Positions 1 through 64,000 of a DNA stretch of 64,000 bases are shown here, piece by piece; the first letter of the stretch is position 1; every line of letters begins with the position of its first letter. Source of the DNA: Sandaracinaceae bacterium (GTDB lineage Bacteria > Myxococcota_A > Polyangia > Polyangiales > Sandaracinaceae); NCBI GenBank assembly GCA_040218145.1, contig JAVJQK010000028.1:1-64000 (forward strand), given 5' to 3'. The notes below the pieces were generated by a model. The model was not told where the DNA came from and did no database searches. It was given only the letters and a program-made list of their open reading frames with translations. The translations under genes and the position numbers were made by a program.

Positions 1-40
1 CGCCTCGCCGGCGGGACGCCGCGCCCAGCGCGCCAGTCGC

Positions 41-109
41 TCCTCCGAAATGCTGAAGCATTTCGTCGTCGGCCCGCCGCGCTGGACGCGACGTCGCGCT
101 CGCCGATCC
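41..109. repeat. Intergenic repeat, copy 1
   Basis: This 69-base stretch aligns without gaps to 46130-46198. Both copies carry a palindrome around AAATGCT-NN-AGCATTT; here the arms extend to 9 bp (46-65). The similarity extends weakly leftward toward base 3, so the element may begin before the window. It lies downstream of the minus-strand gene at 136-414. Function unknown. Confidence 0.6.
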
Positions 110-139
110 ATCACGCGCATCTTCGCCGCGCGCTGCTAG
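104..139 (+). promoter_or_regulatory. 36-bp bipartite motif, copy 1
   Basis: The sequence has CGATCCATCACGCGCATCT, ten variable bases, then CTGCTAG. The same arrangement with identical spacing occurs at 16225-16260 (minus) and 61653-61688 (plus), where it sits just before start codons and looks like a promoter. Here it points toward the antisense strand of the gene at 136-414, so its role is unclear. Confidence 0.4.
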
Positions 140-414
140 AACGGCGCGCGGCGGACGCTCCGGCGGACCTCGTGGGGCATATCGCGACGGACCAGCGGCG
201 GCGGCTCGTAGCGCTCGCGGGCGCGCGGGATCAGCAGCGCGCCCTGCGGGCCGTGCGGGTGGCCGTAGATGGTCTGGGTGCCGCACTCGATCTGGCCGGG
301 GCGGATCTCGTGGCACTCGACGTCGTCCTGGGCGGACGCGGTCGCGGGGCCGCCGAGGACGAAGAGCCCGACGGCGACGAGGGCCGCGGAGCTGGAGAGG
401 AGCAGGGTTCGCAT
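136..414 (-). CDS. Small secreted hypothetical protein (92 aa)
   Basis: The predicted protein starts with a typical signal peptide (MRTLLLSSSAALVAVGLF..., cleavage probably after ATASAQ near residue 29). A short mature region with two Cys (DVECHEIRPGQIECG) follows, then a basic, proline-rich tail ending in RRAPF. The ATG has an AAAGGA ribosome site just upstream. It lies 71 bases downstream of modC on the same strand and could be the last gene of that operon. I do not recognise a family; export to the periplasm or outside is inferred from the signal peptide only. Confidence 0.6.
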   Translation of the reverse strand: MRTLLLSSSAALVAVGLFVLGGPATASAQDDVECHEIRPGQIECGTQTIYGHPHGPQGALLIPRARERYEPPPLVRRDMPHEVRRSVRRAPF

Positions 415-485
415 GCGTGTCCTTTCGCCAGCCTCGATCGACGGCCGACCGCCGTCGGACACCGGCTGGGCGAGGAGGTTCCCGC

Positions 486-1244
486 TCACTCGTCTTCGGT
501 CAGCATGCCGGGGGGCGGCACGGAGCGATCGTCCCGCTCGATGAGGCCGGCCGTCAGCGCGGCGACGAACTCGGTCGCGGGACGGAACGCCACGTGATCC
601 GGCGTGCCGCGCTGCACCACACGCCCCGCCTCGAGCACCACCAGCTCGTCCGCCAGCTCGCGCGCGTCGCTCGCGTCGTGGGTGACGAGCACGGTCCGCA
701 GGCGCGACGCGCGGAGCCAGTCCGCGAGGAAGCGCCGCACCTTGGGCCGGGCGCTCTGATCGAGCGCGGAGAGCGGCTCGTCCAGCAAGAGCACGCGCGG
801 AGACGACGCGACCGCCCGCGCGAGCGCGACCCGCTGCATCTCGCCCCCCGACAGCTCCGTGGGTCTCCGCCGGGCCAGCGGCCGCACGCCGAGGTCGTCG
901 AGGATCCGGAGCGCGTGGGCGATGCGCGCCTGGCGCCCCCCGGTCCGAATGCCGAACATCACGTTGTCCAGCACCTCGAGGTGGGGGAAGAGCCCGTAGC
1001 CCTGGGGCACGTACGCGAGCCCTCGCTCCTCGGCGGGCAGATCGATGCCGCGCTCGTGGTCGAAGAGGATCTCGTCGCCGAAGCGGACGTAGCCGTCCTC
1101 GGGGCGGATCGCGCCTAGCAGCGCCTGGAGCAGGGTGGACTTGCCGGCCCCGTTCGGGCCCATGACCACGGTGGTGCCCCGGCACGTGAGCGCGGCCTCG
1201 AGCCGCAGCTCGCCGCGCCGCACGGTGACGTTCGCGTCCAGCAT
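486..1244 (-). CDS. modC: Molybdate-type ABC transporter ATP-binding protein
   Basis: This 252-residue protein is the ATPase of the transporter encoded with the two upstream genes. Walker A GPNGAGKST is at residues 29-37, the LSGGE signature at 131-135, Walker B LLLDEP at 152-157 and the switch His in VTHD at 187-190. ModC of E. coli is about 350 residues because of a C-terminal molybdate-binding TOBE domain. This protein ends shortly after the ATPase core, so it lacks TOBE and substrate feedback may be absent. The start overlaps the modB stop by one base (TGATG), indicating translational coupling. Substrate is inferred from ModA/ModB similarity; tungstate is also possible. Confidence 0.85.
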   Translation of the reverse strand: MLDANVTVRRGELRLEAALTCRGTTVVMGPNGAGKSTLLQALLGAIRPEDGYVRFGDEILFDHERGIDLPAEERGLAYVPQGYGLFPHLEVLDNVMFGIRTGGRQARIAHALRILDDLGVRPLARRRPTELSGGEMQRVALARAVASSPRVLLLDEPLSALDQSARPKVRRFLADWLRASRLRTVLVTHDASDARELADELVVLEAGRVVQRGTPDHVAFRPATEFVAALTAGLIERDDRSVPPPGMLTEDE

Positions 1245-2035
1245 CAGGTCCGCTTCCCCAGCACGCGCTCGACGCGCGAGGTGCGCAGGGCGGCGAACAA
1301 GAAGAGCGCGAAGGCGAGGAGCACCAGCGCCATCACGCGGGCCGGGCCCAGGTCGCCCTCCATCGCGGCGTAGATCGCGACCGGGAGCGTCTGCGTGGCG
1401 CCGGGGAGGTTGCCCGCGAACACGAGGGTCGCGCCGAACTCGCCCAGCGCGCGCGCCCACGCCATCGCGAGGCCTCCGACGAAGGTCGGCGCGCTCATCG
1501 GCAACACCACGCGAAAGAACACGCCCGTCGGACCGCTGCCGAGGCTGCGCGCGGTCCAGAGCAGCTCGTCGTCGACCTCGCGGAACGCGTCGGCCACGGG
1601 TAGCACGAAGAAGGGCGCCGCGACGAAGAGCTGCGCCAGCACGACCGCGCTCAGGGTGAAGGGGATGGAGACCCCCGCCTCGGCCAGCGTGTCGCCGAAC
1701 AGCCCTCCGCGACCGAAGGCGGCGAGGAGCGCCACGCCGGCCACCGCGGGTGGGGTCACCGCGGGCAAGCGCACGAGGCCTTCGATCCGACGCGCCCACC
1801 AGCCCTCGCGCCGCGCGAGCCACCAGGCGAGCGGCGTCCCGGTGAGCGCGAGCAGCCCGACCGCGAGGGTGGTGCTGCCGAGGCTGAGCCAGAGCGCGTC
1901 CCAGAGCCCGCGGTCGACGGCGCGCTCGAAGTCGCCGTCCGAGAGCGTCACCGCGAGCGCGACGAAGGGGAGGAGGAGGAACGCGACGAGCGCGAACCCG
2001 AGCGCACGCCCGCCGAGCCGCAGCGCGTCGTTCAC
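1244..2035 (-). CDS. modB: Molybdate-type ABC transporter permease
   Basis: This is a 263-residue inner-membrane permease with five to six hydrophobic segments (first at about residues 12-30, last near 235-250). It carries the conserved cytoplasmic-loop sequence around RALGEFGATLVFAGN, typical of ModB/CysT permeases, where the ATPase docks. The start is a GTG whose last bases overlap the modA stop (GTGA), so translation is coupled. Length matches the ModB family. It works with the ATPase downstream and the lipoprotein-type binding protein upstream to import molybdate (inference from family). Confidence 0.87.
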   Translation of the reverse strand: MNDALRLGGRALGFALVAFLLLPFVALAVTLSDGDFERAVDRGLWDALWLSLGSTTLAVGLLALTGTPLAWWLARREGWWARRIEGLVRLPAVTPPAVAGVALLAAFGRGGLFGDTLAEAGVSIPFTLSAVVLAQLFVAAPFFVLPVADAFREVDDELLWTARSLGSGPTGVFFRVVLPMSAPTFVGGLAMAWARALGEFGATLVFAGNLPGATQTLPVAIYAAMEGDLGPARVMALVLLAFALFLFAALRTSRVERVLGKRT

Positions 2036-2874
2036 GCCCCGCCTCCCCGCTCTTCGGCCGGGCTCTCCTCACTCGGGCAGCGCGTCCAGCCGTGCCGCGC
2101 GAGGTGTGAGAAGCCGTCTTCGCGGAGCCAGCGCACGAACGCGCGCGCTTCGGGCGCCGCGCCCTCGGTGACCGCGATCGGGTAGCGCGCCACCACCCCC
2201 AGCTCCTCCGGGATGGGCCGCGCCTGAATGGGCGAGCGCGCGCGGGCTGCGTCGGTCGCGTAGACGATCGCCGCGTCGGCCTCGCCCAGCTGCACCTTGG
2301 TGAGCACCTGCCGCACGTCGAGCTCACGCGAGACCACCTTGGCGTCCACCCGTCGCCGCCACGCCGCGCCGTAGCGCCTCTCCGCGCGCGCGAAGATGGC
2401 GTCCGTGTACGCCCCGATCGGCGCCTCGGGCGTACCGATCACCAGCCGCTCCGCGCGGTCGAGGGTCTCGAGATCCCGGACCGCCGAGCCGGGGCCCGTG
2501 ACCACCACGGGGCGGTTGCACGCGAGGAGCGTGACCTCGCCCAGCGAGCCGCGGACGGCCCCCTCGACGTGGGCGTAGCTCGCGGGGGCGTAGACGTCGG
2601 CCGGCGCGCCCGCCTCGAGCTGTCGTCGCAAGACCTGACTCCCCGCGGCGGTGACCCGCACGCGCGTCCCGGTGCGCGCCTCGTAGGCCTCGGCCGCGTC
2701 CTCCATCGCGGGGCCGAGGGACGCCGCGGCGAACACCCGCATCGGCGCCTCCTCCGAGCACCCTCCCGAGGGCGCGGCCAGGCTGCACGTGAAGGCGCAG
2801 AGGAGGGCGCCGCGAAGGGTCCGCTTCCTCGCGCCGTCTGGGCCGTTCAGGGGGGGCAAGAGGCCGGCAAGCAT
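2032..2874 (-). CDS. modA: Molybdate-binding periplasmic protein
   Basis: The gene encodes the solute-binding component of the modABC operon. The mature part opens with MRVFAAASLGPAMEDAAEAY and contains GSQVLRRQLEAGAPADVYAP, the two conserved ModA/WtpA blocks that shape the anion site. A hydrophobic stretch ending in SGGC (Cys near residue 39) suggests a lipoprotein. The first 20 residues before it look unlike a leader and no good ribosome site is visible, so the true start is uncertain; another in-frame ATG lies at 2958. It diverges from the GGDEF gene, leaving about 120 bases for both promoters. Confidence 0.82.
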   Translation of the reverse strand: MLAGLLPPLNGPDGARKRTLRGALLCAFTCSLAAPSGGCSEEAPMRVFAAASLGPAMEDAAEAYEARTGTRVRVTAAGSQVLRRQLEAGAPADVYAPASYAHVEGAVRGSLGEVTLLACNRPVVVTGPGSAVRDLETLDRAERLVIGTPEAPIGAYTDAIFARAERRYGAAWRRRVDAKVVSRELDVRQVLTKVQLGEADAAIVYATDAARARSPIQARPIPEELGVVARYPIAVTEGAAPEARAFVRWLREDGFSHLARHGWTRCPSEESPAEERGGGA

Positions 2875-2997
2875 ACACGCCGCACCCCCCTGACGCCCCT
2901 GCCGGGCCTTTCCCCGTCCCCATCCTCGCGACGGCGTCGGCTTCCGTGTAGAGTCCACGCCGTGACGGACCCCGGCGATCGCGGCGGGCGCCCCACC

Positions 2998-3894
2998 ATG
3001 CCCGAGGCAGTGGACGCTTCATCGCTCTTCGGGGACGACAAGGGCGCAAAACCGGTGCTCGTCGTGTTGACGGGCCCGCAGGTCGGTCAGCGCATCCTGC
3101 TGGAGGCGCCGGCGATCATCGGGCGCGATCCGGAGGCGGACCTGATGCTGTTCGACGCCGAGGTCGACTGGCATCACGCGCGCGTCGAGCCGAAGGACGG
3201 CGGCTGGATGGTCCTCGACCTGACGGGGGAGCGGCGCACCGAGGTCAACGGCATGCGGGTCAAGCAGCTCATGCTGACGCCCGACGATCAGATCATCCTC
3301 GGCGGCACCGTGGTCCGCTTCGAGGTGCACGACCCGATCGAGCAGGCCTACGACGAGGCGGTGCTCGAGCGGCTCTACAAGGACGATCTGACGGGGCTCC
3401 TGGCGCGGCGCAAGTTCGACATCGAGCTCAGCGGGGCGCTCGACGCGGCGGCGCGGAACGACGAGACGATGGCGATGCTCGTGCTCGACGTCGATCGGCT
3501 CAAGCCGATCAACGACATGCACGGGCACATCGTCGGCTCGCGGGTGATCAGCGACGTCGGCGCGCTCGTCCGGGCGGTGCTCCAGACCCGACGGCTGGAG
3601 CGGGCGCTGGCCTGTCGGCTCGGTGGCGACGAGTTCGGGGTCGCCGTGACGGGCATCTCGCCCGAGGACGCGCGCGAGCTGGCCGAGGCCATCCGGAGGG
3701 CCGTGGCCGAGACGCCGTTCGTGCACGAGGCCGAGCCTCTCCGGGTGCGGGTCTCGGGCGGGCTCTCCTTCTATCCGCGCGACGGCGGGACGGCCCTCGA
3801 GCTGCTGCGGCGGGCGGACGAGGCGCTCTACCGGGCCAAGGGCGCGGGGGGCGATCGCATCACGGTGCATGCGCCGGAGGCCGATCGGAGGTAG
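2998..3894 (+). CDS. FHA-GGDEF diguanylate cyclase
   Basis: The 298-residue protein has an N-terminal FHA domain (about residues 20-110, with IIGRDPEADLML for the phospho-peptide loop) and a C-terminal GGDEF domain (about 130-290). The active-site motif GGDEF is intact at 209-213, so it should make cyclic di-GMP from GTP. No RxxD inhibitory site is visible at the usual place just upstream of the motif. There is no membrane segment or signal peptide. FHA-GGDEF fusions are common in myxobacteria and link Ser/Thr phosphorylation to c-di-GMP. A GTG at 2962 is an alternative in-frame start. It ends 11 bases before rseP. Confidence 0.85.
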   Translation: MPEAVDASSLFGDDKGAKPVLVVLTGPQVGQRILLEAPAIIGRDPEADLMLFDAEVDWHHARVEPKDGGWMVLDLTGERRTEVNGMRVKQLMLTPDDQIILGGTVVRFEVHDPIEQAYDEAVLERLYKDDLTGLLARRKFDIELSGALDAAARNDETMAMLVLDVDRLKPINDMHGHIVGSRVISDVGALVRAVLQTRRLERALACRLGGDEFGVAVTGISPEDARELAEAIRRAVAETPFVHEAEPLRVRVSGGLSFYPRDGGTALELLRRADEALYRAKGAGGDRITVHAPEADRR

Positions 3895-3905
3895 GCCACC
3901 TCCCC

Positions 3906-5597
3906 GTGGAGGTCGTCTACTTCATCGTCCTGGTCGGCGTGCTCGTGTTCGTTCACGAGCTCGGCCACTTCGCGTGGGCGAAGTTCTTCGGCGTCCGGGT
4001 CCTCAAATTCTCGCTCGGCTTCGGCCCGCGGATCGCCGGGTTCACGCGCGGCGGCACCGAGTACGTGATCGCGACGTTCCCCCTCGGCGGCTACGTGCGC
4101 ATGCTCGGGGAGAGCCCCCACGACGACGTCCGCCCGGAGGACGAGGGGCGCGCCTTCTCGCAGCAGGCGCTCTGGAAGCGCGTGGTCATCGTCTTCGCGG
4201 GGCCGGCGATGAACCTGCTCTTGCCCATCGGGCTCTTCTTCGTGGTCTACCTCGGCGACGCGCAGTCGGTCCCCGCGGTGGTGGGCACGGTCTTCCCCGA
4301 CCGCCCGGCCGACGGGGTGCTCGAGCCGGGCGACCGCGTGGTCCAGGCGGACGGCGAGGACGTCAGCACGTTCTACGAGCTGGCCCGCATCATCGAGGCC
4401 CACCCCGAGGAGCCCGTGGAGCTGGTCGTGGAGCGGGCCGAGGAGCGCCGCACGGTGACGGTGACGCCTTTCCTCGCGCGCTCGCGGCGGCCGCTGGATC
4501 TCGTCGACGAGGTGGGGCGGATCGGCATCAAGCCCCACCACCCGCTCGCGGTCATCGGGGTCACGTCCCCCTCGAGCCCGGCCGCGGCGGCGCGCCTCCG
4601 CGCATTCGACCGCATCATCAGCGCGGCCGGTGAGCCGGTCGATCGCTGGATCGATCTCGAGCGCCTGCTCGGCGGCAACCGCGGCTCGATGGTGCCCGTG
4701 ACCTACATGCGGCCCACCCGCGTCGAGGGGGCGCTCGGCGGGTTGGTCGAGATGGAGGTCTACGAGCCGCACGTGGCGACCCTCACGCCCGAGCCCGGGC
4801 CCGGCGGCGGGCTCACCCGGTCGGGCATCGAGGAGTCCGACCTCTACGTCGCGCACGTCACCGCGCGGGCCAACGACTACGAGGGCGGCGTGCGGCCCGG
4901 CGACCGGCTCGTGGCGCTCGACGCGGTGCCGATCCGCCTGTGGGCGACCTTCGTCGAAGACGTCGAGGCGACGGGCGACGCGGCGCAGGAGCTGAGCTGG
5001 CGTCGCGGCGATCAGCTGGTCACGCGCACTTACCGCCTCCGCGCCGCCCGCTCGGTCACCAACCAGGACAGCGACCAGCGGGTGCTCCTGCTCGACCCGG
5101 AGACCGGGCGGCACCTCGCGACGCTCGGCCACTGGCGACCCACCACGCTCGACGCCCCGGTCCCCAACCCGAGCACCATCGGCTACGCGCTCGATCAGTC
5201 GTTCCGCGTCACGGCGGATCTCATGGAGCTGACCGTCTACTCCGTGGTGCGGCTCTTCCAGGGCCGGCTGCCGCTGCGCGACATCGGCGGCCCGCTCCGG
5301 ATCTTCGAGGCCACCGAGGCCGCGGCCCGCGAGGGCGCCACGAACTACCTCAGCTTGATGGCGTTCATCAGCATCAACCTCGGGCTGATCAACCTCCTGC
5401 CGATCCCGATGCTCGACGGGGGGCACCTGATGTTCCTCTTCGTCGAGGCCGCGGCCCGCCGGCCCGTCTCGACGCGGGTGCGGGAGTACGCCTCCATGGT
5501 GGGCCTCGCGCTCCTCGTGATCCTCATGGTGCTCGCGTTCAAGAACGATCTGGAGCGGCAGTGGCCGCGCATCGTCGAGGCTTTCGAGGACTCATGA
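3906..5597 (+). CDS. rseP: RseP-type site-2 zinc metalloprotease
   Basis: This 563-residue intramembrane protease has the zinc motif HELGH at residues 17-21 in the first membrane helix and the second ligand motif in NLLPIPMLDGGH near the C-terminus. Between them lie three PDZ-like segments (about 120-200, 205-290 and 310-390), where E. coli RseP (about 450 residues) has two, which explains the extra length. RseP-type enzymes cut anti-sigma factors and leftover signal peptides inside the membrane. The start is GTG. The last bases overlap the rsmB start (ATGA), so the two are probably one operon. The anti-sigma-like membrane protein at 22382 is a possible substrate, but this is speculation. Confidence 0.88.
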   Translation: MEVVYFIVLVGVLVFVHELGHFAWAKFFGVRVLKFSLGFGPRIAGFTRGGTEYVIATFPLGGYVRMLGESPHDDVRPEDEGRAFSQQALWKRVVIVFAGPAMNLLLPIGLFFVVYLGDAQSVPAVVGTVFPDRPADGVLEPGDRVVQADGEDVSTFYELARIIEAHPEEPVELVVERAEERRTVTVTPFLARSRRPLDLVDEVGRIGIKPHHPLAVIGVTSPSSPAAAARLRAFDRIISAAGEPVDRWIDLERLLGGNRGSMVPVTYMRPTRVEGALGGLVEMEVYEPHVATLTPEPGPGGGLTRSGIEESDLYVAHVTARANDYEGGVRPGDRLVALDAVPIRLWATFVEDVEATGDAAQELSWRRGDQLVTRTYRLRAARSVTNQDSDQRVLLLDPETGRHLATLGHWRPTTLDAPVPNPSTIGYALDQSFRVTADLMELTVYSVVRLFQGRLPLRDIGGPLRIFEATEAAAREGATNYLSLMAFISINLGLINLLPIPMLDGGHLMFLFVEAAARRPVSTRVREYASMVGLALLVILMVLAFKNDLERQWPRIVEAFEDS

Positions 5598-6895
5598 AGA
5601 AGAGCAAGGCCGCGCCCTCCCGCTGGGTCGCCACCCGCGTCCTCTTTCGCGTCCTCGAGGAGGGCGCCTACGCCACCCCCGCGCTCGACGCCGAGATCGG
5701 GCGCGCCCACCTCGACCGCCGCGACGCCGGGCTCGCGACCGAGATCGTCTACGGGACGCTGCGCGCGCTCCCGGCGATCGACGAGGTGCTGGCGGCTCGC
5801 CTCAAGAAGCCCGACAAGACCGATCCGTGGCTGCGCGCCGCCCTCCGGGTGGGCGCCTATCAGATCCAGCACCTCTCGCGGGTCCCGGTCCACGCCGCGG
5901 TCAACGACGCGGTGAGCCTCGTGCGGACCGAGCGCGGGCCGAGGCTCGCCGGGGTCGCGAACGCGGTGCTGCGAAAGATCGCGGCCGCCCGGCCCGAAGA
6001 GCCCTCCCCGCCGACCCGCACGCTGGTGCCCGACTGGGTGGAGAGGTGCTTCCGAGACGCGCTGGGCGAGGCGAGGGCCGACGCGCTCCTCGGCGCGCGC
6101 CGGCTGCCGCCGCCTCTCGGGCTGCGCGCGGTCGGGGTCTCCCCCGAAGATCTGCTCGCGACGCTGCGCGAGGCCCTCCCCGAGGCCGAGATCGACGCCG
6201 CGGGTCTCGCCTCGCGCGGCGTCTTCGCCCGCGGCATGGGCGACGTGCGCGAGCTCCCCGGGTACGACGCCGGGCGCTTCGCGGTGCAGGAGATCGGCTC
6301 GCAGCACATCGTCGATCTCGTCGGCGCGGAGCCGGGCGAGCGCGTCGCCGACCTCTGCTGCGGGCACGGCACCAAGACCCTCGCGCTGGCGGAGCGCGTC
6401 GGCGCGGAGGGGCGCGTGGAGGCGGCGGATCTCTACGAGGAGAAGCTCGACAAGCTCGACGCGGAGCGTCGCCGACTCTCGCTCCCCGAGGTGGGCACGC
6501 GCGCGGTCGACCTGACCGTCGGGACGGGCGGGCTCGCGGCCGAGGGCTTCCATCGCGTGCTGCTCGACGCGCCCTGCACGGGACTCGGAACCGTGCACCG
6601 ACGCCCCGAGCTGGCGCATCGGCTGGAGCCCAGCGACCCGAAGCGTCTGGCCGCCCTTCAGCAGAAACTGCTCGCAACCGCGGCCACCCTCGTGCGCCCG
6701 GCGGGCCTGCTGGTCTATGCCGTTTGCTCTCCCACACGCGAGGAGGGCGCCGACGTCGCCGCGGCGTTCGAGGCAGCTCACCCCGACTTCGCTCGGGTTT
6801 CCGACGCGCACACCGACGAGGACGGCGTCGCCCGGATCGGCCCATGGCTCGACGACGTGGACGCCTACCAGGTGGTGCGCTGGCGCCGTCCCTGA
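5594..6895 (+). CDS. rsmB: 16S rRNA (cytosine-967 C5)-methyltransferase
   Basis: The 433-residue protein has an N-terminal NusB-like helical RNA-binding domain (about 10-140) and a C-terminal SAM-dependent methyltransferase. DAPCTGLGT holds the motif IV Cys near residue 328, and YAVCSPTREEG holds the nucleophilic Cys near 378. ADLCCGHGTKTLALAE is the SAM-binding loop. The family methylates C967 of 16S rRNA. Family length is about 430-450. The ATG overlaps the rseP stop by four bases. The usual fmt partner is not present in this window. Confidence 0.88.
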   Translation: MKKSKAAPSRWVATRVLFRVLEEGAYATPALDAEIGRAHLDRRDAGLATEIVYGTLRALPAIDEVLAARLKKPDKTDPWLRAALRVGAYQIQHLSRVPVHAAVNDAVSLVRTERGPRLAGVANAVLRKIAAARPEEPSPPTRTLVPDWVERCFRDALGEARADALLGARRLPPPLGLRAVGVSPEDLLATLREALPEAEIDAAGLASRGVFARGMGDVRELPGYDAGRFAVQEIGSQHIVDLVGAEPGERVADLCCGHGTKTLALAERVGAEGRVEAADLYEEKLDKLDAERRRLSLPEVGTRAVDLTVGTGGLAAEGFHRVLLDAPCTGLGTVHRRPELAHRLEPSDPKRLAALQQKLLATAATLVRPAGLLVYAVCSPTREEGADVAAAFEAAHPDFARVSDAHTDEDGVARIGPWLDDVDAYQVVRWRRP

Positions 6896-6935
6896 GCGGC
6901 GACATTCATTCCACTGGCAACGGACGGAACGGCGC

Positions 6936-6963
6936 TTGACAGGGGTAGACCCGGTGCTATCGT
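6936..6963 (+). promoter_or_regulatory. Sigma70 promoter of tRNA-Pro
   Basis: A consensus TTGACA (6936-6941) is followed after 16 bases by TATCGT (6958-6963), and the tRNA begins 13 bases later. This is the best-matching housekeeping promoter I see in the window. Confidence 0.8.
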
Positions 6964-6975
6964 CCGCCCTCTTTC

Positions 6976-7049
<74 letters not shown>

Positions 7050-7137
7050 GTTGCTTCCCTTGGCCGGTTCGACCTTCAGTGGGGCCGGCGAGCTTGAAAC
7101 GCGTGTGCGGAGCCCGTCCGGGGAGGGACGTTCGAGC

Positions 7138-7746
7138 ATGGCCAAGGCGATTCCTGCCGTCCGAGTTCTGGTCGTCGACGACGACCCGGCCATCTGTGAC
7201 TATATGGAGACCTTCCTCGCGAAGGACGGTTTCGAAGTCACGACCGAGACCGATCCCGAGCGGGTCGAAGAGGAAGTCAAGAAGGGTGGCTATCACCTGG
7301 TCGTTCTCGACCTGATGATGCCCAAGATGGACGGCATCGAGCTGCTCCAGCGCATCCGGAAGATCGACAGCGACATCGCGGTCGTGATCTTCACCGGGTT
7401 CCCTTCCCTCGAGACGGCGGTCCAGTCGATCAAGCTGGACGCGGTCGACTACCTCAAGAAGCCGTTCAACCCCGACGAGTTCCGCGAGGTCCTCGACCGT
7501 GTGATGAAGAAGAAGGGCCTCGTCCGCACGCCGGAAGAGAACCTCCACCGCTTCATCGGCGAGACGATCCGCGGTCTGCGCAAGGGTCGCAGCCTGACGC
7601 TGAAGCAGATGAGCCGCCGCACCGGCCTGAGCGTCTCGCTGCTCAGCCAGATCGAGCGCGCGGAGTCGAGCGCGTCGATCAGCTCGCTGTACAAGATCGC
7701 CTCCGCGCTCGACGTGCACATCGCGGATCTGTTCGGCGACTTTTAA
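7138..7746 (+). CDS. Response regulator with XRE-type HTH output
   Basis: The 202-residue protein joins a receiver domain (residues about 10-122) to a Cro/CI-type helix-turn-helix (about 140-200). The receiver has the acidic pocket DDDP, phospho-acceptor Asp58 in VVLDLMMP, the switch Thr in VIFTGF and the Lys in YLKKPFN. The output has MSRRTGLSVSLLSQIERAES, a textbook XRE recognition region. The ATG at 7138 follows GGGGAGGG at normal spacing. No histidine kinase is adjacent, so it is an orphan regulator. It directly follows tRNA-Pro and is followed by a strong hairpin terminator. Its codon usage has more AAG and GTC and fewer extreme-GC codons than its neighbours, suggesting good expression. 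Confidence 0.9.
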   Translation: MAKAIPAVRVLVVDDDPAICDYMETFLAKDGFEVTTETDPERVEEEVKKGGYHLVVLDLMMPKMDGIELLQRIRKIDSDIAVVIFTGFPSLETAVQSIKLDAVDYLKKPFNPDEFREVLDRVMKKKGLVRTPEENLHRFIGETIRGLRKGRSLTLKQMSRRTGLSVSLLSQIERAESSASISSLYKIASALDVHIADLFGDF

Positions 7747-7751
7747 CTGTA

Positions 7752-7775
7752 GGAGGGCCTGAACGCAGGCCCTCC
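7752..7775 (+). terminator. Hairpin terminator after the XRE regulator
   Basis: GGAGGGCCTG and CAGGCCCTCC form a perfect 10-bp stem with loop AACG, five bases after the stop codon. There is no T-run after it here, but the same hairpin recurs three times after the lectin gene (20394-20512), once directly followed by six T residues. Confidence 0.65.
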
Positions 7776-7920
7776 CCCCATGGGGCGGAGCGCCCATGGG
7801 GCCCCCCTCCCGACTACGGCGCGTCGCGCGCTCCGCGCGCTTTGGCGCCGACCCCAGCGCGGGGCGCTGGGGCCCCCGCGGCTCGCGCTTTCGCTTCGCG
7901 AAAGCTGGCCGCCCTGGCGG
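7752..7920 (+). repeat. Composite 3'-end repeat, copy 1
   Basis: From the hairpin through GGGGCCCCCCTCCCGACTAC to the GCTTTCGCTTCGCGAAAGC hairpin, this block is colinear with the minus strand of 20417-20245. It is built from nested palindromes (CCCATGGGGC...GCCCATGGG, CCCCAGCG...CGCTGGGG, GCTTTCGC...GCGAAAGC). Both copies start immediately downstream of a stop codon and run in the direction of that gene. Confidence 0.7.
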
Positions 7921-8358
7921 GATGGCGGCTGCTCGCCGCTTCGCTGGCTCCGCTGGCCTCGGTCGCGCTTACTCGCCTCGCTGGCCTCGCTCGCCTTCGC
8001 TGGCCTCGCTCGCCTGGCCTCGCTCGCCTTCGCTGGCCTCGGTCGCGCTCCGCTGGCCTCGGTCGCGCTTGGCTGGCCGCGCTCGCGCTTCGCGCCCGCC
8101 TCGCTCGCCTCGGAAAAGCTGACCGCCTTGGCCGCATGGCGGCTCCTCGCGGCTGGCGGCTGGCGGCTGGCCGCTCGCTCTTGCTCGGCGGCCTGGCGGC
8201 TGCTCGGTCGCGCTTCACTGGCCTCGGTCGCGCTTCACTGGCCTCGCTCGCCTTCGCTGGCCTCGCTCGCGCTTCGCTGGCCTGGGTCGCGCTTCGCTCG
8301 CCTGGGTCGCGCTTCGCTGGCCTGGGTCGCGGTTCGCTGGCCTCGCTCGCCTTCGCTG
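7921..8358. repeat. Degenerate GC-rich short repeats
   Basis: This stretch is a series of imperfect units such as TGGCCTCGCTCGCGCTTCGC of roughly 20-27 bases, open in several frames but with no protein-like composition. I see no gene in it. It continues the repeat island that runs to about 10290. Confidence 0.6.
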
Positions 8359-8496
8359 GTCGCCCGCGCCTCGGGCGGGCCGTCGCTGCCAGCGATGGAG
8401 GTGGCCGTTCGCGCGCCCTCGCTCGCCGTCGCCCGCGCCTCGGGCGGGCCGTCGCTGCCAGCGATGGAGGTGGCCGTTCGCGTGCCCTCGCTCGCG
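8359..8496. repeat. 69-bp tandem duplication
   Basis: Two direct copies of 69 bases (8359-8427 and 8428-8496) differ at only a few positions; each starts GTCGCCCGCGCCTCGGGCGG and includes CGTCGCTGCCAGCGATGGAG. 69 is a multiple of three, but the open frames across it give arginine/alanine-rich sequence without any recognisable domain. Confidence 0.8.
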
Positions 8497-8588
8497 GTCG
8501 CTCGCTGAACTGGATGGGTGGCGCCCGTTCGCTCCCGGTCGCTCGCGTTTCACGCTGCGCTCGCCTCGCTCGCGTCTCAGGACAGGGA

Positions 8589-9162
8589 GCGAGTCGCTGG
8601 CGACGCTGGCGGGGAGGTGGCGTGGGGGGCCGGTTCGCTGGCGACGCTCGCCGGGCCAAAGTTTGGCGAAAAGACTCGCTGGCGACTCTCGTGGGCTTGT
8701 GGCGAAAGTCCGTGACTCGCTGGTGACTCTCGTGGAGTCCTCGCGGAGACGCGCGACTGGCCGGCGAGGCTCATGCGCTCATCATGAGCGGCCAGGACTC
8801 ACTGGTGAGGCTCATGCGCTCAGTGCGGGCGGCCGGGACTCGCTGGTGAGGCTCATGTGCTCAGTGCGGGCGGCCGGGACTCGCTGGTGAGGCTCGTACG
8901 CTCGGTGCGGGTGGCCGGGACTCGCTGGTGAGCCTTGTACGCTCGATGCGGGCGGCCGGGACTCGCCGGCGAGAGCTGCGCGTTCATCCCGGGAGGTCGC
9001 GGCTCGCCCGCCAGGCGAGCGCGCTCAGCGCGAGGTGGTGCGACTCGCTGGCGAGCCTCTGTCGTTCACGGGGGGCGACCGTGCCTCGCTGGCGAGGCCC
9101 GCGCGCTCTCCGTGGTGAACTGAGGCTCGCCGGCGAGGCTCCTGGCGGCCGGGGGACTCGAG
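8589..9162. repeat. 41-bp tandem array, 14 copies
   Basis: Copies start at 8589 and every 41 bases through 9122 without slippage. The most conserved core is ACTCGCTGGYGAGGCTC, an imperfect palindrome whose arms change together: CTCGC/GCGAG in most units, CTCAC/GTGAG at 8794 and the perfect CTCGCCGGCGAG at 8958 and 9122. The central units (8794-8957) are most alike, the outer ones degenerate. Since 41 is not a multiple of three, the array does not encode a repeated peptide. It is not a CRISPR because the whole unit is conserved. Confidence 0.85.
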
Positions 9163-9239
9163 GATCGCGGCTGATGTTCTCCCGGGCTCGCGGCTCGGTC
9201 TCCGGGGTGGCGGGCGCGGTTCGTGAGGGCCCGCTCGCC

Positions 9240-9840
9240 TTTCGTGGGGCGGACTCGGCCGCGGAGACGGGGCGGACTCGGTCGCGGAGTCGGTCGCGGA
9301 CTCGCCCGCGCTCGCGGACTCGGCGACGGTCGTGGACTCGATTGCGGTCGCGGCACGGTCGCGGACTCGGACTCGGACTCGGTCGCGGACTCGGTCGCGG
9401 ACTCGGACTCGGTCGCGGACTCGGACTCGGACTCGGACTCGGACTCGGACTCGGACTCGGACTCGGACTCGGACTCGGACTCGGACTCGGACTCGGACTC
9501 GGACTCGGGAACGGCAGCGGACGCGGCAGCGGTTGCGGCCACGGTCGCGGAGTCGGCCACGGACTCGGACTCGGACTCGGGAACGCTCGCGGTCGCGGTC
9601 GCGGCAGCGGACGCGGCAGCGGTTGCGGACGCGGTCGCGGAGTCGGACTCGGCTGCGGTTGCGGACGCGGTTGCGGACTCGGTCGCCGACTCGGTTCAGG
9701 TCGCGGAGTCGGCCGCGGGGGTCGGCGCGGCTGCGGACTCGGCTGCGGACTCCGGCGCGGCCTCGGTCGCGAACTCCGGCGCGGTCTCGGTCGCGGACTC
9801 CGGCGCGGTGGCGGTCGCGGTGGCGGTCGCGGACTCGACT
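9240..9840. repeat. Hexanucleotide repeat tract with (GGACTC)15
   Basis: Imperfect GCGGACTCG and CGGTCGCGGA units surround a perfect run of 15 GGACTC copies (9417-9506). All frames are open and yield DS, RT or GL dipeptide repeats, which I regard as artefacts of the repeat. A similar tract lies at 18761-19130. Confidence 0.8.
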
Positions 9841-9869
9841 CGCACTCGGCCGAGGAGCTGGGGGGATAT

Positions 9870-9925
9870 GGGGGCGCTAAGTTGACTTGTCGAGTTGTTC
9901 GCGAACAAGTCAACCTAGCGTCCCC
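9870..9925. repeat. Large palindrome element, degenerate copy
   Basis: The left arm (GCGCTAAGTTGACTTGT) and right arm (ACAAGTCAACCTAGCGTCCCC) are inverted with a few mismatches around an inner perfect palindrome TTGTTCGCGAACAA. It is the relative of the perfect 50-bp palindrome at 18708-18757 and, like it, sits at the edge of a hexanucleotide tract. Confidence 0.75.
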
Positions 9926-10041
9926 TCGAGCCGGTCGCTTCACCTCGATCATCTTCAGCTCCCGGTAGGCCATTCGGAGTCGTCGCACGCCCGCACGTGC
10001 GTCACTCCGGACGGGGTCCGGTCACCGAACCGAGGGAGCCC

Positions 10042-10170
10042 CCGGGGTGGTCCCTTCGGGCTGAAAAGCAGCTGGTCCCATGAGCCTGAAAATCTCAGGC
10101 GCATCCCCGGGGGCGGTCCCTTCGGGCTGAAAATCAGGTGGTCCCATGTGCCTGCAATTTCCGCCCTTGG
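10042..10170 (+). repeat. 66-bp direct repeat
   Basis: GGTCCCTTCGGGCTGAAAA recurs at 10049 and 10115 with similar flanks (CCCCGGGG before, TGGTCCCATG after). A third fragment, GGTGGTCGCATGCGGGTGCA, begins near 10170. From there to 10293 I recognise nothing. Confidence 0.65.
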
Positions 10171-10293
10171 GTGGTCGCATGCGGGTGCAAACGCTGCCGC
10201 TCCCGCTGCCGCTGGCTCTCGCGGTTCCGGAAACTCTGGCGAGTCGCCAGCGATCGATCACGACGCCCGGGTCGCTGAACCTGCGCGCCCGCG

Positions 10294-10632
10294 TCAGCGG
10301 GGCGAGGAGAAGCAGACGAGCGCGATGTCGACGCCGTCGCCCGGCGGGTAGGTGACGGAGGCGAGGTGGTGCGCGCGGCCTTCGATGTAGCGCTCGATGC
10401 GCGCGATCCATGTCATGCGGGCTTCACCGCCGAGCCGCGCGACGCTCTCGCAGTCGTTGACGAAGTGGGTCTCGCTCGCGACGGGAGCAGGCGGGGCGGC
10501 CGGCTGGTTCTCGACCACGACGCGCACGGCCCCGCTGCGCAGCGGGGAGACGATGTCTACGCGCCGAGGAGGGGGGCCGCACCCCGGAGAGCGCGCTTCA
10601 TCGGCCGAGTCTACCGCGTGGGTGTCCCCCAT
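10294..10632 (-). CDS. Hypothetical protein (112 aa)
   Basis: A minus-strand frame with coding-like GC-rich third positions from about residue 26 on (VDIVSPLRSGAVRVVVENQ onward). It has no signal peptide, membrane segment or recognised domain. The first 25 residues are less convincing, so the start may be internal. The opposite strand also has an open frame here but with worse composition. It lies between the repeat island and the divergent universal stress protein gene. Confidence 0.5.
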   Translation of the reverse strand: MGDTHAVDSADEARSPGCGPPPRRVDIVSPLRSGAVRVVVENQPAAPPAPVASETHFVNDCESVARLGGEARMTWIARIERYIEGRAHHLASVTYPPGDGVDIALVCFSSPR

Positions 10633-10676
10633 CGGGCGCCGTAGCCGGCGGTGGGCGCCTCTGCTATGAGTTGCGC

Positions 10677-11084
10677 GTGCGGATTCTGGTCGCCGTCGAT
10701 TTCAGCGCCGCGTCACGGTTGGCGTGTCGCTGGGCGATCGAGCACCTCAACCGTCTCGAGGTCACGGAGGTCTTCTTCCATCACGTGGTGGAAGAGGAGG
10801 GCCTGCCGGCGATCGAGAAGGGGGTGTCGAAGGTGCGCGCGTTCGTCGACGAGGCCTACGCGGACGAGGACGTGCCGAGCACGGTCGGGCTGCGCTACGC
10901 GGTGACGAAGGGCAGGCCGGCCGAGAGCATCCTCGCCGCCGCCCGCAGCAACCGCTGCCAGACCATCGTCATGGGCACGAACGGCCGCCGCGGCATGAAT
11001 CGGCTCCTGCTCGGCAGCGTGGCCGAGGTCGTGGTGCGCACGGCGCCGTGCACGGTCGTCGTCGTCAAGCCGGACTCCGCCTGA
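10677..11084 (+). CDS. Universal stress protein (UspA family)
   Basis: This 135-residue single-domain protein begins with RILVAVDFSAASRLA, the first strand and loop of Usp proteins, and ends with MGTNGRRGMNRLLLGSVAE. The latter fits the ATP-binding pattern G-x2-G-x9-G-S of the nucleotide-binding UspFG-type branch. These are cytoplasmic, often dimeric proteins induced by stress. The start is GTG (a TTG at 10671 is also possible). TGCTAT ends only 7 bases before the start with no Shine-Dalgarno, so a leaderless message is possible. Confidence 0.85.
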   Translation: MRILVAVDFSAASRLACRWAIEHLNRLEVTEVFFHHVVEEEGLPAIEKGVSKVRAFVDEAYADEDVPSTVGLRYAVTKGRPAESILAAARSNRCQTIVMGTNGRRGMNRLLLGSVAEVVVRTAPCTVVVVKPDSA

Positions 11085-11118
11085 ACTTCCCCTCCCTCAC
11101 TCTCAGGAGAACAGACAG

Positions 11119-12318
11119 ATGACCTTCGAGCTCGCACGCCGCATCCAGGCGGTGAAGCCCTCCGCGACCCTCGCGATGACCCAGAAGGCCAATGAGCTGA
11201 AGGCGCAGGGCGTCGACGTCATCGCCTTCGGCGTCGGCGAGCCGGACTTCGCGACGCCGCCCGCCATCTGCGAGGCGGCGAAGGCCGCCATCGACGGCGG
11301 AGCCACGCACTACACCCGCGTGCGCGGGATCGACCCGCTGCTGAAGGCCATCGCGGCCGACTCCGAGCGGCGGCGCGGCGTGAAGCACGACACGAGCGAG
11401 ATCGTCGTCTCGGTCGGCGCGAAGCACACGCTCTTCAACCTCGCGATGGTGCTCTTCGACGAGGGGGACGAGATCCTCATCCCCGCGCCGCACTGGGTCA
11501 GCTACCCCGATCAGTGCCGCATCATCGGCGCGGAGCCCATCACGCTCGAGACGCGCGAGGAGGACGGCTTCCGCCTGACGCCCGAGGCGCTCGAGGCGGC
11601 GGTCACCGACAAGACCAAGGCGCTGATCCTCTGCTCGCCCTCGAACCCGACGGGCTCCGCCTACACGGCCGAGCAGCTCCGGGCCCTCGCCGACGTCGCC
11701 GCGAAGGGCGACTACTGGATCATCGTCGACGAGATCTACGGCGAGCTGGTCTACGACGGCTTCGAGCAGAAGTCGCTGCTCACGGTGGCCCCCGAGCTGC
11801 GCGAGCGGATCATCGTCGTCGACGGGGTCTCCAAGACCTACGCGATGACCGGCTGGCGGATCGGCTGGGCGCTCGCGCCCGCCCACGTGGCCAAGGCGGT
11901 CGAGAAGATCCAGGGGCAGTCGACCACCAACCCCGCCGCCGTCTCGCAGCACGCGGCCGTCGCGGCGCTCACCGGCGACAAGGCCCCCATCCAGAAGATG
12001 CAGGCCGCGTTCGCGGAGCGTCGCGCCGCCATCGTCGAGGGGCTCAACGCCATCGACGGGATCTCGTGTCGGCAGCCGGAGGGGGCGTTCTACGCCTTCC
12101 CGAACGTCACCGCGCTCGTCGGCAAGAGCCACGCGGGCGGCAAGATCGAGGACGACACCGCGCTGGCGATGTGGCTGCTCGAGGCGGCGCGCGTGGCGGT
12201 GGTGCCGGGGGGCGCGTTCGGCGCGCCCGGCTACGTGCGCATGAGCTACGCGACCTCGATGGAGCTCATCCAGGAGGGCTTGAAGCGGATCCGCGACGCC
12301 GTCGCGACGCTCTCCTGA
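11119..12318 (+). CDS. aspC: Aspartate aminotransferase, class I
   Basis: The 399-residue PLP enzyme shows SNPTGSAYT (binding the PLP/phosphate region), DEIYGELVYDGF (Asp and Tyr contacting PLP) and VSKTYAMTGWRIGWA with the Schiff-base Lys at residue 239. FGVGEPDFATPP at the N-terminus is typical of the I-gamma branch found in Thermus and many bacteria, which swaps amino groups between aspartate and 2-oxoglutarate and may accept other substrates. The ATG follows a good AGGAG site. It sits 34 bases after the stress protein gene and overlaps the convergent neighbour by 53 bases. Confidence 0.88.
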   Translation: MTFELARRIQAVKPSATLAMTQKANELKAQGVDVIAFGVGEPDFATPPAICEAAKAAIDGGATHYTRVRGIDPLLKAIAADSERRRGVKHDTSEIVVSVGAKHTLFNLAMVLFDEGDEILIPAPHWVSYPDQCRIIGAEPITLETREEDGFRLTPEALEAAVTDKTKALILCSPSNPTGSAYTAEQLRALADVAAKGDYWIIVDEIYGELVYDGFEQKSLLTVAPELRERIIVVDGVSKTYAMTGWRIGWALAPAHVAKAVEKIQGQSTTNPAAVSQHAAVAALTGDKAPIQKMQAAFAERRAAIVEGLNAIDGISCRQPEGAFYAFPNVTALVGKSHAGGKIEDDTALAMWLLEAARVAVVPGGAFGAPGYVRMSYATSMELIQEGLKRIRDAVATLS

Positions 12319-13711
12319 GCCCGATCCCCAGCAGCGGGACGAGGAGCCAGGCGGCGCCGCCCTGGCCCTCGCCGCTCGCCCTGCAGCCGCAGCCGCCGTC
12401 GCTCGGTCCGAACGGGCCGGCTCCGCCGTCGCCCACGCCCGCGTCCGCGTAGCCCCCGTCGCCCATCGCGTCCCCGAGGCCCGCGCCGCCGAGGCGCACC
12501 GTCACGAGCGGCGCGTCGGGGTCGTTCGTGTCCAGGAGCAGGACGCCCGCGCGGTCGCCCGGCGCCTCTGGCGCGTAGCCCACGATCAGGCGCGCGCTCG
12601 AGCGCGGCGGCACCACGAGGGTGGCCGCGCCGCGAGAGAAGGGCGCCACGGGCTCGCGGACGGAGACCCGCAGCTCCGCCTCGCCGTCGTTGTGCACGCT
12701 GAGCAGTCGCTCGGCCGCGCCTCCGACGGGGACCTCCCCGAAGCCGAGGAAGCTCGGGTCGACGCGCACGTCCGGGAGCGGCACGTGGACCTCGGCCGGC
12801 TCGAAGCGCGTCTCGGACTCCAGGTCGGCCACCGGGATGGGGATGTCGGCCAGGGTCAGGTCGAAGCGGCGGCCCGCGACCTCGATGAAGAGGCCCGGGA
12901 GCAGCCGGATCACGCCCTCGTAGCCCAGGATGCCGACGGGGAGGACGGTGGTGTCCTTCGCGGCGCCGAAGCCGGTCGCGCCCGGATCGGGCCGCACGAC
13001 CGTCGGCGCGTTCTCCATGAAGATGGGCGCGATGGCGTCGCCGACCTCGATGCGCTCGGTGCGGTAGGTGCCCTCGAGCTCCGCGACGGCCTCGAGGGTG
13101 AAGCCGCCGCCGATGCCCGGGATGGGGATGATCGCGTCGGTCAGGTCGACCTCGAACACGCGCACCATGTCGGTGTCGTCCCAGGCCGCCACGGGGCGGG
13201 GCATCGCGCCGGGCAAGACGAACGGATCGAACTCGAGCGTGTCGGCGAGGCGCAGGTCGCGCGGGACGCCGCCGGGGAGCGGGATGTCGCCCTCCCAGCG
13301 GTAGCGGACGCCGGCCACGCTCACGTCGAAGCGGATGCGCGCGATGATCTCGAAGCCGTAGTTGATGGCGAGCCGACCCGTGCCGGGGCGACCGGGCACG
13401 CGGACCTCGAGGCCGGGCGGCCAGCTGGTCACGACGGTGCCGCCGAGGTCGACCTCCGTCGAGCCGCCGAGGAACAGGCCGAAGCGCACCTGGACCGGCG
13501 CCCCCGCGGGCACCCAGCCGGTGTCGAAGCTCACGTCGTCGAAGAGCGCGTCGCGGTGCTCGAAGTCGACGTCGACGCGGTGGCAGCCGACGCTCCCGGG
13601 CGGACACGCGCGCGGGTCGGGGTCGATGTCCTGCGCGAGCCCGGTGGCGCTCCACGCGCCGAGCGTCGCGCAAGCGAGGAGCGGGAACACGCGCGTGAGC
13701 CATCGCGTCAT
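12266..13711 (-). CDS. Secreted protein with ASH-like domain and MYXO-CTERM-like tail
   Basis: The 481-residue protein has a signal peptide (MTRWLTRVFPLLACATLGAW...) and an all-beta body. Near residues 340-430 (FLGFGEVPVGGAAERLLSVH through LLLDTNDPDAPLVTV) it contains an ASPM-SPD2-Hydin type immunoglobulin domain. A Gly-rich linker then leads to DGGCGCRASGEGQGGAAWLL, a hydrophobic segment and an Arg cluster, the tripartite pattern of MYXO-CTERM sorting signals (Cys, transmembrane, basic end). Such proteins are surface-anchored in myxobacteria. The 3' end overlaps aspC on the other strand by 53 bases. Function of the N-terminal part is unknown. Confidence 0.75.
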   Translation of the reverse strand: MTRWLTRVFPLLACATLGAWSATGLAQDIDPDPRACPPGSVGCHRVDVDFEHRDALFDDVSFDTGWVPAGAPVQVRFGLFLGGSTEVDLGGTVVTSWPPGLEVRVPGRPGTGRLAINYGFEIIARIRFDVSVAGVRYRWEGDIPLPGGVPRDLRLADTLEFDPFVLPGAMPRPVAAWDDTDMVRVFEVDLTDAIIPIPGIGGGFTLEAVAELEGTYRTERIEVGDAIAPIFMENAPTVVRPDPGATGFGAAKDTTVLPVGILGYEGVIRLLPGLFIEVAGRRFDLTLADIPIPVADLESETRFEPAEVHVPLPDVRVDPSFLGFGEVPVGGAAERLLSVHNDGEAELRVSVREPVAPFSRGAATLVVPPRSSARLIVGYAPEAPGDRAGVLLLDTNDPDAPLVTVRLGGAGLGDAMGDGGYADAGVGDGGAGPFGPSDGGCGCRASGEGQGGAAWLLVPLLGIGLRRASRRRRGSASSPPG

Positions 13712-13873
13712 GGCAACAGACTTCCAAAGCTCGCGTTCGCAGGCAACGTCGTTCTCCATGATCGCGCGCTTTCTTCCATCGCCGCGACGACCTCGTGCAG
13801 AATCCTCTCGGTTCGTGCTTCGAAAGTGCTCCATCACGATCGTGCTGTGCTATTCGCTTCGACGGAGGCGAGC

Positions 13874-14719
13874 GTGAGAGGGGGGTACGAACGCAGCATC
13901 GTGATCATCGCGTCGCTGCTCGTCGCGTGCTCCGAGGACCCGCGCCCGACGCAGCAGACCGCGCCGCCCGTCGTCGAGGAGACGGTCGACGGCTACCGCG
14001 TGCTCGAGATGGAGGACGCGGGCTCGATCGCCGGTCAGCTCCGCTGGGTCGGTGAGCGCCCGACGTTGGCGCCGCTCGAGGTGCGCACCGACGCGGAGGA
14101 GTGCGGCGAATCGCAGCCGTCTCCGGCGCTGCGGATCTCCGCGCGCGGCGGTGTGGCGGATGCGCTCATCGAGATCGTCTCACCGCGGGCCGGGGCGCCG
14201 CTCGAGCGCCCGGCCGAGCCGGTCACCATCACGCGGGCCGGCTGCGTCTTCTCGCCTCACGTCTCGGTCGTCGGCGTCGGCTGGCCCATCGTCTTCTCGA
14301 GCCGGGACGACGTCGTGCACAACGTGCACGGCACGCTCGACGGTCGCCGCGTGTTCGATCTCGGCCTCCCGCGCGCGGGCGCCATCGCGCGGGCGCGGGT
14401 GCGCAGCGAGGGCATCGTGCGGCTGGTCTGCGACGCCGGGCACACCTGGGAGCACGGGTGGATCCGCGTGACCGACCACCCCTACGTCGCGGTCTCGAAC
14501 GAGGACGGACGCTTCCGCATCTCGAACGTGCCGCCCGGCCAGTTCGCCCTGCGCGTCTGGCACGAGGGCTGGCTCGTCGGCGGCACGCGCGCGGGGCGCC
14601 CCACCTACTCGAACCCGATCATCCTGCACCGGACGGTGAGCGTCTCACCGCGGCAGGAGACGACGGTCGACTTCGAGCTGAGCCAGCAGTCCGCCGAGAT
14701 CGCCGGCCAGACGGACTAG
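13874..14719 (+). CDS. Lipoprotein with cupredoxin-like and CarboxypepD_reg-like parts
   Basis: The 281-residue protein starts at GTG after GGAGG and has a short leader ending in the lipobox LVAC. The middle (residues about 120-200) has GCVFSPHVSVVGVGWPIVFS then DDVVHNVHG and LVCDAGHTWEHGWIRV, the pattern of a family of plastocyanin-like secreted proteins whose His and Cys could bind copper. The C-terminal third (VAVSNEDGRFRISNVPPGQF) is a carboxypeptidase-regulatory-like beta sandwich. It diverges from the secreted protein at 13711. Copper binding is inferred from residue pattern only. Confidence 0.7.
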   Translation: MRGGYERSIVIIASLLVACSEDPRPTQQTAPPVVEETVDGYRVLEMEDAGSIAGQLRWVGERPTLAPLEVRTDAEECGESQPSPALRISARGGVADALIEIVSPRAGAPLERPAEPVTITRAGCVFSPHVSVVGVGWPIVFSSRDDVVHNVHGTLDGRRVFDLGLPRAGAIARARVRSEGIVRLVCDAGHTWEHGWIRVTDHPYVAVSNEDGRFRISNVPPGQFALRVWHEGWLVGGTRAGRPTYSNPIILHRTVSVSPRQETTVDFELSQQSAEIAGQTD

Positions 14720-14721
14720 CA

Positions 14722-14991
14722 GGCTGTCCCTTGCCGTTGCCCTTGCCCCTGCCCTTGCCCGCGAGCTCAGCGTTCGCAGTTCTCGATCAGTCCTCGATGT
14801 TGTGTCTCGTGAGCCTCGAGTCCCGGGTGCCCACGGACCATCTACTGCGCGCCATCCGGCGGGTCCGAGAGGCCGGCGCTCGGCGCCGCGGCCACGCCCG
14901 AAACGGCGCTGAGTGCGTGCTCGCGACGTGCCCCAGCTTCCGCGGGCAAGGGCAAGGGCACGGGCAGGGGCACGGGCAGGGGAGCAGGCTG
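14722..14991. repeat. Inverted GC hexamer tracts flanking an IS remnant
   Basis: CCCTTGCCCCTGCCCTTGCC at 14722-14760 faces GGGCAAGGGCAAGGGCACGG from 14943 to 14985, an inverted arrangement about 180 bases apart. AGCAGGCTG occurs beyond both outer ends, at 14719 and about 14988. Between them lies a fragment of a transposase-like frame. It could be a decayed insertion or a long hairpin downstream of the two convergent neighbours. Confidence 0.5.
14776..14868 (+). pseudogene. Transposase N-terminal remnant
   Basis: The frame starting before the ATG at 14797 reads VLDQSSMLCLVSLESRVPTD and then HLLRAIRRV. This matches, from memory of the family, the conserved N-terminal region of IS1182/IS5-like transposases (often ...SPESRVPKDHPLRAIR...). 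After about 14868 similarity stops and no DDE catalytic region is present in the remaining 130 bases, so this is a short decayed remnant. Confidence 0.6.
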
Positions 14992-15005
14992 CTTTCAGCG
15001 GCCTG

Positions 15006-16214
15006 TTAAACGTCGTCGAAGGTCTCGCGCTCGGTGCCGGGGCGCAGCGGCGGGCCGGGGCGCGGGGGTGGGGCGAGGAAGCGCGCCCACGGCTGACGCT
15101 CGCGCCACGCGCCGTCCGGGTCGAGCGCCTGCGCCGCGCGGGTGACCAGCAGGGCCGCGAGCACGAGGTAGAGGAGCTGGATCGGCGTGTGCGGCGCGTA
15201 CCCGGCCGCGAGCCAGACGCCGAGGCCCATCGCGAGCTGTCGCGCGGCGGGCTCCGGTCGCGCGAGCCCCGTCAGCGCGCCGCCCAGCCCCAGGCCGATG
15301 GGCAGGGCGTAGAGCGCGGGGAGGTCGTCGACCACCAGCCCCAGCCGGAACGCCCAGATGATCGCGAGCCGGAAGCGATGCCCCAGCACCTCGTGCGAGG
15401 CGACGAGCGCGATCACCAGGACGGCGCTCACCCCGAGCCAGACGGCGACGCGGCGGTGGCGACGCGCGCTGCCGCCGCCGATGGCCAGCGCGCCCGCGCC
15501 CGCCACCAGGGTGGTGAGCCAGGCCAGCTCGCCCGCGTGTCGGATCCCGAGGAGGAAGGTCTGCGCGGCCGAGGCGTGGTCGATGAAGAGGGCCGCGATC
15601 GGCGCCCACAGGCCCTCGCGGACGTGCAGGAGCTGGCCCAGGCCCACGACCGCGAGGGAGGAGAAGGCGGCGACCCCGAGGCACGCGACCGCGACGCGCA
15701 GCGCGCGCGAGGGGCGATACCGGACGGCCGTCATCGAGAGCAGCGTCACGAGCACGTTCGCGGCCGCGAGCGCGAAGATCACGAGCTTGGGGCGGAGCGT
15801 GGCCGCGGGAAGCATCGCGGCCACGACCACGCTGGGGACGAAGATCCCGCTGAACGCGGCGACCGCGAGCCGGCGCCCGACGGGCGCGAAGCCCGGCAAG
15901 CGCAGGAAGGAGAGGAGGCCGATGGCGAGGCTGATCACCCCCGCCACCGCCGCGAGGTTGCGCGGGAAGCGAGCCCAGTCCTTCACGTCGCGCACCGTCG
16001 CCGGGTCGAGCACATCGGCGAGGCCCTGGTAGCCGAGGCGCGCGAGCCCGAGCTCGAAGAGCGCGGCCACCATCGCGAGCAGCGCCAGCGGCGGCGCGGC
16101 CCGCAGCCACCGGAGCGCCGCGTCCCCTTCGTCGGTCGGGCTCCCCTCGGCCCCGGCCGCAGGCGTCGACGCTCCCTGCGCCGTGGGAGACGAGTCCGGC
16201 TCGGCGTCGCTCAC
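15006..16214 (-). CDS. Multi-pass membrane protein, unknown
   Basis: This 402-residue protein has a polar, Ala/Pro/Asp-rich N-terminus (about 35 residues), then roughly nine to ten hydrophobic helices from residue 40 to 370 and a short basic, proline-rich cytoplasmic-type tail. No transport or enzyme motif is recognised. It begins at GTG, preceded at 10 bases by the 36-bp bipartite motif (16225-16260), the likely promoter. It stands alone: its 3' side is the IS remnant and its upstream neighbour is the phosphatase gene on the same strand, 76 bases away. Confidence 0.7.
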   Translation of the reverse strand: MSDAEPDSSPTAQGASTPAAGAEGSPTDEGDAALRWLRAAPPLALLAMVAALFELGLARLGYQGLADVLDPATVRDVKDWARFPRNLAAVAGVISLAIGLLSFLRLPGFAPVGRRLAVAAFSGIFVPSVVVAAMLPAATLRPKLVIFALAAANVLVTLLSMTAVRYRPSRALRVAVACLGVAAFSSLAVVGLGQLLHVREGLWAPIAALFIDHASAAQTFLLGIRHAGELAWLTTLVAGAGALAIGGGSARRHRRVAVWLGVSAVLVIALVASHEVLGHRFRLAIIWAFRLGLVVDDLPALYALPIGLGLGGALTGLARPEPAARQLAMGLGVWLAAGYAPHTPIQLLYLVLAALLVTRAAQALDPDGAWRERQPWARFLAPPPRPGPPLRPGTERETFDDV

Positions 16215-16224
16215 CGGTGGGACG

Positions 16225-16260
16225 CTAGCAGAGTCCAGCCGAGATGCGCGTGATGGATCG
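16225..16260 (-). promoter_or_regulatory. 36-bp bipartite motif, copy 2 (likely promoter)
   Basis: On the minus strand it reads CGATCCATCACGCGCATCT, ten bases, then CTGCTAG, ending 10 bases before the GTG at 16214. It is identical in spacing to copies at 104 and 61653. Position suggests a promoter with a very short leader. Confidence 0.5.
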
Positions 16261-16290
16261 CCGCCGGGCGCGGTCGATCGGGCGCGTGGG

Positions 16291-17451
16291 TCACGCGCTG
16301 GCGGCGTCTCGCGCCCTGCCCAGGAGCTTCTCGGCCGGCGTGACCTCGACGAGCACGACCGTGACGTTGTCCCGGCCGCCGCCCTCGAGGGCCAGCTCCA
16401 CCAGGCGCTCGGCGCCGTCCTGGAGCGTCTCGGCGTTCTCGATGGTGTCGGCGATCGTGCCCTCGTCCGGCACCATCCGGGTCAGCCCGTCGGTGCAGAG
16501 GAGGTAGACGTCCTCGGGGCGCGTCTCGGCGATGATGACGTCGATGGTCAGCCCCGGCGTGGCCCCGACGGCGCGGCTCAGCGCGTCCGAGGTGGGGCCG
16601 TCGTCCACGACGCCGAGGTTGCCGAAGGTGTGATCGGTGGTGAGCTGGCGGAGCTTTCCGTCCCGCAGCCGGTAGCAGCGGCTGTCTCCCACGTGCGCGA
16701 CGTAGAGCCGCTCCTTGTGACCGGCGAAGCGAGCCGCGACGAGCGTGGTGCCCATGTCCTTGAGCCAGGGCTCTTTCTTGCCCCGCTCGAAGATCTTGAG
16801 GTTCGCCCGCTGGACGGCCTTCGCCAGCTCCGCCGCGCGCCAGGGCAGCTCGGGGCCCCGGATGTCCGCGTGGAACTTCTTCTTCACGAACGATTCTTCG
16901 AGCAGCTCGACCGCCATCTCCGCCGCGATGTGTCCGCCCGCGTAGCCGCCCATGCCGTCGGCGACCGCGTAGACTCGCTCGCTGCTGAGCTTGAGGAAGC
17001 GGTCCTCGTTGCGGTCTCGGCGCTTGCCGGTGTTGGTCTGCGCGATGGCCGTCGTGAGCACGCGCAGGTCGTGGTCGGTCGGGACGTCGTGCTCCGCCCC
17101 CTCGTCCGCGTAGATGACCTCGGCCGCGGCCACCGGGGGCTCGCTCTTGCCGTCCTTCGGGTCGAGCGCCACGCGCAGCACGGTGATCTCGTCCTCGTCG
17201 TCGTCGTCGTCATCGAAGAAGGCGTCTTCGTGACCTTCGAGCGGCTTGACCTCGAGCTTGGCGACCTGTTGCTGCGTCAGGCTGGGGCGCTTGCGCAGCC
17301 CGGACGTCTCGTCGTCCTTCGCCTTCGCGCCGTCACCCTTCTTCTTGGGGCTCTCGTCGGCGTCCCGCTCGGCCGGCGGCTGCGGCCGCAGGGCGAAGAA
17401 GAGGACGAGGACGGCCCCGAGCGCGATCGCCCCGACGATGTACCACGACAC
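16291..17451 (-). CDS. PP2C-family Ser/Thr protein phosphatase, membrane-anchored
   Basis: The 386-residue protein starts at GTG with one membrane helix (WYIVGAIALGAVLVLFFAL, residues 3-21). A charged linker with an acidic run (FFDDDDDDEDE) follows, then a PPM/PP2C domain from about residue 125. Metal-binding motifs are complete: NEDRFL, VADGMGGYAGG, HVGDSRCYRL, CTDGLTRM and GGGRDNVTVVLVEV. It should dephosphorylate Ser/Thr phosphoproteins in the cytoplasm near the membrane, opposing the Hanks-type kinases such as those at 29535 and 54649 (inference). The start was chosen by the helix and by a promoter placed immediately before it. Confidence 0.85.
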   Translation of the reverse strand: MSWYIVGAIALGAVLVLFFALRPQPPAERDADESPKKKGDGAKAKDDETSGLRKRPSLTQQQVAKLEVKPLEGHEDAFFDDDDDDEDEITVLRVALDPKDGKSEPPVAAAEVIYADEGAEHDVPTDHDLRVLTTAIAQTNTGKRRDRNEDRFLKLSSERVYAVADGMGGYAGGHIAAEMAVELLEESFVKKKFHADIRGPELPWRAAELAKAVQRANLKIFERGKKEPWLKDMGTTLVAARFAGHKERLYVAHVGDSRCYRLRDGKLRQLTTDHTFGNLGVVDDGPTSDALSRAVGATPGLTIDVIIAETRPEDVYLLCTDGLTRMVPDEGTIADTIENAETLQDGAERLVELALEGGGRDNVTVVLVEVTPAEKLLGRARDAASA

Positions 17452-17458
17452 GGCGGGA

Positions 17459-17488
17459 AATATAGAGCAGAACCGCACGCATGCGCAA
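17459..17488 (-). promoter_or_regulatory. Promoter of the PP2C gene, possibly leaderless
   Basis: On the minus strand, TTGCGC (17488-17483), 18 bases, then TATATT (17464-17459). The GTG start follows 7 bases later, which places the expected transcription start at or next to the start codon. No Shine-Dalgarno is visible. Confidence 0.5.
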
Positions 17489-17560
17489 AGGCGTAGGTCG
17501 CGCGATGGAGCCTCGCTCGGCTTGCCCGCCCCCCACCATCCGAGGTAGGCCATCTGCCCT

Positions 17561-18604
17561 ATGAGCGAACTTCGACACGACTGGTCCCTGGAGGACGTCC
17601 GAGCGATCCACGATCTGCCGCTGACGGACCTCCTCCACCGCGCGCAGACCGTGCACCGCGCGCACCACCAGCCCGACGCCGTGCAGCTCTGCACCTTGCT
17701 CTCGGTCAAGACGGGGGGCTGCCCCGAGGACTGCGACTACTGCCCCCAGAGCTCGCACCACGACACCGAGGTCGACCCCGAGAAGATGATGTCGGTCAAC
17801 GAGGTGCTCGACGCCGCGCGCGCGGCCAAGCGCACCGGGGCGACGCGCTTCTGCATGGGCGCCGCGTGGCGCGACGCGCTGCACGGCCCGGCGTTCGAGA
17901 ACGTGCTGACGATGGTGCGCGGCGTGCGTGAGCTCGGGCTCGAGGCCTGCGCGACGCTCGGCATGCTCGACGACGACCAGGCGGCGCAGCTCGCCGAGGC
18001 CGGCCTGACCTCCTACAACCACAACCTCGACACCTCCGAGGCCTACTACCCCGAGATCATCTCGACCCGCAGCTACGCCGAGCGACTCCAGACCCTCTCG
18101 CGCGTCCAGAAGGCCGGCATCAGCCTCTGCTGCGGCGGCATCATCGGCATGGGCGAGAGCATCGACGATCGCTGCGACATGCTCCGCACCCTGGCCAACC
18201 TCGACCCGCAGCCCGGCAGCGTCCCGATCAACGCCCTCGTCCCGGTCGAAGGCACCCCGCTCGCCGAGCAGCAGAGGGTCGACCCGATCGAGCTCGTCCG
18301 CATGTGCGCCACCGCCCGCATCCTCATGCCGCGCTCCCTCGTGCGGCTCAGCGCCGGCCGCACCTCCCTCAGCCGGGAGGCCCAGCTCCTCGCGTTCATG
18401 GCGGGGGCCAACTCCATCTTCTACGGCGAGAAGCTGCTCACGACAGGCAACCCCGAGGTCGACGCCGACCAGCAGCTCCTCCAGGACGCGGGCCTCACCC
18501 CCCTCGCGCCCTACGCCTCGCCGGACCCCGTGGTGCAGGCGACCAAGGACCGAGGGCCCAAGCCCAAGACCCGCCTCGAGATCGTCGCCGAGCCGGCCGA
18601 GTAG
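17561..18604 (+). CDS. bioB: Biotin synthase
   Basis: The 347-residue radical-SAM enzyme inserts sulfur into dethiobiotin. The 4Fe-4S motif CPEDCDYC has Cys at 54, 58 and 61. Other conserved blocks are [25 protein letters not shown] and [14 protein letters not shown] (the Arg that binds the 2Fe-2S cluster). Family length is about 320-350. No other biotin gene is in the window, so bioB is separate from the rest of the pathway. It diverges from the phosphatase gene with 109 bases between them. The ATG context lacks a strong ribosome site. Confidence 0.93.
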
Positions 18605-18707
18605 GGCTCCCGGCTCGCCCCTCGGCGTCCGAGCGCGGTTGATCGAGTCCGCCTCGACGACCGCGTCCGGCCTCGCCTCCGCGACCGCCCCCGAGACGAC
18701 CGGCTGG

Positions 18708-18757
18708 AGGGGACGCTAGGTTGACTTGTTTGCAAACAAGTCAACCTAGCGTCCCCT
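18708..18757. repeat. Perfect 50-bp palindrome
   Basis: The left arm AGGGGACGCTAGGTTGACTT continues GTTTG, and the right arm is its exact reverse complement, giving 25-bp arms with no spacer. A degenerate relative lies at 9870-9925. It is about 100 bases after bioB and directly before a hexanucleotide tract. Confidence 0.9.
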
Positions 18758-18760
18758 TAT

Positions 18761-19130
18761 CGCGCCGCCTCCGCGGCCTCGCCTCCGCCTCCGCGTCCGC
18801 GTCCGCGACCGCGTCCGCGACCGCCTCCGCGACCGCGTCCGCCTCCGCGACCGCGTCCGCCTCCGCGTCCGCGTCCGGCTCCGCGTCCGCCTCCGCCTCC
18901 GCGTCCGCCTCCGCCTCCGCCTCCGCCTCCGCGTCCGGCTCCGCGACCGCGTTTGCCTGCGCGCGGCCGCCTCCGCCCCTACCCGGCGTCCGCTCCCGCT
19001 CCCGCTCCCGCTCCCGCTCCCGCTCCCGCTCCCGCTCCCGCTCCCGCTCCCGCTCCCGCTCCCGCTCCCGCTCCCGCTCCCGCTCCGGCGTCCGCTCCCG
19101 TTCCCGTTCCCGTTCCCGTTCCCGTTCCCG
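18761..19130. repeat. Hexanucleotide tract with (CGCTCC)16
   Basis: Imperfect CGCCTC/CGCGTC/CGCGAC units (18770-18955) are followed by 16 perfect CGCTCC copies (18991-19086) and about five CGTTCC copies (19098-19127). All frames are open by virtue of the repeat. From 19131 to 19390 I see no gene; an inverted repeat around CCCGCGCCCAGCCGCGGGCG lies near 19325. Confidence 0.8.
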
Positions 19131-19390
19131 CTGCCGGCCCCGCTCCCCAGGCACGTGGTCCCTCGCGCCCTCGCCTCGCGACGATGCTCGACAGCAAGGT
19201 GAATGGCACTCGTCCTCCGCCATCGACGGTGCCGGACGCGTGCGGGCGAGTAAAGGAGGCCTACGGCCCCAGCCAACGGCAACGCTTCGGGCGCTGCGCG
19301 CCCTCGTCCTTGACTAGCCCACCCGCGCCCAGCCGCGGGCGGGGTGAGGACGAAGGGTGTCAGGTCGACATCCGGGTTGTCTCGCAGTGG

Positions 19391-19726
19391 ATGAGTCAGA
19401 TGCTCCGAATCACCGAAGAAGCGATCGTTTGGCTGCGCTCGATGAAGCCGATCTGGGAGGAGGTCGCGAAGCACGACAAGAACCTCGCTCGGCAGATGCG
19501 GGACAGCGCGGCGAGCGTGGTGGGGAACCTGGCCGAGGGCGAGAAGCGGGGCGGAGGGCACGAGCGCGAGCGGTTCGGGACGGCGTACGGCTCGGCGGGC
19601 GAGACTCGCGTGTGGCTGCTCTCGGCGGCGGCCCTCGGGTACGTGAGTGACGAGGCGGTGGAGGGGCCGGCAGACTGGGCCGACAAGGCACGCGCGACGA
19701 TGTGGAAGCTGATGCATCGCGGGTGA
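19391..19726 (+). CDS. Four-helix bundle protein (S23/IVP family)
   Basis: The 111-residue protein carries the family signature: an N-terminal helix (MLRITEEAIVWLRSMKPIWE), LARQMRDSAASVVGNLAEGE, and GTAYGSAGETRVWLLSAAAL. This TIGR02436-type family includes proteins encoded in 23S rRNA intervening sequences and many free-standing copies next to repeats. Its biochemical role is not established. The ATG at 19400 is an alternative start; neither has a clear ribosome site. It is the only convincing gene in the second repeat island, which suggests an accessory or mobile origin. Confidence 0.8.
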   Translation: MSQMLRITEEAIVWLRSMKPIWEEVAKHDKNLARQMRDSAASVVGNLAEGEKRGGGHERERFGTAYGSAGETRVWLLSAAALGYVSDEAVEGPADWADKARATMWKLMHRG

Positions 19727-19950
19727 GCGAGGCGAGGGTGGCTCCGGCTGCGGTCGGACTCACCCTCGTGTTCGCCGCGCTCCGACGAGACCAGTCCGCC
19801 TGGGCCGGCACTCCGTCCGGCACGGGAGTGTCCGGAATTTCGTGTACGTGCCGTCGGTCCTCCAACCGAAGGAGACCGTCATGACCCAGGCGAAGCGTGA
19901 CAAGCCGAGTTGAGTGTTGTCGGTCGAGCAACGGCCTCGGATCCGCCACG

Positions 19951-20325
19951 CGGCCAGCTTTCGCGAAGCGAAAGCGCGAGCCGCGGGGGCCCCAGCGCCC
20001 CGCCGCTGGGGTCGGCGACCGAGCGCGCGGAGCGCGCCGGTTCGCGGAGCGCTGGCGCTGACGGGGACCGCGCGTGCCTAGCCGAGGGGCGAGAGAGCGC
20101 AGTCGGCGACCCGCCAGGCGGCCAGCTTTCGCGAAGCGAAAGCGTGAGCCGCAGGGGCCCCAGCGCCGCTGGGGTCGCGGCCCGAGCGAAGCGAGGGCCG
20201 GCCTAGTGCGGGAGGCTGACCGGCGAACGACGAGCGAGCGCAGTCGGCGACCGCGCCAGGGCGGCCAGCGAGCGCGAAGCGCGAGCGCGAGCCGCGGGGG
20301 CCCCAGCGCCCCGCCGCTGGGGTCG
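19951..20325. repeat. Composite GC-rich repeat, three copies
   Basis: Copies at about 19951-20013, 20119-20178 and 20261-20325 each read CGGCCAGC(TTTCGCGAAGCGAAAGC)GCGAGCC, then GGGGCCCCAGCGCC and GCTGGGGTCG. Each contains two hairpins (GCTTTCG/CGAAAGC and CCCCAGCG/CGCTGGGG). The reverse complement is found once at about 7850-7915. From 19727 to 19950 I see only a possible 10-codon frame (19881-19913). Confidence 0.8.
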
Positions 20326-20393
20326 CGGCCCGAGCGAAGCGAGGGCCGGCGTAGTCCGGGAGGGGGGCCCCATGGGCGCTCTGCCCCATGGGG

Positions 20394-20417
20394 GGAGGGC
20401 CTGCGTTCAGGCCCTCC
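20394..20417 (-). terminator. Lectin-gene hairpin 3
   Basis: A perfect 10-bp stem (GGAGGGCCTG/CAGGCCCTCC) with a 4-base loop, the most distal of three hairpins downstream of the lectin gene. On the minus strand it follows a CGTTTTTT stretch rather than preceding one. Confidence 0.55.
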
Positions 20418-20457
20418 AGAAAAAACGCGGGCCCCATGGGCGCTCTGCCCCATGGGG

Positions 20458-20481
20458 GGAGGGCCTGCGTTCAGGCCCTCC
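20458..20481 (-). terminator. Lectin-gene hairpin 2
   Basis: Identical stem-loop to 20394-20417. About 61-64 bases separate hairpins 2 and 3, with CCATGGGGCAGAGCGCCCAT between them, so the unit is a tandem duplication. Confidence 0.55.
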
Positions 20482-20494
20482 AGAAAAAAGACGC

Positions 20495-20512
20495 GGGCCT
20501 GCGTTCAGGCCC
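20495..20512 (-). terminator. Lectin-gene terminator (hairpin 1 plus T-run)
   Basis: On the minus strand, 20 bases after the stop, GGGCCTG-AACG-CAGGCCC forms a 7-bp stem and is followed by GCGTCTTTTTT. This is a classic intrinsic terminator layout. Confidence 0.75.
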
Positions 20513-20531
20513 TCCAGGAAGGAAACTCTCT

Positions 20532-21542
20532 TCAGCCCACGGGCGGCGGGCCGCCCTCGTACTGCACGATCGAGCTCCACGGGCCGCGGCCGGGGGCCGG
20601 CTGCCAGTTGTGCCAGATCTCGTCGTTCGGGCCGGCGTAGAAGATCTCCAGGCGGCCGTCTGCGTTCTGTCCGACCGCGAGGTCCGTCGCCTTGGCGCCG
20701 AGGCTCTCGCCGTCGCTGCCCCAGTCGCCGTTGGCCTCCATCTGCCAGAGGTTCCGGATGTGGGCGTCCTGGTCGATGTAGAACAGCTCCAGGCGGCCGC
20801 CGCGGTTCTCGGCGATGGCCACGCGCTGGGCGATGACGTTCAGGTCCTCGCGGCCGCTCCAGTCGCCGTTCGCTTCGGTCTGCCAGTCGTGCCAGACGTG
20901 GCCGTCGACGTCGGTCCAGAAGACCTCGAGGCGGCCGTCCGCGTTGCTGGCCACGACGACCTGCTTGCCCGTGCCGTCGAGCTGCTCCGCGCCGTGCCAG
21001 TCGCCGTTCGCCTCGGTCTGCCAGTCGTGCCAGAGCTGGCCCGCCGCGCCGAGGTAGAAGACCTCGAGCCGTCCATCTTCGTTGCGACCGACGGCGACGT
21101 CGATGGCCTTCTCACCGAGCTTCTCCTTGCCGCTCCAGTCGCCGTTCGGCTCGAGCTGCCAGTCGTGCCAGAGGGCGCCGTCGTCGCCGACCCAGAAGAG
21201 CTCGAGCCGGCCGTCGGCGTTGCTCGAGACGTCGAGCGCGCGGCCCTTGGCCCCGAGGCTCTCCGCGCCGTGCCAGTCGCCGCCGGGCTCGGTCTGCCAG
21301 TCGTGCTGCACGTCGCCCTCGGGCGAGAGGTAGAAGATCTCCAGGCGCCCGTCGGCGTTGACGCCCACCGCGACCTGGGTGGCCTTCACCTCGAGGCTCT
21401 CCTCGCCCTTCCAGAGCGAGTTCGGTCGGTTCTGCCAGTTGTGCCGGAGGACTCCGTCCGGCTTGATGTAGAACGCTTCCAGGCGACCGTCGTGGTTGCG
21501 GCCGATGGCGATGCGCTTCTCCGGGGGGGCGAGCTTGGTCAT
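20532..21542 (-). CDS. Seven-bladed beta-propeller lectin (PLL-like)
   Basis: The 336-residue protein consists of seven repeats of about 47 residues, each with NxDGRLExFYxxxDGxxxHxWQ (for example DGRLEIFYLSPEGDVQHDWQ). Seven copies close a propeller, as in the fucose-binding PLL/PHL lectins of Photorhabdus and related tectonin-like proteins. The repeats are highly alike at the DNA level. There is no signal peptide or membrane helix, so it is cytoplasmic or exported by another route. Sugar binding is a family inference; predatory or fruiting-body lectins in myxobacteria are a plausible parallel. It has its own terminator array. Confidence 0.85.
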   Translation of the reverse strand: MTKLAPPEKRIAIGRNHDGRLEAFYIKPDGVLRHNWQNRPNSLWKGEESLEVKATQVAVGVNADGRLEIFYLSPEGDVQHDWQTEPGGDWHGAESLGAKGRALDVSSNADGRLELFWVGDDGALWHDWQLEPNGDWSGKEKLGEKAIDVAVGRNEDGRLEVFYLGAAGQLWHDWQTEANGDWHGAEQLDGTGKQVVVASNADGRLEVFWTDVDGHVWHDWQTEANGDWSGREDLNVIAQRVAIAENRGGRLELFYIDQDAHIRNLWQMEANGDWGSDGESLGAKATDLAVGQNADGRLEIFYAGPNDEIWHNWQPAPGRGPWSSIVQYEGGPPPVG

Positions 21543-21776
21543 GAGGCTCCTCGAACGAAAAAGGCCGAAAGTCGTACGTCACTTAGGCAGCGGGGGCGCC
21601 GACTTCAAGGCTCGGCGGGGCGTGGTCTCACACCGTCCGAGTCGTCTCGCCTCACCCCCGACCGTCACGCTAGCACGGTCGGTACCGGTCGCAGAGCCCA
21701 TGAAATCGTGGGTCTTTCAGGAAAAGCGAGGGGTCCGTGAGCCAAGAACGGTCACGGATCGTGGTGTCGCAGGCAC

Positions 21777-22385
21777 ATGGGGAGTGAGATGCAGGCACAC
21801 GCGGAGGCGGGCGGGGATCCGATGGATCCCATCGCCGTGCTCATACGGGAGGGGCAGCACCGAGAAGCGGTAGCGGCCTGCGCCCGGGCGCACGGTGAAG
21901 CGGTGGGGAGGCTGTGCATGGCCTTGCTCGGCAGTCAGGCGGAGGCGGAGGAGATCGCCCAGGAGGTCCTGATCGCCGCGCACCGCGCGATGGGGAGCTA
22001 CCGCGGGGACGGCTCCATCCGGGCGTGGCTCTGCGGCATCGCGCGGCGGAAGTGCGCGCGGAAGGTCGAGACGCGGGTGCGGCGCGAGCGGAAGCTCAAG
22101 CTCGTGCACGACGCGGAGGCCGACGCGGAGCTGCCCGACGAGACGCTCCAGAAGCGACGGCGGGCCGAGGTGGTGCGGGCCGCGCTCGAGAGGCTCAAGC
22201 CCTCCGAGCGAGACGCGGTGGTGCTCCGGTACGACGGCGGGCTCGCCTATCGCGAGATCGGGGAGGCCTGCGGGATCGACGAGGCGGCGGCGCGCAAGCG
22301 CGTCAGCCGCGCTCTCGCGCGGATGAGGACGATGCTGAAGGACCAGCTGAGCGATCAGCTGCCGAACGACGGGGCCGGACGATGA
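21777..22385 (+). CDS. ECF-type RNA polymerase sigma factor
   Basis: The 202-residue protein has sigma region 2 (LLGSQAEAEEIAQEVLIAAH with the core-binding and -10 helices, about residues 45-110) and region 4 (LKPSERDAVVLRYDGGLAYR, then a recognition helix in EACGIDEAAARKRVSRALAR, about 140-190). Region 3 is missing, as in all ECF factors. Starts at 21789 or 21822 are also possible. Its stop overlaps the start of the 1448-residue FecR-VIT-VWA protein (ATGA), whose cytoplasmic N-terminus is the likely anti-sigma partner. Confidence 0.88.
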   Translation: MGSEMQAHAEAGGDPMDPIAVLIREGQHREAVAACARAHGEAVGRLCMALLGSQAEAEEIAQEVLIAAHRAMGSYRGDGSIRAWLCGIARRKCARKVETRVRRERKLKLVHDAEADAELPDETLQKRRRAEVVRAALERLKPSERDAVVLRYDGGLAYREIGEACGIDEAAARKRVSRALARMRTMLKDQLSDQLPNDGAGR

Positions 22386-25300
22386 GCGAGCGAGCAGAGA
22401 AGTACGAGGCCTTCCTGGACGACCTGGCCCCGATCGTCGACGGCGACGCCGCGGTGATCGAGCGCCACGCGGACTTCCTCGTGGACGACGACGAGGCGCG
22501 CGACCTGCGCCACGAGGCCACCGCCGCGGCCGACCGGATCCGCGAGGCGGGCGCCGACTTCGTGATGCCCGTCGACTTCGAAGCGCGGGTCCTCGCCTCT
22601 CTGGATGAACAGGCCGACCTCGAGGACGACGCCGACCCTGGCCGCATCACGAATCCGGGGTTCGCGAGCCCCGACCTGCCCTCGTCGAGCGGCGTACGCA
22701 GCGCCGACGCGCCCGCCGCTGGCACGCTCGCCAAGACGGAGGCCATGCCCGCGCGCTCCGACGCGGAGTCGCCGCGCGCGAAGCCCGACGCCGCCCCGGA
22801 GACGGCCGAGAAGGGCACGAAGCGCCGCATGGGCAAGCTCCTCTTCTTTCCCGTCGCGGGCGTGATCGCCGTCGCGGCGGCGGCCGCGGTCGGGCTCCTC
22901 GTCTGGGGCGGCGACGACGCCGCGGATCCGGCGCCGCAGGTGGCCAGCGCGGGGCTCGAAGGGACGCTCGGCGTCGTCGAGCGCGCCGCGGACGACGGGC
23001 AGAGCGGCGTCTCGGTCCAGCGGCCCGGCCAGGACGGCTTCGTGGCGCTCGGCGCCGGCGAGCGCGCGCCGACCGGCTCGGTCCTGCGCACCGACGCGCG
23101 GACCCGCGCGCGCTTCTCTCTCGGCGACGGCTCGGTGGTCGTGCTCAACCACGCCACCGAGGTCGCGCTGACGGGAGAGGGCCCGCGCGCGCTGGATCTG
23201 CGGAGCGGAGAGATCGTGGCCGACGTCGCGCACCTCGCGGACGGCCCCAACCTGAACATCCAGACGCCGACCGGCGCGGTGGAGGTGCTGGGCACGGAGC
23301 TCGTGGTCAGCGCGACCGACGAGATGACGAGCGTGCGCGTCACCCGCGGCGTGGTGGCGGTGCGGGACCGGGGCGGCGCGCGCGCCGAGGTCCGCGCGGG
23401 CGAGGAGGGGATCTTGCGCCCGAGCGCGCCGCCTTCCGTGGCGCCGGTGACGGATCTGTCGAGCTCGGTCGCGTGGTCGGAGCTCGGCGCGATCGAAGCC
23501 GACGACGACGCCCGCTCCGAGAGCCTCGCGGGCATCGGCTCGCTGCGCGCGCGGCGGCCCGGTCAGCGCGGTGACCAGGAGCGCCCGCTCGCCCTCGCGA
23601 GCCACAAGGTGACGGTGCGCATCGTCGGCAACGTCGCGCGCACGGAGATCGAGGAGGTCTTCCGCAACGACGGCGACCACACGCTCGAGGGCATCTACCG
23701 CTTCCCCCTGCCGCCCGACGCGCAGATCGCGAGCCTCGCGCTCGACGTCGAGGGCCGCATGGAGGAGGGCTCCTTCGTGGAGCGCGATCGCGCGGCGCAG
23801 ATCTGGAGGGGCGTGATCCGGAACGCGACGCCGGTGGCGCGGCGCGACGACAGCGAGGAGTTCATCTGGGTCCCCGGCCCCTGGCACGACCCGGCGCTCC
23901 TCGAGTGGCAGCGCGGCGGCCAGTTCGAGCTGCGCGTCTTCCCCATCCCCGCCCACGGCGAGCGGCGGGTGACCCTCGCCTACACGCAGACGGTGCAGCC
24001 GCAGGGCGCGCGCCGCCGCTACGTCTACCCCCTCGCGCACTCGAACGACGCCTCGACGCAGGTCGGCCAGTTCGAGGTCGACGTGCGGGTGGCCGGCGCC
24101 GACGGGGTCAGCCCGCGCGGCTACGCGCTCTCGACGCGCCAGGAAGACGGCGCGACGCGCCTGGCGATGGAGGAGCGCGACTTCCTCCCGAAGGGCGATC
24201 TCGTCATCGACTACGCGCTGCCGGGAGGCGAGCGTGACCTGCGCTGGTGGACCTTCCGCGGCCAGGCGGCGGAGGCGCCGCCCGAGGACAGCCGCGAGCG
24301 CGACCGCGAGGTCAACGATCTGCAGCGCCGGCTCGCCGAGGACGACCGCCCGTACGTCGCCTTCGCGCTGCGGCCGGAGCTGCCCCGCGCCACGGAGCGG
24401 CGCGCGCGCGACTACGTGATGGTCGTCGACGCGAGCCAGTCGATGGTCGGCGAGCGCTACGACCGCGCGGTGGCGCTGACGTCGCGCGTCGTGCGCGAGA
24501 TGGATCGGCGCGATCGCTTCACGGTGCTCGCGTGCGACTACCAGTGCCGCGCCATGCCCGGCGGCCTGCAGGGCCCGAGCGCGCAGATCGCGGGCGCGAC
24601 GGAAGAGTGGCTGGACTCGGTCGAGCCGGCCGGGGCATCCGATCTCGTGGCGGTGCTCGCGGAGGCGGTCGCGACCGCGGCGGGCGAGCGGCGGGACGGC
24701 CGGGAGCTCCACGTCATGTACGTGGGCGACGGCACCTCGTCGGTCGGCTACCGCCGGGCGGCGTCGATCTCCGCCGAGACGCGCGGGCTGGTCGAGCGCG
24801 AGCGCGTCGCGATCAGCACCGTGGGCATCGGCGGCGACGCGGACACGATGGTGCTCGGCGCCATCGCGCGGGCCGGCGGCGGGCACTACGTGCCGTACGT
24901 CCCCGGGCAGCGCGCGAGCGCGGCGGCGATGGCGGTCCTCGAGACGAGCTACGGCGCGTCCCTCGAGTCGCCCCGGCTGGAGCTGCCCGACGGGCTCAGC
25001 GACGTGGCGCCGACCGCGCTGCCGACCATCCGCGCGGGCCAGGAGGTCATCGTGGTGGCGCGCATGGATCGCGATCGCGTGCAAGGTAGCGTGCGGTTGC
25101 ATGGCAGCGTCGCCGGTCGCCCCTTCGAGGAGCGCTACCCGGTGGAGCTCGTCCCGAGCGACGCCGAGGGCAACCGCTTCGTGCCGCAGCTCTGGGCCGC
25201 CAAGCAGATCGAGCAGCTCCAGCTCGAGGGCGACGGCTCGGACCGCGGACGCATCATCGCGCTGAGCAAGGGCTTCGGCGTGATGAGCCGACACACCTCG

Positions 25301-26728
25301 CTCCTCGTGCTCGAGAGCGAGGCGATGTTCCGCGCCTTCCGCGTCGACCGGCGCAGCTCGGTGCCCCACTGGACGGGCGACGAGGACGCCGAGGCGGGGG
25401 AGAGCGACGGCGTGCTCAACGCGGAGCAGCAGCAGGTCGGCCTCGGCGGCCTCGGCACGATGGGGGCCGGGCGCGGGGGCGGCGGCGCGCTCCGCGGTCG
25501 AAGCTCGGCGCGCGCGCGGCCCGCCCCGGCGAGCCCCGCGGCCGCGGCAGACAGCCTGGCGTCCGGCCCGGCCCAAGCCACCGGGGGGAGCGCGAGCCGC
25601 GCCATCGGCGGGGACGCTTTCTTCGGCGGCGGGGCGGTCCCGCCGATGGACCAGCTGCGCGACGAGCGCCGTAACGTCCCCGACGACGAGGATCGCGCCG
25701 CGCCGGAGCGCGAAGAGGCGTCTCGTGCGCAGACGGAGCCGGCGCCGACGCGCCGCCGCACGCGCCGACGCCGTGGGCCCGGCCAGTGGATGCGACGCGT
25801 GTGGGTGCGGACCGGCGAGGTGCGCGGGAGCGCGGAGCCGTCCACGCGGGATCGTTCCCGCGCCGACGACGCCGAGGCCGCGCTCCGCGAGAACCCGGAC
25901 AGCCGCGACCGACACCGCGACGCGTACCGGGCGCTCGCCCGGGCGGAGCGCCTCGACCGCGCGCTCGAGGTGGTCGACGCGTGGATCGAGCGGGATCGCC
26001 TCGACCCCGAGGCCCTCACCGCGAAGGCCGACGTGCTCGGGCGCATGGGGCGCCGCGACGAGGCGCTCCGACTCCTCACGGGCACGGTCGATCTCAGCCC
26101 CGACGGCGCGACGCTGCACCAGCGCCTGGCGCGGGCGTTCGAGCGGGTCGGTCGCGAGGAGCGCGCCTGCGCCCACCGCATCGCGCTCGCCGAGATCGAC
26201 GAGAGCGACGCGAGCGCGGTGGCCGACGCGATGCGCTGCGAGCGCGCGCTCGGCCGCGACTCCGCGGCGACCCGGCTGCTCAGCTCGGTGCGCGACGCCA
26301 GCGTGCGGACCCGGGCCGAGCGCCTGGCCCAGCGCGAGGACGAGGGCCGACGCTTCCGCGGCGACTTCACGGTCGAGGCGGAGTGGCGCGGTGACGACGA
26401 CGTGGACGTCTCGATCCTCACCCGGCAGGGCACGCGCCTGAGCTGGATGGGCGGGCGCACCACGGTGGTCGGCGACGACGCGAACGGCCGCGGCCGCGAG
26501 CGCCTGGGTCTGCGCTGGACGGCGCCCGGCACCTACGTCATCGAGGTCAGCCGGACGGACCCGAACGACACGCGCGAGATCCGCGGGCACCTCGACGTGC
26601 GCGTCCTCGGCCAGCGCCAGCGGGTCCCCTTCACGCTGCGCGGTGAGCGAGAGGCGGTGGCCCGCGTGCGGGTGCGCCGCGAGTCCCGCCTCGAGCGCGT
26701 GACCGGCACCGTCAATCCGGGGTTCTGA
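22382..26728 (+). CDS. Membrane anti-sigma-like FecR-VIT-VWA-TPR protein
   Basis: The 1448-residue protein has six parts in order. There is an acidic cytoplasmic part (1-145) and one membrane helix (LLFFPVAGVIAVAAAAAVGL, about 150-173). A FecR-like domain (about 195-345) is followed by a VIT domain (about 405-545) and a VWA domain (about 676-850) with the MIDAS motif DASQS. After a Gly/Arg-rich linker, TPR-like helices (about 1175-1285) and a C-terminal beta domain resembling DUF2135 complete it. FecR domains sense outer signals; VIT-VWA pairs bind proteins through a metal site. Coupling to the ECF gene by ATGA supports a role as its membrane regulator. Most FecR anti-sigma proteins are about 300-350 residues, so the fusion is exceptional. 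Confidence 0.82.
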   Translation: MSERAEKYEAFLDDLAPIVDGDAAVIERHADFLVDDDEARDLRHEATAAADRIREAGADFVMPVDFEARVLASLDEQADLEDDADPGRITNPGFASPDLPSSSGVRSADAPAAGTLAKTEAMPARSDAESPRAKPDAAPETAEKGTKRRMGKLLFFPVAGVIAVAAAAAVGLLVWGGDDAADPAPQVASAGLEGTLGVVERAADDGQSGVSVQRPGQDGFVALGAGERAPTGSVLRTDARTRARFSLGDGSVVVLNHATEVALTGEGPRALDLRSGEIVADVAHLADGPNLNIQTPTGAVEVLGTELVVSATDEMTSVRVTRGVVAVRDRGGARAEVRAGEEGILRPSAPPSVAPVTDLSSSVAWSELGAIEADDDARSESLAGIGSLRARRPGQRGDQERPLALASHKVTVRIVGNVARTEIEEVFRNDGDHTLEGIYRFPLPPDAQIASLALDVEGRMEEGSFVERDRAAQIWRGVIRNATPVARRDDSEEFIWVPGPWHDPALLEWQRGGQFELRVFPIPAHGERRVTLAYTQTVQPQGARRRYVYPLAHSNDASTQVGQFEVDVRVAGADGVSPRGYALSTRQEDGATRLAMEERDFLPKGDLVIDYALPGGERDLRWWTFRGQAAEAPPEDSRERDREVNDLQRRLAEDDRPYVAFALRPELPRATERRARDYVMVVDASQSMVGERYDRAVALTSRVVREMDRRDRFTVLACDYQCRAMPGGLQGPSAQIAGATEEWLDSVEPAGASDLVAVLAEAVATAAGERRDGRELHVMYVGDGTSSVGYRRAASISAETRGLVERERVAISTVGIGGDADTMVLGAIARAGGGHYVPYVPGQRASAAAMAVLETSYGASLESPRLELPDGLSDVAPTALPTIRAGQEVIVVARMDRDRVQGSVRLHGSVAGRPFEERYPVELVPSDAEGNRFVPQLWAAKQIEQLQLEGDGSDRGRIIALSKGFGVMSRHTSLLVLESEAMFRAFRVDRRSSVPHWTGDEDAEAGESDGVLNAEQQQVGLGGLGTMGAGRGGGGALRGRSSARARPAPASPAAAADSLASGPAQATGGSASRAIGGDAFFGGGAVPPMDQLRDERRNVPDDEDRAAPEREEASRAQTEPAPTRRRTRRRRGPGQWMRRVWVRTGEVRGSAEPSTRDRSRADDAEAALRENPDSRDRHRDAYRALARAERLDRALEVVDAWIERDRLDPEALTAKADVLGRMGRRDEALRLLTGTVDLSPDGATLHQRLARAFERVGREERACAHRIALAEIDESDASAVADAMRCERALGRDSAATRLLSSVRDASVRTRAERLAQREDEGRRFRGDFTVEAEWRGDDDVDVSILTRQGTRLSWMGGRTTVVGDDANGRGRERLGLRWTAPGTYVIEVSRTDPNDTREIRGHLDVRVLGQRQRVPFTLRGEREAVARVRVRRESRLERVTGTVNPGF

Positions 26729-26744
26729 GCGAGCGCTTCGTCGC

Positions 26745-28556
26745 TCACATGGAGAGCAGCGCCATGCGCCCGCCGTGCTCGTCGCGGAGATCGCGGCGGG
26801 TGCGCGGGCGGTCGAGCCAGTCGTCGATGCCCAGCGCGATCGGGACCAGCGGCGTGGCGCGGATGTGGTCGGCGCCGTCGAGCTCGTTGACGTAGCGGCT
26901 CATGACGTTGAGCACCTCGCTCATGCCCTCGAGCACGTCCTCGCTCGGCTCGGTCTTGCGCATCTCCTCGCGCGCGCCGTCGGGGAGCATGAGCAGGCGG
27001 CCGCCGAGCTCGATCGCCGCGGTGGCGTCGACCAGGAACGCGCCGCGCATCTGGCCCTCGTCGTCGACGAGGCGCGTGATGTAGCCGAGCGCGGCGAGGT
27101 CGCCTTCGATGGGCTCCTCGGAGACGCGCACGCGATCGCCGAGCAGCGAGGTCAGGCCACGCTCCCAGGTCGGGGCCTCCGGCATCGGGAGGGCAGGGAG
27201 AGGGGGATCCTCCGCCGCTTCGGCTTCCCCCGCCGCATCCGCTCCTGCTTCTGCATCCGCTCCCGCGTCTGCATCCGCATCCGCGTCCGCACCCGCATCC
27301 GCTGCCGCACCCGCGTCCGCATCCGCTCCTGCGTCCGCTGCCGCATCTGCATCCGCTGCCGCATCCGCGTCCGCTGCCGCATCCGCTGCCGCATCCGCTG
27401 CCGCATCCGCTGCCGCATCCGCTGCCGCGTCCGCATCCGCATCCGCTGCCGCGTCCGCACCCGCGTCCGCTGCCGCGTCCGCACCCGCGTCCGCTGCCGC
27501 ATCCGCTGCCGCGTCCGCCGCCGCATCCGCTCCGGCTGGCGCATCCGCTCCGGCTGCCGCACCTGCGACCGCTGCGGCATCCGCATCTGCGACCGCTGCG
27601 GCGTCCGTTTCTGGGACCGCCGCCGCATCTGCTCCCGCTGCCGCATCCGCGACCGCTCCTGCTGCCGCATCCGCTTCAGGGCTCGGCTCTGCGGCGGGAG
27701 GGCTCGCCGCGTCCTCCGGATTCGCTCCGGCGGGGTTCGCCCCGGCCGAGCTCGCCGCTTCGGGGCTCGTCGCCGGGGACGGACTCGCCGCCGCGGGATT
27801 CGCAGCGTCCGCTGGACTCGCCGCCGCGGGGCTCTCAGCCGAAGCCGGGGTCGCCTCTGCGGGCGGACTCGCTTCCGCCGGACTCGCCGCCGGGGCCGGA
27901 GTCGGGTCCGCTGCCGGGCTCGCCTCTGCGGGCGGGCTCGCGGCCGCCGGGCTCGCTTCTGCGGCGGGGCTCGCCGCGGCCGGGCTCGCCGCGGCGGGGG
28001 GATCTTCGCCCGCTCCCGGGCTCGCGCTCACCGCTCCTGGGCCCGCGGAGGCGGGTGGGCTCGCGGCGGCGGGGGAGGCCGCGCTCGGGGCTGCGCCTGG
28101 AGAGCCTGCGCGCGCGGGCTCGCCCATGGGGGACGCCGCGGCGCCAGATCCCGAAGACAGGTGCATCACCAGCTCTCGGATCTGCGCTTCGAGCTCCACC
28201 ACGCGCGTCTGCAGCGCGTCGAACTTCTCGGCCGTGGGGAGCTCGGCCCGCTCCTCCTCGCGCTCCCAGCCTTCGTCGGCGACGCGGAAGGCGCAGTCGC
28301 CGGGCGTCGTCTCGAGGTCGGAGAGCAGCGCGTCCGTCTGCGCGACCAGCTCGACCGCGCTCGGGAGCGCGGCGAGCCTCCGCAGGATCGGACCCTCGCC
28401 TTCGATGAAACGCGGCGTCGGCCGGTACCGGGTGGGGCCCACCCGAACCAGCTGCTCCAGCTCCAGCACCCACCGTCCGTCCGCCCGCTGGAGGCGGACC
28501 GGCGTGGGTGGGCCGAGCAAGTCTGCGCGATCTCGCATGACGACTACGAAAGTCAT
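26745..28556 (-). CDS. Ala/Asp-Pro repeat protein with CheC/CheX-like end (tentative)
   Basis: The 603-residue protein has a folded N-terminus with a short coiled coil (FDALQTRVVELEAQIRELVM, about 110-130). Next is a low-complexity middle in two parts: ASPAAASP/PAEASP-like (about 140-290) and ADAAADA-like (about 290-445). A folded C-terminus of about 150 residues follows. There, AIELGGRLLMLPDGAREEM and EGMSEVLNVMSRYVNEL resemble the helices of CheC/CheX-type proteins, but I am not certain. No signal peptide. The start at 28556 has GGGGAT upstream; 28538 is an alternative. The middle is coded by GCATCCGCTGCC-type units prone to slippage. Confidence 0.65.
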   Translation of the reverse strand: MTFVVVMRDRADLLGPPTPVRLQRADGRWVLELEQLVRVGPTRYRPTPRFIEGEGPILRRLAALPSAVELVAQTDALLSDLETTPGDCAFRVADEGWEREEERAELPTAEKFDALQTRVVELEAQIRELVMHLSSGSGAAASPMGEPARAGSPGAAPSAASPAAASPPASAGPGAVSASPGAGEDPPAAASPAAASPAAEASPAAASPPAEASPAADPTPAPAASPAEASPPAEATPASAESPAAASPADAANPAAASPSPATSPEAASSAGANPAGANPEDAASPPAAEPSPEADAAAGAVADAAAGADAAAVPETDAAAVADADAAAVAGAAAGADAPAGADAAADAAADAAADAGADAAADAGADAAADADADAAADAAADAAADAAADAAADADAAADADAAADAGADADAGAAADAGADADADADAGADAEAGADAAGEAEAAEDPPLPALPMPEAPTWERGLTSLLGDRVRVSEEPIEGDLAALGYITRLVDDEGQMRGAFLVDATAAIELGGRLLMLPDGAREEMRKTEPSEDVLEGMSEVLNVMSRYVNELDGADHIRATPLVPIALGIDDWLDRPRTRRDLRDEHGGRMALLSM

Positions 28557-28773
28557 CGGTCGGATCCCCGATCCACTTGAGGGGGAGGTGCAGCGAGTCA
28601 CCCGGAACAGCAGTGAGTGGCAGAACCCCGCGAGCCATCGGCGCGCGAATCAAGGAGCGACGACGAGGAATACCCCGAGTATTTCGAGGAGGAGTGACGC
28701 CGAGTCGCGCGTCGAGGGCCGAGGGGGCGGCCATGAATCGCTGGTCCGGGTGACTAGCTGCTACCCTGAGGTC

Positions 28774-29532
28774 GTGGTCCGACGCGTTCGCACGTTCGTC
28801 CAGTTCGGGTCGAAGACCGTCGAGCTCACGCCGGGGGAGACGATCGTCGTCGGTCGATCGGCGCGCTGCGACGTCGTGCTCGACGACGATCTCGCGAGCC
28901 GTGAGCACTGCAAGATCTCGTTCGAGGGCGGCGCGGTGTTCGTCGAGGACATGAACAGCCGCAACGGCGTGCTGGTGAACGGGCTCCCCCTCGAGGAGCG
29001 TCAGCGCCTCCACCACGGAGACCAGGTCACCGCGGGGCGCAGCGTGCTCGTCGTCTCGCGGAGAGCCCACGCGCCGAAGGTCTCGGGGGAGATCACCCCG
29101 TCGCCGGATCGGCGCGCGCCCTCCGAGGAGATGACGTCCACCGGCAGCGTGGCCGAGATCCTCTCGGGCTCCGCGCGCCTCGCGCTCGACGATGGAGAGC
29201 TCGAGGTCGCCGAGCGGTCCGTCCGGAACCTCGTCGTGTCGCTCAGGGGGACGCTCGCGCGCGGGGCCCCCATCAACCCCCAGACCTTCGACGCCACCGT
29301 CGCCCTCCTGCTGGAGCTCGCGGAGCGAACGCAGGAGCGGGCGTGGCTGGAGCGGCTCCTCGAGCTGCACGTCGCGGCCTCCCGGCTGCTGGATCCGGCG
29401 TCGACCCGCCGGCTGGTGGGGCTGTGCGCGCAGATCGGGCGGCCCGGCCGCGCCCTCGAGGACTATCGCGCGCTCGCCCACTCCCAGGGCGGGCCCTCGG
29501 AGGCGACGCTGGTCGCGCTCCAGGCGGTCTGA
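28774..29532 (+). CDS. FHA-domain protein
   Basis: The 252-residue protein has an N-terminal FHA domain (about 1-85) with all key positions: GRSARCD, SREHC and NSRNGVLVNG, which bind phospho-threonine peptides. A linker rich in Ser/Pro follows, then a helical C-terminal region (about 145-250) with Leu-rich repeated helices similar to TPR packing. No membrane segment. The start is GTG at 28774 (another GTG lies at 28750). It is convergent with the Ser/Thr kinase ending 2 bases away, an arrangement that suggests functional association. The 217-base divergent region upstream holds an AATAC/GTATT inverted pair (28669-28683). Confidence 0.8.
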   Translation: MVRRVRTFVQFGSKTVELTPGETIVVGRSARCDVVLDDDLASREHCKISFEGGAVFVEDMNSRNGVLVNGLPLEERQRLHHGDQVTAGRSVLVVSRRAHAPKVSGEITPSPDRRAPSEEMTSTGSVAEILSGSARLALDDGELEVAERSVRNLVVSLRGTLARGAPINPQTFDATVALLLELAERTQERAWLERLLELHVAASRLLDPASTRRLVGLCAQIGRPGRALEDYRALAHSQGGPSEATLVALQAV

Positions 29533-29534
29533 GG

Positions 29535-30536
29535 TCAGAGCTCGCGATCCTCTTTGGCGCTCGGCCGCTCGGGCGCGGTGATCGACGGGCTCGAGGCGAT
29601 CGCGGGCTGCTCCGACCGAGAGGGAGATGGCGCCGACGCGGACTGGCGCCACGCGTCCCACCACGCGCGCGCGGCCTGCTCGTCCCAGCGCTTCGCGTCC
29701 GCGCAGGACGACAGGGACTCTTGCAGATCCTTGGCGTTCGACGGGCGGGCCGAGGGATCCTTCTCGAGGCACCAGCCGATCACGCTCGCGAGATCCGCCG
29801 GCACGCCCTCGAGGGCGGCGGGCGCCTCGTCGCGCTGCTTCTTGAGGATGTCCGCCGTGGACTCGCCGTCGAAGGCGTGGCGGCCGCTGAGGAGGAAGTA
29901 GGCGACCAGACCGAGGGCGTAGAAGTCCGACGCCGACGACAGCTCGACCTTCGGCTTCAGCATCTCGGGCGCGACGTAGCGGGGCGTGCCGATGACGAAG
30001 CCCTCGATGGTGAGGCGCTCGCGGGTCGGGCGGATCGGCGCGACGAGCCCGAAGTCGACCAGCTTGGCGACGTCCGGGACGCCCCCCGCCTCGCAGAGCA
30101 GGATGTTCGGCGGCTTGATGTCGCGGTGCACCAGCCCCAGCTCGTGCGCCTCGCCGAGCGCGCCCGCGATCTGATGGAGGACCCGGATCGCCCGCGCGGG
30201 CGCCTGCGGGCCGTCGACCTCGACGAGCCGCCCGAGGTCGTAGCCGTCGAGGTACTCCATCGCGTAGTAGAGCGTCCCGTCCTCGGACTCGCCGTAGTCG
30301 TAGATCTCGACCGTGTTCGCGTGCGTGAGCTGCGCGCAGGCCTGGACCTCGCGCTCGAAGCGAGCGCGCCCGAGCTCCGACGTGAGCCAGCTCGAGAGCA
30401 CCTTCAGCGCGGCCGGGCGGGAGAGGCGGTCGTGGCGCGCCTCGAAGACGACGCCCATCCCCCCCTCGCCGAGCTTCCGAACGATGGTGTAGGCGCCCAG
30501 TCGGTCACCGGGGCCGAGCGGCGAGAGGAAATCCAC
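29535..30536 (-). CDS. Hanks-type Ser/Thr protein kinase
   Basis: The 333-residue protein is a single kinase domain from residue 10 to about 280 with a short Ser/Pro-rich tail and no membrane helix, so it is soluble. Motifs are complete: GEGGMGVVFEA (Gly-rich loop), AALKVL (Lys), HRDIKPPNILL (catalytic loop), DFGL and GTPRYVAPEM. The GTG at 30536 puts the kinase domain right at the N-terminus; upstream in-frame starts would run into the divergent gene at 30619. Neighbouring FHA protein could be a substrate reader. Confidence 0.85.
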   Translation of the reverse strand: MDFLSPLGPGDRLGAYTIVRKLGEGGMGVVFEARHDRLSRPAALKVLSSWLTSELGRARFEREVQACAQLTHANTVEIYDYGESEDGTLYYAMEYLDGYDLGRLVEVDGPQAPARAIRVLHQIAGALGEAHELGLVHRDIKPPNILLCEAGGVPDVAKLVDFGLVAPIRPTRERLTIEGFVIGTPRYVAPEMLKPKVELSSASDFYALGLVAYFLLSGRHAFDGESTADILKKQRDEAPAALEGVPADLASVIGWCLEKDPSARPSNAKDLQESLSSCADAKRWDEQAARAWWDAWRQSASAPSPSRSEQPAIASSPSITAPERPSAKEDREL

Positions 30537-30618
30537 GGCTGCCCGCAGTATGACGGGCTCAGGTGGGTGGAGCGACCCGAAACTCGGTCGTGGCCCCACC
30601 TCGTGGCACCCTTCGCAC

Positions 30619-31092
30619 ATGCGGATCGCGATCTCGCTCTTCGCCGCGCTCGTCGGCTTCTCGGTCACCAGCTCCGTCGCCGCGCAAGAGGTCACGAGCC
30701 CCGGCGGGGCGCTGGACCCGACCACCTACGCGTCACTCACCGCGGACGACGAGGCGCAGGTCAGCCTCGGTGGGTTTCGGCTCTACCTCGAGCGCATCGA
30801 GGAGAGCGACCCGCAGCTCTACGGCCTCCTCGACGGACGGCTCCGCGACCTCGAGGATCGCAGCACCGCGGCCGACGTCGTCTTCGGGGTCAGCCTCGGG
30901 CTCGCCGTCGCGGGCGCGCTCGGCGCGATCCCCGCCTACGAGCTCGCGGGCGAGGAGCCGGCCATCGGGGTCCTCCTCGGCAGCGCGGGCCTGCTCCTGA
31001 TCGGGGCCATCGTGCAGGCGATCATCCGCCCGGGGCACGGTGAGCTCGTCGCGCTCATCGATCTCCACGACGAGCGCGTCGGTCGCCGCTGA
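30619..31092 (+). CDS. Secreted or membrane hypothetical protein (157 aa)
   Basis: The protein has a signal peptide (MRIAISLFAALVGFSVTSSV, cleavage after AAQ), a short polar region (about 25-80) with DLEDRSTAADVV, and two hydrophobic helices (VVFGVSLGLAVAGALGAIPA, and AIGVLLGSAGLLLIGAIVQA) joined by a short turn. I do not recognise the family. It diverges from the kinase gene with about 80 bases between. Confidence 0.65.
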   Translation: MRIAISLFAALVGFSVTSSVAAQEVTSPGGALDPTTYASLTADDEAQVSLGGFRLYLERIEESDPQLYGLLDGRLRDLEDRSTAADVVFGVSLGLAVAGALGAIPAYELAGEEPAIGVLLGSAGLLLIGAIVQAIIRPGHGELVALIDLHDERVGRR

Positions 31093-31108
31093 GGCGAGCC
31101 ACGATCTC

Positions 31109-31810
31109 TCAGACGGGAGGCGAGGTCGCGCCGTTCACGCGCTCCATCCACGCCAGCGCCGTCGGGTGGTCGGCCACCACGCCCTGGGCCTCCGCGGTCT
31201 CGGCCGCGCAGCTGAGCTGGGAGTAGACGGCCACGTCGGCCACGGTGAGGTGCTCGCAGACGAGCCAGTCCCCGTCCCCGAGCCAGCGCTCGAGGGCCTC
31301 GAGGTGGCGATCGAAGTCGGTGAGCACGCGCTCGGGCGGCTTGCGGCCGATGCCCTGGAGGCGGAGCACGTTGCGCATCAGGGTCGGCAGCGCGCGCTCG
31401 GTCGCCTTGCGAAGGAGCGGCGGCTCCGACTGGCTCGAGCGGCGGGAGAATTCGCCCGCGTTCTCGCTCAGCCCGAAGCGAAACCAGGCCTCGTAGAAGT
31501 AGAGGCTCTCGTCGGCCCAGTCCTCGAGGATGTGGCAGAGGGCGCGCGCCTTCGGGTCGGTCGGGAAGATCGGCGGCTCGGGGAAGGTGTCCTCGAGGTA
31601 GCGGGCGATCTCCGTCGAGTCGCTGATGACGACCTCGCGGTGCTCCAGCACCGGGACCTTGCCCGTCGGGTTGAGGCGCCGGAGCCGGACCAGGGTCTCG
31701 GTGGGCGGCACCTCGTGGGTCCGATAGGGCTTCTGCTTGTAGTGCAGGAGTCGCCTCACCTTGTCGCAGAAGGGCGAGGACTCGAACTGGTGGAGGACGA
31801 GCTCGGGCAT
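31109..31810 (-). CDS. Glutathione S-transferase-like protein
   Basis: The 233-residue cytoplasmic protein has an N-terminal thioredoxin fold (1-80) beginning LVLHQFESSPFCDKVRRLL, with a Cys in the position of the GST active residue, and LNPTGKVPVLEH plus the DSTEIARYLE glutathione-binding turn. The C-terminal all-helical domain includes LTVADVAVYSQLS, the conserved N-cap region. Length is normal for the class. It may be the last gene of the FAAL operon (92 bases after the CBM9 lipoprotein) but an inverted repeat lies between. Confidence 0.85.
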   Translation of the reverse strand: MPELVLHQFESSPFCDKVRRLLHYKQKPYRTHEVPPTETLVRLRRLNPTGKVPVLEHREVVISDSTEIARYLEDTFPEPPIFPTDPKARALCHILEDWADESLYFYEAWFRFGLSENAGEFSRRSSQSEPPLLRKATERALPTLMRNVLRLQGIGRKPPERVLTDFDRHLEALERWLGDGDWLVCEHLTVADVAVYSQLSCAAETAEAQGVVADHPTALAWMERVNGATSPPV

Positions 31811-31840
31811 GTCCACGAGGGTAGGCGCGGAGGCGCCCGC

Positions 31841-31858
31841 CGCGAAGCGCGCTTCGCG
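31841..31858. repeat. Perfect 18-bp palindrome
   Basis: CGCGAAGCGCGCTTCGCG lies between the GST gene and the CBM9-like gene. It could end the upstream transcript, but no T-run follows on the minus strand. Confidence 0.5.
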
Positions 31859-31901
31859 CTTTTCGGGTAGCGGGCTTCGCGGTGCGTAGCTGTCTACGCG
31901 T

Positions 31902-32645
31902 TCAGCGCGCCGTGAAGACGAGCCGGCCGAAGCGCTCGGGGACGTGGAAATCGCCGACCATCGGAGGGGACCAGCCCACGCCGCCCTGGCCCTCCGGGCG
32001 TGCATCCAGCACGTAGAGGGCCAAGCGCCAGGTGTCCCCCGCGGACGGCGGCCCGGCGGGCGTCTGCCCTGCGTCGAACGCGCTCCAGGGGATGCGCAGC
32101 TCCGCCGTGTAGCCCTCGTCGGCCGCGTCGTCGTTCAGGGTCCCGCGCAGGGCGATCGCGCCTTCGATCCCGCTCTCCCAGCGCAGGTGGCCGAAGGGCT
32201 GGGGCACGCGGCGGCTGTCGTAGCGGGTGTCGAAGGTCTCGCCGCTCGGCGCGAGCTGCAGCTCGAAGTAGTTCAAGCCGTCCCCGTCGGGGTCGATCAT
32301 CAGCTCGACCGTGTCCTGGGTCCAGAGGTGCGGGTCCTGGCCGCTCAGGTCGGCGCGCAGGTAGTCGTCCTCCACCTCGAACGCGGCGTAGAGGAACTCG
32401 GCGTCCCAGGTGAGCCGGGCGCGGGTGCGGGGCTGCCCGGGCGCGCCGGTCATGGTCTGCACGAAGGGCTCGGTCCAGGGCGCGTCCTGCCAGGCCGGGT
32501 CGTCGAGGCGGCCGTCGATCACGGGCGCGCGGCTCGCGCGCGGCGCGGAGTAGGAGGGGATGTCCGTGCGAGGCTCTGCGCAGGTGCACCCCGCACTGCA
32601 CAGTATCCCACCCGAGAGCATGGCGAGCATGACCCAGCGGCTCAC
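31902..32645 (-). CDS. CBM9-like lipoprotein
   Basis: The 247-residue protein begins with a lipoprotein leader (LSGGILCSAGC) and then a CBM9-type beta-sandwich. It has APVIDGRLDDPAWQDAPWT at the start, WDAEFLYAAFEVEDDYL, WTQDTVELMIDPDGDG and GYTAELRIPWSAF, the blocks seen in carbohydrate-binding family 9-like domains of outer-surface proteins. The GTG start overlaps the thioesterase stop (GTGA), so it is translated with that operon. In a lipid-synthesis operon an envelope lipoprotein suggests that the product goes to the envelope (inference). Confidence 0.75.
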   Translation of the reverse strand: MSRWVMLAMLSGGILCSAGCTCAEPRTDIPSYSAPRASRAPVIDGRLDDPAWQDAPWTEPFVQTMTGAPGQPRTRARLTWDAEFLYAAFEVEDDYLRADLSGQDPHLWTQDTVELMIDPDGDGLNYFELQLAPSGETFDTRYDSRRVPQPFGHLRWESGIEGAIALRGTLNDDAADEGYTAELRIPWSAFDAGQTPAGPPSAGDTWRLALYVLDARPEGQGGVGWSPPMVGDFHVPERFGRLVFTAR

Positions 32646-33070
32646 TCGAACGCCTCGCGGAGCGACGGGTCCATCGAGCAGATGCGCTGCTTCGCGAGGT
32701 CCACGCAGGCGCAGGTGATCTCGGCGCTCGTCAGCCGCTCCTCGCCTCGCCAGATGCGGTAGTCGAAGCGGATCTTGGCGCGGTTGATCACGCCCACCCA
32801 GGCCTCGACCTCGAGCTCGTCGTCGAAGCGCGCGGGCCGCTCGTAGCGGATCCGGACCTCGGCCACCGGGAGCCCCTTGCCGACCTCGCGCTCGAAGCGC
32901 CGATAGTCGACGCCGCGCGCGCGGAGCAGCTCCACGCGGGCTTGCTCCAGGAAACGCAAGTAGGCGGCGTGGTGCACCACGCCGCCTTGATCGGTGTCCA
33001 CGTACTGCACGCGGACACCGTACCGAAAAGGAACGGACCGAAAAGGAACGTACCGAGAAGGATCGGCCAA
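32642..33070 (-). CDS. 4HBT acyl thioesterase (YbgC/FadM-like)
   Basis: This hot-dog-fold protein of 142 residues has VQYVDTDQGGVVHHAAYLRF near residues 21-40. The Asp residues there include the catalytic one of the YbgC class, and the conserved helix EQARVELLRARG follows. It should cleave acyl-CoA or acyl-ACP thioesters. The start appears to be TTG at 33070, because the family needs the FRYGVRV strand and no ATG or GTG lies earlier in frame. A short direct repeat (GTTCCTTTTCGGT) codes part of the N-terminus. It is 16 bases after the ACP gene. Confidence 0.8.
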   Translation of the reverse strand: MADPSRYVPFRSVPFRYGVRVQYVDTDQGGVVHHAAYLRFLEQARVELLRARGVDYRRFEREVGKGLPVAEVRIRYERPARFDDELEVEAWVGVINRAKIRFDYRIWRGEERLTSAEITCACVDLAKQRICSMDPSLREAFE

Positions 33071-33086
33071 ACGCGCCGAGGGCGAG

Positions 33087-33338
33087 CTACTCGGCCGCGT
33101 CGGCGGCCGCGAGCTTGCGGCTGACGAGGTTGTAGACGCGCGTGAAGTCGGTCATCTCGGTCAGCTCGTCCTCGGGGATGGAGAGCTTGTAGGTGCGCTC
33201 CACCTCCGCGACGATCTCGATGGCCATCATCGAGTCGATGCCGAGCTGATCGAACGGGGTCTCGTCCGGGATCTCGTCGACCTCGCTCACCTCCGAGATG
33301 ATCTCGCGAAGCTTGTCCCTGAGTGCGTCGTCCGACAT
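33087..33338 (-). CDS. Acyl carrier protein 1
   Basis: The 83-residue protein has the phosphopantetheine site LGIDSMMAIEI with Ser36, flanked by acidic helices typical of type II ACPs. DSM rather than DSL is found in ACPs of specialised fatty acid and polyketide systems. It is encoded between the second ACP and the thioesterase, all on the minus strand, and probably carries the acyl chain activated by the FAAL. Confidence 0.9.
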   Translation of the reverse strand: MSDDALRDKLREIISEVSEVDEIPDETPFDQLGIDSMMAIEIVAEVERTYKLSIPEDELTEMTDFTRVYNLVSRKLAAADAAE

Positions 33339-33433
33339 GGATTCCTCTTCCTGCTCCGAAGGGATCGAAGGATCCCCTCACATTTGTCAGCACGGACCGT
33401 GCCGACTCCGTACGGGAGTCGGCGCCGAACGGT

Positions 33434-33673
33434 TCACGCCATCCGGTTCTCGACCAGCTCGAGGAGCTGACCGACGGTCTGGATCCCGACGAGCTGCTCG
33501 TCGGGGATCTGGACGCCGAGCTCGCGCTCCATGGCGCCGACCAGCTCCAGCGTGCTGAGCGAGTCGAGACCGAGCTCCTGAATGTTGGAGTCCTGGGTCA
33601 CGCCGGAGAAGTCCTTCTCCGCGATCTCCGTCGCCATCCGCTGAAACATCTCGAACAGTTCCGACCGCTGCAT
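33434..33673 (-). CDS. Acyl carrier protein 2
   Basis: The 79-residue protein has LGLDSLSTLELVGAME with Ser38 as phosphopantetheine site. It starts at ATG 33673 after ACGGAGCGAACG; an upstream TTG is less likely. The sequence differs clearly from ACP 1 (for example it has the helix ELVGAMERELGVQIPD), so the two are not recent duplicates and may serve different enzymes, such as FAAL versus ketosynthase. Confidence 0.9.
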   Translation of the reverse strand: MQRSELFEMFQRMATEIAEKDFSGVTQDSNIQELGLDSLSTLELVGAMERELGVQIPDEQLVGIQTVGQLLELVENRMA

Positions 33674-33767
33674 CGTTCGCTCCGTCAACCTAGTGGTCCG
33701 AGGCCCACCGATTGCGGGCCGAATTTACTCGTGGGGTGGCGCGCCGTAAAGGCTCGCCGTGGAAGGC

Positions 33768-35471
33768 TCAGCCGCCGTCGCGGCTCTCCGCTGGAGCCGG
33801 GTGTGAGGTCAGCTCGCCGCGCTCGTAGAGCAGCTGCGTCTTGCGGCGCTGGTGCTTGCCGCTCGAGGTCTTGGGGAGGGTGCCCACGGGCGCGATCACC
33901 ACGTCGGCGACCTGCAGACCGAAGTCCGAGAAGATCGTCTCGGCGATCTCCTTGCGGAGCCGATCGGCGTCGCCGCGGTTCGCCTCCGCCATCATCACGA
34001 GCTCTTCCGTCCCATCACGGACGACGCTGAATGCACAGACGTTGCCACGTCGAACTCCGTCGAGCTCGCCCACCGCCCACTCGAGGTCCTGGGGGTAGTG
34101 GTTGGCGCCCTTGATGATGATCAGGTCCTTGATGCGTCCGCAGATGTAGACGTTGCCGTCGACCGTGTACCCGAGGTCACCGGTGTGAAGCCAGCCGTCA
34201 CGGATGCCGGCCGCGGTGGCCTCTTCGTTGCGGAAGTAGCCCGGCGTCACGCTCGGGCCGCGGGCCACGATCTCGCCGACGCGTCGGTCCTCGAGCGTCT
34301 CGCCCTGCTCGTCGACGATCTTCAGCTCGTGGTCGGGGAAGGGCACGCCGCAGCTGACGACCTCGAGCGCGTCGGTGGCGCCCTCCTCGGCCGGGGCGGC
34401 GATCCCGTCGCGCATCGCGGCCGGGTCGACGCGGTCGACGATCATCTCGTCGTCGCGCGGGTGGAAGGTGATCGCCAGGCAGCTCTCGGCCATGCCGTAG
34501 CTGGGCAGGAGCGCGTTGGGCGAGAACCCGCACGCGGCGAAGCGATCGGCGAACTCGAGCAGGGTCTTGGCCCGGATGGGCTCGGCGCCGCAGCCCGCGA
34601 TGCGCAGGGTGCTCAGGTCGAGCGCCTCGAGGTCCTTGTCGCGCACGCGTTTGGTCACGAGCTGGTAGGCGAAGTTCGGCGCGTAGGTGATCGTGCCCTT
34701 GTGCTTCGTGATCAGCTCGAGCCACATGCGCGGCATGCGCGCGAAGTGGGCGGTGGGCATCAGCACGACCGGCAGGTCCACGATGAGCGTGCCGAGCACG
34801 AAGCCGATCAGGCCCATGTCGTGGAAGAGCGGGAGCCAGCTCACACCGACGTCGTCCGGGGTGCGGTTCAGCCCGCTCGGGCCCAGGAACGCGGTCGCGT
34901 TCGCCACGAGGTTCCCGTGGGTGACCATCACGCCCTTGGGCTTGCTCGTGCTGCCGCTCGTGAACTGCAGGAAGCAGAGATCGTCGGGGCGGATGGCGGG
35001 CCGCTCGAACGCAGGCGCCGGGCCCTCGAAGCACTCCGGCGAGAAGAGGATCTGTCGCCCCTCGAGCTCCGGGCGGGTCCGCAGCTTCTCCACGACGTCG
35101 CGGTTCTGCTCCATGCAGATCAGCGCCTTGGCGTCCGCCGCCTCGACGATGTGGGCGAGGATGTCGAGGTAGGCGTCGATCGCCTTGAAGGTCGCCTGCG
35201 GGTACATCGGCACGGGCACGAAGCCGCCGACCGAGGCGCCGAGGAAGCTCAGGACGAACTCGTGGTTCTCCGGGAGCAGCAGCGCGACGCGGTCGCCCTT
35301 CTCGAGGCCGGCCGCGCTCAGGAACGCCGCGCGCCGCTCCGCCTCCGCGCGCATGGCGGCGTACGGGTAGTAGCGCTCCTTCCGATCCAATCCGAGGAAT
35401 CGAAAGCCGCGCTCCTCCCCTTCGGGGAGGCGGTAGAGCGCCTCCACCAAAGTCTGTGGCTGGGGAGCCAT
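33768..35471 (-). CDS. Fatty acyl-AMP ligase (FAAL)
   Basis: The 567-residue protein is an adenylating enzyme. Its P-loop-like motif FTSGSTSKPKGVMVTHGNL is near residue 185-205, then PLFHDMGLIG, YGMAESCLAITF, HTGDLGYTVDGNVYICGRIKDL and the catalytic Lys in PKTSSGKHQRRKT at the end. Extra sequence after YGMAE and the SCGVPFPDHELKIVD turn fit FAALs, which load fatty acids onto ACP through acyl-AMP instead of CoA. It is the first gene of a minus operon (FAAL-ACP-ACP-thioesterase-lipoprotein) with a good promoter right before it. Confidence 0.85.
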   Translation of the reverse strand: MAPQPQTLVEALYRLPEGEERGFRFLGLDRKERYYPYAAMRAEAERRAAFLSAAGLEKGDRVALLLPENHEFVLSFLGASVGGFVPVPMYPQATFKAIDAYLDILAHIVEAADAKALICMEQNRDVVEKLRTRPELEGRQILFSPECFEGPAPAFERPAIRPDDLCFLQFTSGSTSKPKGVMVTHGNLVANATAFLGPSGLNRTPDDVGVSWLPLFHDMGLIGFVLGTLIVDLPVVLMPTAHFARMPRMWLELITKHKGTITYAPNFAYQLVTKRVRDKDLEALDLSTLRIAGCGAEPIRAKTLLEFADRFAACGFSPNALLPSYGMAESCLAITFHPRDDEMIVDRVDPAAMRDGIAAPAEEGATDALEVVSCGVPFPDHELKIVDEQGETLEDRRVGEIVARGPSVTPGYFRNEEATAAGIRDGWLHTGDLGYTVDGNVYICGRIKDLIIIKGANHYPQDLEWAVGELDGVRRGNVCAFSVVRDGTEELVMMAEANRGDADRLRKEIAETIFSDFGLQVADVVIAPVGTLPKTSSGKHQRRKTQLLYERGELTSHPAPAESRDGG

Positions 35472-35481
35472 GGGCGCGCGG

Positions 35482-35510
35482 TTTCTATGGGGTCGCCGAT
35501 GTGCTGTCAA
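35482..35510 (-). promoter_or_regulatory. FAAL promoter
   Basis: On the minus strand, TTGACA (35510-35505), 17 bases, then TAGAAA (35487-35482). The ATG at 35471 is only 10 bases downstream, leaving a very short leader. Confidence 0.65.
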
Positions 35511-35547
35511 GCCCACGAAAACCGGCCATGTGGCCTGTTTCGCGGCC

Positions 35548-35577
35548 TTGCAGCGCCCCGACCGGCCGAGCTATAGG
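35548..35577 (+). promoter_or_regulatory. KS-operon promoter
   Basis: TTGCAG (35548-35553), 18 bases, TATAGG (35572-35577), 11 bases before the ATG at 35589. It lies about 40 bases from the FAAL promoter on the opposite strand; the shared region may coordinate both operons. Confidence 0.5.
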
Positions 35578-35588
35578 CACCGCGATTC

Positions 35589-36857
35589 ATGGGCCGCGTC
35601 TTCATCACCGGGATGGGGGTCGTCAGCTCGCTGGGCTTCGGTCGGAAGCCGTACTGGGAGGCGCTCGTCGAGGGCCGATCCGGCATCAGCGAGGTGAGCC
35701 TCTTCGACACCTCCAACCTTCCGCGCAACCTGGGCGGTGAGGTCAAGGGCTTCGTCGCGACCGACTACATGTCGGAGCAGGAGGCGCGCCGCATGGGCCG
35801 CTGCTCGGCGTTCAGCGTCGCCGCGGCGCGCATGGCGGCCGAGGACGCGGGGCTGACGGAGAAGGAGCTGGGCGGAGAGCGCACCGCGGTCGTGGTCGGG
35901 ACCACGATGGGCGAGGCGAACGTGCTCGGCGAGCTCCAGCAGGCCTGGATCCACGAGGGCACGGGCGCGGTCCGGCCGGCCAAGCTCCCGCGCTACGGGA
36001 CGACGCTCCTGCCCATCCACGTGGCGCGCGCGTTCGGCGCGAGCGGCATGGTGCAGACGCTCCCCGCGGCGTGCGCGGCGGGCAACTACGCGATCGGCTT
36101 CGCGGCCGACCAGATCCGCTCCGGGCGCGCCGACGTCGCGATCACCGGCGCGGTCGAGATCATCGAGAAGCTCGAGTACGCGGGCTTCGTCCGGCTCGGC
36201 GCGATGTCGCCCGATCTCTGCCAGCCCTTCGACCAGAACCGGAAGGGGCTCATCCTCGGCGAGGGCTCGACCATGCTCATCCTCGAGAGCGAGGAGGCGG
36301 TGGTCCGCCGCGGCGCGACGCCGCTCGCCGAGGTGGGCGGCTACGGGCTCGCGTGCGACGCGCACCACATCACGCGGCCGCACCCCGAGGGCGAGGGCAG
36401 CATCTCCGCCATGCGCCAGGCGATCCGAGCGAGCGGGCTGACGGTCGACGACATCGATCACATCAACGCGCACGGCACGGGCACCGCGGCCAACGACGCG
36501 ATCGAGGCCAAGGTCATCCACGAGATATTCGGCGACCGCGCGCTGCCCGTGACGTCGATCAAGAGCATGATCGGCCACTGCATGGGCGCGTCGAGCGCGA
36601 TGGAGTCGGTCGCCTGCGTGATGACGCTGCAGACCGGGATCATCCCGCCGACCATCAACTACGAGACGCCCGATCCGGACTGCCCGGTGCACGTCGTCGC
36701 GAACGAGAAGCGCGAGGCGAAGGTGGACGTCGTGCTCAACAACGCGCTCGCCTTCGGCGGCTACGACGCGGTGGTGTGCTTCGCGAACCCGGGCCGCCTG
36801 CCCGAAGGCACGGGCGAAGCGCCGGACGCGGAGTCGGACGTGGGGGGGGCGCAGTGA
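35589..36857 (+). CDS. Beta-ketoacyl-ACP synthase (FabF-like)
   Basis: The 422-residue ketosynthase has the full Cys-His-His triad: Cys162 in PAACAAGNYAIG, His295 in NAHGTGT and His330 in SIKSMIGHCMGA, with Lys325. It should perform decarboxylative Claisen condensation on ACP-bound substrates. The length and motifs match FabF/type II polyketide KS. The stop overlaps the next gene (GTGA), so the two are made together, as in KS-CLF pairs. Confidence 0.9.
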   Translation: MGRVFITGMGVVSSLGFGRKPYWEALVEGRSGISEVSLFDTSNLPRNLGGEVKGFVATDYMSEQEARRMGRCSAFSVAAARMAAEDAGLTEKELGGERTAVVVGTTMGEANVLGELQQAWIHEGTGAVRPAKLPRYGTTLLPIHVARAFGASGMVQTLPAACAAGNYAIGFAADQIRSGRADVAITGAVEIIEKLEYAGFVRLGAMSPDLCQPFDQNRKGLILGEGSTMLILESEEAVVRRGATPLAEVGGYGLACDAHHITRPHPEGEGSISAMRQAIRASGLTVDDIDHINAHGTGTAANDAIEAKVIHEIFGDRALPVTSIKSMIGHCMGASSAMESVACVMTLQTGIIPPTINYETPDPDCPVHVVANEKREAKVDVVLNNALAFGGYDAVVCFANPGRLPEGTGEAPDAESDVGGAQ

Positions 36858-38050
36858 GGCCGCTCGCGATCACGGGCGTCGGGCAGGTCTCGCCGCTCGG
36901 GCTCGGGCTCGAGGCGCTGCGCGAGGCGTTCGCGGATCCCGAGGCGGCGGCGAAGCGCGCCTTCACGGGCGAGCCCGAGGTGCTGACCCGGGAGAAGTTC
37001 CCCGAGGCGCACTCGGCCGAGGTCTGGGGCTTCGATCCGAACGCGCACCTCGGCGACAAGGGCCACCGCAACTTCGACCGGCTCACGAAGTACCTCATCG
37101 TCGCGGCCAAGCTCGCGCTCGAGGACGCGGGGGTGAAGAAGGACGGCGAGTTCGTCGGCGCGCTCGCGCCCGAGCAGGTCGGCATCTGCAGCTCCACCGC
37201 GTACGGCTCGCTCGACTCGATCACCGAGCTCAACCTCGTCGCGGAGCTCGAGGACCCCCGGTACATCAACCCGGCGCGCTTCCCGAACACGGTGATCAAC
37301 GCGGCCGCGGGCTACGTGAGCATCTGGGAGGATCTCCGGGCGCCGAACGCGACCATCGTCGACGGCAACTGCGGCTCCATCGACGCCATCCTCAGCTGCG
37401 AGACGCACCTCGCCCATCGGCGCGCGGACGCGTTCCTCGTGGGCGGCGGCGACGTGATCACCGAGGTGCTCTACCTCGCGCTGCGTCGGCTCGGCGCCAT
37501 CGCGGGCGGCTCCGCGAAGTGGGCGCCCGGCGCGCGCGACAGCCAGGGCCTGCACCTCGGGGAGGGCGCCGCGTACCTGCTCGTCGAGCGCGAGGCCGAG
37601 GCGAAGGCGCGCGGCGCGCGGATCCGGGCGCGCGTCCTCGGCTACGGCACCGCGTTCGACCCGCCCAAGCGCCAGGCGCGCCTGCTCCACGCGTCGAGCA
37701 GCGCGGTGACCCGCGCGGTGCGCGGCGCGCTGAGCGACGCGAAGCTCGAGGCGAAGGACGTCGACGTGGTCTGCTCCGCCGCGGCCGGGCTGCGCCCCTT
37801 CGACGGCGCGGAGCTGTCCGGCCTCAGCGAGGTCCTCGGCGGCGTGCCCGTCGCGGCGCCGAAGGCGCTCTGGGGCGAGAGCTTCAGCGGCTCGGCCGCC
37901 CTCGGCATGGCCTCGGCCGTGACATGGATCGAGGGCGCCACGCCCGGACCGATGGTCGCCGCGAGCGAGGCCCCCTCGAAGGTGAAGAACGTCGTGGTGA
38001 CGAGCGTCGGCTACTACGGCAACGTCTCCGCCGTCGTCATCGGCGCTTGA
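36854..38050 (+). CDS. Ketosynthase-like partner (CLF-like), catalytically altered
   Basis: The 398-residue protein has the thiolase fold (ITGVGQVSPLGLGLEALREA start, HLGEGAAYLLVERE). A Cys is present at 173 in DGNCGSIDA, but the two His motifs are gone: the usual HGTGT region reads CSAAAGLRPFDGAELS, and the GHxxxAAG region reads WGESFSGSAALG. It is therefore unlikely to be a full condensing enzyme and resembles chain-length factors or KS-beta subunits that pair with an active KS. It starts at GTG inside the KS stop. Confidence 0.8.
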   Translation: MRPLAITGVGQVSPLGLGLEALREAFADPEAAAKRAFTGEPEVLTREKFPEAHSAEVWGFDPNAHLGDKGHRNFDRLTKYLIVAAKLALEDAGVKKDGEFVGALAPEQVGICSSTAYGSLDSITELNLVAELEDPRYINPARFPNTVINAAAGYVSIWEDLRAPNATIVDGNCGSIDAILSCETHLAHRRADAFLVGGGDVITEVLYLALRRLGAIAGGSAKWAPGARDSQGLHLGEGAAYLLVEREAEAKARGARIRARVLGYGTAFDPPKRQARLLHASSSAVTRAVRGALSDAKLEAKDVDVVCSAAAGLRPFDGAELSGLSEVLGGVPVAAPKALWGESFSGSAALGMASAVTWIEGATPGPMVAASEAPSKVKNVVVTSVGYYGNVSAVVIGA

Positions 38051-38051
38051 C

Positions 38052-38783
38052 TCACTCCAGGCCGGCTTCGGGGTCGTAGACCGGGTCGGTCGCGGGGGGA
38101 GGCGCGGCGCCGCCGCCGGCCCCTCCAGCGCCGCCGCCATTGGTGGGCTGCCAGGTCGGCTCGCCAGCGGGTGCAGGCGCCGCGCCGCCGCCTGGCGACT
38201 CGCCGCCCCCGATCCAGCCGACGATCGAGAACCCGAGCAGGATCTGGAAGCCCGCTCGCTCCGCGTCGCCGCGGTAGAGCATGTTGATCTGGCCGAACGG
38301 GCTGAAGCTGAACGAGTCGGTGGCGAAGACGTGCACGCCGCCGAACGCGCCCGCCACGATGGACGCGTAGGGGTCGCGGAAGTCGGGGAAGTCGGCCGTG
38401 AAGCCGAGCTGTCCGCCGACGAACGCGGCAAGCGGGTCGCCCATCGGGAACACCGCTTCCACGAAGGGGAGCAGCGAGATCTGCCCCGCGATCGAGTCGC
38501 CCGGAGTCGCGGGGTCGACCAGCGCGAAGCCGAAGCTGGTCCTGGCGCCGATGGCCAGGTTGTCGATGACCATGTAGCTGGCCCCGAAGCCCAGCGACGA
38601 GGGCGTCACGCCGACCTGGTAGACGCCCACGACGTCCGGAAAGAAGCTGATCCCCACGACGTTGTTGTCGTTGTGAAGCCTCAGCTGCCCTGCGCTCGGC
38701 TGGGCCGCAGCGACGCTGGAGACGGTGAGCACGAGGGCGGCGCCACAGACGGCGAGCGCGGTTTGTCTGGTGTCGAGTTTCAT
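38052..38783 (-). CDS. Secreted beta-barrel-like protein
   Basis: The 243-residue protein has a signal peptide (LAVCGAALVLTVSSVAAAQ) and an alternating-pattern beta body of about 160 residues (YMVIDNLAIGARTSFGFALV and GGVHVFATDSFSFSPFGQIN), suggesting an outer-membrane barrel. A Gly/Ala/Pro-rich tail follows. The ATG follows GGGAGAGG. It lies on the minus strand between the KS pair and the oxoamine synthase; the tail suggests it is surface exposed. No known barrel family is recognised. Confidence 0.65.
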   Translation of the reverse strand: MKLDTRQTALAVCGAALVLTVSSVAAAQPSAGQLRLHNDNNVVGISFFPDVVGVYQVGVTPSSLGFGASYMVIDNLAIGARTSFGFALVDPATPGDSIAGQISLLPFVEAVFPMGDPLAAFVGGQLGFTADFPDFRDPYASIVAGAFGGVHVFATDSFSFSPFGQINMLYRGDAERAGFQILLGFSIVGWIGGGESPGGGAAPAPAGEPTWQPTNGGGAGGAGGGAAPPPATDPVYDPEAGLE

Positions 38784-38880
38784 CTGCCTCTCCCGGCGCC
38801 ATCCTATCCGCTCCTCTCCCGCAGAGGAAAAATCCGTCCACTGGCCGAGCGGCTCCGATCCCGTCATGGTTCCGCCGCAC

Positions 38881-40110
38881 ATGAGCTGGATTCACGAAAA
38901 GGCGCACGCCGAGCTGGCCCGGATTCGCGAGGCCAAGGAGAAGCAGGTCTACCCCTTCTTCAAGCCCTTCGAGTCGGGCGGCCTGCACACCACGATCGAC
39001 GGCAACCCGATCGTCAACTTCAGCAGCAACGACTACCTCGGGCTGACCAATCACCCGAAGGTGAAGGAGGCGGCGAAGAAGGCGGTCGACCAGTACGCGG
39101 TCGGGCTCAGCAGCTCGCGCGTGCAGGCGACCACGGTCGCGCACGTGGAGCTCGAGGAGCGGCTCGCGAAGTGGTTCGGCGCCGAGGCGTGTCTGCTCTT
39201 CACGACCGGCTACCAGGCGATGGTGGGCACCATCATGTCCTTCGCCGACAAGGACACCACGCTCATCCTCGACAACCTCGCCCACGCCTGCATCCTCGAC
39301 GGCACCTTCCTCGCCGCCGGGACGCCGGCCAGCGCGCCCGAGGTCCGGTTCTTCAACCACAACTCGGTCCGCTCGCTCGAGCGCGTCCTCAAGACCAAGC
39401 AGCGCGAGAAGGCGCTCGTGCTCATCGAGGGCATCTACTCGCTCGACGGCGACAAGGCGGTCATCAAGGACATCATCGAGGTCTGCGAGCGCTACGACGC
39501 GGTCCTGTGTCTCGACGACGCGCACGGCACGGGCACGCTCGGCGCCCACGGGCGCGGCATCCTCGAAGAGCAGGGCCTCGAGGGCCGCGCGCCGCTCGTG
39601 ATCAGCACCTTCAGCAAGACCTTCGGCGGCATCGGCGGCATCCTCTGGGGCGACCGCGACGTGGTCGATCACGTCAAGCACCGCGCGCGCTCGTTCCTCT
39701 TCAGCGCGTCGCTCCCGGTCCCGATCGTCCAGGCGGCGGCGACCATCCTGACGATGCTCGAAGAGGAGGGCCCGGCGCTGGTCAGCGAGCTGCACGAGAA
39801 GGCGCAGTACTTCCGCGGGCGGCTCCTCGAGATCGGCTTCGACCTCGGCAAGAGCGACACCCACATCATGCCCGTGATGTGCAACGACGAGCGCAAGGCG
39901 CTCTTCATGCACGTCGCCTTGATGGAGAACGGCGTGATGATGGTGCCGATCACCTACCCGGGCGTGAAGAAGGGCGAGGAGCGCCTCCGCGTGAACATCA
40001 CCCGCGGGCACACCCGCGAGGACATGGACAAGGCGCTCGAGCTGCTCGAGATGTACGGCGAGGCGTTCTTCGTGCTCAGCGGAGAAGACCTCGGCCCGAT
40101 GGAGCTCTGA
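38881..40110 (+). CDS. Alpha-oxoamine synthase (AONS/SPT/CqsA-like)
   Basis: The 409-residue PLP enzyme has NFSSNDYLGLTNHP, GLSSSRVQATT, LFTTGYQAMVGTI, CLDDAHGTGTLGAHGRG and STFSKTFGGIGG with PLP Lys246. This is the fold-type I family of KBL, AONS, serine palmitoyltransferase and the autoinducer synthase CqsA, all of which join an acyl thioester to an amino acid with loss of CO2. The exact substrates cannot be read from sequence. bioF-type function is possible, but bioB is elsewhere and the neighbours here are FAAL, ACP and KS genes. Its 3' end overlaps the convergent TPR gene by 35 bases. Confidence 0.85.
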   Translation: MSWIHEKAHAELARIREAKEKQVYPFFKPFESGGLHTTIDGNPIVNFSSNDYLGLTNHPKVKEAAKKAVDQYAVGLSSSRVQATTVAHVELEERLAKWFGAEACLLFTTGYQAMVGTIMSFADKDTTLILDNLAHACILDGTFLAAGTPASAPEVRFFNHNSVRSLERVLKTKQREKALVLIEGIYSLDGDKAVIKDIIEVCERYDAVLCLDDAHGTGTLGAHGRGILEEQGLEGRAPLVISTFSKTFGGIGGILWGDRDVVDHVKHRARSFLFSASLPVPIVQAAATILTMLEEEGPALVSELHEKAQYFRGRLLEIGFDLGKSDTHIMPVMCNDERKALFMHVALMENGVMMVPITYPGVKKGEERLRVNITRGHTREDMDKALELLEMYGEAFFVLSGEDLGPMEL

Positions 40111-41188
40111 GCGGCGCCGCCTCCACGCCGAGCTCCGCCTCGAGGCGCTCGAGGTGGCGGCGCGCGCCCCCGGCGAAGCGTGAGCTGGTGCCGCCCTCGG
40201 CCAGGAACAGGCGCCAGCTGCGGAGCGCGCGCTCGAGCGCGGGGCGGTTGGCGCCGCCGTCCATGCGCGCCGTCGCCTCGTGGCCCAGGGCCTCGTACGC
40301 GTGCAGCTCGTAGACCGGCTCGAAGAACACGAAGTCGAGGTGGAGCACGCTCATCGCGCCGTGAGCGCGGTGCAGCGCCGCGAAGCGCGGATCGTCGGGG
40401 GGGACGGGATCGCCGCGGAGGGCGCGGGCGGCGACCTCGAGCGCGGCGTCGGAGTCGCCGCTCCGGTCGAGCGTGAGCGCGAGGCCCCACTCGGCGAGCG
40501 ACCGCGTGAACGGGTCCTCGGTCTGCTCGATCGCCGCCTCGTAGTGGGTGATCGCGGACCGCAGATCGCCGGTCAGCATGGTCACCTCCGCGAGGTTGCC
40601 GTGCACGTTCGCGCGGTCGAGCCCGCTGAAGAGGAAGGCCAGCGCGCGCTCGCTGGTCGCCGGCAGATAGAAGCGATCCTCGAGCTGCACGGTGGGGGGC
40701 AGCGCGGTGCGGAGCGCGGCCTCGTACTCGGCGCGGGCCCGCTCGAACTCCTGCCGGCGCATGTGCAGCATGGCCAGCTCGTAGGCGACGCGGTCGGGGA
40801 AGAACTCCGGGTCGAGCGCGCGCACGCGCTGCCACTCCACGATGGCCTCGTCGGCCCGGTACTCCGTGCCGCCGTCGCGCGCGGGCCGCTCCCATCGGGT
40901 CAGGGCGTAGGCGGTGTAGTAGGCCAGCTCGGCGTCGTCGGGGAGGACGCGGCGCGCGCGCTCGAAGCGCACCAGCGCCTGCTCGAGCAGCACCCAGCGC
41001 GGGGCGGCGCCGAGCGCGGGGTCGCCCGGGGAGAGCCCGTGCACGAGCTTGGCCAGGCCCTGCCGCATCCGACGCCGCCCGAGCCGCTGCGCCGGGTCGA
41101 AGATCTCCGCCCATCCGCCCTCCTGCGCGTGCGCCGCCGGGGGCGCGAGCAGGCTCAGGGTGAGGAACGCGAGCGAGAGGGAGCGCAC
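40076..41188 (-). CDS. Secreted TPR protein
   Basis: The 370-residue protein has a leader (RSLSLAFLTLSLLAPPAAHA, cleavage before QEGG) and a body of paired helices with TPR spacing, for example LVRFERARRVLPDDAELAYY, MLHMRRQEFERARAEYEAAL and LTGDLRSAITHYEAAI. It is probably periplasmic and a scaffold. The GTG start gives the complete leader. It does not appear linked in operon with others. Confidence 0.75.
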   Translation of the reverse strand: MRSLSLAFLTLSLLAPPAAHAQEGGWAEIFDPAQRLGRRRMRQGLAKLVHGLSPGDPALGAAPRWVLLEQALVRFERARRVLPDDAELAYYTAYALTRWERPARDGGTEYRADEAIVEWQRVRALDPEFFPDRVAYELAMLHMRRQEFERARAEYEAALRTALPPTVQLEDRFYLPATSERALAFLFSGLDRANVHGNLAEVTMLTGDLRSAITHYEAAIEQTEDPFTRSLAEWGLALTLDRSGDSDAALEVAARALRGDPVPPDDPRFAALHRAHGAMSVLHLDFVFFEPVYELHAYEALGHEATARMDGGANRPALERALRSWRLFLAEGGTSSRFAGGARRHLERLEAELGVEAAPLRAPSGRGLLR

Positions 41189-41272
41189 ACGGGGAGGGTA
41201 ACCCCGCGTCGGTTTCGTAGCCACGCGGTGACGCCGCGAGCCGGCGCCCGCGGGCGGGTGTAAGCTGCCCCC

Positions 41273-42595
41273 GTGCCTCTCCGCCTTGCTTTGCCGCCGG
41301 TCCTCGCGTCGCTGCTGGTCCTCACCGGCGCATGCGATCATCGAACGACCATCCCGATGCGGAGCGACGCGGGCCGTGACGCCTCGATGGACGCGGCGCC
41401 GATGGACGCGACGCCGCCGCCGACCGACGCGCCGCCGCCCGTGTTCGACACGGGACCCCTCGACCCCGACGCGGCGTGCAGCTCGGCCACCACGCGGGCC
41501 GAGGTCGAGCGGCTGCCGGTCGACATCATCTGGATGGTGGACAACTCCTCGAGCATGCAGCCGGCCATCGAGGAGGTGCAGCGCGGCTTGAACGACTTCG
41601 CGGCCCTCATCGGCGCGCGAGACCTCGACTACCGCGTGATCATGCTCAGCCTCCGTGGCCAGGGGGAGACGACCGTGGGGGGCTCGCGCCGCTATCAGGT
41701 CTGCATCCCCCCGCCGCTCTCGGGGGACACGAGCTGCGCCGACGGGGCGCGCTTCTTCCAGGTCAGCCTGGACGTGCGCAGCACGCAGCCGCTCGAGCAG
41801 TTTCTCGGCTCCCTCGGGCAGACCGACGGCTACACGTCGAGCGATGACCGCGGCAGCGAGCCCTGGCAGCACCTCCTGCGCCCCGAGGCCACCAAGACGA
41901 TCGTCGTCGTCACGGACGACAACGCGCGCATGGTGGTGCGCAGCGGTGGCGGCTTCGCGCCCGGCCCGGGCGGCGGGCGCAGCGAAGGCGACCCGGTCGC
42001 CACCGCGGAGTGGTTCGAGACCTTCGTCGGCGGCAGCAACCCGTTCAGCTCGCGCACGCTGCCGGAGGGCATCTTGCACCCGCGCTGGAGCGGCGCCTTC
42101 GACGGCTACACCTTCGCCGCGCTCTACGGCTGGGGCTCCGAGACCGACGACACGATCCGCTGCAACTACGCCGCGGGCGGCTCCCCACCCGCGAGCGGCC
42201 GGACCTACACGGAGCTCGTCCGGCGAACGGGTGGGGTCCGGGCGCAGATCTGCGCCGGTCCCGCCGCCTGGGGCCCGTTCTTCGACGGCGTCGCGAGCGC
42301 GGTCGAGCGGTCCAGCCGCATCGACTGCCAGATCCCGATCCCCGAGCCGCCGATGGGGATGTTCTTCGAGCGCGACCGCATCAACGTCTTCCTCGACGAT
42401 GGCAGCGGCAGCGCGCGCCTGGGCAAGGTGCCGGGCGTGGCCGACTGCGACGCGCGCGGAGGCTGGTACTACGACGACGAGGACGCGCCCAGCGCGGTCA
42501 TCCTCTGTCCGGACTCCTGCGCGTCCGTGCAGCCGAGCGCGGGAACCACCACCTCGGTGGATGTCCAGTTCGGCTGCCAGACCGTCCCAATTTGA
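41273..42595 (+). CDS. VWA-domain lipoprotein
   Basis: The 440-residue protein starts at GTG with a lipobox (LLVLTGAC), a Pro/Ala/Asp linker (about 25-70) and a VWA-like domain from about 80. Its MIDAS-like motif is DNSSSM within IIWMVDNSSSMQPAIEEVQR, and TIVVVTDDNAR forms a further strand. Cys residues are conserved near the C-terminus (CPDSCASV). It resembles myxobacterial surface adhesion proteins of this class. The short spacing and direction suggest it may be expressed with the FHA gene 44 bases downstream. Confidence 0.75.
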   Translation: MPLRLALPPVLASLLVLTGACDHRTTIPMRSDAGRDASMDAAPMDATPPPTDAPPPVFDTGPLDPDAACSSATTRAEVERLPVDIIWMVDNSSSMQPAIEEVQRGLNDFAALIGARDLDYRVIMLSLRGQGETTVGGSRRYQVCIPPPLSGDTSCADGARFFQVSLDVRSTQPLEQFLGSLGQTDGYTSSDDRGSEPWQHLLRPEATKTIVVVTDDNARMVVRSGGGFAPGPGGGRSEGDPVATAEWFETFVGGSNPFSSRTLPEGILHPRWSGAFDGYTFAALYGWGSETDDTIRCNYAAGGSPPASGRTYTELVRRTGGVRAQICAGPAAWGPFFDGVASAVERSSRIDCQIPIPEPPMGMFFERDRINVFLDDGSGSARLGKVPGVADCDARGGWYYDDEDAPSAVILCPDSCASVQPSAGTTTSVDVQFGCQTVPI

Positions 42596-42639
42596 GACTC
42601 CTTTCGCGCGCGCCGAAAACCGATCTATGGTTTGCACGC

Positions 42640-43242
42640 GTGTCGAGTGATCTGCAGTTCCCCACGCTGGACGCCCTGGCGGCGCGTCTCGTCGAGGAAG
42701 GCGCGGAGACCCTCCGCTTCGAGATCGACGCCCCGGTGCTGGTGCGTCGCCCCGACCCGCGGGAGGTCGTGGAGGACACGCGCTCGTTCCACACCCGGGG
42801 CGCGGCGAGCGTCTCGCTGGTGGAGGAGGCCCTGCGCCGCTCGAGCCGCCAGGCTGGTACGGGCATCTCGGCCCCGCGCGAGGGGGAGGGCATCGACGAG
42901 GTGCGCGTCGGCGCGGTGGTCTTCCTCCGCAAGCGCGCCGGCGCGACGACCTTCCAGGAGCGCATCGGCATCGGTCGCACGGCGAACATGGACGCGTGCA
43001 TCCCGCTGCCGCGCATCTCCAAGTATCATGCCTTCTTGACGGAGTCGGACGGCGGATACGAGCTCGCCGACGCGCGCTCCACCTTCGGCACCGAGGTCGA
43101 CGGGGTGAAGCTGGAGCCGCTGGTCGCGGTCCCGGTGGAAGACGGCGCGAACCTCATGCTGGGCCCCTACGCCTTCCGCTTCCACACGATCGGGGGCCTG
43201 ATCGCGCACCTCGAGCGCATGAACCGCGTGCGCCAGGGCTGA
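42640..43242 (+). CDS. FHA-like domain protein
   Basis: The 200-residue protein has an uncharacterised N-terminal half and a C-terminal FHA-like domain (about 100-190). GIGRTANMDACIPL and RISKYHAFLTE correspond to the GR and S-x-x-H positions, ARSTFGTEVDGVK to the NG region (the Asn is replaced). The GTG at 42640 directly follows the VWA lipoprotein; no Shine-Dalgarno visible. No membrane segment. Probably a phospho-peptide reader. Confidence 0.7.
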   Translation: MSSDLQFPTLDALAARLVEEGAETLRFEIDAPVLVRRPDPREVVEDTRSFHTRGAASVSLVEEALRRSSRQAGTGISAPREGEGIDEVRVGAVVFLRKRAGATTFQERIGIGRTANMDACIPLPRISKYHAFLTESDGGYELADARSTFGTEVDGVKLEPLVAVPVEDGANLMLGPYAFRFHTIGGLIAHLERMNRVRQG

Positions 43243-43289
43243 GGCGCGCGGGGTTGCCCCCGCCGCTCGAAGGCGCCACATGACGGGTC

Positions 43290-44327
43290 GTGCTGGAGAA
43301 CCTCCTGCGTCCGTGGATCGTCGCCCGCCTGCTCAGCGGCGGGGCCGTCGCGCTCCTGGCGCTCTTCGGCGCCTGGGTCGCGTGGAGGGTGCTGAAGCGC
43401 TGGCGGATCGGGGCGAGCACGGAGGGGCAGCTGGCCCTCGAGCGTCGCGCGGAGCTGGTGGCGGCGGTGGTGCAGGTCGCGCTCGTCTTCGCGGCCGCCA
43501 ACCTGGCCCTGACCGTGCTGACCGCCGACCGGCTCACCCACTCCATCCGGGGCGCGATGTGCGCGTGGGGGGTCTTCGACGCGAGCCCCTACGGCTTCCT
43601 CGCCCTGGCCACGAGCGCGCTCGGCGCGGCGCTCTGCGCGCTGTGGGTGGTGCTCCACCGCCTGGACCTGAAGCTCGCCAAGCCCGTCCTGACCCGCCGC
43701 AAGTTCGCGGCGCTCTTCGGCCTCGCGCCCGTGCTCGTGCTCGACCTCTACGTGACGGCGCGCTGGGCGCTGGACCTCGACATGGAGGTGGTGGCGACGT
43801 GCTGCTCGCTCGGCCTCGACGACGCGCTCGGCGGCACGCAGGGCGCGGGCGGCGGGCCGCGGGAGCTCGCGGCGTGGATCGCGCTCGGCACCGGGGTGGG
43901 GGCGGTCCTCGCCTCCGCCTTCTCGTGGCGCCGGCCCGGCCGCTTCGCCGGGTGGCTCGCGGCCGGCTTCAGCGTCGCGGCGGCGGGCGCGGCCGTCCCC
44001 GCCATCCTGTGGTTCGTGGCGCCTCACGCGTACGAGACGCCGCACCATCTCTGCCCGTTCTGTCTGCTGCACGCGGACGTGGGCGGCATCGGCTGGCCGC
44101 TCTTCGGCGCGCTCTTCGGGGCGGCCCTCTGCGGCGCGGCCACGGGGCTCGTGCAGTCCCAGGGCGCGGCGAGTGCGCGCGGCGACGGAGCCGCGGTGGA
44201 CGCGCTCTCCAGGCGGCTCAGCGGCTGGGCCGCGATGGGGTGGCTCACCGTGCTGCTGCTCGGCGCCTGGCCCGTCGCCCGATACGCGTGGATCACGGGC
44301 GGCGCTTCGCTCTTCGGAGGCACGTGA
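43290..44327 (+). CDS. Multi-pass membrane protein with CPFC motif
   Basis: The 345-residue protein has about six hydrophobic segments (for example GGAVALLALFGAWVAW, AAVVQVALVFAAANLALTVL and VPAILWFVAPHAYE). TPHHLCPFCLLHADVGG holds the two Cys that could be redox active or bind metal. Other Cys occur in MCAWGVFDASPYG and ATCCSLGLDD. The GTG start is assigned from the helix. Its stop overlaps the NosL-like gene by one base (TGATG), so the two are a unit. Function unknown; electron or thiol transfer is possible. Confidence 0.65.
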   Translation: MLENLLRPWIVARLLSGGAVALLALFGAWVAWRVLKRWRIGASTEGQLALERRAELVAAVVQVALVFAAANLALTVLTADRLTHSIRGAMCAWGVFDASPYGFLALATSALGAALCALWVVLHRLDLKLAKPVLTRRKFAALFGLAPVLVLDLYVTARWALDLDMEVVATCCSLGLDDALGGTQGAGGGPRELAAWIALGTGVGAVLASAFSWRRPGRFAGWLAAGFSVAAAGAAVPAILWFVAPHAYETPHHLCPFCLLHADVGGIGWPLFGALFGAALCGAATGLVQSQGAASARGDGAAVDALSRRLSGWAAMGWLTVLLLGAWPVARYAWITGGASLFGGT

Positions 44328-44761
44328 TGCGTTCGGTCTGTCTGGCTCTCTCGCTGGTCGTCTCTGCCTTCGCATTCGCGGCGTGCGGCGACGACGACGT
44401 GGACGAGCGGGTCCGCTGCGCGACCTGCGGCATGGTGGTGCCCGAGGACAGCGGCTGGCGGGCCGGCGGCGAGTCGCTCGCGTTCGACGCCCCCAAGTGC
44501 CTCTTCCGCCGCATCCACCGCGAGGGCCCGGTCGAGGGGGCGTGGGTCATCGAGTACTACAGCCAGGAGCGCGCGCCGGCGGCGGAGCTCTTCTACGTCA
44601 TCGGCTCCGATCTCGAGAGCCCGATGGGGCGCGACCTGGTCCCGGTGCGCGGCCGAGAGGCGGCGGAGCGCCTGCGCGAGGATCACCACGGCGAGGCGGT
44701 GCTCTCCTTCGACGAGGTGAGCGCCGAGATCGTCGAGGCGCTGTTCGCGCCGCGCGCCTGA
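44327..44761 (+). CDS. NosL-like copper-binding lipoprotein
   Basis: The 144-residue protein has a lipobox (AFAFAACG) and CATCGMVVPEDSGW, the CxxCGM motif of NosL copper chaperones, followed by FDAPKCLFRRI and YVIGSDLESPMGRDLVPV, which match the family fold. NosL supplies Cu(I) to nitrous oxide reductase, but no nos genes are in this window, so this is a NosL relative of unknown target. It is co-encoded with the membrane protein upstream. Confidence 0.8.
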   Translation: MRSVCLALSLVVSAFAFAACGDDDVDERVRCATCGMVVPEDSGWRAGGESLAFDAPKCLFRRIHREGPVEGAWVIEYYSQERAPAAELFYVIGSDLESPMGRDLVPVRGREAAERLREDHHGEAVLSFDEVSAEIVEALFAPRA

Positions 44762-44762
44762 C

Positions 44763-45335
44763 TCAGCAAGCGCGCTCGGTATCGTCAGCGCAGAGCGCGT
44801 CGATGAGGGCCCGCGCGGTGTCCTCGAGGCCCCGCAGACCGGCCGCCCGGCCGAGCGCGATGGCCGCGTCCGGCGTCTCGCCGTTCAGGAACGCGCGCAG
44901 CGCCATGATCGCGCCCGCGCGGTTGCCCGAGCCGCAGTGCAGGATCACCGGGCCGTCCGCCTCCGCCAGGAGCGCGTCCACCTCGCGCGCCACGTCCGCG
45001 GTGACGCCGTCCGCGCCCGCCACCGGCACGTGCGCGAAGCGCATGCCCAGCGCCTCGGTCTGTGCCCGCTCCTCCGCGAGCCCGCCTTCGGCCTCGGTCC
45101 GGAGCGAGATCACCATCACCACGCCCGCGTCGGCCGCGGCGCGCAGGTCGGCGCGGCTCGGCGGGCCGCCGGTGATCACGCCGGGCTCGGCCTCGGCCTG
45201 GTTCGGGAGCGCGAGCCGGGTCGGCTCGGAGGTCGGCTCGGAGATTGGCTCGGAGAGAGGTGGTGTGCCCCCACCGCACGCGGAGAGCGCGAAGGCGGAG
45301 ACACAGAAGGCAAACAGGGCGATGCGTCGCGTCAC
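44763..45335 (-). CDS. DSP/BLH-like phosphatase lipoprotein
   Basis: The 190-residue protein has a lipobox (FAFCVSAFALSAC), a Ser/Pro/Glu repeat linker (PISEPTSEPT) and a phosphatase-like fold (about 55-170) with ITGGPPSRADLRAAADAGV and the active loop ILHCGSGNRAGAI. C-x4-R spacing is that of the beta-lactamase-hydrolase-like/DSP3 subclass (TIGR01244-type, usually HCxSGxR). GTG start at 45335 or 45344. Natural substrate unknown; envelope location. Confidence 0.75.
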   Translation of the reverse strand: MTRRIALFAFCVSAFALSACGGGTPPLSEPISEPTSEPTRLALPNQAEAEPGVITGGPPSRADLRAAADAGVVMVISLRTEAEGGLAEERAQTEALGMRFAHVPVAGADGVTADVAREVDALLAEADGPVILHCGSGNRAGAIMALRAFLNGETPDAAIALGRAAGLRGLEDTARALIDALCADDTERAC

Positions 45336-45352
45336 GCCGCCCACGTAGACAC

Positions 45353-45670
45353 TCAGCTCGGCGCGTCGAGGGCCCGGACCGCGTTGGCGAGCATCACGGC
45401 GGCCACCGCGATGAGCACCCCGGTGAGCGCCGTCTGCAGGGTGCCCAACAACATCAGGCCGATGTTGGCCACGCCGCCGTAGTCGATCTCCACGACCCGG
45501 TAGGCGATCATGTTGCAGCACGTCGTGAGGATCTCGAGCGCGCCCGCGCCGATGAGCAGGTAGCCCGCGGTCGGCTTGGCGGCGCGCACCACCGTCGCGC
45601 CCACGCCGAGGTAGGCCACGCCGATGAGGACGGCGAAGAAGGTGTAGAGCCAGGGAATCAGAGCGCTCAC
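45353..45670 (-). CDS. Small membrane protein B
   Basis: This 105-residue protein has three to four hydrophobic helices (WLYTFFAVLIGVAYLGVGA, TAGYLLIGAGALEILTTCC, VANIGLMLLGTLQTALTG, VLIAVAAVMLANAV). It shares with its upstream neighbour the motif PTAGYLL, so the two are related. GTG start overlaps the neighbour stop (GTGA). Family unknown. Confidence 0.6.
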   Translation of the reverse strand: MSALIPWLYTFFAVLIGVAYLGVGATVVRAAKPTAGYLLIGAGALEILTTCCNMIAYRVVEIDYGGVANIGLMLLGTLQTALTGVLIAVAAVMLANAVRALDAPS

Positions 45671-46017
45671 GCCGGGCCTCCCGTCTCCATGAGCCGCGTC
45701 TGCAGATGGCGCGCGAGCAGCACCAGCCCCGCCAGCAGGAGACCGGTGGAGAGCAGCCAGGCGAAGAGCCCGAGCAAGCTCGGCAGCGAGCCGAGCGTGT
45801 CGAGCAGCTCGTATTGCTCCGCCTGCATCAGCGCGCCGGGGAGGCTGCTGCAGCAGAAGAAGCCCCACCGCACCAGCCCGCCGCCCGCGAGGAGATAGCC
45901 CGCGGTCGGGTACGCTTTGCGCACTGGCACGAGCCCCACGACGATGAGCGCGACGGCGGTCAGCCACCCGATGCACCCGTCGAGTGAGCCGAGGCCGCTC
46001 ATGGCTTCCGCTTCCAT
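45667..46017 (-). CDS. Small membrane protein A
   Basis: This 116-residue protein has helices at WLTAVALIVVGLVPV, PTAGYLLAGGGLVRWGFFCC and LLGLFAWLLSTGLLLAGLVL. Cys pairs (FFCCSS here, ILTTCC in the next gene) and PTAGYLL occur at equivalent positions in both, so they look like diverged duplicates acting together. ATG at 46017; 46002 is also possible. Confidence 0.6.
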   Translation of the reverse strand: MEAEAMSGLGSLDGCIGWLTAVALIVVGLVPVRKAYPTAGYLLAGGGLVRWGFFCCSSLPGALMQAEQYELLDTLGSLPSLLGLFAWLLSTGLLLAGLVLLARHLQTRLMETGGPA

Positions 46018-46129
46018 GGGGCGCACGGTATCAGCTCCAATGCGCGTCGGGGGGGGATTCGCTAGCAGTCCGTCGAAGAGCCTCGCTCCTCGTCTCTCGG
46101 GCGGGACGACCCGTCGCTCGGCCCGTGTC

Positions 46130-46198
46130 TCCTCGAAAATGCTCAAGCATTTCCTCGTCGCCCCGAACCGAGAACCGGGCCGTCGCGCTCCGAGATCC
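46130..46198. repeat. Intergenic repeat, copy 2
   Basis: Sixty-nine bases aligning without gaps to 41-109, with the palindrome AAATGCT-CA-AGCATTT (46137-46152). It lies in the 207-base gap between small membrane protein A and the gene ending at 46225. Confidence 0.65.
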
Positions 46199-46224
46199 TT
46201 CGGGCTCGGTACTTCAACGGCCTG

Positions 46225-46719
46225 CTACCCGTCGAAGAGGCGCCGCTCGAGCGCGCGCGCGTCGTCGCCTGTGACGTGGGCGAGCACGGCCCGAGCCATG
46301 CGGCCGTCGTGGGGAGCGAGGAGGGCGGGGAGGGCCGCCTCGAGCTGCGCGAGGCTCGGCTCGAAGCCGGTCCCCGCGTGATGGTCGCGCAACCAGCGGC
46401 GCGCGGCGTCGAGGTCGCGGCTCCTGCGCATCGCGCGCTTGAGCCGGAGCATCGCACGCATCCATCCGTGAAACGCCGCGAGCGGGGGAGCCCAGTCGGG
46501 GACCGGCCCGCCCTCTCGCGCCGCCTCGAGCGCGCCGATCCGCGCTTCGATGACCCGCATCGGCAGCCGATCGATCTCGCGCAGCGCGCCCGGGAACTCC
46601 GTCGCGAGCGCGCGCATCTCCGTCGGCGCCGCGTCGTCCCCGCCGCGCGCGTGGGCCTCGCGCATCGCGCGCATCCGCCGGTACTTGTCCAGCAGCGCGT
46701 CGAGGATCTCGGAGTGCAC
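46225..46719 (-). CDS. Hypothetical helical protein (164 aa)
   Basis: The protein is all-helical and very Arg/Ala-rich with no membrane segment (LLDKYRRMRAMREAHARGG, WAPPLAAFHGWMRAMLRLKR). It has no recognised catalytic motif. The GTG at 46719 gives a compact protein; a longer in-frame start at 46818 would overlap the divergent cyclase start. No family assigned. Confidence 0.6.
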   Translation of the reverse strand: MHSEILDALLDKYRRMRAMREAHARGGDDAAPTEMRALATEFPGALREIDRLPMRVIEARIGALEAAREGGPVPDWAPPLAAFHGWMRAMLRLKRAMRRSRDLDAARRWLRDHHAGTGFEPSLAQLEAALPALLAPHDGRMARAVLAHVTGDDARALERRLFDG

Positions 46720-46771
46720 GCCGAAACCGTAGCTGGTAGGCCCCGACGCAGCACACCGAAGGAGGCGCACC

Positions 46772-47425
46772 ATGACGCTGGTCGACCTGAGCCACGTGAT
46801 CGAAGCCGGCATGACCACGTACCCGGGCCTGCCCGGCCCGATCCTCTGTGACTTCCTGAGCCGCGAGGCGTCGCGCGCGCTCTACGACCCGGGCACGAGC
46901 TTCCACATCGGCAAGATCGAGCTGGTGGCGAACACCGGCACGTACGTGGACGCCCCGTTCCACCGCTACGAGGACGGCGTCGACGTAGCCGGGCTCCCGC
47001 TGACGAGCCTCGCCGACCTCGACACGGTGGTCGTGCGCGCGCCGCACGCGGACGGCCGCCGCGTCGACGTCGACGCCCTGCGTGGCCTAGACGTGAGGGG
47101 CCGCGCGGTGCTGGTCCACACCGGGTTCGCGGCGCGCTGGCGCACCCCCGCCTACCTCGAGGGGCACTCCTTCCTCACCGAGGCGGCGGCGCTGCATCTC
47201 CGCGACGAGGGCGCCGCGCTCGTGGGCATCGACTCCCTCAACATCGACGACACGCGCGGCGGCGCGCGCCCCGTGCACAGCGCCCTGCTGGGGGCCGGCA
47301 TCCCCGTCTGCGAGCACCTCACCGGCCTCGAGCAGCTCCCCGACGCGGGGGCGCGCTTCTTCGCCGTCCCGCCGAAGGTCCGCGCCCTCGGCACGTTCCC
47401 CGTCCGCGCGTTCGCGCTGACATGA
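46772..47425 (+). CDS. Cyclase/KynB-like metal hydrolase with altered ligands
   Basis: The 217-residue protein has the swivelling beta fold of the kynurenine formamidase/cyclase family: MTLVDLSHVIEAGMTTYPGLPGP, TGTYVDAPFHRYEDG, LVHTGFAARW and LVGIDSLNIDD. The classic HxxTHxD zinc motif reads NTGTYVD, so the first two His are Asn and Tyr, while Asp and the downstream His remain. This is a recognised-looking subgroup, so a different metal site or an altered function is possible. The ATG follows AAGGAGG perfectly. Confidence 0.8.
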   Translation: MTLVDLSHVIEAGMTTYPGLPGPILCDFLSREASRALYDPGTSFHIGKIELVANTGTYVDAPFHRYEDGVDVAGLPLTSLADLDTVVVRAPHADGRRVDVDALRGLDVRGRAVLVHTGFAARWRTPAYLEGHSFLTEAAALHLRDEGAALVGIDSLNIDDTRGGARPVHSALLGAGIPVCEHLTGLEQLPDAGARFFAVPPKVRALGTFPVRAFALT

Positions 47426-47430
47426 CGAGC

Positions 47431-48108
47431 TCAGTCGTCGACGACCGAGCCGTCTCGCATCGAGACGCAGCGGTCCACCCGCGGGTCGTCGGCGAGGCGA
47501 GGGTCGTGGGTGGCGGCGACGATGGTGGTGCCTTCGTCGCGGAGCGAGGCGAGCAGATCCACGATCTCGCGGGCGTTGTCGGTGTCGAGGTGCGCCGTGG
47601 GCTCGTCGAGGAGGAGCACCGGCGGGGACAGCACGAGCGCGCGCACGATCGCGGCCCGCTGGCGCTGGCCTCCGCTGAGGCGCGAGGCGCGCGTGTCGAT
47701 GCGGTCGCCCAGGCCGAAGCGGGTCAGCAGCGCCTCGGCGCGATCCGCCTGCGCCTTCGTCGCGCCGCCGAGCGGGACGAGGGGCAAGAGCAGGTTCTCG
47801 CGCACGCTCATGCCGTCGATGAGGGAGAGATCCTGGAAGACGAACCCGACCTTGGTCCGACGGACCGCGGTGCGGTGGTGATCGCGCAGGTGCGTCAGGG
47901 ACTCGCCGAGCACGTGCACGGCCCCCGAGGTCGGCGTGACCATGCCGCCCATCAGGCCGAGCAGGGTCGTCTTGCCGGAGCCGCTCGGGCCGCGCAGGAC
48001 CCAGAGCGCGCCCTCGGGCACCTCGAGGCGCACGCCCGCGACCGCGTCCACGCGGGTGGCGCCATCCAGATAGCGCTTGCGCACGTCCTCGAGGACGATG
48101 GCGCTCAC
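47431..48108 (-). CDS. ABC ATPase (LolD/MacB type)
   Basis: The 225-residue ATPase has Walker A GPSGSGKTT, LSGGQRQRAAIVRAL and Walker B LLLDEPTAHLD. The Q-loop and ALVLSPPVLLLDEPT pattern are of the LolD/MacB/FtsE group that pair with FtsX-type permeases. Its GTG overlaps the stop of the FtsX permease (GTGA). It is the only ATPase in an operon that also has an MlaE permease. Confidence 0.87.
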   Translation of the reverse strand: MSAIVLEDVRKRYLDGATRVDAVAGVRLEVPEGALWVLRGPSGSGKTTLLGLMGGMVTPTSGAVHVLGESLTHLRDHHRTAVRRTKVGFVFQDLSLIDGMSVRENLLLPLVPLGGATKAQADRAEALLTRFGLGDRIDTRASRLSGGQRQRAAIVRALVLSPPVLLLDEPTAHLDTDNAREIVDLLASLRDEGTTIVAATHDPRLADDPRVDRCVSMRDGSVVDD

Positions 48109-49256
48109 TCGCCACCTCGGAGCGCCTGGTCGGGGTCGATCATCGAGGCGCGCCAGGCGGGCACGACGCTGATCGCCACGAAGGGGATCACCACCGACGC
48201 GAGGAGCGCGAACGCCTGCACCGGATCGAAGGACGGCACGAGGCGCATGGGCGGGCGGAGCGCGCTCCAGCCGAGCAGCGCGTCGAGCAGGCCGGGCGCG
48301 TCGAGCCAGAACACGTAGACGTAGGCGAGCACTCCGCCGAGGGTCGCGCCGAAGACGGCGACGATCGCCGACTCCCACATGCGCGCGGCGAGCACGTCGC
48401 CCGTGCCCCAGCCGACCGCCTTGAGCACCCCGATCTCGCGGCGCTCGTCGCGACCGAGGCCGGTCAGCCGCTCCCAGGCGAGCAGCAGGAAGGCGGCGAG
48501 CGCGGGCAGGAAGAGGAGGGCGAGCAGCCCGCCGCGCGTGTCGAAGGTCAGCTCGTAGGTGCGCTCGAGCAGCCGCGCGTCGAGCACGCGGGCGCCGGGG
48601 ACGAGCGCCCCGATGCGCTCCGTCAGCACGCTCGCCTCGTCCTGCGTGGTCAGGTCGATGGCGAGATCGGTCGCGCTGCCCTCGGGCATGCCCAGCAGCC
48701 GACGGGCGTGGGTGGGCGTGGCCACGATGAGATCCGCGGTCCGGATGGCCGCGTCCTCGCCGAAGACGCCGACCACCTCGCTGAACTGCACCTCGCCCTG
48801 GACGGGGATGCCGATCTCGTCGCCCACCCGCAGACCCAGGAGATCGGCGATGGACGCGCCGACCGTGACCTCTCCGTCCTCGGTGGGGAGGCGACCGTCC
48901 TCGAGCACGTGCGCCTCGGTCGCGCCGACCACGGTCACGTTCGCCTCGAGCGCGACGAAGAAGTAGTAGCCCCAGACGCGCGGGGTCACGCGGCGGACCG
49001 CGGGGAGGGCCGCGATCTCCTCGCTCACGCTCACGTCGATGAGCGCCGGGCGCCCCGCCACGAGGCGCTGCACGGTCAGGTCGGGCATGCCGCCGGTGCC
49101 GCGCGCGTACTCGGCGCGCAGCGCGTCGGTCAGCAGCAGCGCGGCGCCGAAGAGCGCGATCACGAACGCGAGCCCCACCGTGAGCGCGAGGCTCTTGCCG
49201 AGCCGGCGTCGCAAGCCTCCGAGGGCGAAGTCGATCAAGGCGAGCTGACGCTTCAT
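48105..49256 (-). CDS. FtsX/MacB-type permease
   Basis: The 383-residue protein has an N-terminal helix (LALTVGLAFVIALFGAALLL), a large periplasmic domain (about 45-240) and three C-terminal helices (LLALLFLPALAAFLLLAW, IVAVFGATLGGVLAYVYVFW, ALLASVVIPFVAISVVPAW). The cytoplasmic coupling loop RREIGVLKAVGWGTGDV matches the MacB/LolC/FtsX family (usual ...REIGILRALG...). ATG overlaps the small upstream gene (ATGA). It likely moves a lipid, lipoprotein or peptide across the envelope. Confidence 0.87.
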   Translation of the reverse strand: MKRQLALIDFALGGLRRRLGKSLALTVGLAFVIALFGAALLLTDALRAEYARGTGGMPDLTVQRLVAGRPALIDVSVSEEIAALPAVRRVTPRVWGYYFFVALEANVTVVGATEAHVLEDGRLPTEDGEVTVGASIADLLGLRVGDEIGIPVQGEVQFSEVVGVFGEDAAIRTADLIVATPTHARRLLGMPEGSATDLAIDLTTQDEASVLTERIGALVPGARVLDARLLERTYELTFDTRGGLLALLFLPALAAFLLLAWERLTGLGRDERREIGVLKAVGWGTGDVLAARMWESAIVAVFGATLGGVLAYVYVFWLDAPGLLDALLGWSALRPPMRLVPSFDPVQAFALLASVVIPFVAISVVPAWRASMIDPDQALRGGE

Positions 49257-49564
49257 CGCCGCACGATCTCCACCCCGCCGACCCTCAGGATGGCGCGCGG
49301 TGGGCCGATCAAGGCGCCCGCGGGATCGACGTCGGGGGCGCCGGGCAGATCGCTGACCGCCGCGCCAGGCTCGGCCTGAGAGGGGTGACGCAGCCAGCGC
49401 TCCGCGCTGCTCAACACCAGGTCGGGCAGCCCGAGCCGCGCGGCGGCGCGCGTGTCTTCGTCGTGGATCGGCCGTCGCAGCGACGCGTCGACGGCCACCG
49501 CGATCACAGAGAGCGCGAGCGCCACCAGCGCCGCCGCGAGGGCGCGCAGCCGAGGGGACGCCAT
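49253..49564 (-). CDS. Small membrane-anchored protein in transport operon
   Basis: A 103-residue protein with one N-terminal helix (LRALAAALVALALSVIAVAV, possibly a signal anchor) and a short periplasmic-type body. The end VDPAGALIGPPRAILRVGG is unassigned. It overlaps both neighbours (TGATG with MlaE, ATGA with FtsX), so it is tightly coupled; perhaps an accessory subunit bridging the two permeases (inference). Confidence 0.65.
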   Translation of the reverse strand: MASPRLRALAAALVALALSVIAVAVDASLRRPIHDEDTRAAARLGLPDLVLSSAERWLRHPSQAEPGAAVSDLPGAPDVDPAGALIGPPRAILRVGGVEIVRR

Positions 49565-50382
49565 CACGGTCCGAGCACGCTCAGGAGCAGCTGGGTGAGG
49601 ATCGCGTTGGCGACGAGCACCGCGATCGAGACCGCGACCACCGCCGTCGTCGTGGAGCGGCCGACGCCCTCGGTCCCGCCGCGCGTCCGCATGCCGAAGT
49701 GACAGCCGAGGAGCGTCACGAGGAAGCCGAACACGGGCGTCTTCGCGATGCCGCTGACGAGATCCTCGAGGTCGATCGTGTCGATCGCGGTCGAGAGGAA
49801 GAAGGGCATCGAGATGCCGAAGGTCACCTTGCAGACGATCATCGCGCTGCCGATGCCGAGCACGATCGCGAAGCACGCAAGCAGGGGCATCAGCAACGTC
49901 CCGGCGAGCACGCGCGGCACGACGAGCTTGCGGATGGGGTCGGCGCCGAGCGCGCGGATGGCGTCGATCTGCTCGGTCACCGCCATCGAGCCGAGCTCCG
50001 CCGCGATGCCCGCCGCGATCCGGCTGCCGACCACCAGGGAGGTCAGCGAGGGCGCGAGCTCCCGGACCATGCTCAGCCCGACGATCCGCCCGACGCTGTC
50101 CCGGGCGCCGAAGCGCTCGAGCGAGTAGGCGAACTGGATCGCCATGACGATGCCGACGAAGATGGCGGTGGCCGCGGCGATGCCGAAGCTCTTCACGCCG
50201 AGCTGCTCCATCTGGTAGACGAACGCGCGCGGCTCGAAGCGCGTAGTGAAGAGGGCGCGGACGGCGCGGAAGGAGAGCCGGGTGACGCCGCCCGCCTGCC
50301 GCATGAAGGCCATCACGCGGCGGCCCTGACCCCGGAACACGCGGTCGAAGAAGCCGGCGCGCGCCTTCGCCTGCGCGGTCAC
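49564..50382 (-). CDS. mlaE: MlaE-family lipid transport permease
   Basis: The 272-residue permease has the MlaE/TRIGALACTOSYLDIACYLGLYCEROL1 block SMVRELAPSLTSLVVGSRIA, GIAAELGSMAVTEQIDAIRA and LGADPIRKLVVPRVLAG, plus about five helices. These proteins pair with MlaF ATPases to move phospholipids between inner and outer membranes. No MlaF, MlaD or MlaC is encoded here. GTG start overlaps the lipoprotein stop (GTGA). Confidence 0.9.
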   Translation of the reverse strand: MTAQAKARAGFFDRVFRGQGRRVMAFMRQAGGVTRLSFRAVRALFTTRFEPRAFVYQMEQLGVKSFGIAAATAIFVGIVMAIQFAYSLERFGARDSVGRIVGLSMVRELAPSLTSLVVGSRIAAGIAAELGSMAVTEQIDAIRALGADPIRKLVVPRVLAGTLLMPLLACFAIVLGIGSAMIVCKVTFGISMPFFLSTAIDTIDLEDLVSGIAKTPVFGFLVTLLGCHFGMRTRGGTEGVGRSTTTAVVAVSIAVLVANAILTQLLLSVLGP

Positions 50383-50885
50383 GGCGTCCCCACGTCCGTG
50401 CTGAACTCACCCACGAAGCGCTCGAACACGCGAGAGGCCTCGTCGAAGGCCTCCGCGTGCGTCACGAGCGCGAAGTCGTACGTGCACTCGTCCTTCTTCA
50501 TCACGTAGAGCAGCAGCTCGCGGGGGACGCCGTCGAGCCGCGCGCGGACGTGGGAGCGCAGCGCCTCGCGGCCGTCCATCGGGACGCGATCGCTGCTGAC
50601 CCAGTCCCGGTCGGTGAAGCCGATGAGGAGGTGATTGGTCAGCGACGTCAGGGGCACGTCCTGGAACGGATCGCAGGTCGAGTTGACTTGCACCACCGCC
50701 TCGAGCGCATCGTGGTGCCAGGCGAGGTCGTTCTGGTCGACGCCGATCCGGTCCCAGCCCTCGCCGAGGTCGCCGATGCGATAGCGCGCCTCGCCGTCGG
50801 CGTACACCCCGCCGGTCAACGTCGCGCCGCCTCCACACGCGCCGAGGAGGATCGCGAAGGGGACCGCCAGCAGGTGCCGTCGCAT
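50379..50885 (-). CDS. Lipoprotein heading the lipid transport operon
   Basis: The 168-residue protein has the lipobox AILLGACGGG and a mature domain of about 145 residues with no recognised motif (RIGDLGEGWDRIGVDQNDLA, RELLLYVMKKDECTYDFALV). It may be the outer-membrane or periplasmic part of the transporter. The ATG at 50885 was chosen by the lipobox. The region upstream to 50945 is the likely promoter. Confidence 0.7.
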   Translation of the reverse strand: MRRHLLAVPFAILLGACGGGATLTGGVYADGEARYRIGDLGEGWDRIGVDQNDLAWHHDALEAVVQVNSTCDPFQDVPLTSLTNHLLIGFTDRDWVSSDRVPMDGREALRSHVRARLDGVPRELLLYVMKKDECTYDFALVTHAEAFDEASRVFERFVGEFSTDVGTP

Positions 50886-50945
50886 CGGCACGGATATAGG
50901 CGGCCCCCCCCAGCGGCGCAATGACGCGCCCTCCGAGCGAGGGCG

Positions 50946-51581
50946 TCAGTCGATGGCGGCGGCGGGGAGGGACGCGGTCAGCTCGCGCAGGTGCGGGACG
51001 CGGGACTCGAGGAGGGGGAGCTGGCGGCGGAGGATGGTCTGCGTGACGTCCTGGAGCGGCAGGGTGAAGAAGAAGCAGAGGTTGTGGAGGATCCAGCGGT
51101 CCGCCTGCAGGATGGACAGGCCGTCCGGGTCGCTGCCGACCTCGGGGATGGAGCCCCGCTCCAGCTCCTCGAGGAGGCGGCGCGTGCCGTGCTGGTAGGC
51201 GTCGACCTCGAGGGGGCCGAAGTCCACGTGGAGGAGGGCGTAGACGCCCGCGGCGACCAGCCGGCGGTAGACCGGGAGCTGCTCGCAGACGAGGTGGTAG
51301 CCGAGCTCGTGGGCCTCCTCCTCGCCGAGGCCCTCCTCGAAGCCCCAGCTGCCGTCGCCGCTCGCGTCTCGTCCGCAGAAGACGACGAGCTGGCTCTCGT
51401 CTCCCGTTCGTCGGACGGCGGCCAGCATCTCGAGATCGAGCGGCGCGGTGGTCGGACCCTCCCGCCGGTATCGCTCGAGCCGGTCGCGGCCCACCCGGAC
51501 TCGCTCCGTCGGTGAGAGGATCCAGGCTTTGCGCACACCCGCCGTCGTGTCGATGCTGCGTTCTTCGACGCGTAGGCCCAT
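50946..51581 (-). CDS. Hypothetical protein (211 aa)
   Basis: A soluble-looking, acidic protein with predicted mixed alpha/beta structure (VRVGRDRLERYRREGPTTAP, ELGYHLVCEQLPVYRRLVAA, DRWILHNLCFFFTLPLQDVT). No leader, membrane helix or recognised motif. Genes on both sides face the same way but with 60-80 base gaps; operon membership is unclear. Confidence 0.6.
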   Translation of the reverse strand: MGLRVEERSIDTTAGVRKAWILSPTERVRVGRDRLERYRREGPTTAPLDLEMLAAVRRTGDESQLVVFCGRDASGDGSWGFEEGLGEEEAHELGYHLVCEQLPVYRRLVAAGVYALLHVDFGPLEVDAYQHGTRRLLEELERGSIPEVGSDPDGLSILQADRWILHNLCFFFTLPLQDVTQTILRRQLPLLESRVPHLRELTASLPAAAID

Positions 51582-51662
51582 CCCCCGTGGAGGCTCCTCT
51601 CCCTCGCCCTCAGCGTAGCGGCTGGGTCCCTCGGCACAAGGGTGGCTGAGCCCGGATCCGGC

Positions 51663-53741
51663 TCAAACGAGCCCCTCGTCGAGGCGCCGCATGCCCTCGA
51701 GCAGCAAGCCCTCGGCGGAGGCATGGATCACCCGCGCGGGCGGCTCGAAGCGGGGGTCGAGGGTGAAGCGGCCGCGGTCGAGCTTCAGCAGGGCGTAGAA
51801 GGCCTCCTCGCCCGTGCGCTCTCCGAAGCGCGCGTCGTGGATCTGACCCTCGCAGAAGTGGATCTCGCCGCGCTTGGCGCCGGCCACGATCTGGAGCCGC
51901 CCCCCGCGCCGCCCGTTGGCGAGGATCTGCACGACGTCGGGCAGCGACATCTCCTCGAGCGATCCGCTGACGCCGCTGGCCTCCTGGCGAGACGCGCCCT
52001 CCACCGCCTGGCCCGCCTTGGTCGCGACGACCTCGGGCGAGGCCGGCTTGACGACGTAGTCGGTCGCGCCGAGCTCGAACCCCTTGGTGACGGACTCGCG
52101 GTCCGCCCGACCGGTCAGGAACAGCACCGCCGGTCGGTCCGTCTCGCCGAGCTCTCGCACGCGCTCCATGAGCGTGAAGCCCTCGCCGCCCGCGCTCAGG
52201 TCCACCTCGGTCACGATGACCTCGGGCGGGCGCTCCGCGAGGAGGGCGAGCGCGGCCGGGAGCTCGCGCGCCACCTCGACCGCGAACCCGTGCTCGATGA
52301 GGCGCATCTCGAGCACCGTCGTCTCCTCGGGGTCGGGATCCACGATCAGCACCCGCGGGCGCGTGCCGAGCCGCTCCGCGCCGTCGTCGCCGACGACCAC
52401 GTGCCGCAGGAGATCCACGAGCGTCGGGTCGAAGAGCTCGCCGCCGAGCTCCTTGAGCACGCTGAGCGCCTGGGGGATCGAGAGCACGCGGCGGTAGGGG
52501 TTCTTCGAGTTGGTCGTCAGGTCGGAGTAGGTCTCGACGATGGCGAGGACCCGCGCGCCGTAGGGGATGTCCTTGCCCGCGAGCCGATCGGGGAGGCCTT
52601 TGCCGTCGAAGCGCTCATAGAGGTGACCGAGGATCTTCTTCGTGTCGGGGGGGAGCTGGGCCGAGGCAAAGAGCTTGACCGGGGACAGGCGCGACTTGGT
52701 GGCGCGGCCGCGGTGGCCTTCGTGGCGCGCGACGTTGAGCGCCGTGAGGTGGAGATCTCCTCCGGTCTTGCCGAGGTCGTGGATGTAGGCCGCGACGACG
52801 AGCGCGTGCCGGTCGGCGCCGCTCAGCCCGACCCGCTCCGCCACGAGTCGGCAGAGGCGCGCCACCTGACCGCTGTGCCCTCGCAGCTCGCCGCGATCGC
52901 GGTCGAGGAGGGACACGAAGACGTTCAGGGTCTCGAGGTAGTCGTCGAGCGAGACGCGGGGCGTCTCGTCGGTGCCCGAGAGCGGAGAGTCGATCGGGAT
53001 GGTGCCCTCGAGGGGGACCGGCGCCGGCAGCGGCGCGGGCGCGACCTGCGGCGCCGGCTCACGGGGCGCGACGCGCGCGGTGGGCGGCGCGTCGGCCGGC
53101 GGCGGATCGATCGCGGGCCCCATGAAGGCGAACGGGTCGGCGAAGTCCGCGTCTCCGTGCTGGGCGCTGCCGCTCGCGGTGACGCTGCCGAACTGGCCGC
53201 CCTGCGACGGCGCGCTCGGGCCGCCGACCCGCGTGGTCTCGAACGGATCGAGCTCGCCGTAGTCCGGCATCTCGCGCGCGAAGAGCTCCTCGAAGGCGCG
53301 GGCGTGTCCGGCGTAGAACTTCTCGATGGCGGCGGCGATCGCCGCGGGGCGCGCCACCAGTGAGCGGACCTCGCGCACGCCGCTCACGACCTGCACCTGC
53401 TTCTCCAGATCGTCCTCGCCGGGTGCGGCGACCACGATCGAGAGCTGCTGTGCTCGCCGGTCGAAGACGACGGGGAAGACCTGAAGGCGCTCGGCGAGCT
53501 TGCGCGGGATGCGCTCGAGCGTCTTGCGTTCGATGTTCGCCTTGCTCAGCCGCTCGGTGGAGACGAAGCGCGTCTGGTAGTGCGACGCGAGGAGCTTGAG
53601 CAGCTCGGCCTCTCTCATCGCGCCCGTGTCGAGGATGGCCTCCTCGACCCGGTCGCCGGTGCGCTGCGCTTGATGCAGGGCTCCCTCGTACTGCGCTGGC
53701 GTCAAGACGCCACGCTCCTTCAACCACGAGAGCACATGCAT
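51663..53741 (-). CDS. MshEN-HD-GYP-receiver-DUF4388 signalling protein, degenerate
   Basis: The 692-residue protein has an N-terminal T2SSE_N/MshEN-like part (about 1-150, possible c-di-GMP binding) and a Pro-rich linker. An HD-GYP-like domain (about 270-430) follows, with HD at 321-322 but LYERFDGKGLPDRLAG in place of the HHExxDGxGYP motif. A receiver (about 445-570) has VTEVDL so that the acceptor Asp is Glu512. The C-terminus (about 585-690, LEEMSLPDVVQILANGRRGG) is DUF4388/PATAN-like. It is unlikely to degrade c-di-GMP; more probably a binding scaffold. Start at ATG 53741. Confidence 0.75.
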   Translation of the reverse strand: MHVLSWLKERGVLTPAQYEGALHQAQRTGDRVEEAILDTGAMREAELLKLLASHYQTRFVSTERLSKANIERKTLERIPRKLAERLQVFPVVFDRRAQQLSIVVAAPGEDDLEKQVQVVSGVREVRSLVARPAAIAAAIEKFYAGHARAFEELFAREMPDYGELDPFETTRVGGPSAPSQGGQFGSVTASGSAQHGDADFADPFAFMGPAIDPPPADAPPTARVAPREPAPQVAPAPLPAPVPLEGTIPIDSPLSGTDETPRVSLDDYLETLNVFVSLLDRDRGELRGHSGQVARLCRLVAERVGLSGADRHALVVAAYIHDLGKTGGDLHLTALNVARHEGHRGRATKSRLSPVKLFASAQLPPDTKKILGHLYERFDGKGLPDRLAGKDIPYGARVLAIVETYSDLTTNSKNPYRRVLSIPQALSVLKELGGELFDPTLVDLLRHVVVGDDGAERLGTRPRVLIVDPDPEETTVLEMRLIEHGFAVEVARELPAALALLAERPPEVIVTEVDLSAGGEGFTLMERVRELGETDRPAVLFLTGRADRESVTKGFELGATDYVVKPASPEVVATKAGQAVEGASRQEASGVSGSLEEMSLPDVVQILANGRRGGRLQIVAGAKRGEIHFCEGQIHDARFGERTGEEAFYALLKLDRGRFTLDPRFEPPARVIHASAEGLLLEGMRRLDEGLV

Positions 53742-53849
53742 GCCCCGTGGACGATCCGCTCCGAGCGCACGAGAGCCGCCGCGCACGCCGAGAGTCTAGC
53801 AGCCCGGAGAAGCCCTGAGCCCGAAGTATTTGAGGCCGCCGCGCAGTGG

Positions 53850-54632
53850 TCAGGGGGCGCGCTGGAGCAGCACCCAGCCCGCGCCGGCCGCGGCGGCGAC
53901 GAAGACCGCGAGCGCGAGTGTGCGTCGGCGCCTGGGGGCCGCGCGCGCCTGACCCCGCTCGGCGCGCAGGCCCGGGCCGACGACCACGCCCACCGCGAGG
54001 GCGGCGACGAGCGCCGCGACCACGCTCGTGAGCACGGCCGCGTCGTCCGCCGCGTCCCCCCAGAGCGCCGCCTGGCTCTGACGATCCGTCCACGCCGGCG
54101 CCACCACCGCCACGCCGAACGCGCCGACGGCGGTCGAGCCGAGCAGCGCCCGCCGCAGCCACCGGCGCGCGCGCGGCTCGGACACCGGCTCCTTGCCGAC
54201 GATCGTCTGGGCGACCGCGGGCTTCACCTTCATCGGCCGCCCGAGCGCGTGGGTCGCCGCCGCCAGGTAGGCGAGCATCGACAGGGCCCCGAGCAACGAG
54301 GTCGGCAGATCCAGGACCTCGCGCTCGACCAGGGCCGGGCGGAGCGCGACGGGGAGCGCCAGCGCCACCGGGCCGGCGGCCAGCAGCACCCAGCGCGCGG
54401 CCTCTCTCCGCGCGCGCGCGTTCAGCACGAGCCCGGAGGTCAGCGCGGCCACGGGGACCGAGGCGTACAGCACATCGGTGAGCCCGAGGTCACCCATCCG
54501 GCCCAGCGGGAACGCGACGATCACCACCCAGGCGTTCAGTCCGAGCAGGCCGATGCGCCACGCGTCCGCCGCGTCCGCGCTCCGGCGGGCGGAGGCGGTT
54601 TCCAACGAAGCTGTATGGGGATCGGCGCTCAT
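53850..54632 (-). CDS. Multi-pass membrane protein, unknown
   Basis: The 260-residue protein has about six hydrophobic helices (WRIGLLGLNAWVVIVAFPLG, VPVAALTSGLVLNA, WVLLAAGPVALALPVAL, LLGALSMLAYLAAATHAL, LLGSTAVGAFGVAVVAPAW, VVAALVAALAVGVVVGP) and a basic loop. No motif is recognised. It diverges from the kinase gene at 54649 with only 16 bases between starts, so promoters must overlap the coding ends. Confidence 0.65.
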   Translation of the reverse strand: MSADPHTASLETASARRSADAADAWRIGLLGLNAWVVIVAFPLGRMGDLGLTDVLYASVPVAALTSGLVLNARARREAARWVLLAAGPVALALPVALRPALVEREVLDLPTSLLGALSMLAYLAAATHALGRPMKVKPAVAQTIVGKEPVSEPRARRWLRRALLGSTAVGAFGVAVVAPAWTDRQSQAALWGDAADDAAVLTSVVAALVAALAVGVVVGPGLRAERGQARAAPRRRRTLALAVFVAAAAGAGWVLLQRAP

Positions 54633-54648
54633 GAGCTAGACTGCACGC

Positions 54649-57678
<3,030 letters not shown>

Positions 57679-57760
57679 GCTGGCTCACGACGCGCGCGCC
57701 CGTGATCGTCCTCACGTCGCGGGGATCGCGGGGTCTCCTCGCTCCGCACCCGTCGGTTGG

Positions 57761-57790
57761 TTGCGTGACCGAGCGGGCCATTGCTACCTT
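57761..57790 (+). promoter_or_regulatory. Candidate promoter of the protease pair
   Basis: TTGCGT (57761-57766), 18 bases, TACCTT (57785-57790), then about 114 bases to the ATG at 57905. Weak -10, moderate -35. Confidence 0.4.
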
Positions 57791-57904
57791 CCCGCCGCCT
57801 CCGAATGGCGGGGTGCGAGCAGGCTCGAGCGTTGGCGGACGATCGAACCAGAGCGCGCCCTCCGCGGCGGAGTGCATCGGATGGTTGGTGGATCGGAGGC
57901 TCGA

Positions 57905-59803
57905 ATGAACCGTGAATCGGTGCGCGCTCCCGCGCTCGCTGGGCGCTCTCTCGTGCTGACCCTCGTGGTCGCGCTGGCAGGTTGTACGGCGCCCGTGGGC
58001 GACGTCGGCGACCTCGGAGAGGCGTCGGCCCCCATCGTCAACGGCACCCGCGGCGGCAACCGCGCGGTGGTCGTTCTGCAGAACTATCGCTCCGGCGGCC
58101 TCTGCACGGGCAGCTTGATCGCCGAGCGTGTCGTCCTGACCGCGAAGCACTGCGTGCAGGAGGCGTTCGACGATGGCCCGGTGCAGCCGAGCGACATCGT
58201 CGTCGGCGTGGGCGACTCGATCCGCGGGCTGAGCAGCGTGCTGCGCGTGCAGTCGATCACCGCGACGCCCGGCCGCTACACGACGGACTCGCGCGGCGGC
58301 GTCGGGCGCGATCTCATCGGCGTCGACGTGGCGGTCATGGTGCTGCAGACGGGCGTCTCCGGCGTCGAGACCCTGCCCATCATGCGCGACAGCCACACCA
58401 CGTTGGGCGGCCAGCAGATCACGGCCGTGGGCTTCGGCCAGACCCCGGCGGGCGAGGTCGGCATCAAGTACACGGCGATGGGCCGCGTGCAGGGCACCGA
58501 CGCTCGCCTCATCTACGTCGGCCCCCTGACCTGTCAGGGCGACAGCGGCGGCCCCGCGATCACCGAGGCGGGCGAGGTCGCGGGCGTGGTGAGCTTCGGC
58601 GCTGGCGGCTGCGGGAGCGGCTACGGCGCGTACAACGCCATCTTCCCGTTCCTCGATCTCATCGACGGCGCGCTCGCCGAGGCCGGCGCGTGCCTCAACG
58701 ACGGCGAAGAGGTGTGCGACGGATCGGACAACGACTGCGACGACCTGGTCGACGAGACCTGCTCGCAGATCGGCGAGCCCTGCAGCCTCGACGGGGAGTG
58801 CGTCGGGCAGACCTGTCGCGACACGGACAGCGGGCGGATCTGCACCGTCCCCTGCGACCCGCTCCGCCCCGAGTTCGGCTGCGAGCCGGGCTTCTACTGC
58901 GCGTTCGCGGACGGCTGCGAGGGCTTCTGCGTCCCCCAGGTGGCCGAAGGGACCGCGTCGTTCGGCGACTCGTGCACGCGCAACGAGGACTGCGCGTCGC
59001 TCTTCTGCACCGACCCGGGCGACGGGCGCATGCGCTGCCTCTCGCCGTGTCGCGGCGACGACGGCATGTGTCTCGCGGGCGAGGCTTGCGCGGCGACCCC
59101 CGGGCGCTGCGGCGGCTGCGTCGACGCGGACATCCTGATCGGGGCGCGCGGCCTCGGCGAGGAGTGCGCGGAGGACGGCGACTGCGGCTCGGGCGACTGC
59201 TACGACGACGCGGGCCGGATGTACTGCACGCGGATGTGCGCCGCCGACGGCGACTGCCCGAGCGGCTACCACTGCCGCGGAGACAGCTGCGTGGCGGGTC
59301 CGCGCGGCGAGATCGGTGAGCCCTGCGTGGCGAACGAGGACTGTGTGTCCGGGACGTTCTGCGCCGCGCGCGGCGACGAGGCCTGGTGCACCCGGGTCTG
59401 CGGAGACGGCCACGAGGAGTGCCCGGGCGGCTTCGACTGCGTCCCCGCGGGCGGGACCTCGGTCTGCGCGCCCACGCTCGGACTCGTGGGCGAGTCGTGC
59501 GCGAGCAACACGGAGTGCGTCAGCGGCCTCTGCGCCATGCGCGGCGACTCGGGCACCTGCACGCGCATGTGCGGCGCGGACGCGCCCTGCGCCGCGGGCT
59601 TCGAGTGTCGTCGCACGGCAGACGGCGTCACCGCGGTCTGCGTCGCCCCCGAGCCGCCCACCACGGCGGGCGGCTGCGCGGCCTCGACGGTCGACCGGAG
59701 CTCTCCGCGCGCGCCTCTCTTCTTGCTGGGATTGGCGTTCGCCGCCATCGTGGCACTGCGGGGCCGCAGCGGTGGCCGCAACCAGCGCCGCTCGCGGCCG
59801 TAG
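57905..59803 (+). CDS. Cys-rich trypsin-like protease, MYXO-CTERM type, copy 1
   Basis: The 632-residue protein has a lipoprotein-like leader (LTLVVALAGCT) and a chymotrypsin-fold S1 domain (about 45-260). His82 in LTAKHCV, Asp in DVAVMVL and Ser in CQGDSGGP form the triad. Then come a metal-binding motif CDGSDNDCDDLVDE (MopE-like), many Cys-rich units (GEPCxxxxxC...), and the C-terminal end GGCAAS...LLGLAFAAIVALRGRS, the MYXO-CTERM pattern. ATG with GGAGG upstream. It is followed 9 bases later by a paralogue, so they form an operon. Secreted or surface-attached, possible role in predation. Confidence 0.85.
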   Translation: MNRESVRAPALAGRSLVLTLVVALAGCTAPVGDVGDLGEASAPIVNGTRGGNRAVVVLQNYRSGGLCTGSLIAERVVLTAKHCVQEAFDDGPVQPSDIVVGVGDSIRGLSSVLRVQSITATPGRYTTDSRGGVGRDLIGVDVAVMVLQTGVSGVETLPIMRDSHTTLGGQQITAVGFGQTPAGEVGIKYTAMGRVQGTDARLIYVGPLTCQGDSGGPAITEAGEVAGVVSFGAGGCGSGYGAYNAIFPFLDLIDGALAEAGACLNDGEEVCDGSDNDCDDLVDETCSQIGEPCSLDGECVGQTCRDTDSGRICTVPCDPLRPEFGCEPGFYCAFADGCEGFCVPQVAEGTASFGDSCTRNEDCASLFCTDPGDGRMRCLSPCRGDDGMCLAGEACAATPGRCGGCVDADILIGARGLGEECAEDGDCGSGDCYDDAGRMYCTRMCAADGDCPSGYHCRGDSCVAGPRGEIGEPCVANEDCVSGTFCAARGDEAWCTRVCGDGHEECPGGFDCVPAGGTSVCAPTLGLVGESCASNTECVSGLCAMRGDSGTCTRMCGADAPCAAGFECRRTADGVTAVCVAPEPPTTAGGCAASTVDRSSPRAPLFLLGLAFAAIVALRGRSGGRNQRRSRP

Positions 59804-59812
59804 GAGCTGACG

Positions 59813-61621
59813 ATGAAGTCGATCGCCAGGTGGTTCGTTGCCCTCTCCCTCACCGCTTGTGTCCCGATGGGGCCGGAGATCGGCGCGTCGGAAGACGCGA
59901 TCGTCGACGGAACCCTCGAGCGCGCGCGTGACGAGGTCGTCTTCCTCTATCGCCTCGACGGCGCGGCCTGCACCGGCTCGTTCATCTCGCCGCGCGTGGT
60001 GCTCACCGCGCACCACTGCGTGGCAGGGCGGAGCGGCGGGTTGGCGCCCGCGAGCAACTTCCGCATCTACGTCGGCTCCTCGACCCGATCGCTCACCGCG
60101 GAGTATCGCGTGAGCGAGGTCCGGCCCGTCCCGAACGCGGGGCTGAGCGGGCGCGAGCCCAACGACGTGGCGCTCCTCGTGCTCTCGAGCGCGGCGCGCG
60201 AGACCCCGCTCGAGATCGCGCGGACCAGCCCCCGCGATCTCTTCGGTCAGAGCGTCACGGCGGTCGGCTACGGCCAGACGCCGTCGGGCGGCTCGGGCAC
60301 CAAGTACACCACCCAGACCACCATCGAAGGCTACATGGGCGGGTTCATCTTCGTGCCCCCCAGCGTGTGCTCCGGCGACTCCGGCGGCCCGCTGATCGGC
60401 GCGGACGGCCTGGTCTACGGCGTGGCCAGCTTCATCTACAGCCCCGACGGACGCACCGAGCCTCGCTGCGGGACCGCGCCCGGGGCGTACAACGAGATCT
60501 TCCGCTTCGTCGACTTCATCGACGGCGTGCTGGCCGAGACCGGCACCTGCGTCCCGGACGCGGTCGAGGAGTGCAACGGCGAGGACGACGACTGCGACGA
60601 CGCGGTCGACGAGGGCTGCACGCCGCTCGGCGAGCCGTGCGCGAGCGGCGACGAGTGCGTCGGCGGGCTCTGCGACGACACCCCGATCGGGCGCGTCTGC
60701 ACCTCGGCCTGCGATCCGCTGCGGCCGGCCCAGGGCTGCTCGCCGGGCTTCTACTGCGGACGCCAGGGCTGCAACGGGTTCTGCCTCCCGGGCGAGCGCG
60801 GCGAGGGCCTCAACGACGCGGCGTGCGCGGCGGACACGGACTGCGCATCGCTCCACTGCGTCGATCCCGGCGACGGTCGGGCGCGTTGCCTCGACCCGTG
60901 CCGCGCGGACGCGGGGCTCTGCCTCGCCGGCGAGGTCTGCGCGGCGGCGGCCGGACAGTGCGGCGCGTGCGTGCCGCGGGGCCTCGTGGTCGGCGCGCGT
61001 GGCCTCGGGGAGCCGTGCGAAGACGACGAGGAGTGTCGCGGTGACTTCGTGTGCCACGAGTCGGCGGGGATCTCCGCCTGCGCCTCGGCGTGCGAGGCCG
61101 ACGACGACTGCGGCGACGGCTTCGAGTGCCGTGACGCGCTCTGCATCCGCGACCGCCGTCAGGGCGTGGGCGGGACGTGCGTCGTCAACGAAGACTGCGG
61201 CGACGGCATCTGCGCCGCCGCGGGCGATCGCCGCTGGTGCACGGCGCCGTGCAGCGGCGCGGACGACTGCCCGGCGGGCTTCGACTGCACGCCTGCGGGC
61301 GCCGCGATGGTCTGCGCCCCGACCGGCGCGCTCGAGGGCGAGCGCTGCGAGGGCAACGCCGACTGCGTGACCAACCTCTGCGCCGCGCTGCCGGGCGGAG
61401 AGTCCGTCTGCACGAGCATCTGCGACGCGGCCAACGCGTGCGCGCCGGGCTTCGAGTGCACGCGCACGGGCTCCTCGGCCGCAGCGGTGTGCATCCCGGC
61501 GACCCCGACCTCGACGTCGGGCGGGGGCTGCGCCGCGGCGTCGGGCAGCTCGTCCGGCTCGCTCCCCGGCGTCGCGCTCCTCGCGCTCGTCGCGCTGGGG
61601 CTGTTCTTCCGTCGTCGCTGA
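59813..61621 (+). CDS. Cys-rich trypsin-like protease, MYXO-CTERM type, copy 2
   Basis: The 602-residue protein has the same arrangement as copy 1: leader (ARWFVALSLTACV), S1 domain (LTAHHCV, NDVALLVL and CSGDSGGP), a CNGEDDDCDDAVDE metal-binding motif, Cys-rich repeats and the tail GGGCAAASGSSSGSLPG, hydrophobic helix, RRR. It is a tandem paralogue with weaker similarity in the loops, so substrate preference may differ. The ATG at 59813 follows AGGAG. Confidence 0.85.
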   Translation: MKSIARWFVALSLTACVPMGPEIGASEDAIVDGTLERARDEVVFLYRLDGAACTGSFISPRVVLTAHHCVAGRSGGLAPASNFRIYVGSSTRSLTAEYRVSEVRPVPNAGLSGREPNDVALLVLSSAARETPLEIARTSPRDLFGQSVTAVGYGQTPSGGSGTKYTTQTTIEGYMGGFIFVPPSVCSGDSGGPLIGADGLVYGVASFIYSPDGRTEPRCGTAPGAYNEIFRFVDFIDGVLAETGTCVPDAVEECNGEDDDCDDAVDEGCTPLGEPCASGDECVGGLCDDTPIGRVCTSACDPLRPAQGCSPGFYCGRQGCNGFCLPGERGEGLNDAACAADTDCASLHCVDPGDGRARCLDPCRADAGLCLAGEVCAAAAGQCGACVPRGLVVGARGLGEPCEDDEECRGDFVCHESAGISACASACEADDDCGDGFECRDALCIRDRRQGVGGTCVVNEDCGDGICAAAGDRRWCTAPCSGADDCPAGFDCTPAGAAMVCAPTGALEGERCEGNADCVTNLCAALPGGESVCTSICDAANACAPGFECTRTGSSAAAVCIPATPTSTSGGGCAAASGSSSGSLPGVALLALVALGLFFRRR

Positions 61622-61652
61622 TCTCCGACCGAGATCGAGCCGTGGCGCTCGG

Positions 61653-61688
61653 CGATCCATCGCGCGCATCTCTGCTGTGCGCTGCTAT
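61653..61688 (+). promoter_or_regulatory. 36-bp bipartite motif, copy 3 (likely promoter)
   Basis: CGATCCATCGCGCGCATCT, ten bases, CTGCTAT, ending 14 bases before the ATG at 61703. Same spacing as the copies at 104 and 16225. Confidence 0.5.
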
Positions 61689-61702
61689 GGTCGCCAGCGC
61701 CG

Positions 61703-62689
61703 ATGGCCGAGCGCATGCATCCCCCGAGCGCGCGAAAGCTCCGCGAAGCGAGGCGGCGCGGTGAGGTGCCGCGCTCCGAGCTGGCGGCCGGCGCGCTGGT
61801 CCTGCTCGCGGTGACGGCGGCCGCGACCCTCGGCGCGCCCGCCGCGCTGGGGATCTGGCAGCGGCTCTTCCAGGACGTCCTGACGCTCTCGCCGCGCGAA
61901 GCGCTGCTCGCGTCCGCGCTCGCGGCCGCGTCGCTCGCCGCGCCAGTGCTCGCCACCGCCGCGGTCGCCGGCGCGCTCGCCACGTTCCTTCAGGTGGGGC
62001 CGCTCTTCTCGACCGAGCCCATGCGGTTCGATCTGGGGCGACTCGGACGGAGCTTCGGGCGGGTCCTGTCGCCGCGCGCGATCGGTGAGCGCCTCGCTTC
62101 GCTGCCTCTGGTCGCGTTGCTCCTGGCGCTCGGCCTGTGGGGAATCGGCGTCGCGCTGCATGGGCTCGCGGGGAGGCCGGAGCTGGACGCGGCGCGCGCC
62201 ACCTCGGCCGGCGCCGCGGTGCTGGGCGCCGTGCTCTGGCGCGCGGCCGGCCTCTTCGTCGCGGCCGGCGCGGTGGCGGTCGTCTACCGGCGCTGGCGCT
62301 GGTGGCGTGATCAGCACATGACCCGGCGAGAGATGCGCGAGGAGCAGCGACGCACAGAGGGGGACCCGACCGCGAAGCGCCGTCGCGCGCGGCAGCACCG
62401 CGAGCAGGCCCTGGGGCCGACCCTCGAGGAGGCGCGCGCGCAGACGACGATCGCGCTGCGGGGCCCGGGGCTCGCGGTCTTGCTCGACTGGACGGACCGA
62501 GACGCGGCGCCGAAGGTGGCGTTCATCGCCCGCGGCGGGGTCGCATCCGAGGCGGCGCAGGGGCTGCCGGGCGCGCTCGACGAGGCGCTCGCGGTGGAGC
62601 TCGCGCGCATCGGCGTCGGGCGCCGGGTGCCGCGCGCCTACTTCTCACGGCTCGCGCCGCACCTGGCGCGCCTCGCGGAGGCGGCGTGA
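61703..62689 (+). CDS. SctU/FlhB-like export protein lacking NPTH
   Basis: The 328-residue protein starts with MHPPSARKLREARRRGEVPR, the conserved FlhB/SctU opening. It has four hydrophobic segments (LVLLAVTAAATLGAPAALGI, ASLAAPVLATAAVAGALATF, LVALLLALGLWGIGVALHG, GAVLWRAAGLFVAAGAVAVV) and the basic cytoplasmic neck RDQHMTRREMREEQRRTEGD. Where FlhB/SctU self-cleave at NPTH, this protein has RGPGLAVLLDW (254-257 is GPGL), then APKVAFIARGG and VPRAYFSRLAPHLARL, so the fold is kept but the site is missing. No other type III secretion gene lies nearby. Its stop overlaps priA (GTGA). Confidence 0.82.
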   Translation: MAERMHPPSARKLREARRRGEVPRSELAAGALVLLAVTAAATLGAPAALGIWQRLFQDVLTLSPREALLASALAAASLAAPVLATAAVAGALATFLQVGPLFSTEPMRFDLGRLGRSFGRVLSPRAIGERLASLPLVALLLALGLWGIGVALHGLAGRPELDAARATSAGAAVLGAVLWRAAGLFVAAGAVAVVYRRWRWWRDQHMTRREMREEQRRTEGDPTAKRRRARQHREQALGPTLEEARAQTTIALRGPGLAVLLDWTDRDAAPKVAFIARGGVASEAAQGLPGALDEALAVELARIGVGRRVPRAYFSRLAPHLARLAEAA

Positions 62690-64000
62690 CGGAGCGCGGC
62701 TCCGGTGGGCAGCCGGCGCTCTTCGGCGAGGAGGTCGTCCGCTCGCGCGAGCGCTTCGTCGAGGTCGCCATCCCCGTGCCGCTCCGGCGCAAGTTCACGT
62801 ACCGTCTTCCGCCCGACATGGAGTCGCTCCTGGTCGGCGCGCGCGTCGCGGTGCCCTTCTCGGGGCGCAAGCTCGCGGGCTTCGTGCTCGGCTACACCAA
62901 GGACCCGCCCGAGGGGGTCCGCCTCAAGCGCGTGGCCGGTCGCATCGAGAAGGAGCCGGTCTTCCCCGAGGAGCTGCTGCGCTTCTTGCTCCAGGCGGCC
63001 GACTACTACCTGCACCCCGTCGGGGAGGTCCTGCGGGCCGCCGCGCCCGCGCTCCCGAGCGAGGCGATGCGCAAGCTGCGCCGGGGCGGCTTCCTCGACG
63101 AGGGCGAGTCCCTGCCGGGGTCCGCGGTGGCGACGCGCAAGAGCCTCTTCCTGAAGCGGACCGACGCGGCGCGCCCGGAGGACCTCCGCCTCGGGGCGAG
63201 CCAGCAGGCGGTGATCGCGCTGCTCGAGGAGCGGGTGGAGCTGTCCCTCGACGAGCTGCGCGCGCACGTGAAGAACCCGCGCGGCGTGGTGCGCAGGCTC
63301 GAGGAGCGCGGGCTCGTCGCGGTCGAGGAGCGCGAGGTCGCGGCCGACCCGTTCTTCAGCAGCCCGGCCGAGCCCGACGCCCCGCCCGCGCTCAACCCGG
63401 CGCAGCAGCACGCGGTGGACCGGCTCGTGCGCGCGCTGGACGAGGGCCCGAGCACGCAGCTCCTGCACGGCGTCACCGGCTCGGGCAAGACGGAGGTCTA
63501 CCTGCGCGTCATCGCCGAGGCGCGGGCGCGCGGGAGAGGCGCGCTCCTGCTCGTGCCGGAGATCGCCCTGACCCCGCAGCTCGTGGGGCGCTTCCGCGCG
63601 CGCTTCGGAGACGGCATCGCGGTGCTGCACAGCGGGTTGACGCCCGGTCAGCGGCACGCGGCCTGGCGCGGGCTCCGTCGCGGGGATCTCACGCTCGCGG
63701 TGGGGGCGCGCTCCGCGCTCTTCGCGCCCGTGCCCAACCTCGGCGTCATCGTCGTCGACGAGGAGCACGACCCGTCCTACAAGCAGGAAGACAACTTCCG
63801 CTACCACGCGCGTGACATGGCCATCCTGCGCGCGCACCGCGCCGACGCGCTCTGCATCCTCGGCAGCGCCACGCCCAGCGTCGAGTCGTTCCACCGGGCC
63901 GAGCGCGGGCAGACGGGGCTGTTGACCCTCCCGCAGCGCGCCACCTCGCAGACCCTCCCCGCGGTCGAGGTCGTCGACCTGAAGCGGCATGGCCCGGGGC
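62686..64000 (+). CDS. priA: Primosomal protein N' (helicase PriA), 5' part
   Basis: The first 438 residues run to the window edge. There is an N-terminal DNA-binding part (VEVAIPVPLRRKFTYRLP, about 20-125), a winged-helix region (about 180-225) and helicase lobe 1 with Walker A GVTGSGKTE near residue 262 and the DEEH box near 360. Family length is about 730, so the C-terminal third continues beyond the window. PriA restarts stalled replication forks. Translation is coupled to the SctU-like gene by a GTGA overlap. Confidence 0.92.
   Translation, partial: MTERGSGGQPALFGEEVVRSRERFVEVAIPVPLRRKFTYRLPPDMESLLVGARVAVPFSGRKLAGFVLGYTKDPPEGVRLKRVAGRIEKEPVFPEELLRFLLQAADYYLHPVGEVLRAAAPALPSEAMRKLRRGGFLDEGESLPGSAVATRKSLFLKRTDAARPEDLRLGASQQAVIALLEERVELSLDELRAHVKNPRGVVRRLEERGLVAVEEREVAADPFFSSPAEPDAPPALNPAQQHAVDRLVRALDEGPSTQLLHGVTGSGKTEVYLRVIAEARARGRGALLLVPEIALTPQLVGRFRARFGDGIAVLHSGLTPGQRHAAWRGLRRGDLTLAVGARSALFAPVPNLGVIVVDEEHDPSYKQEDNFRYHARDMAILRAHRADALCILGSATPSVESFHRAERGQTGLLTLPQRATSQTLPAVEVVDLKRHGPG

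What the first reader, a model, noticed from the sequence alone, without database searches (positions are those of the whole stretch)
31902..40110. Split FAAL-ACP-ACP-thioesterase / KS-CLF / oxoamine synthase gene set
Seen: on the minus strand, a FAAL (33768-35471), two unlike ACPs, a thioesterase and an envelope lipoprotein in tight order. A divergent operon encodes an intact KS and a His-less KS partner, and an alpha-oxoamine synthase lies nearby. Known: FAALs load fatty acids on ACP, KS/CLF pairs extend them, and oxoamine synthases (SPT, CqsA, AONS) condense acyl thioesters with amino acids. Inference: the set could make an aminoketone or sphingoid-like lipid, or a hydrophobic signal molecule, which I cannot match to a characterised pathway.
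Basis: partly seen in the sequence, partly recalled or inferred. Interest (0 to 1): 0.8.

Follow-up and report, generated by a model that had tools for sequence, protein, structure and literature searches.

The report
Sphingolipid-type locus with added ketosynthase pair
A gene set kept through most of one order of soil and water bacteria looks like a sphingolipid-making locus in which the usual acyl-loading enzyme, carrier protein and serine-condensing enzyme have been joined by a dedicated chain-building enzyme pair, and it stands in for the ordinary sphingolipid enzyme of its relatives.

Summary
The window has FAAL–ACP1–ACP2–thioesterase–lipoprotein on the minus strand. Divergent to it are KS–CLF and, just beyond, an alpha-oxoamine synthase (AOS). 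Across 144 genomes of the window's order the AOS is in 94 and the KS in 77 of these; 52 of the 54 pairs on one contig lie within 5 kb. The small genomes of one genus keep only AOS+ACP2. The AOS is not BioF or Kbl: its clade is sister to characterised serine palmitoyltransferases (SPT; 100/99 support without the longest branches, 88/93 with PKS-linked AOSs added). The canonical SPT of the order occurs in 41 other genomes and never together with this AOS. Homologues of bacterial ceramide synthase occur with both types, the window's own genome included, so this AOS is the likeliest long-chain-base synthase there. FAAL/ACP2/AOS match the known AasR/AcpR/SPT set. New are the KS–CLF pair and the second ACP. 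Most likely product: a sphingoid (or deoxy-sphingoid) base whose acyl chain is extended by KS–CLF. The closest precedent is the type I PKS–SPT pair SgaAB of Pseudomonas. Chain, amino acid and final lipid are inferred. A split-RedL route to alkylpyrroles is less likely but not excluded.

The parts
33768..35471 (-). Fatty acyl-AMP ligase (FAAL), AasR-like acyl-ACP synthetase
   Evidence: PF00501 E 2e-73; closest solved chains are FAALs; 36% identity to E. coli B AasR, E 4e-104
33434..33688 (-). Acyl carrier protein 1 (ACP1; LDSL motif)
   Evidence: PF00550 E 4.6e-13; beside FAAL in many relatives
33087..33338 (-). Acyl carrier protein 2 (ACP2; IDSM motif), partner of the AOS
   Evidence: PF00550 E 6.4e-14; the only ACP kept beside the AOS in genus g9 (L018, L031, L055)
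32642..33070 (-). YbgC/FadM-type hotdog thioesterase (optional part)
   Evidence: PF13279 E 1e-19; TIGR00051 above cut-off; present in a minority of relatives
31902..32645 (-). CBM9-domain lipoprotein; family-specific, probably not part of the core
   Evidence: PF06452 E 8.9e-18; found only in the two nearest loci L036 and L037
35589..36857 (+). Ketosynthase with intact Cys-His-His
   Evidence: PF00109/PF02801; catalytic Cys in 32/32 and both His in all 31 rows without a gap there; best solved match is KS 9s5h_B, 394 bits
36854..38050 (+). KS-like partner (chain-length-factor type): Cys kept, both His lost
   Evidence: PF00109 E 7.4e-19; second His is Glu in 24/24 relatives; best solved match is the CLF-like chain 9s5h_C
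38881..40110 (+). Alpha-oxoamine synthase, SPT-like clade 1 (long-chain-base synthase)
   Evidence: PF00155 E 1.4e-47; sister of SPTs, 100/99; 63-88% identity across the order

Best explanation
The locus is the first-step module of a sphingolipid-type pathway with its own chain-extension unit. FAAL activates a fatty acid and loads it on a dedicated ACP. The KS-CLF heterodimer extends the acyl chain with malonyl units, the beta-carbon being reduced by housekeeping fatty acid synthase enzymes, since no dedicated reductase is linked. The finished acyl chain is presented on ACP2 to the AOS, which condenses it with an amino acid (serine by homology) with loss of CO2 to give a 3-oxo-sphinganine-like base. 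Ceramide-synthase (YghO/bCerS) and, in many relatives, CerR homologues encoded elsewhere N-acylate and reduce it. Shown by sequence: gene content, synteny, SPT kinship, replacement of the canonical SPT, and presence of bCerS. Inferred: enzyme activities, acyl chain, amino acid, order of steps and the role of KS-CLF.
For: (1) AOS clade 1 with its sister clade 3 is the sister group of characterised SPTs (E. coli B, Sphingomonas, Sphingobacterium) apart from Kbl, BioF and ThAOS, support 100/99. Canonical SPT clade 2 of the order lies within the SPTs. (2) Of 144 genomes, 94 have clade 1, 41 have clade 2, none has both. (3) A homologue of E. coli YghO, a ceramide-synthesis acyltransferase, is in 133/144 genomes, including 86 of the 94 with clade 1 and the own genome (G000:C97:24077-25222, 36% identity to YghO, E 1e-78); in G009 it lies beside the clade-1 AOS. 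(4) CerR homologues sit next to bCerS in genomes with clade 1 (G054, G020, G033, G119) as in those with clade 2. (5) FAAL+ACP+SPT is the proven AasR-AcpR-SPT set (PMC9386255); the window FAAL is 36% identical to AasR. (6) Other AOSs of the own genome are Kbl, BioF-like and an AOS-GNAT fusion; G004, G013 and G020 have only one other AOS. (7) Genus g9 keeps AOS+ACP2 without KS-CLF, so ACP2 is the likely acyl donor. (8) Four relatives carry an acyl-ACP desaturase (PF03405) between the two ACP genes. (9) A PKS feeding an SPT-type AOS is proven for SgaAB (PMC12134224).
Against: No lipid data. No CerR homologue was found at E 1e-55 in the window's own family, so the reduction step there is unassigned. 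No ketoreductase, dehydratase or enoyl reductase is linked, so chain extension must borrow housekeeping enzymes. FAAL is absent from the KS/AOS neighbourhood in about half of the loci examined. The genome also has an AOS-GNAT fusion that could make a base. bCerS is near-universal in the order, so its presence alone is weak. The co-occurrence counts do not correct for shared ancestry. RedL- and PigH-type AOSs were not in the tree; with PKS-linked AOSs added the fork that joins clade 1 to SPTs drops to 88/93.
Confidence: 0.68

Rival explanations
1. Split RedL/PigJ-PigH logic: FAAL loads ACP1, KS-CLF condenses the acyl group with malonyl-ACP2, and the AOS uses the unreduced beta-ketoacyl-ACP2 with glycine or serine. 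The aminodiketone closes to an alkyl-hydroxypyrrole or pyrrolinone.
For: The gene set matches the domain set of RedL (ligase-ACP-KS-ACP-AOS; own knowledge). Two unlike ACPs and no linked reductase fit a single unreduced extension.
Against: The AOS is kept with ACP2 alone where KS-CLF is missing (genus g9). It is mutually exclusive with canonical SPT and its genomes keep bCerS, which a pyrrole would not need. No RedK-like enzyme is linked. The AOS is sister to SPTs.
Confidence: 0.12
2. The AOS with FAAL and ACP2 makes a sphingoid base exactly as AasR-AcpR-SPT does, and KS-CLF with ACP1 makes a separate product (such as a polyene or a modified fatty acid) that merely shares the neighbourhood, or supplies the N-acyl chain.
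For: AOS+ACP2 occur without KS-CLF in one genus. KS-CLF best matches polyene-type KS-CLF pairs such as Iga11-Iga12.
Against: KS was found with the AOS in 77 of 79 genomes, and 52 of the 54 pairs on one contig are within 5 kb. In Sandaracinus-like genomes where the locus has broken up, KS, CLF and AOS still lie within about 12 kb.
Confidence: 0.13
3. The AOS is a biotin or threonine-pathway enzyme (BioF/Kbl) and the neighbourhood is chance.
For: NCBIfam's best-scoring models are bioF and gly_Cac_T_rel, both below cut-off.
Against: The tree excludes it from Kbl and BioF. The own genome has separate Kbl (beside threonine dehydrogenase) and BioF-like proteins. Synteny with KS-CLF holds across the order.
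Confidence: 0.02

Closest known systems
Rhodobacterial sphingolipid operon aasR-cerR-acpR-spt plus bCerS (Caulobacter CC_1162-1165/CC_1154; E. coli B yghO locus)
   Same: Dedicated acyl-AMP ligase, dedicated ACP and an SPT-clade AOS; bCerS homologue in the genome, CerR homologue in many relatives
   Different: Has no KS, CLF, second ACP or thioesterase. The AOS is a different clade (30% identity to E. coli Spt). bCerS and CerR are not in the locus.
PfSgaAB (Pseudomonas fluorescens MYb115), type I PKS-derived sphinganines
   Same: A polyketide-type chain builder next to an SPT-type AOS
   Different: SgaA is one iterative type I PKS that builds the chain; here KS and CLF are separate (type II), with FAAL and free ACPs.
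RedL / PigJ-PigH (prodiginine pathways)
   Same: Ligase, ACP, KS, ACP and oxoamine synthase activities in one set
   Different: Those are fused or partly fused proteins that make pyrroles. Here the AOS groups with SPTs and is tied to bCerS genomes. Not tested directly.
Highly reducing type II KS-CLF (Iga11-Iga12; PDB 9s5h)
   Same: Intact KS with a His-less partner; best structural-database sequence matches. The 9s5h partner chain also has Gly-Glu at the second His site.
   Different: No linked reductase or dehydratase; genes are tied to an AOS. The source organism of 9s5h was not identified here.

Membership tests
Serine palmitoyltransferase (SPT) | Falls with characterised SPTs, apart from Kbl, BioF and other AOS | tested here: met
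   Sister clade to SPTs, 100/99 without the longest branches, 87/98 and 88/93 in the other two trees; a sister clade, not inside the characterised SPTs
Serine palmitoyltransferase (SPT) | Passes an SPT equivalog model | tested here: not met
   Below the cut-off of NF047600, NF047599 and NF047603; the order's canonical clade-2 SPT also falls below them
Serine palmitoyltransferase (SPT) | Condenses L-serine with an acyl thioester to 3-oxo-sphinganine | not testable with these tools
   Needs enzyme assay
AasR-AcpR-SPT sphingolipid system | Linked acyl-ACP synthetase and dedicated ACP | tested here: met
   FAAL 36% identical to AasR; ACP2 beside FAAL/AOS in most loci; FAAL missing from the neighbourhood in about half
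AasR-AcpR-SPT sphingolipid system | bCerS and CerR in the genome | tested here: inconclusive
   bCerS in 86/94 genomes with clade 1, including the own genome; CerR beside bCerS in many, but not found in the window's family
KS-CLF heterodimer (type II PKS) | Adjacent intact KS and His-less partner | tested here: met
   Conserved active sites in 32 KS and 24 CLF sequences; GTGA overlap of the two genes
RedL/PigH oxoamine synthase set | AOS uses beta-ketoacyl-ACP to make a pyrrole | not testable with these tools
   No reference sequence in hand; gene context argues against it
BioF (biotin synthesis) | Groups with BioF and passes TIGR00858 | tested here: not met
   331 bits against a cut-off of 426; outside BioF in all trees

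The most novel reading that the evidence does not exclude
KS-CLF hands an unreduced beta-ketoacyl-ACP2 straight to the AOS, so that a whole bacterial order makes a new class of membrane or signal lipid (alkyl-hydroxypyrroles or 5-oxo sphingoid bases, which ceramide synthase may then acylate) in place of ordinary sphingolipids.
Probability: 0.12. Interest if true: 0.85.

Novelty: new variant of a known kind. Interest (0 to 1): 0.58.

Why it matters
If right, most of this order of Myxococcota has replaced the textbook SPT by a distinct SPT-like enzyme coupled to a KS-CLF pair. That would be a type II counterpart of the recently found PKS-derived sphingolipids, and it predicts unusual sphingoid chains in species not known to make sphingolipids. 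It also gives a defined gene set (ACP2+AOS as core, FAAL/KS/CLF as extension) with a one-experiment test by lipidomics, and a marker that surveys based on canonical SPT sequences would tend to miss.

Tried and rejected
BioF/Kbl identity of the AOS: rejected by the tree and by separate BioF-like and Kbl paralogues. The epimerase beside AOS+ACP2 in genus g9 as general CerR: rejected, its close relatives are almost confined to that genus. Aryl-polyene/flexirubin cluster: the dehydratase, ketoreductase and export genes expected there (own knowledge) did not recur near the locus. Recurring neighbours Ile-tRNA synthetase, ThiG, ThiE and an ABC ATPase were judged housekeeping. Paper search for the PDB entry 9s5h gave nothing useful. 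Paper searches for a type II KS-linked sphingolipid locus in myxobacteria found none, only SgaAB. AOS residues near the serine carboxylate site were compared by eye and judged not diagnostic.
Full report
What is there. The window lies in an 11.06 Mb genome (G000, contig C28) of a Polyangiales-like order: the nearest complete relative, G002, has one contig of 10,327,335 bases, which I recall as the size of Sandaracinus amylolyticus, and named relatives of the AOS include Polyangia and Sandaracinaceae MAGs. The KS keeps its catalytic Cys in 32 of 32 relatives and both His in all rows without a gap there. The CLF keeps the Cys in 21 of 24, has lost the first His, and has Glu at the second His position in 24 of 24.

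Is it a unit? Neighbourhoods of 30-odd relatives show KS-CLF-AOS in a row, divergent to FAAL-ACP1-ACP2, with thioesterase in some and an acyl-ACP desaturase (PF03405) between the ACPs in four. In an even sample of 144 genomes of the order, the AOS clade (63% identity or more) is in 94 and the KS (49% or more) in 79; 77 have both, two have KS alone and 17 have AOS alone, 16 of these in one genus of small genomes (g9). In 54 genomes both lie on one contig, 52 of them within 5 kb. In three g9 genomes examined, the AOS is kept with a divergent ACP2 and nothing else of the set. So ACP2+AOS is the core and KS-CLF-FAAL-ACP1 the extension. In a phylum-wide sample the AOS clade and the KS clade stop at the order, dropping to 47% and 49% outside.

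What the AOS is. Sequence models are indecisive: bioF, a general BioF/Kbl family, SPT and others all match below cut-off. Solved structures put SPT of Sphingobacterium first by a small margin. Three trees place the window's clade 1 with a second clade (clade 3) as sister of bona fide SPTs, apart from Kbl, BioF and ThAOS. Support is 87/98 with all rows, 100/99 without the longest branches, and 88/93 when type I PKS-linked AOSs are added. The own genome's other AOSs are a Kbl beside threonine dehydrogenase, a BioF-like protein and an AOS fused to a GNAT domain.

Replacement of the canonical SPT. Most of the remaining genomes of the order carry a different AOS (clade 2, 36-40% identical to the window's) that falls inside the SPTs. 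In G038 it lies beside a GNAT and an epimerase (L071). These two are homologous to E. coli B YghO (39%, E 6e-98) and CerR (30%, E 7e-39), enzymes of the known ceramide pathway (PMC9386255). Clade 2 at 67% identity or more is in 41 genomes, clade 1 in 94, and no genome has both. Fisher P is 1.5e-27, but this ignores shared ancestry and is only a description. YghO homologues are in all 41 clade-2 genomes and in 86 of the 94 clade-1 genomes, including the own genome at C97:24077-25222 (36% to YghO). In G009 the YghO homologue is the neighbour of the clade-1 AOS. CerR homologues sit beside YghO homologues in clade-1 genomes such as G054, G020, G033 and G119, but none reached E 1e-55 in the window's own family. 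The simplest reading is that clade 1 makes the long-chain base for a ceramide pathway where clade 2 is missing.

Mechanism. In Rhodobacteria a dedicated acyl-ACP synthetase (AasR) loads a dedicated ACP (AcpR), and SPT uses the acyl-AcpR (PMC9386255). Window FAAL, ACP2 and AOS map on these; the FAAL is 36% identical to E. coli B AasR, which RefSeq itself names fatty acyl-AMP ligase. KS-CLF is the addition. Its nearest solved relatives are KS-CLF pairs, not FabF: KS 394 bits to 9s5h_B, CLF 146 bits to 9s5h_C. A KS-CLF pair without linked reductases could borrow those of fatty acid synthesis and extend the chain on an ACP; that step is inference. A PKS that feeds an SPT-type AOS is proven in Pseudomonas (SgaAB; PMC12134224), with a type I PKS. 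The present set would be a type II counterpart with FAAL priming.

Rivals. The gene set equals the domain set of RedL, which makes an alkylpyrrole from a beta-ketoacyl-ACP (own knowledge). The AOS+ACP2 core without KS, the exclusion with canonical SPT and the retained ceramide synthase argue for a sphingoid base, but RedL and PigH sequences were not in hand, so this is not closed. KS-CLF may also serve a separate product; the tight linkage speaks against it.

Limits. The sample of genomes holds many MAGs, and absences in incomplete ones mean little. FAAL lies in the KS/AOS neighbourhood in about half of the loci only, although a FAAL of 40-81% identity exists elsewhere in most other genomes. 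No lipid data exist here.

Noticed in passing
L073 (G129:C26), L083 (G045:C139): AOS clade 3 (45-49% to the window's) lies with an epimerase, a FabG-like reductase, an ACP, an HMG-CoA-synthase-like protein and a KS; in G045 a second ceramide-synthase homologue is about 11 kb away. Looks like a further, beta-branching, polyketide-sphingolipid type locus.
   Followed up: partly
L060:4826-6940 (G000:C6): An AOS fused to a GNAT (PF13480) domain in the own genome; long open frames at weak AOS matches in G125 and G135 may be similar fusions. Function unknown; may couple base formation and N-acylation.
   Followed up: partly
L047:5674-6555, and the same place in L026, L030, L046: An acyl-ACP desaturase (PF03405) gene sits between ACP1 and ACP2 in four relatives, which suggests unsaturated chains in those species.
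   Followed up: yes
window 38052-38882 (-): Probable secreted or outer-membrane protein with signal peptide between CLF and AOS; family-specific, no Pfam match.
   Followed up: no
window 8001-10000: Strong AT skew (-0.33) in this 2 kb, unlike the rest of the window.
   Followed up: no
G000:C110:64508-66163: A second FAAL, 51% identical to the window's, elsewhere in the genome.
   Followed up: no
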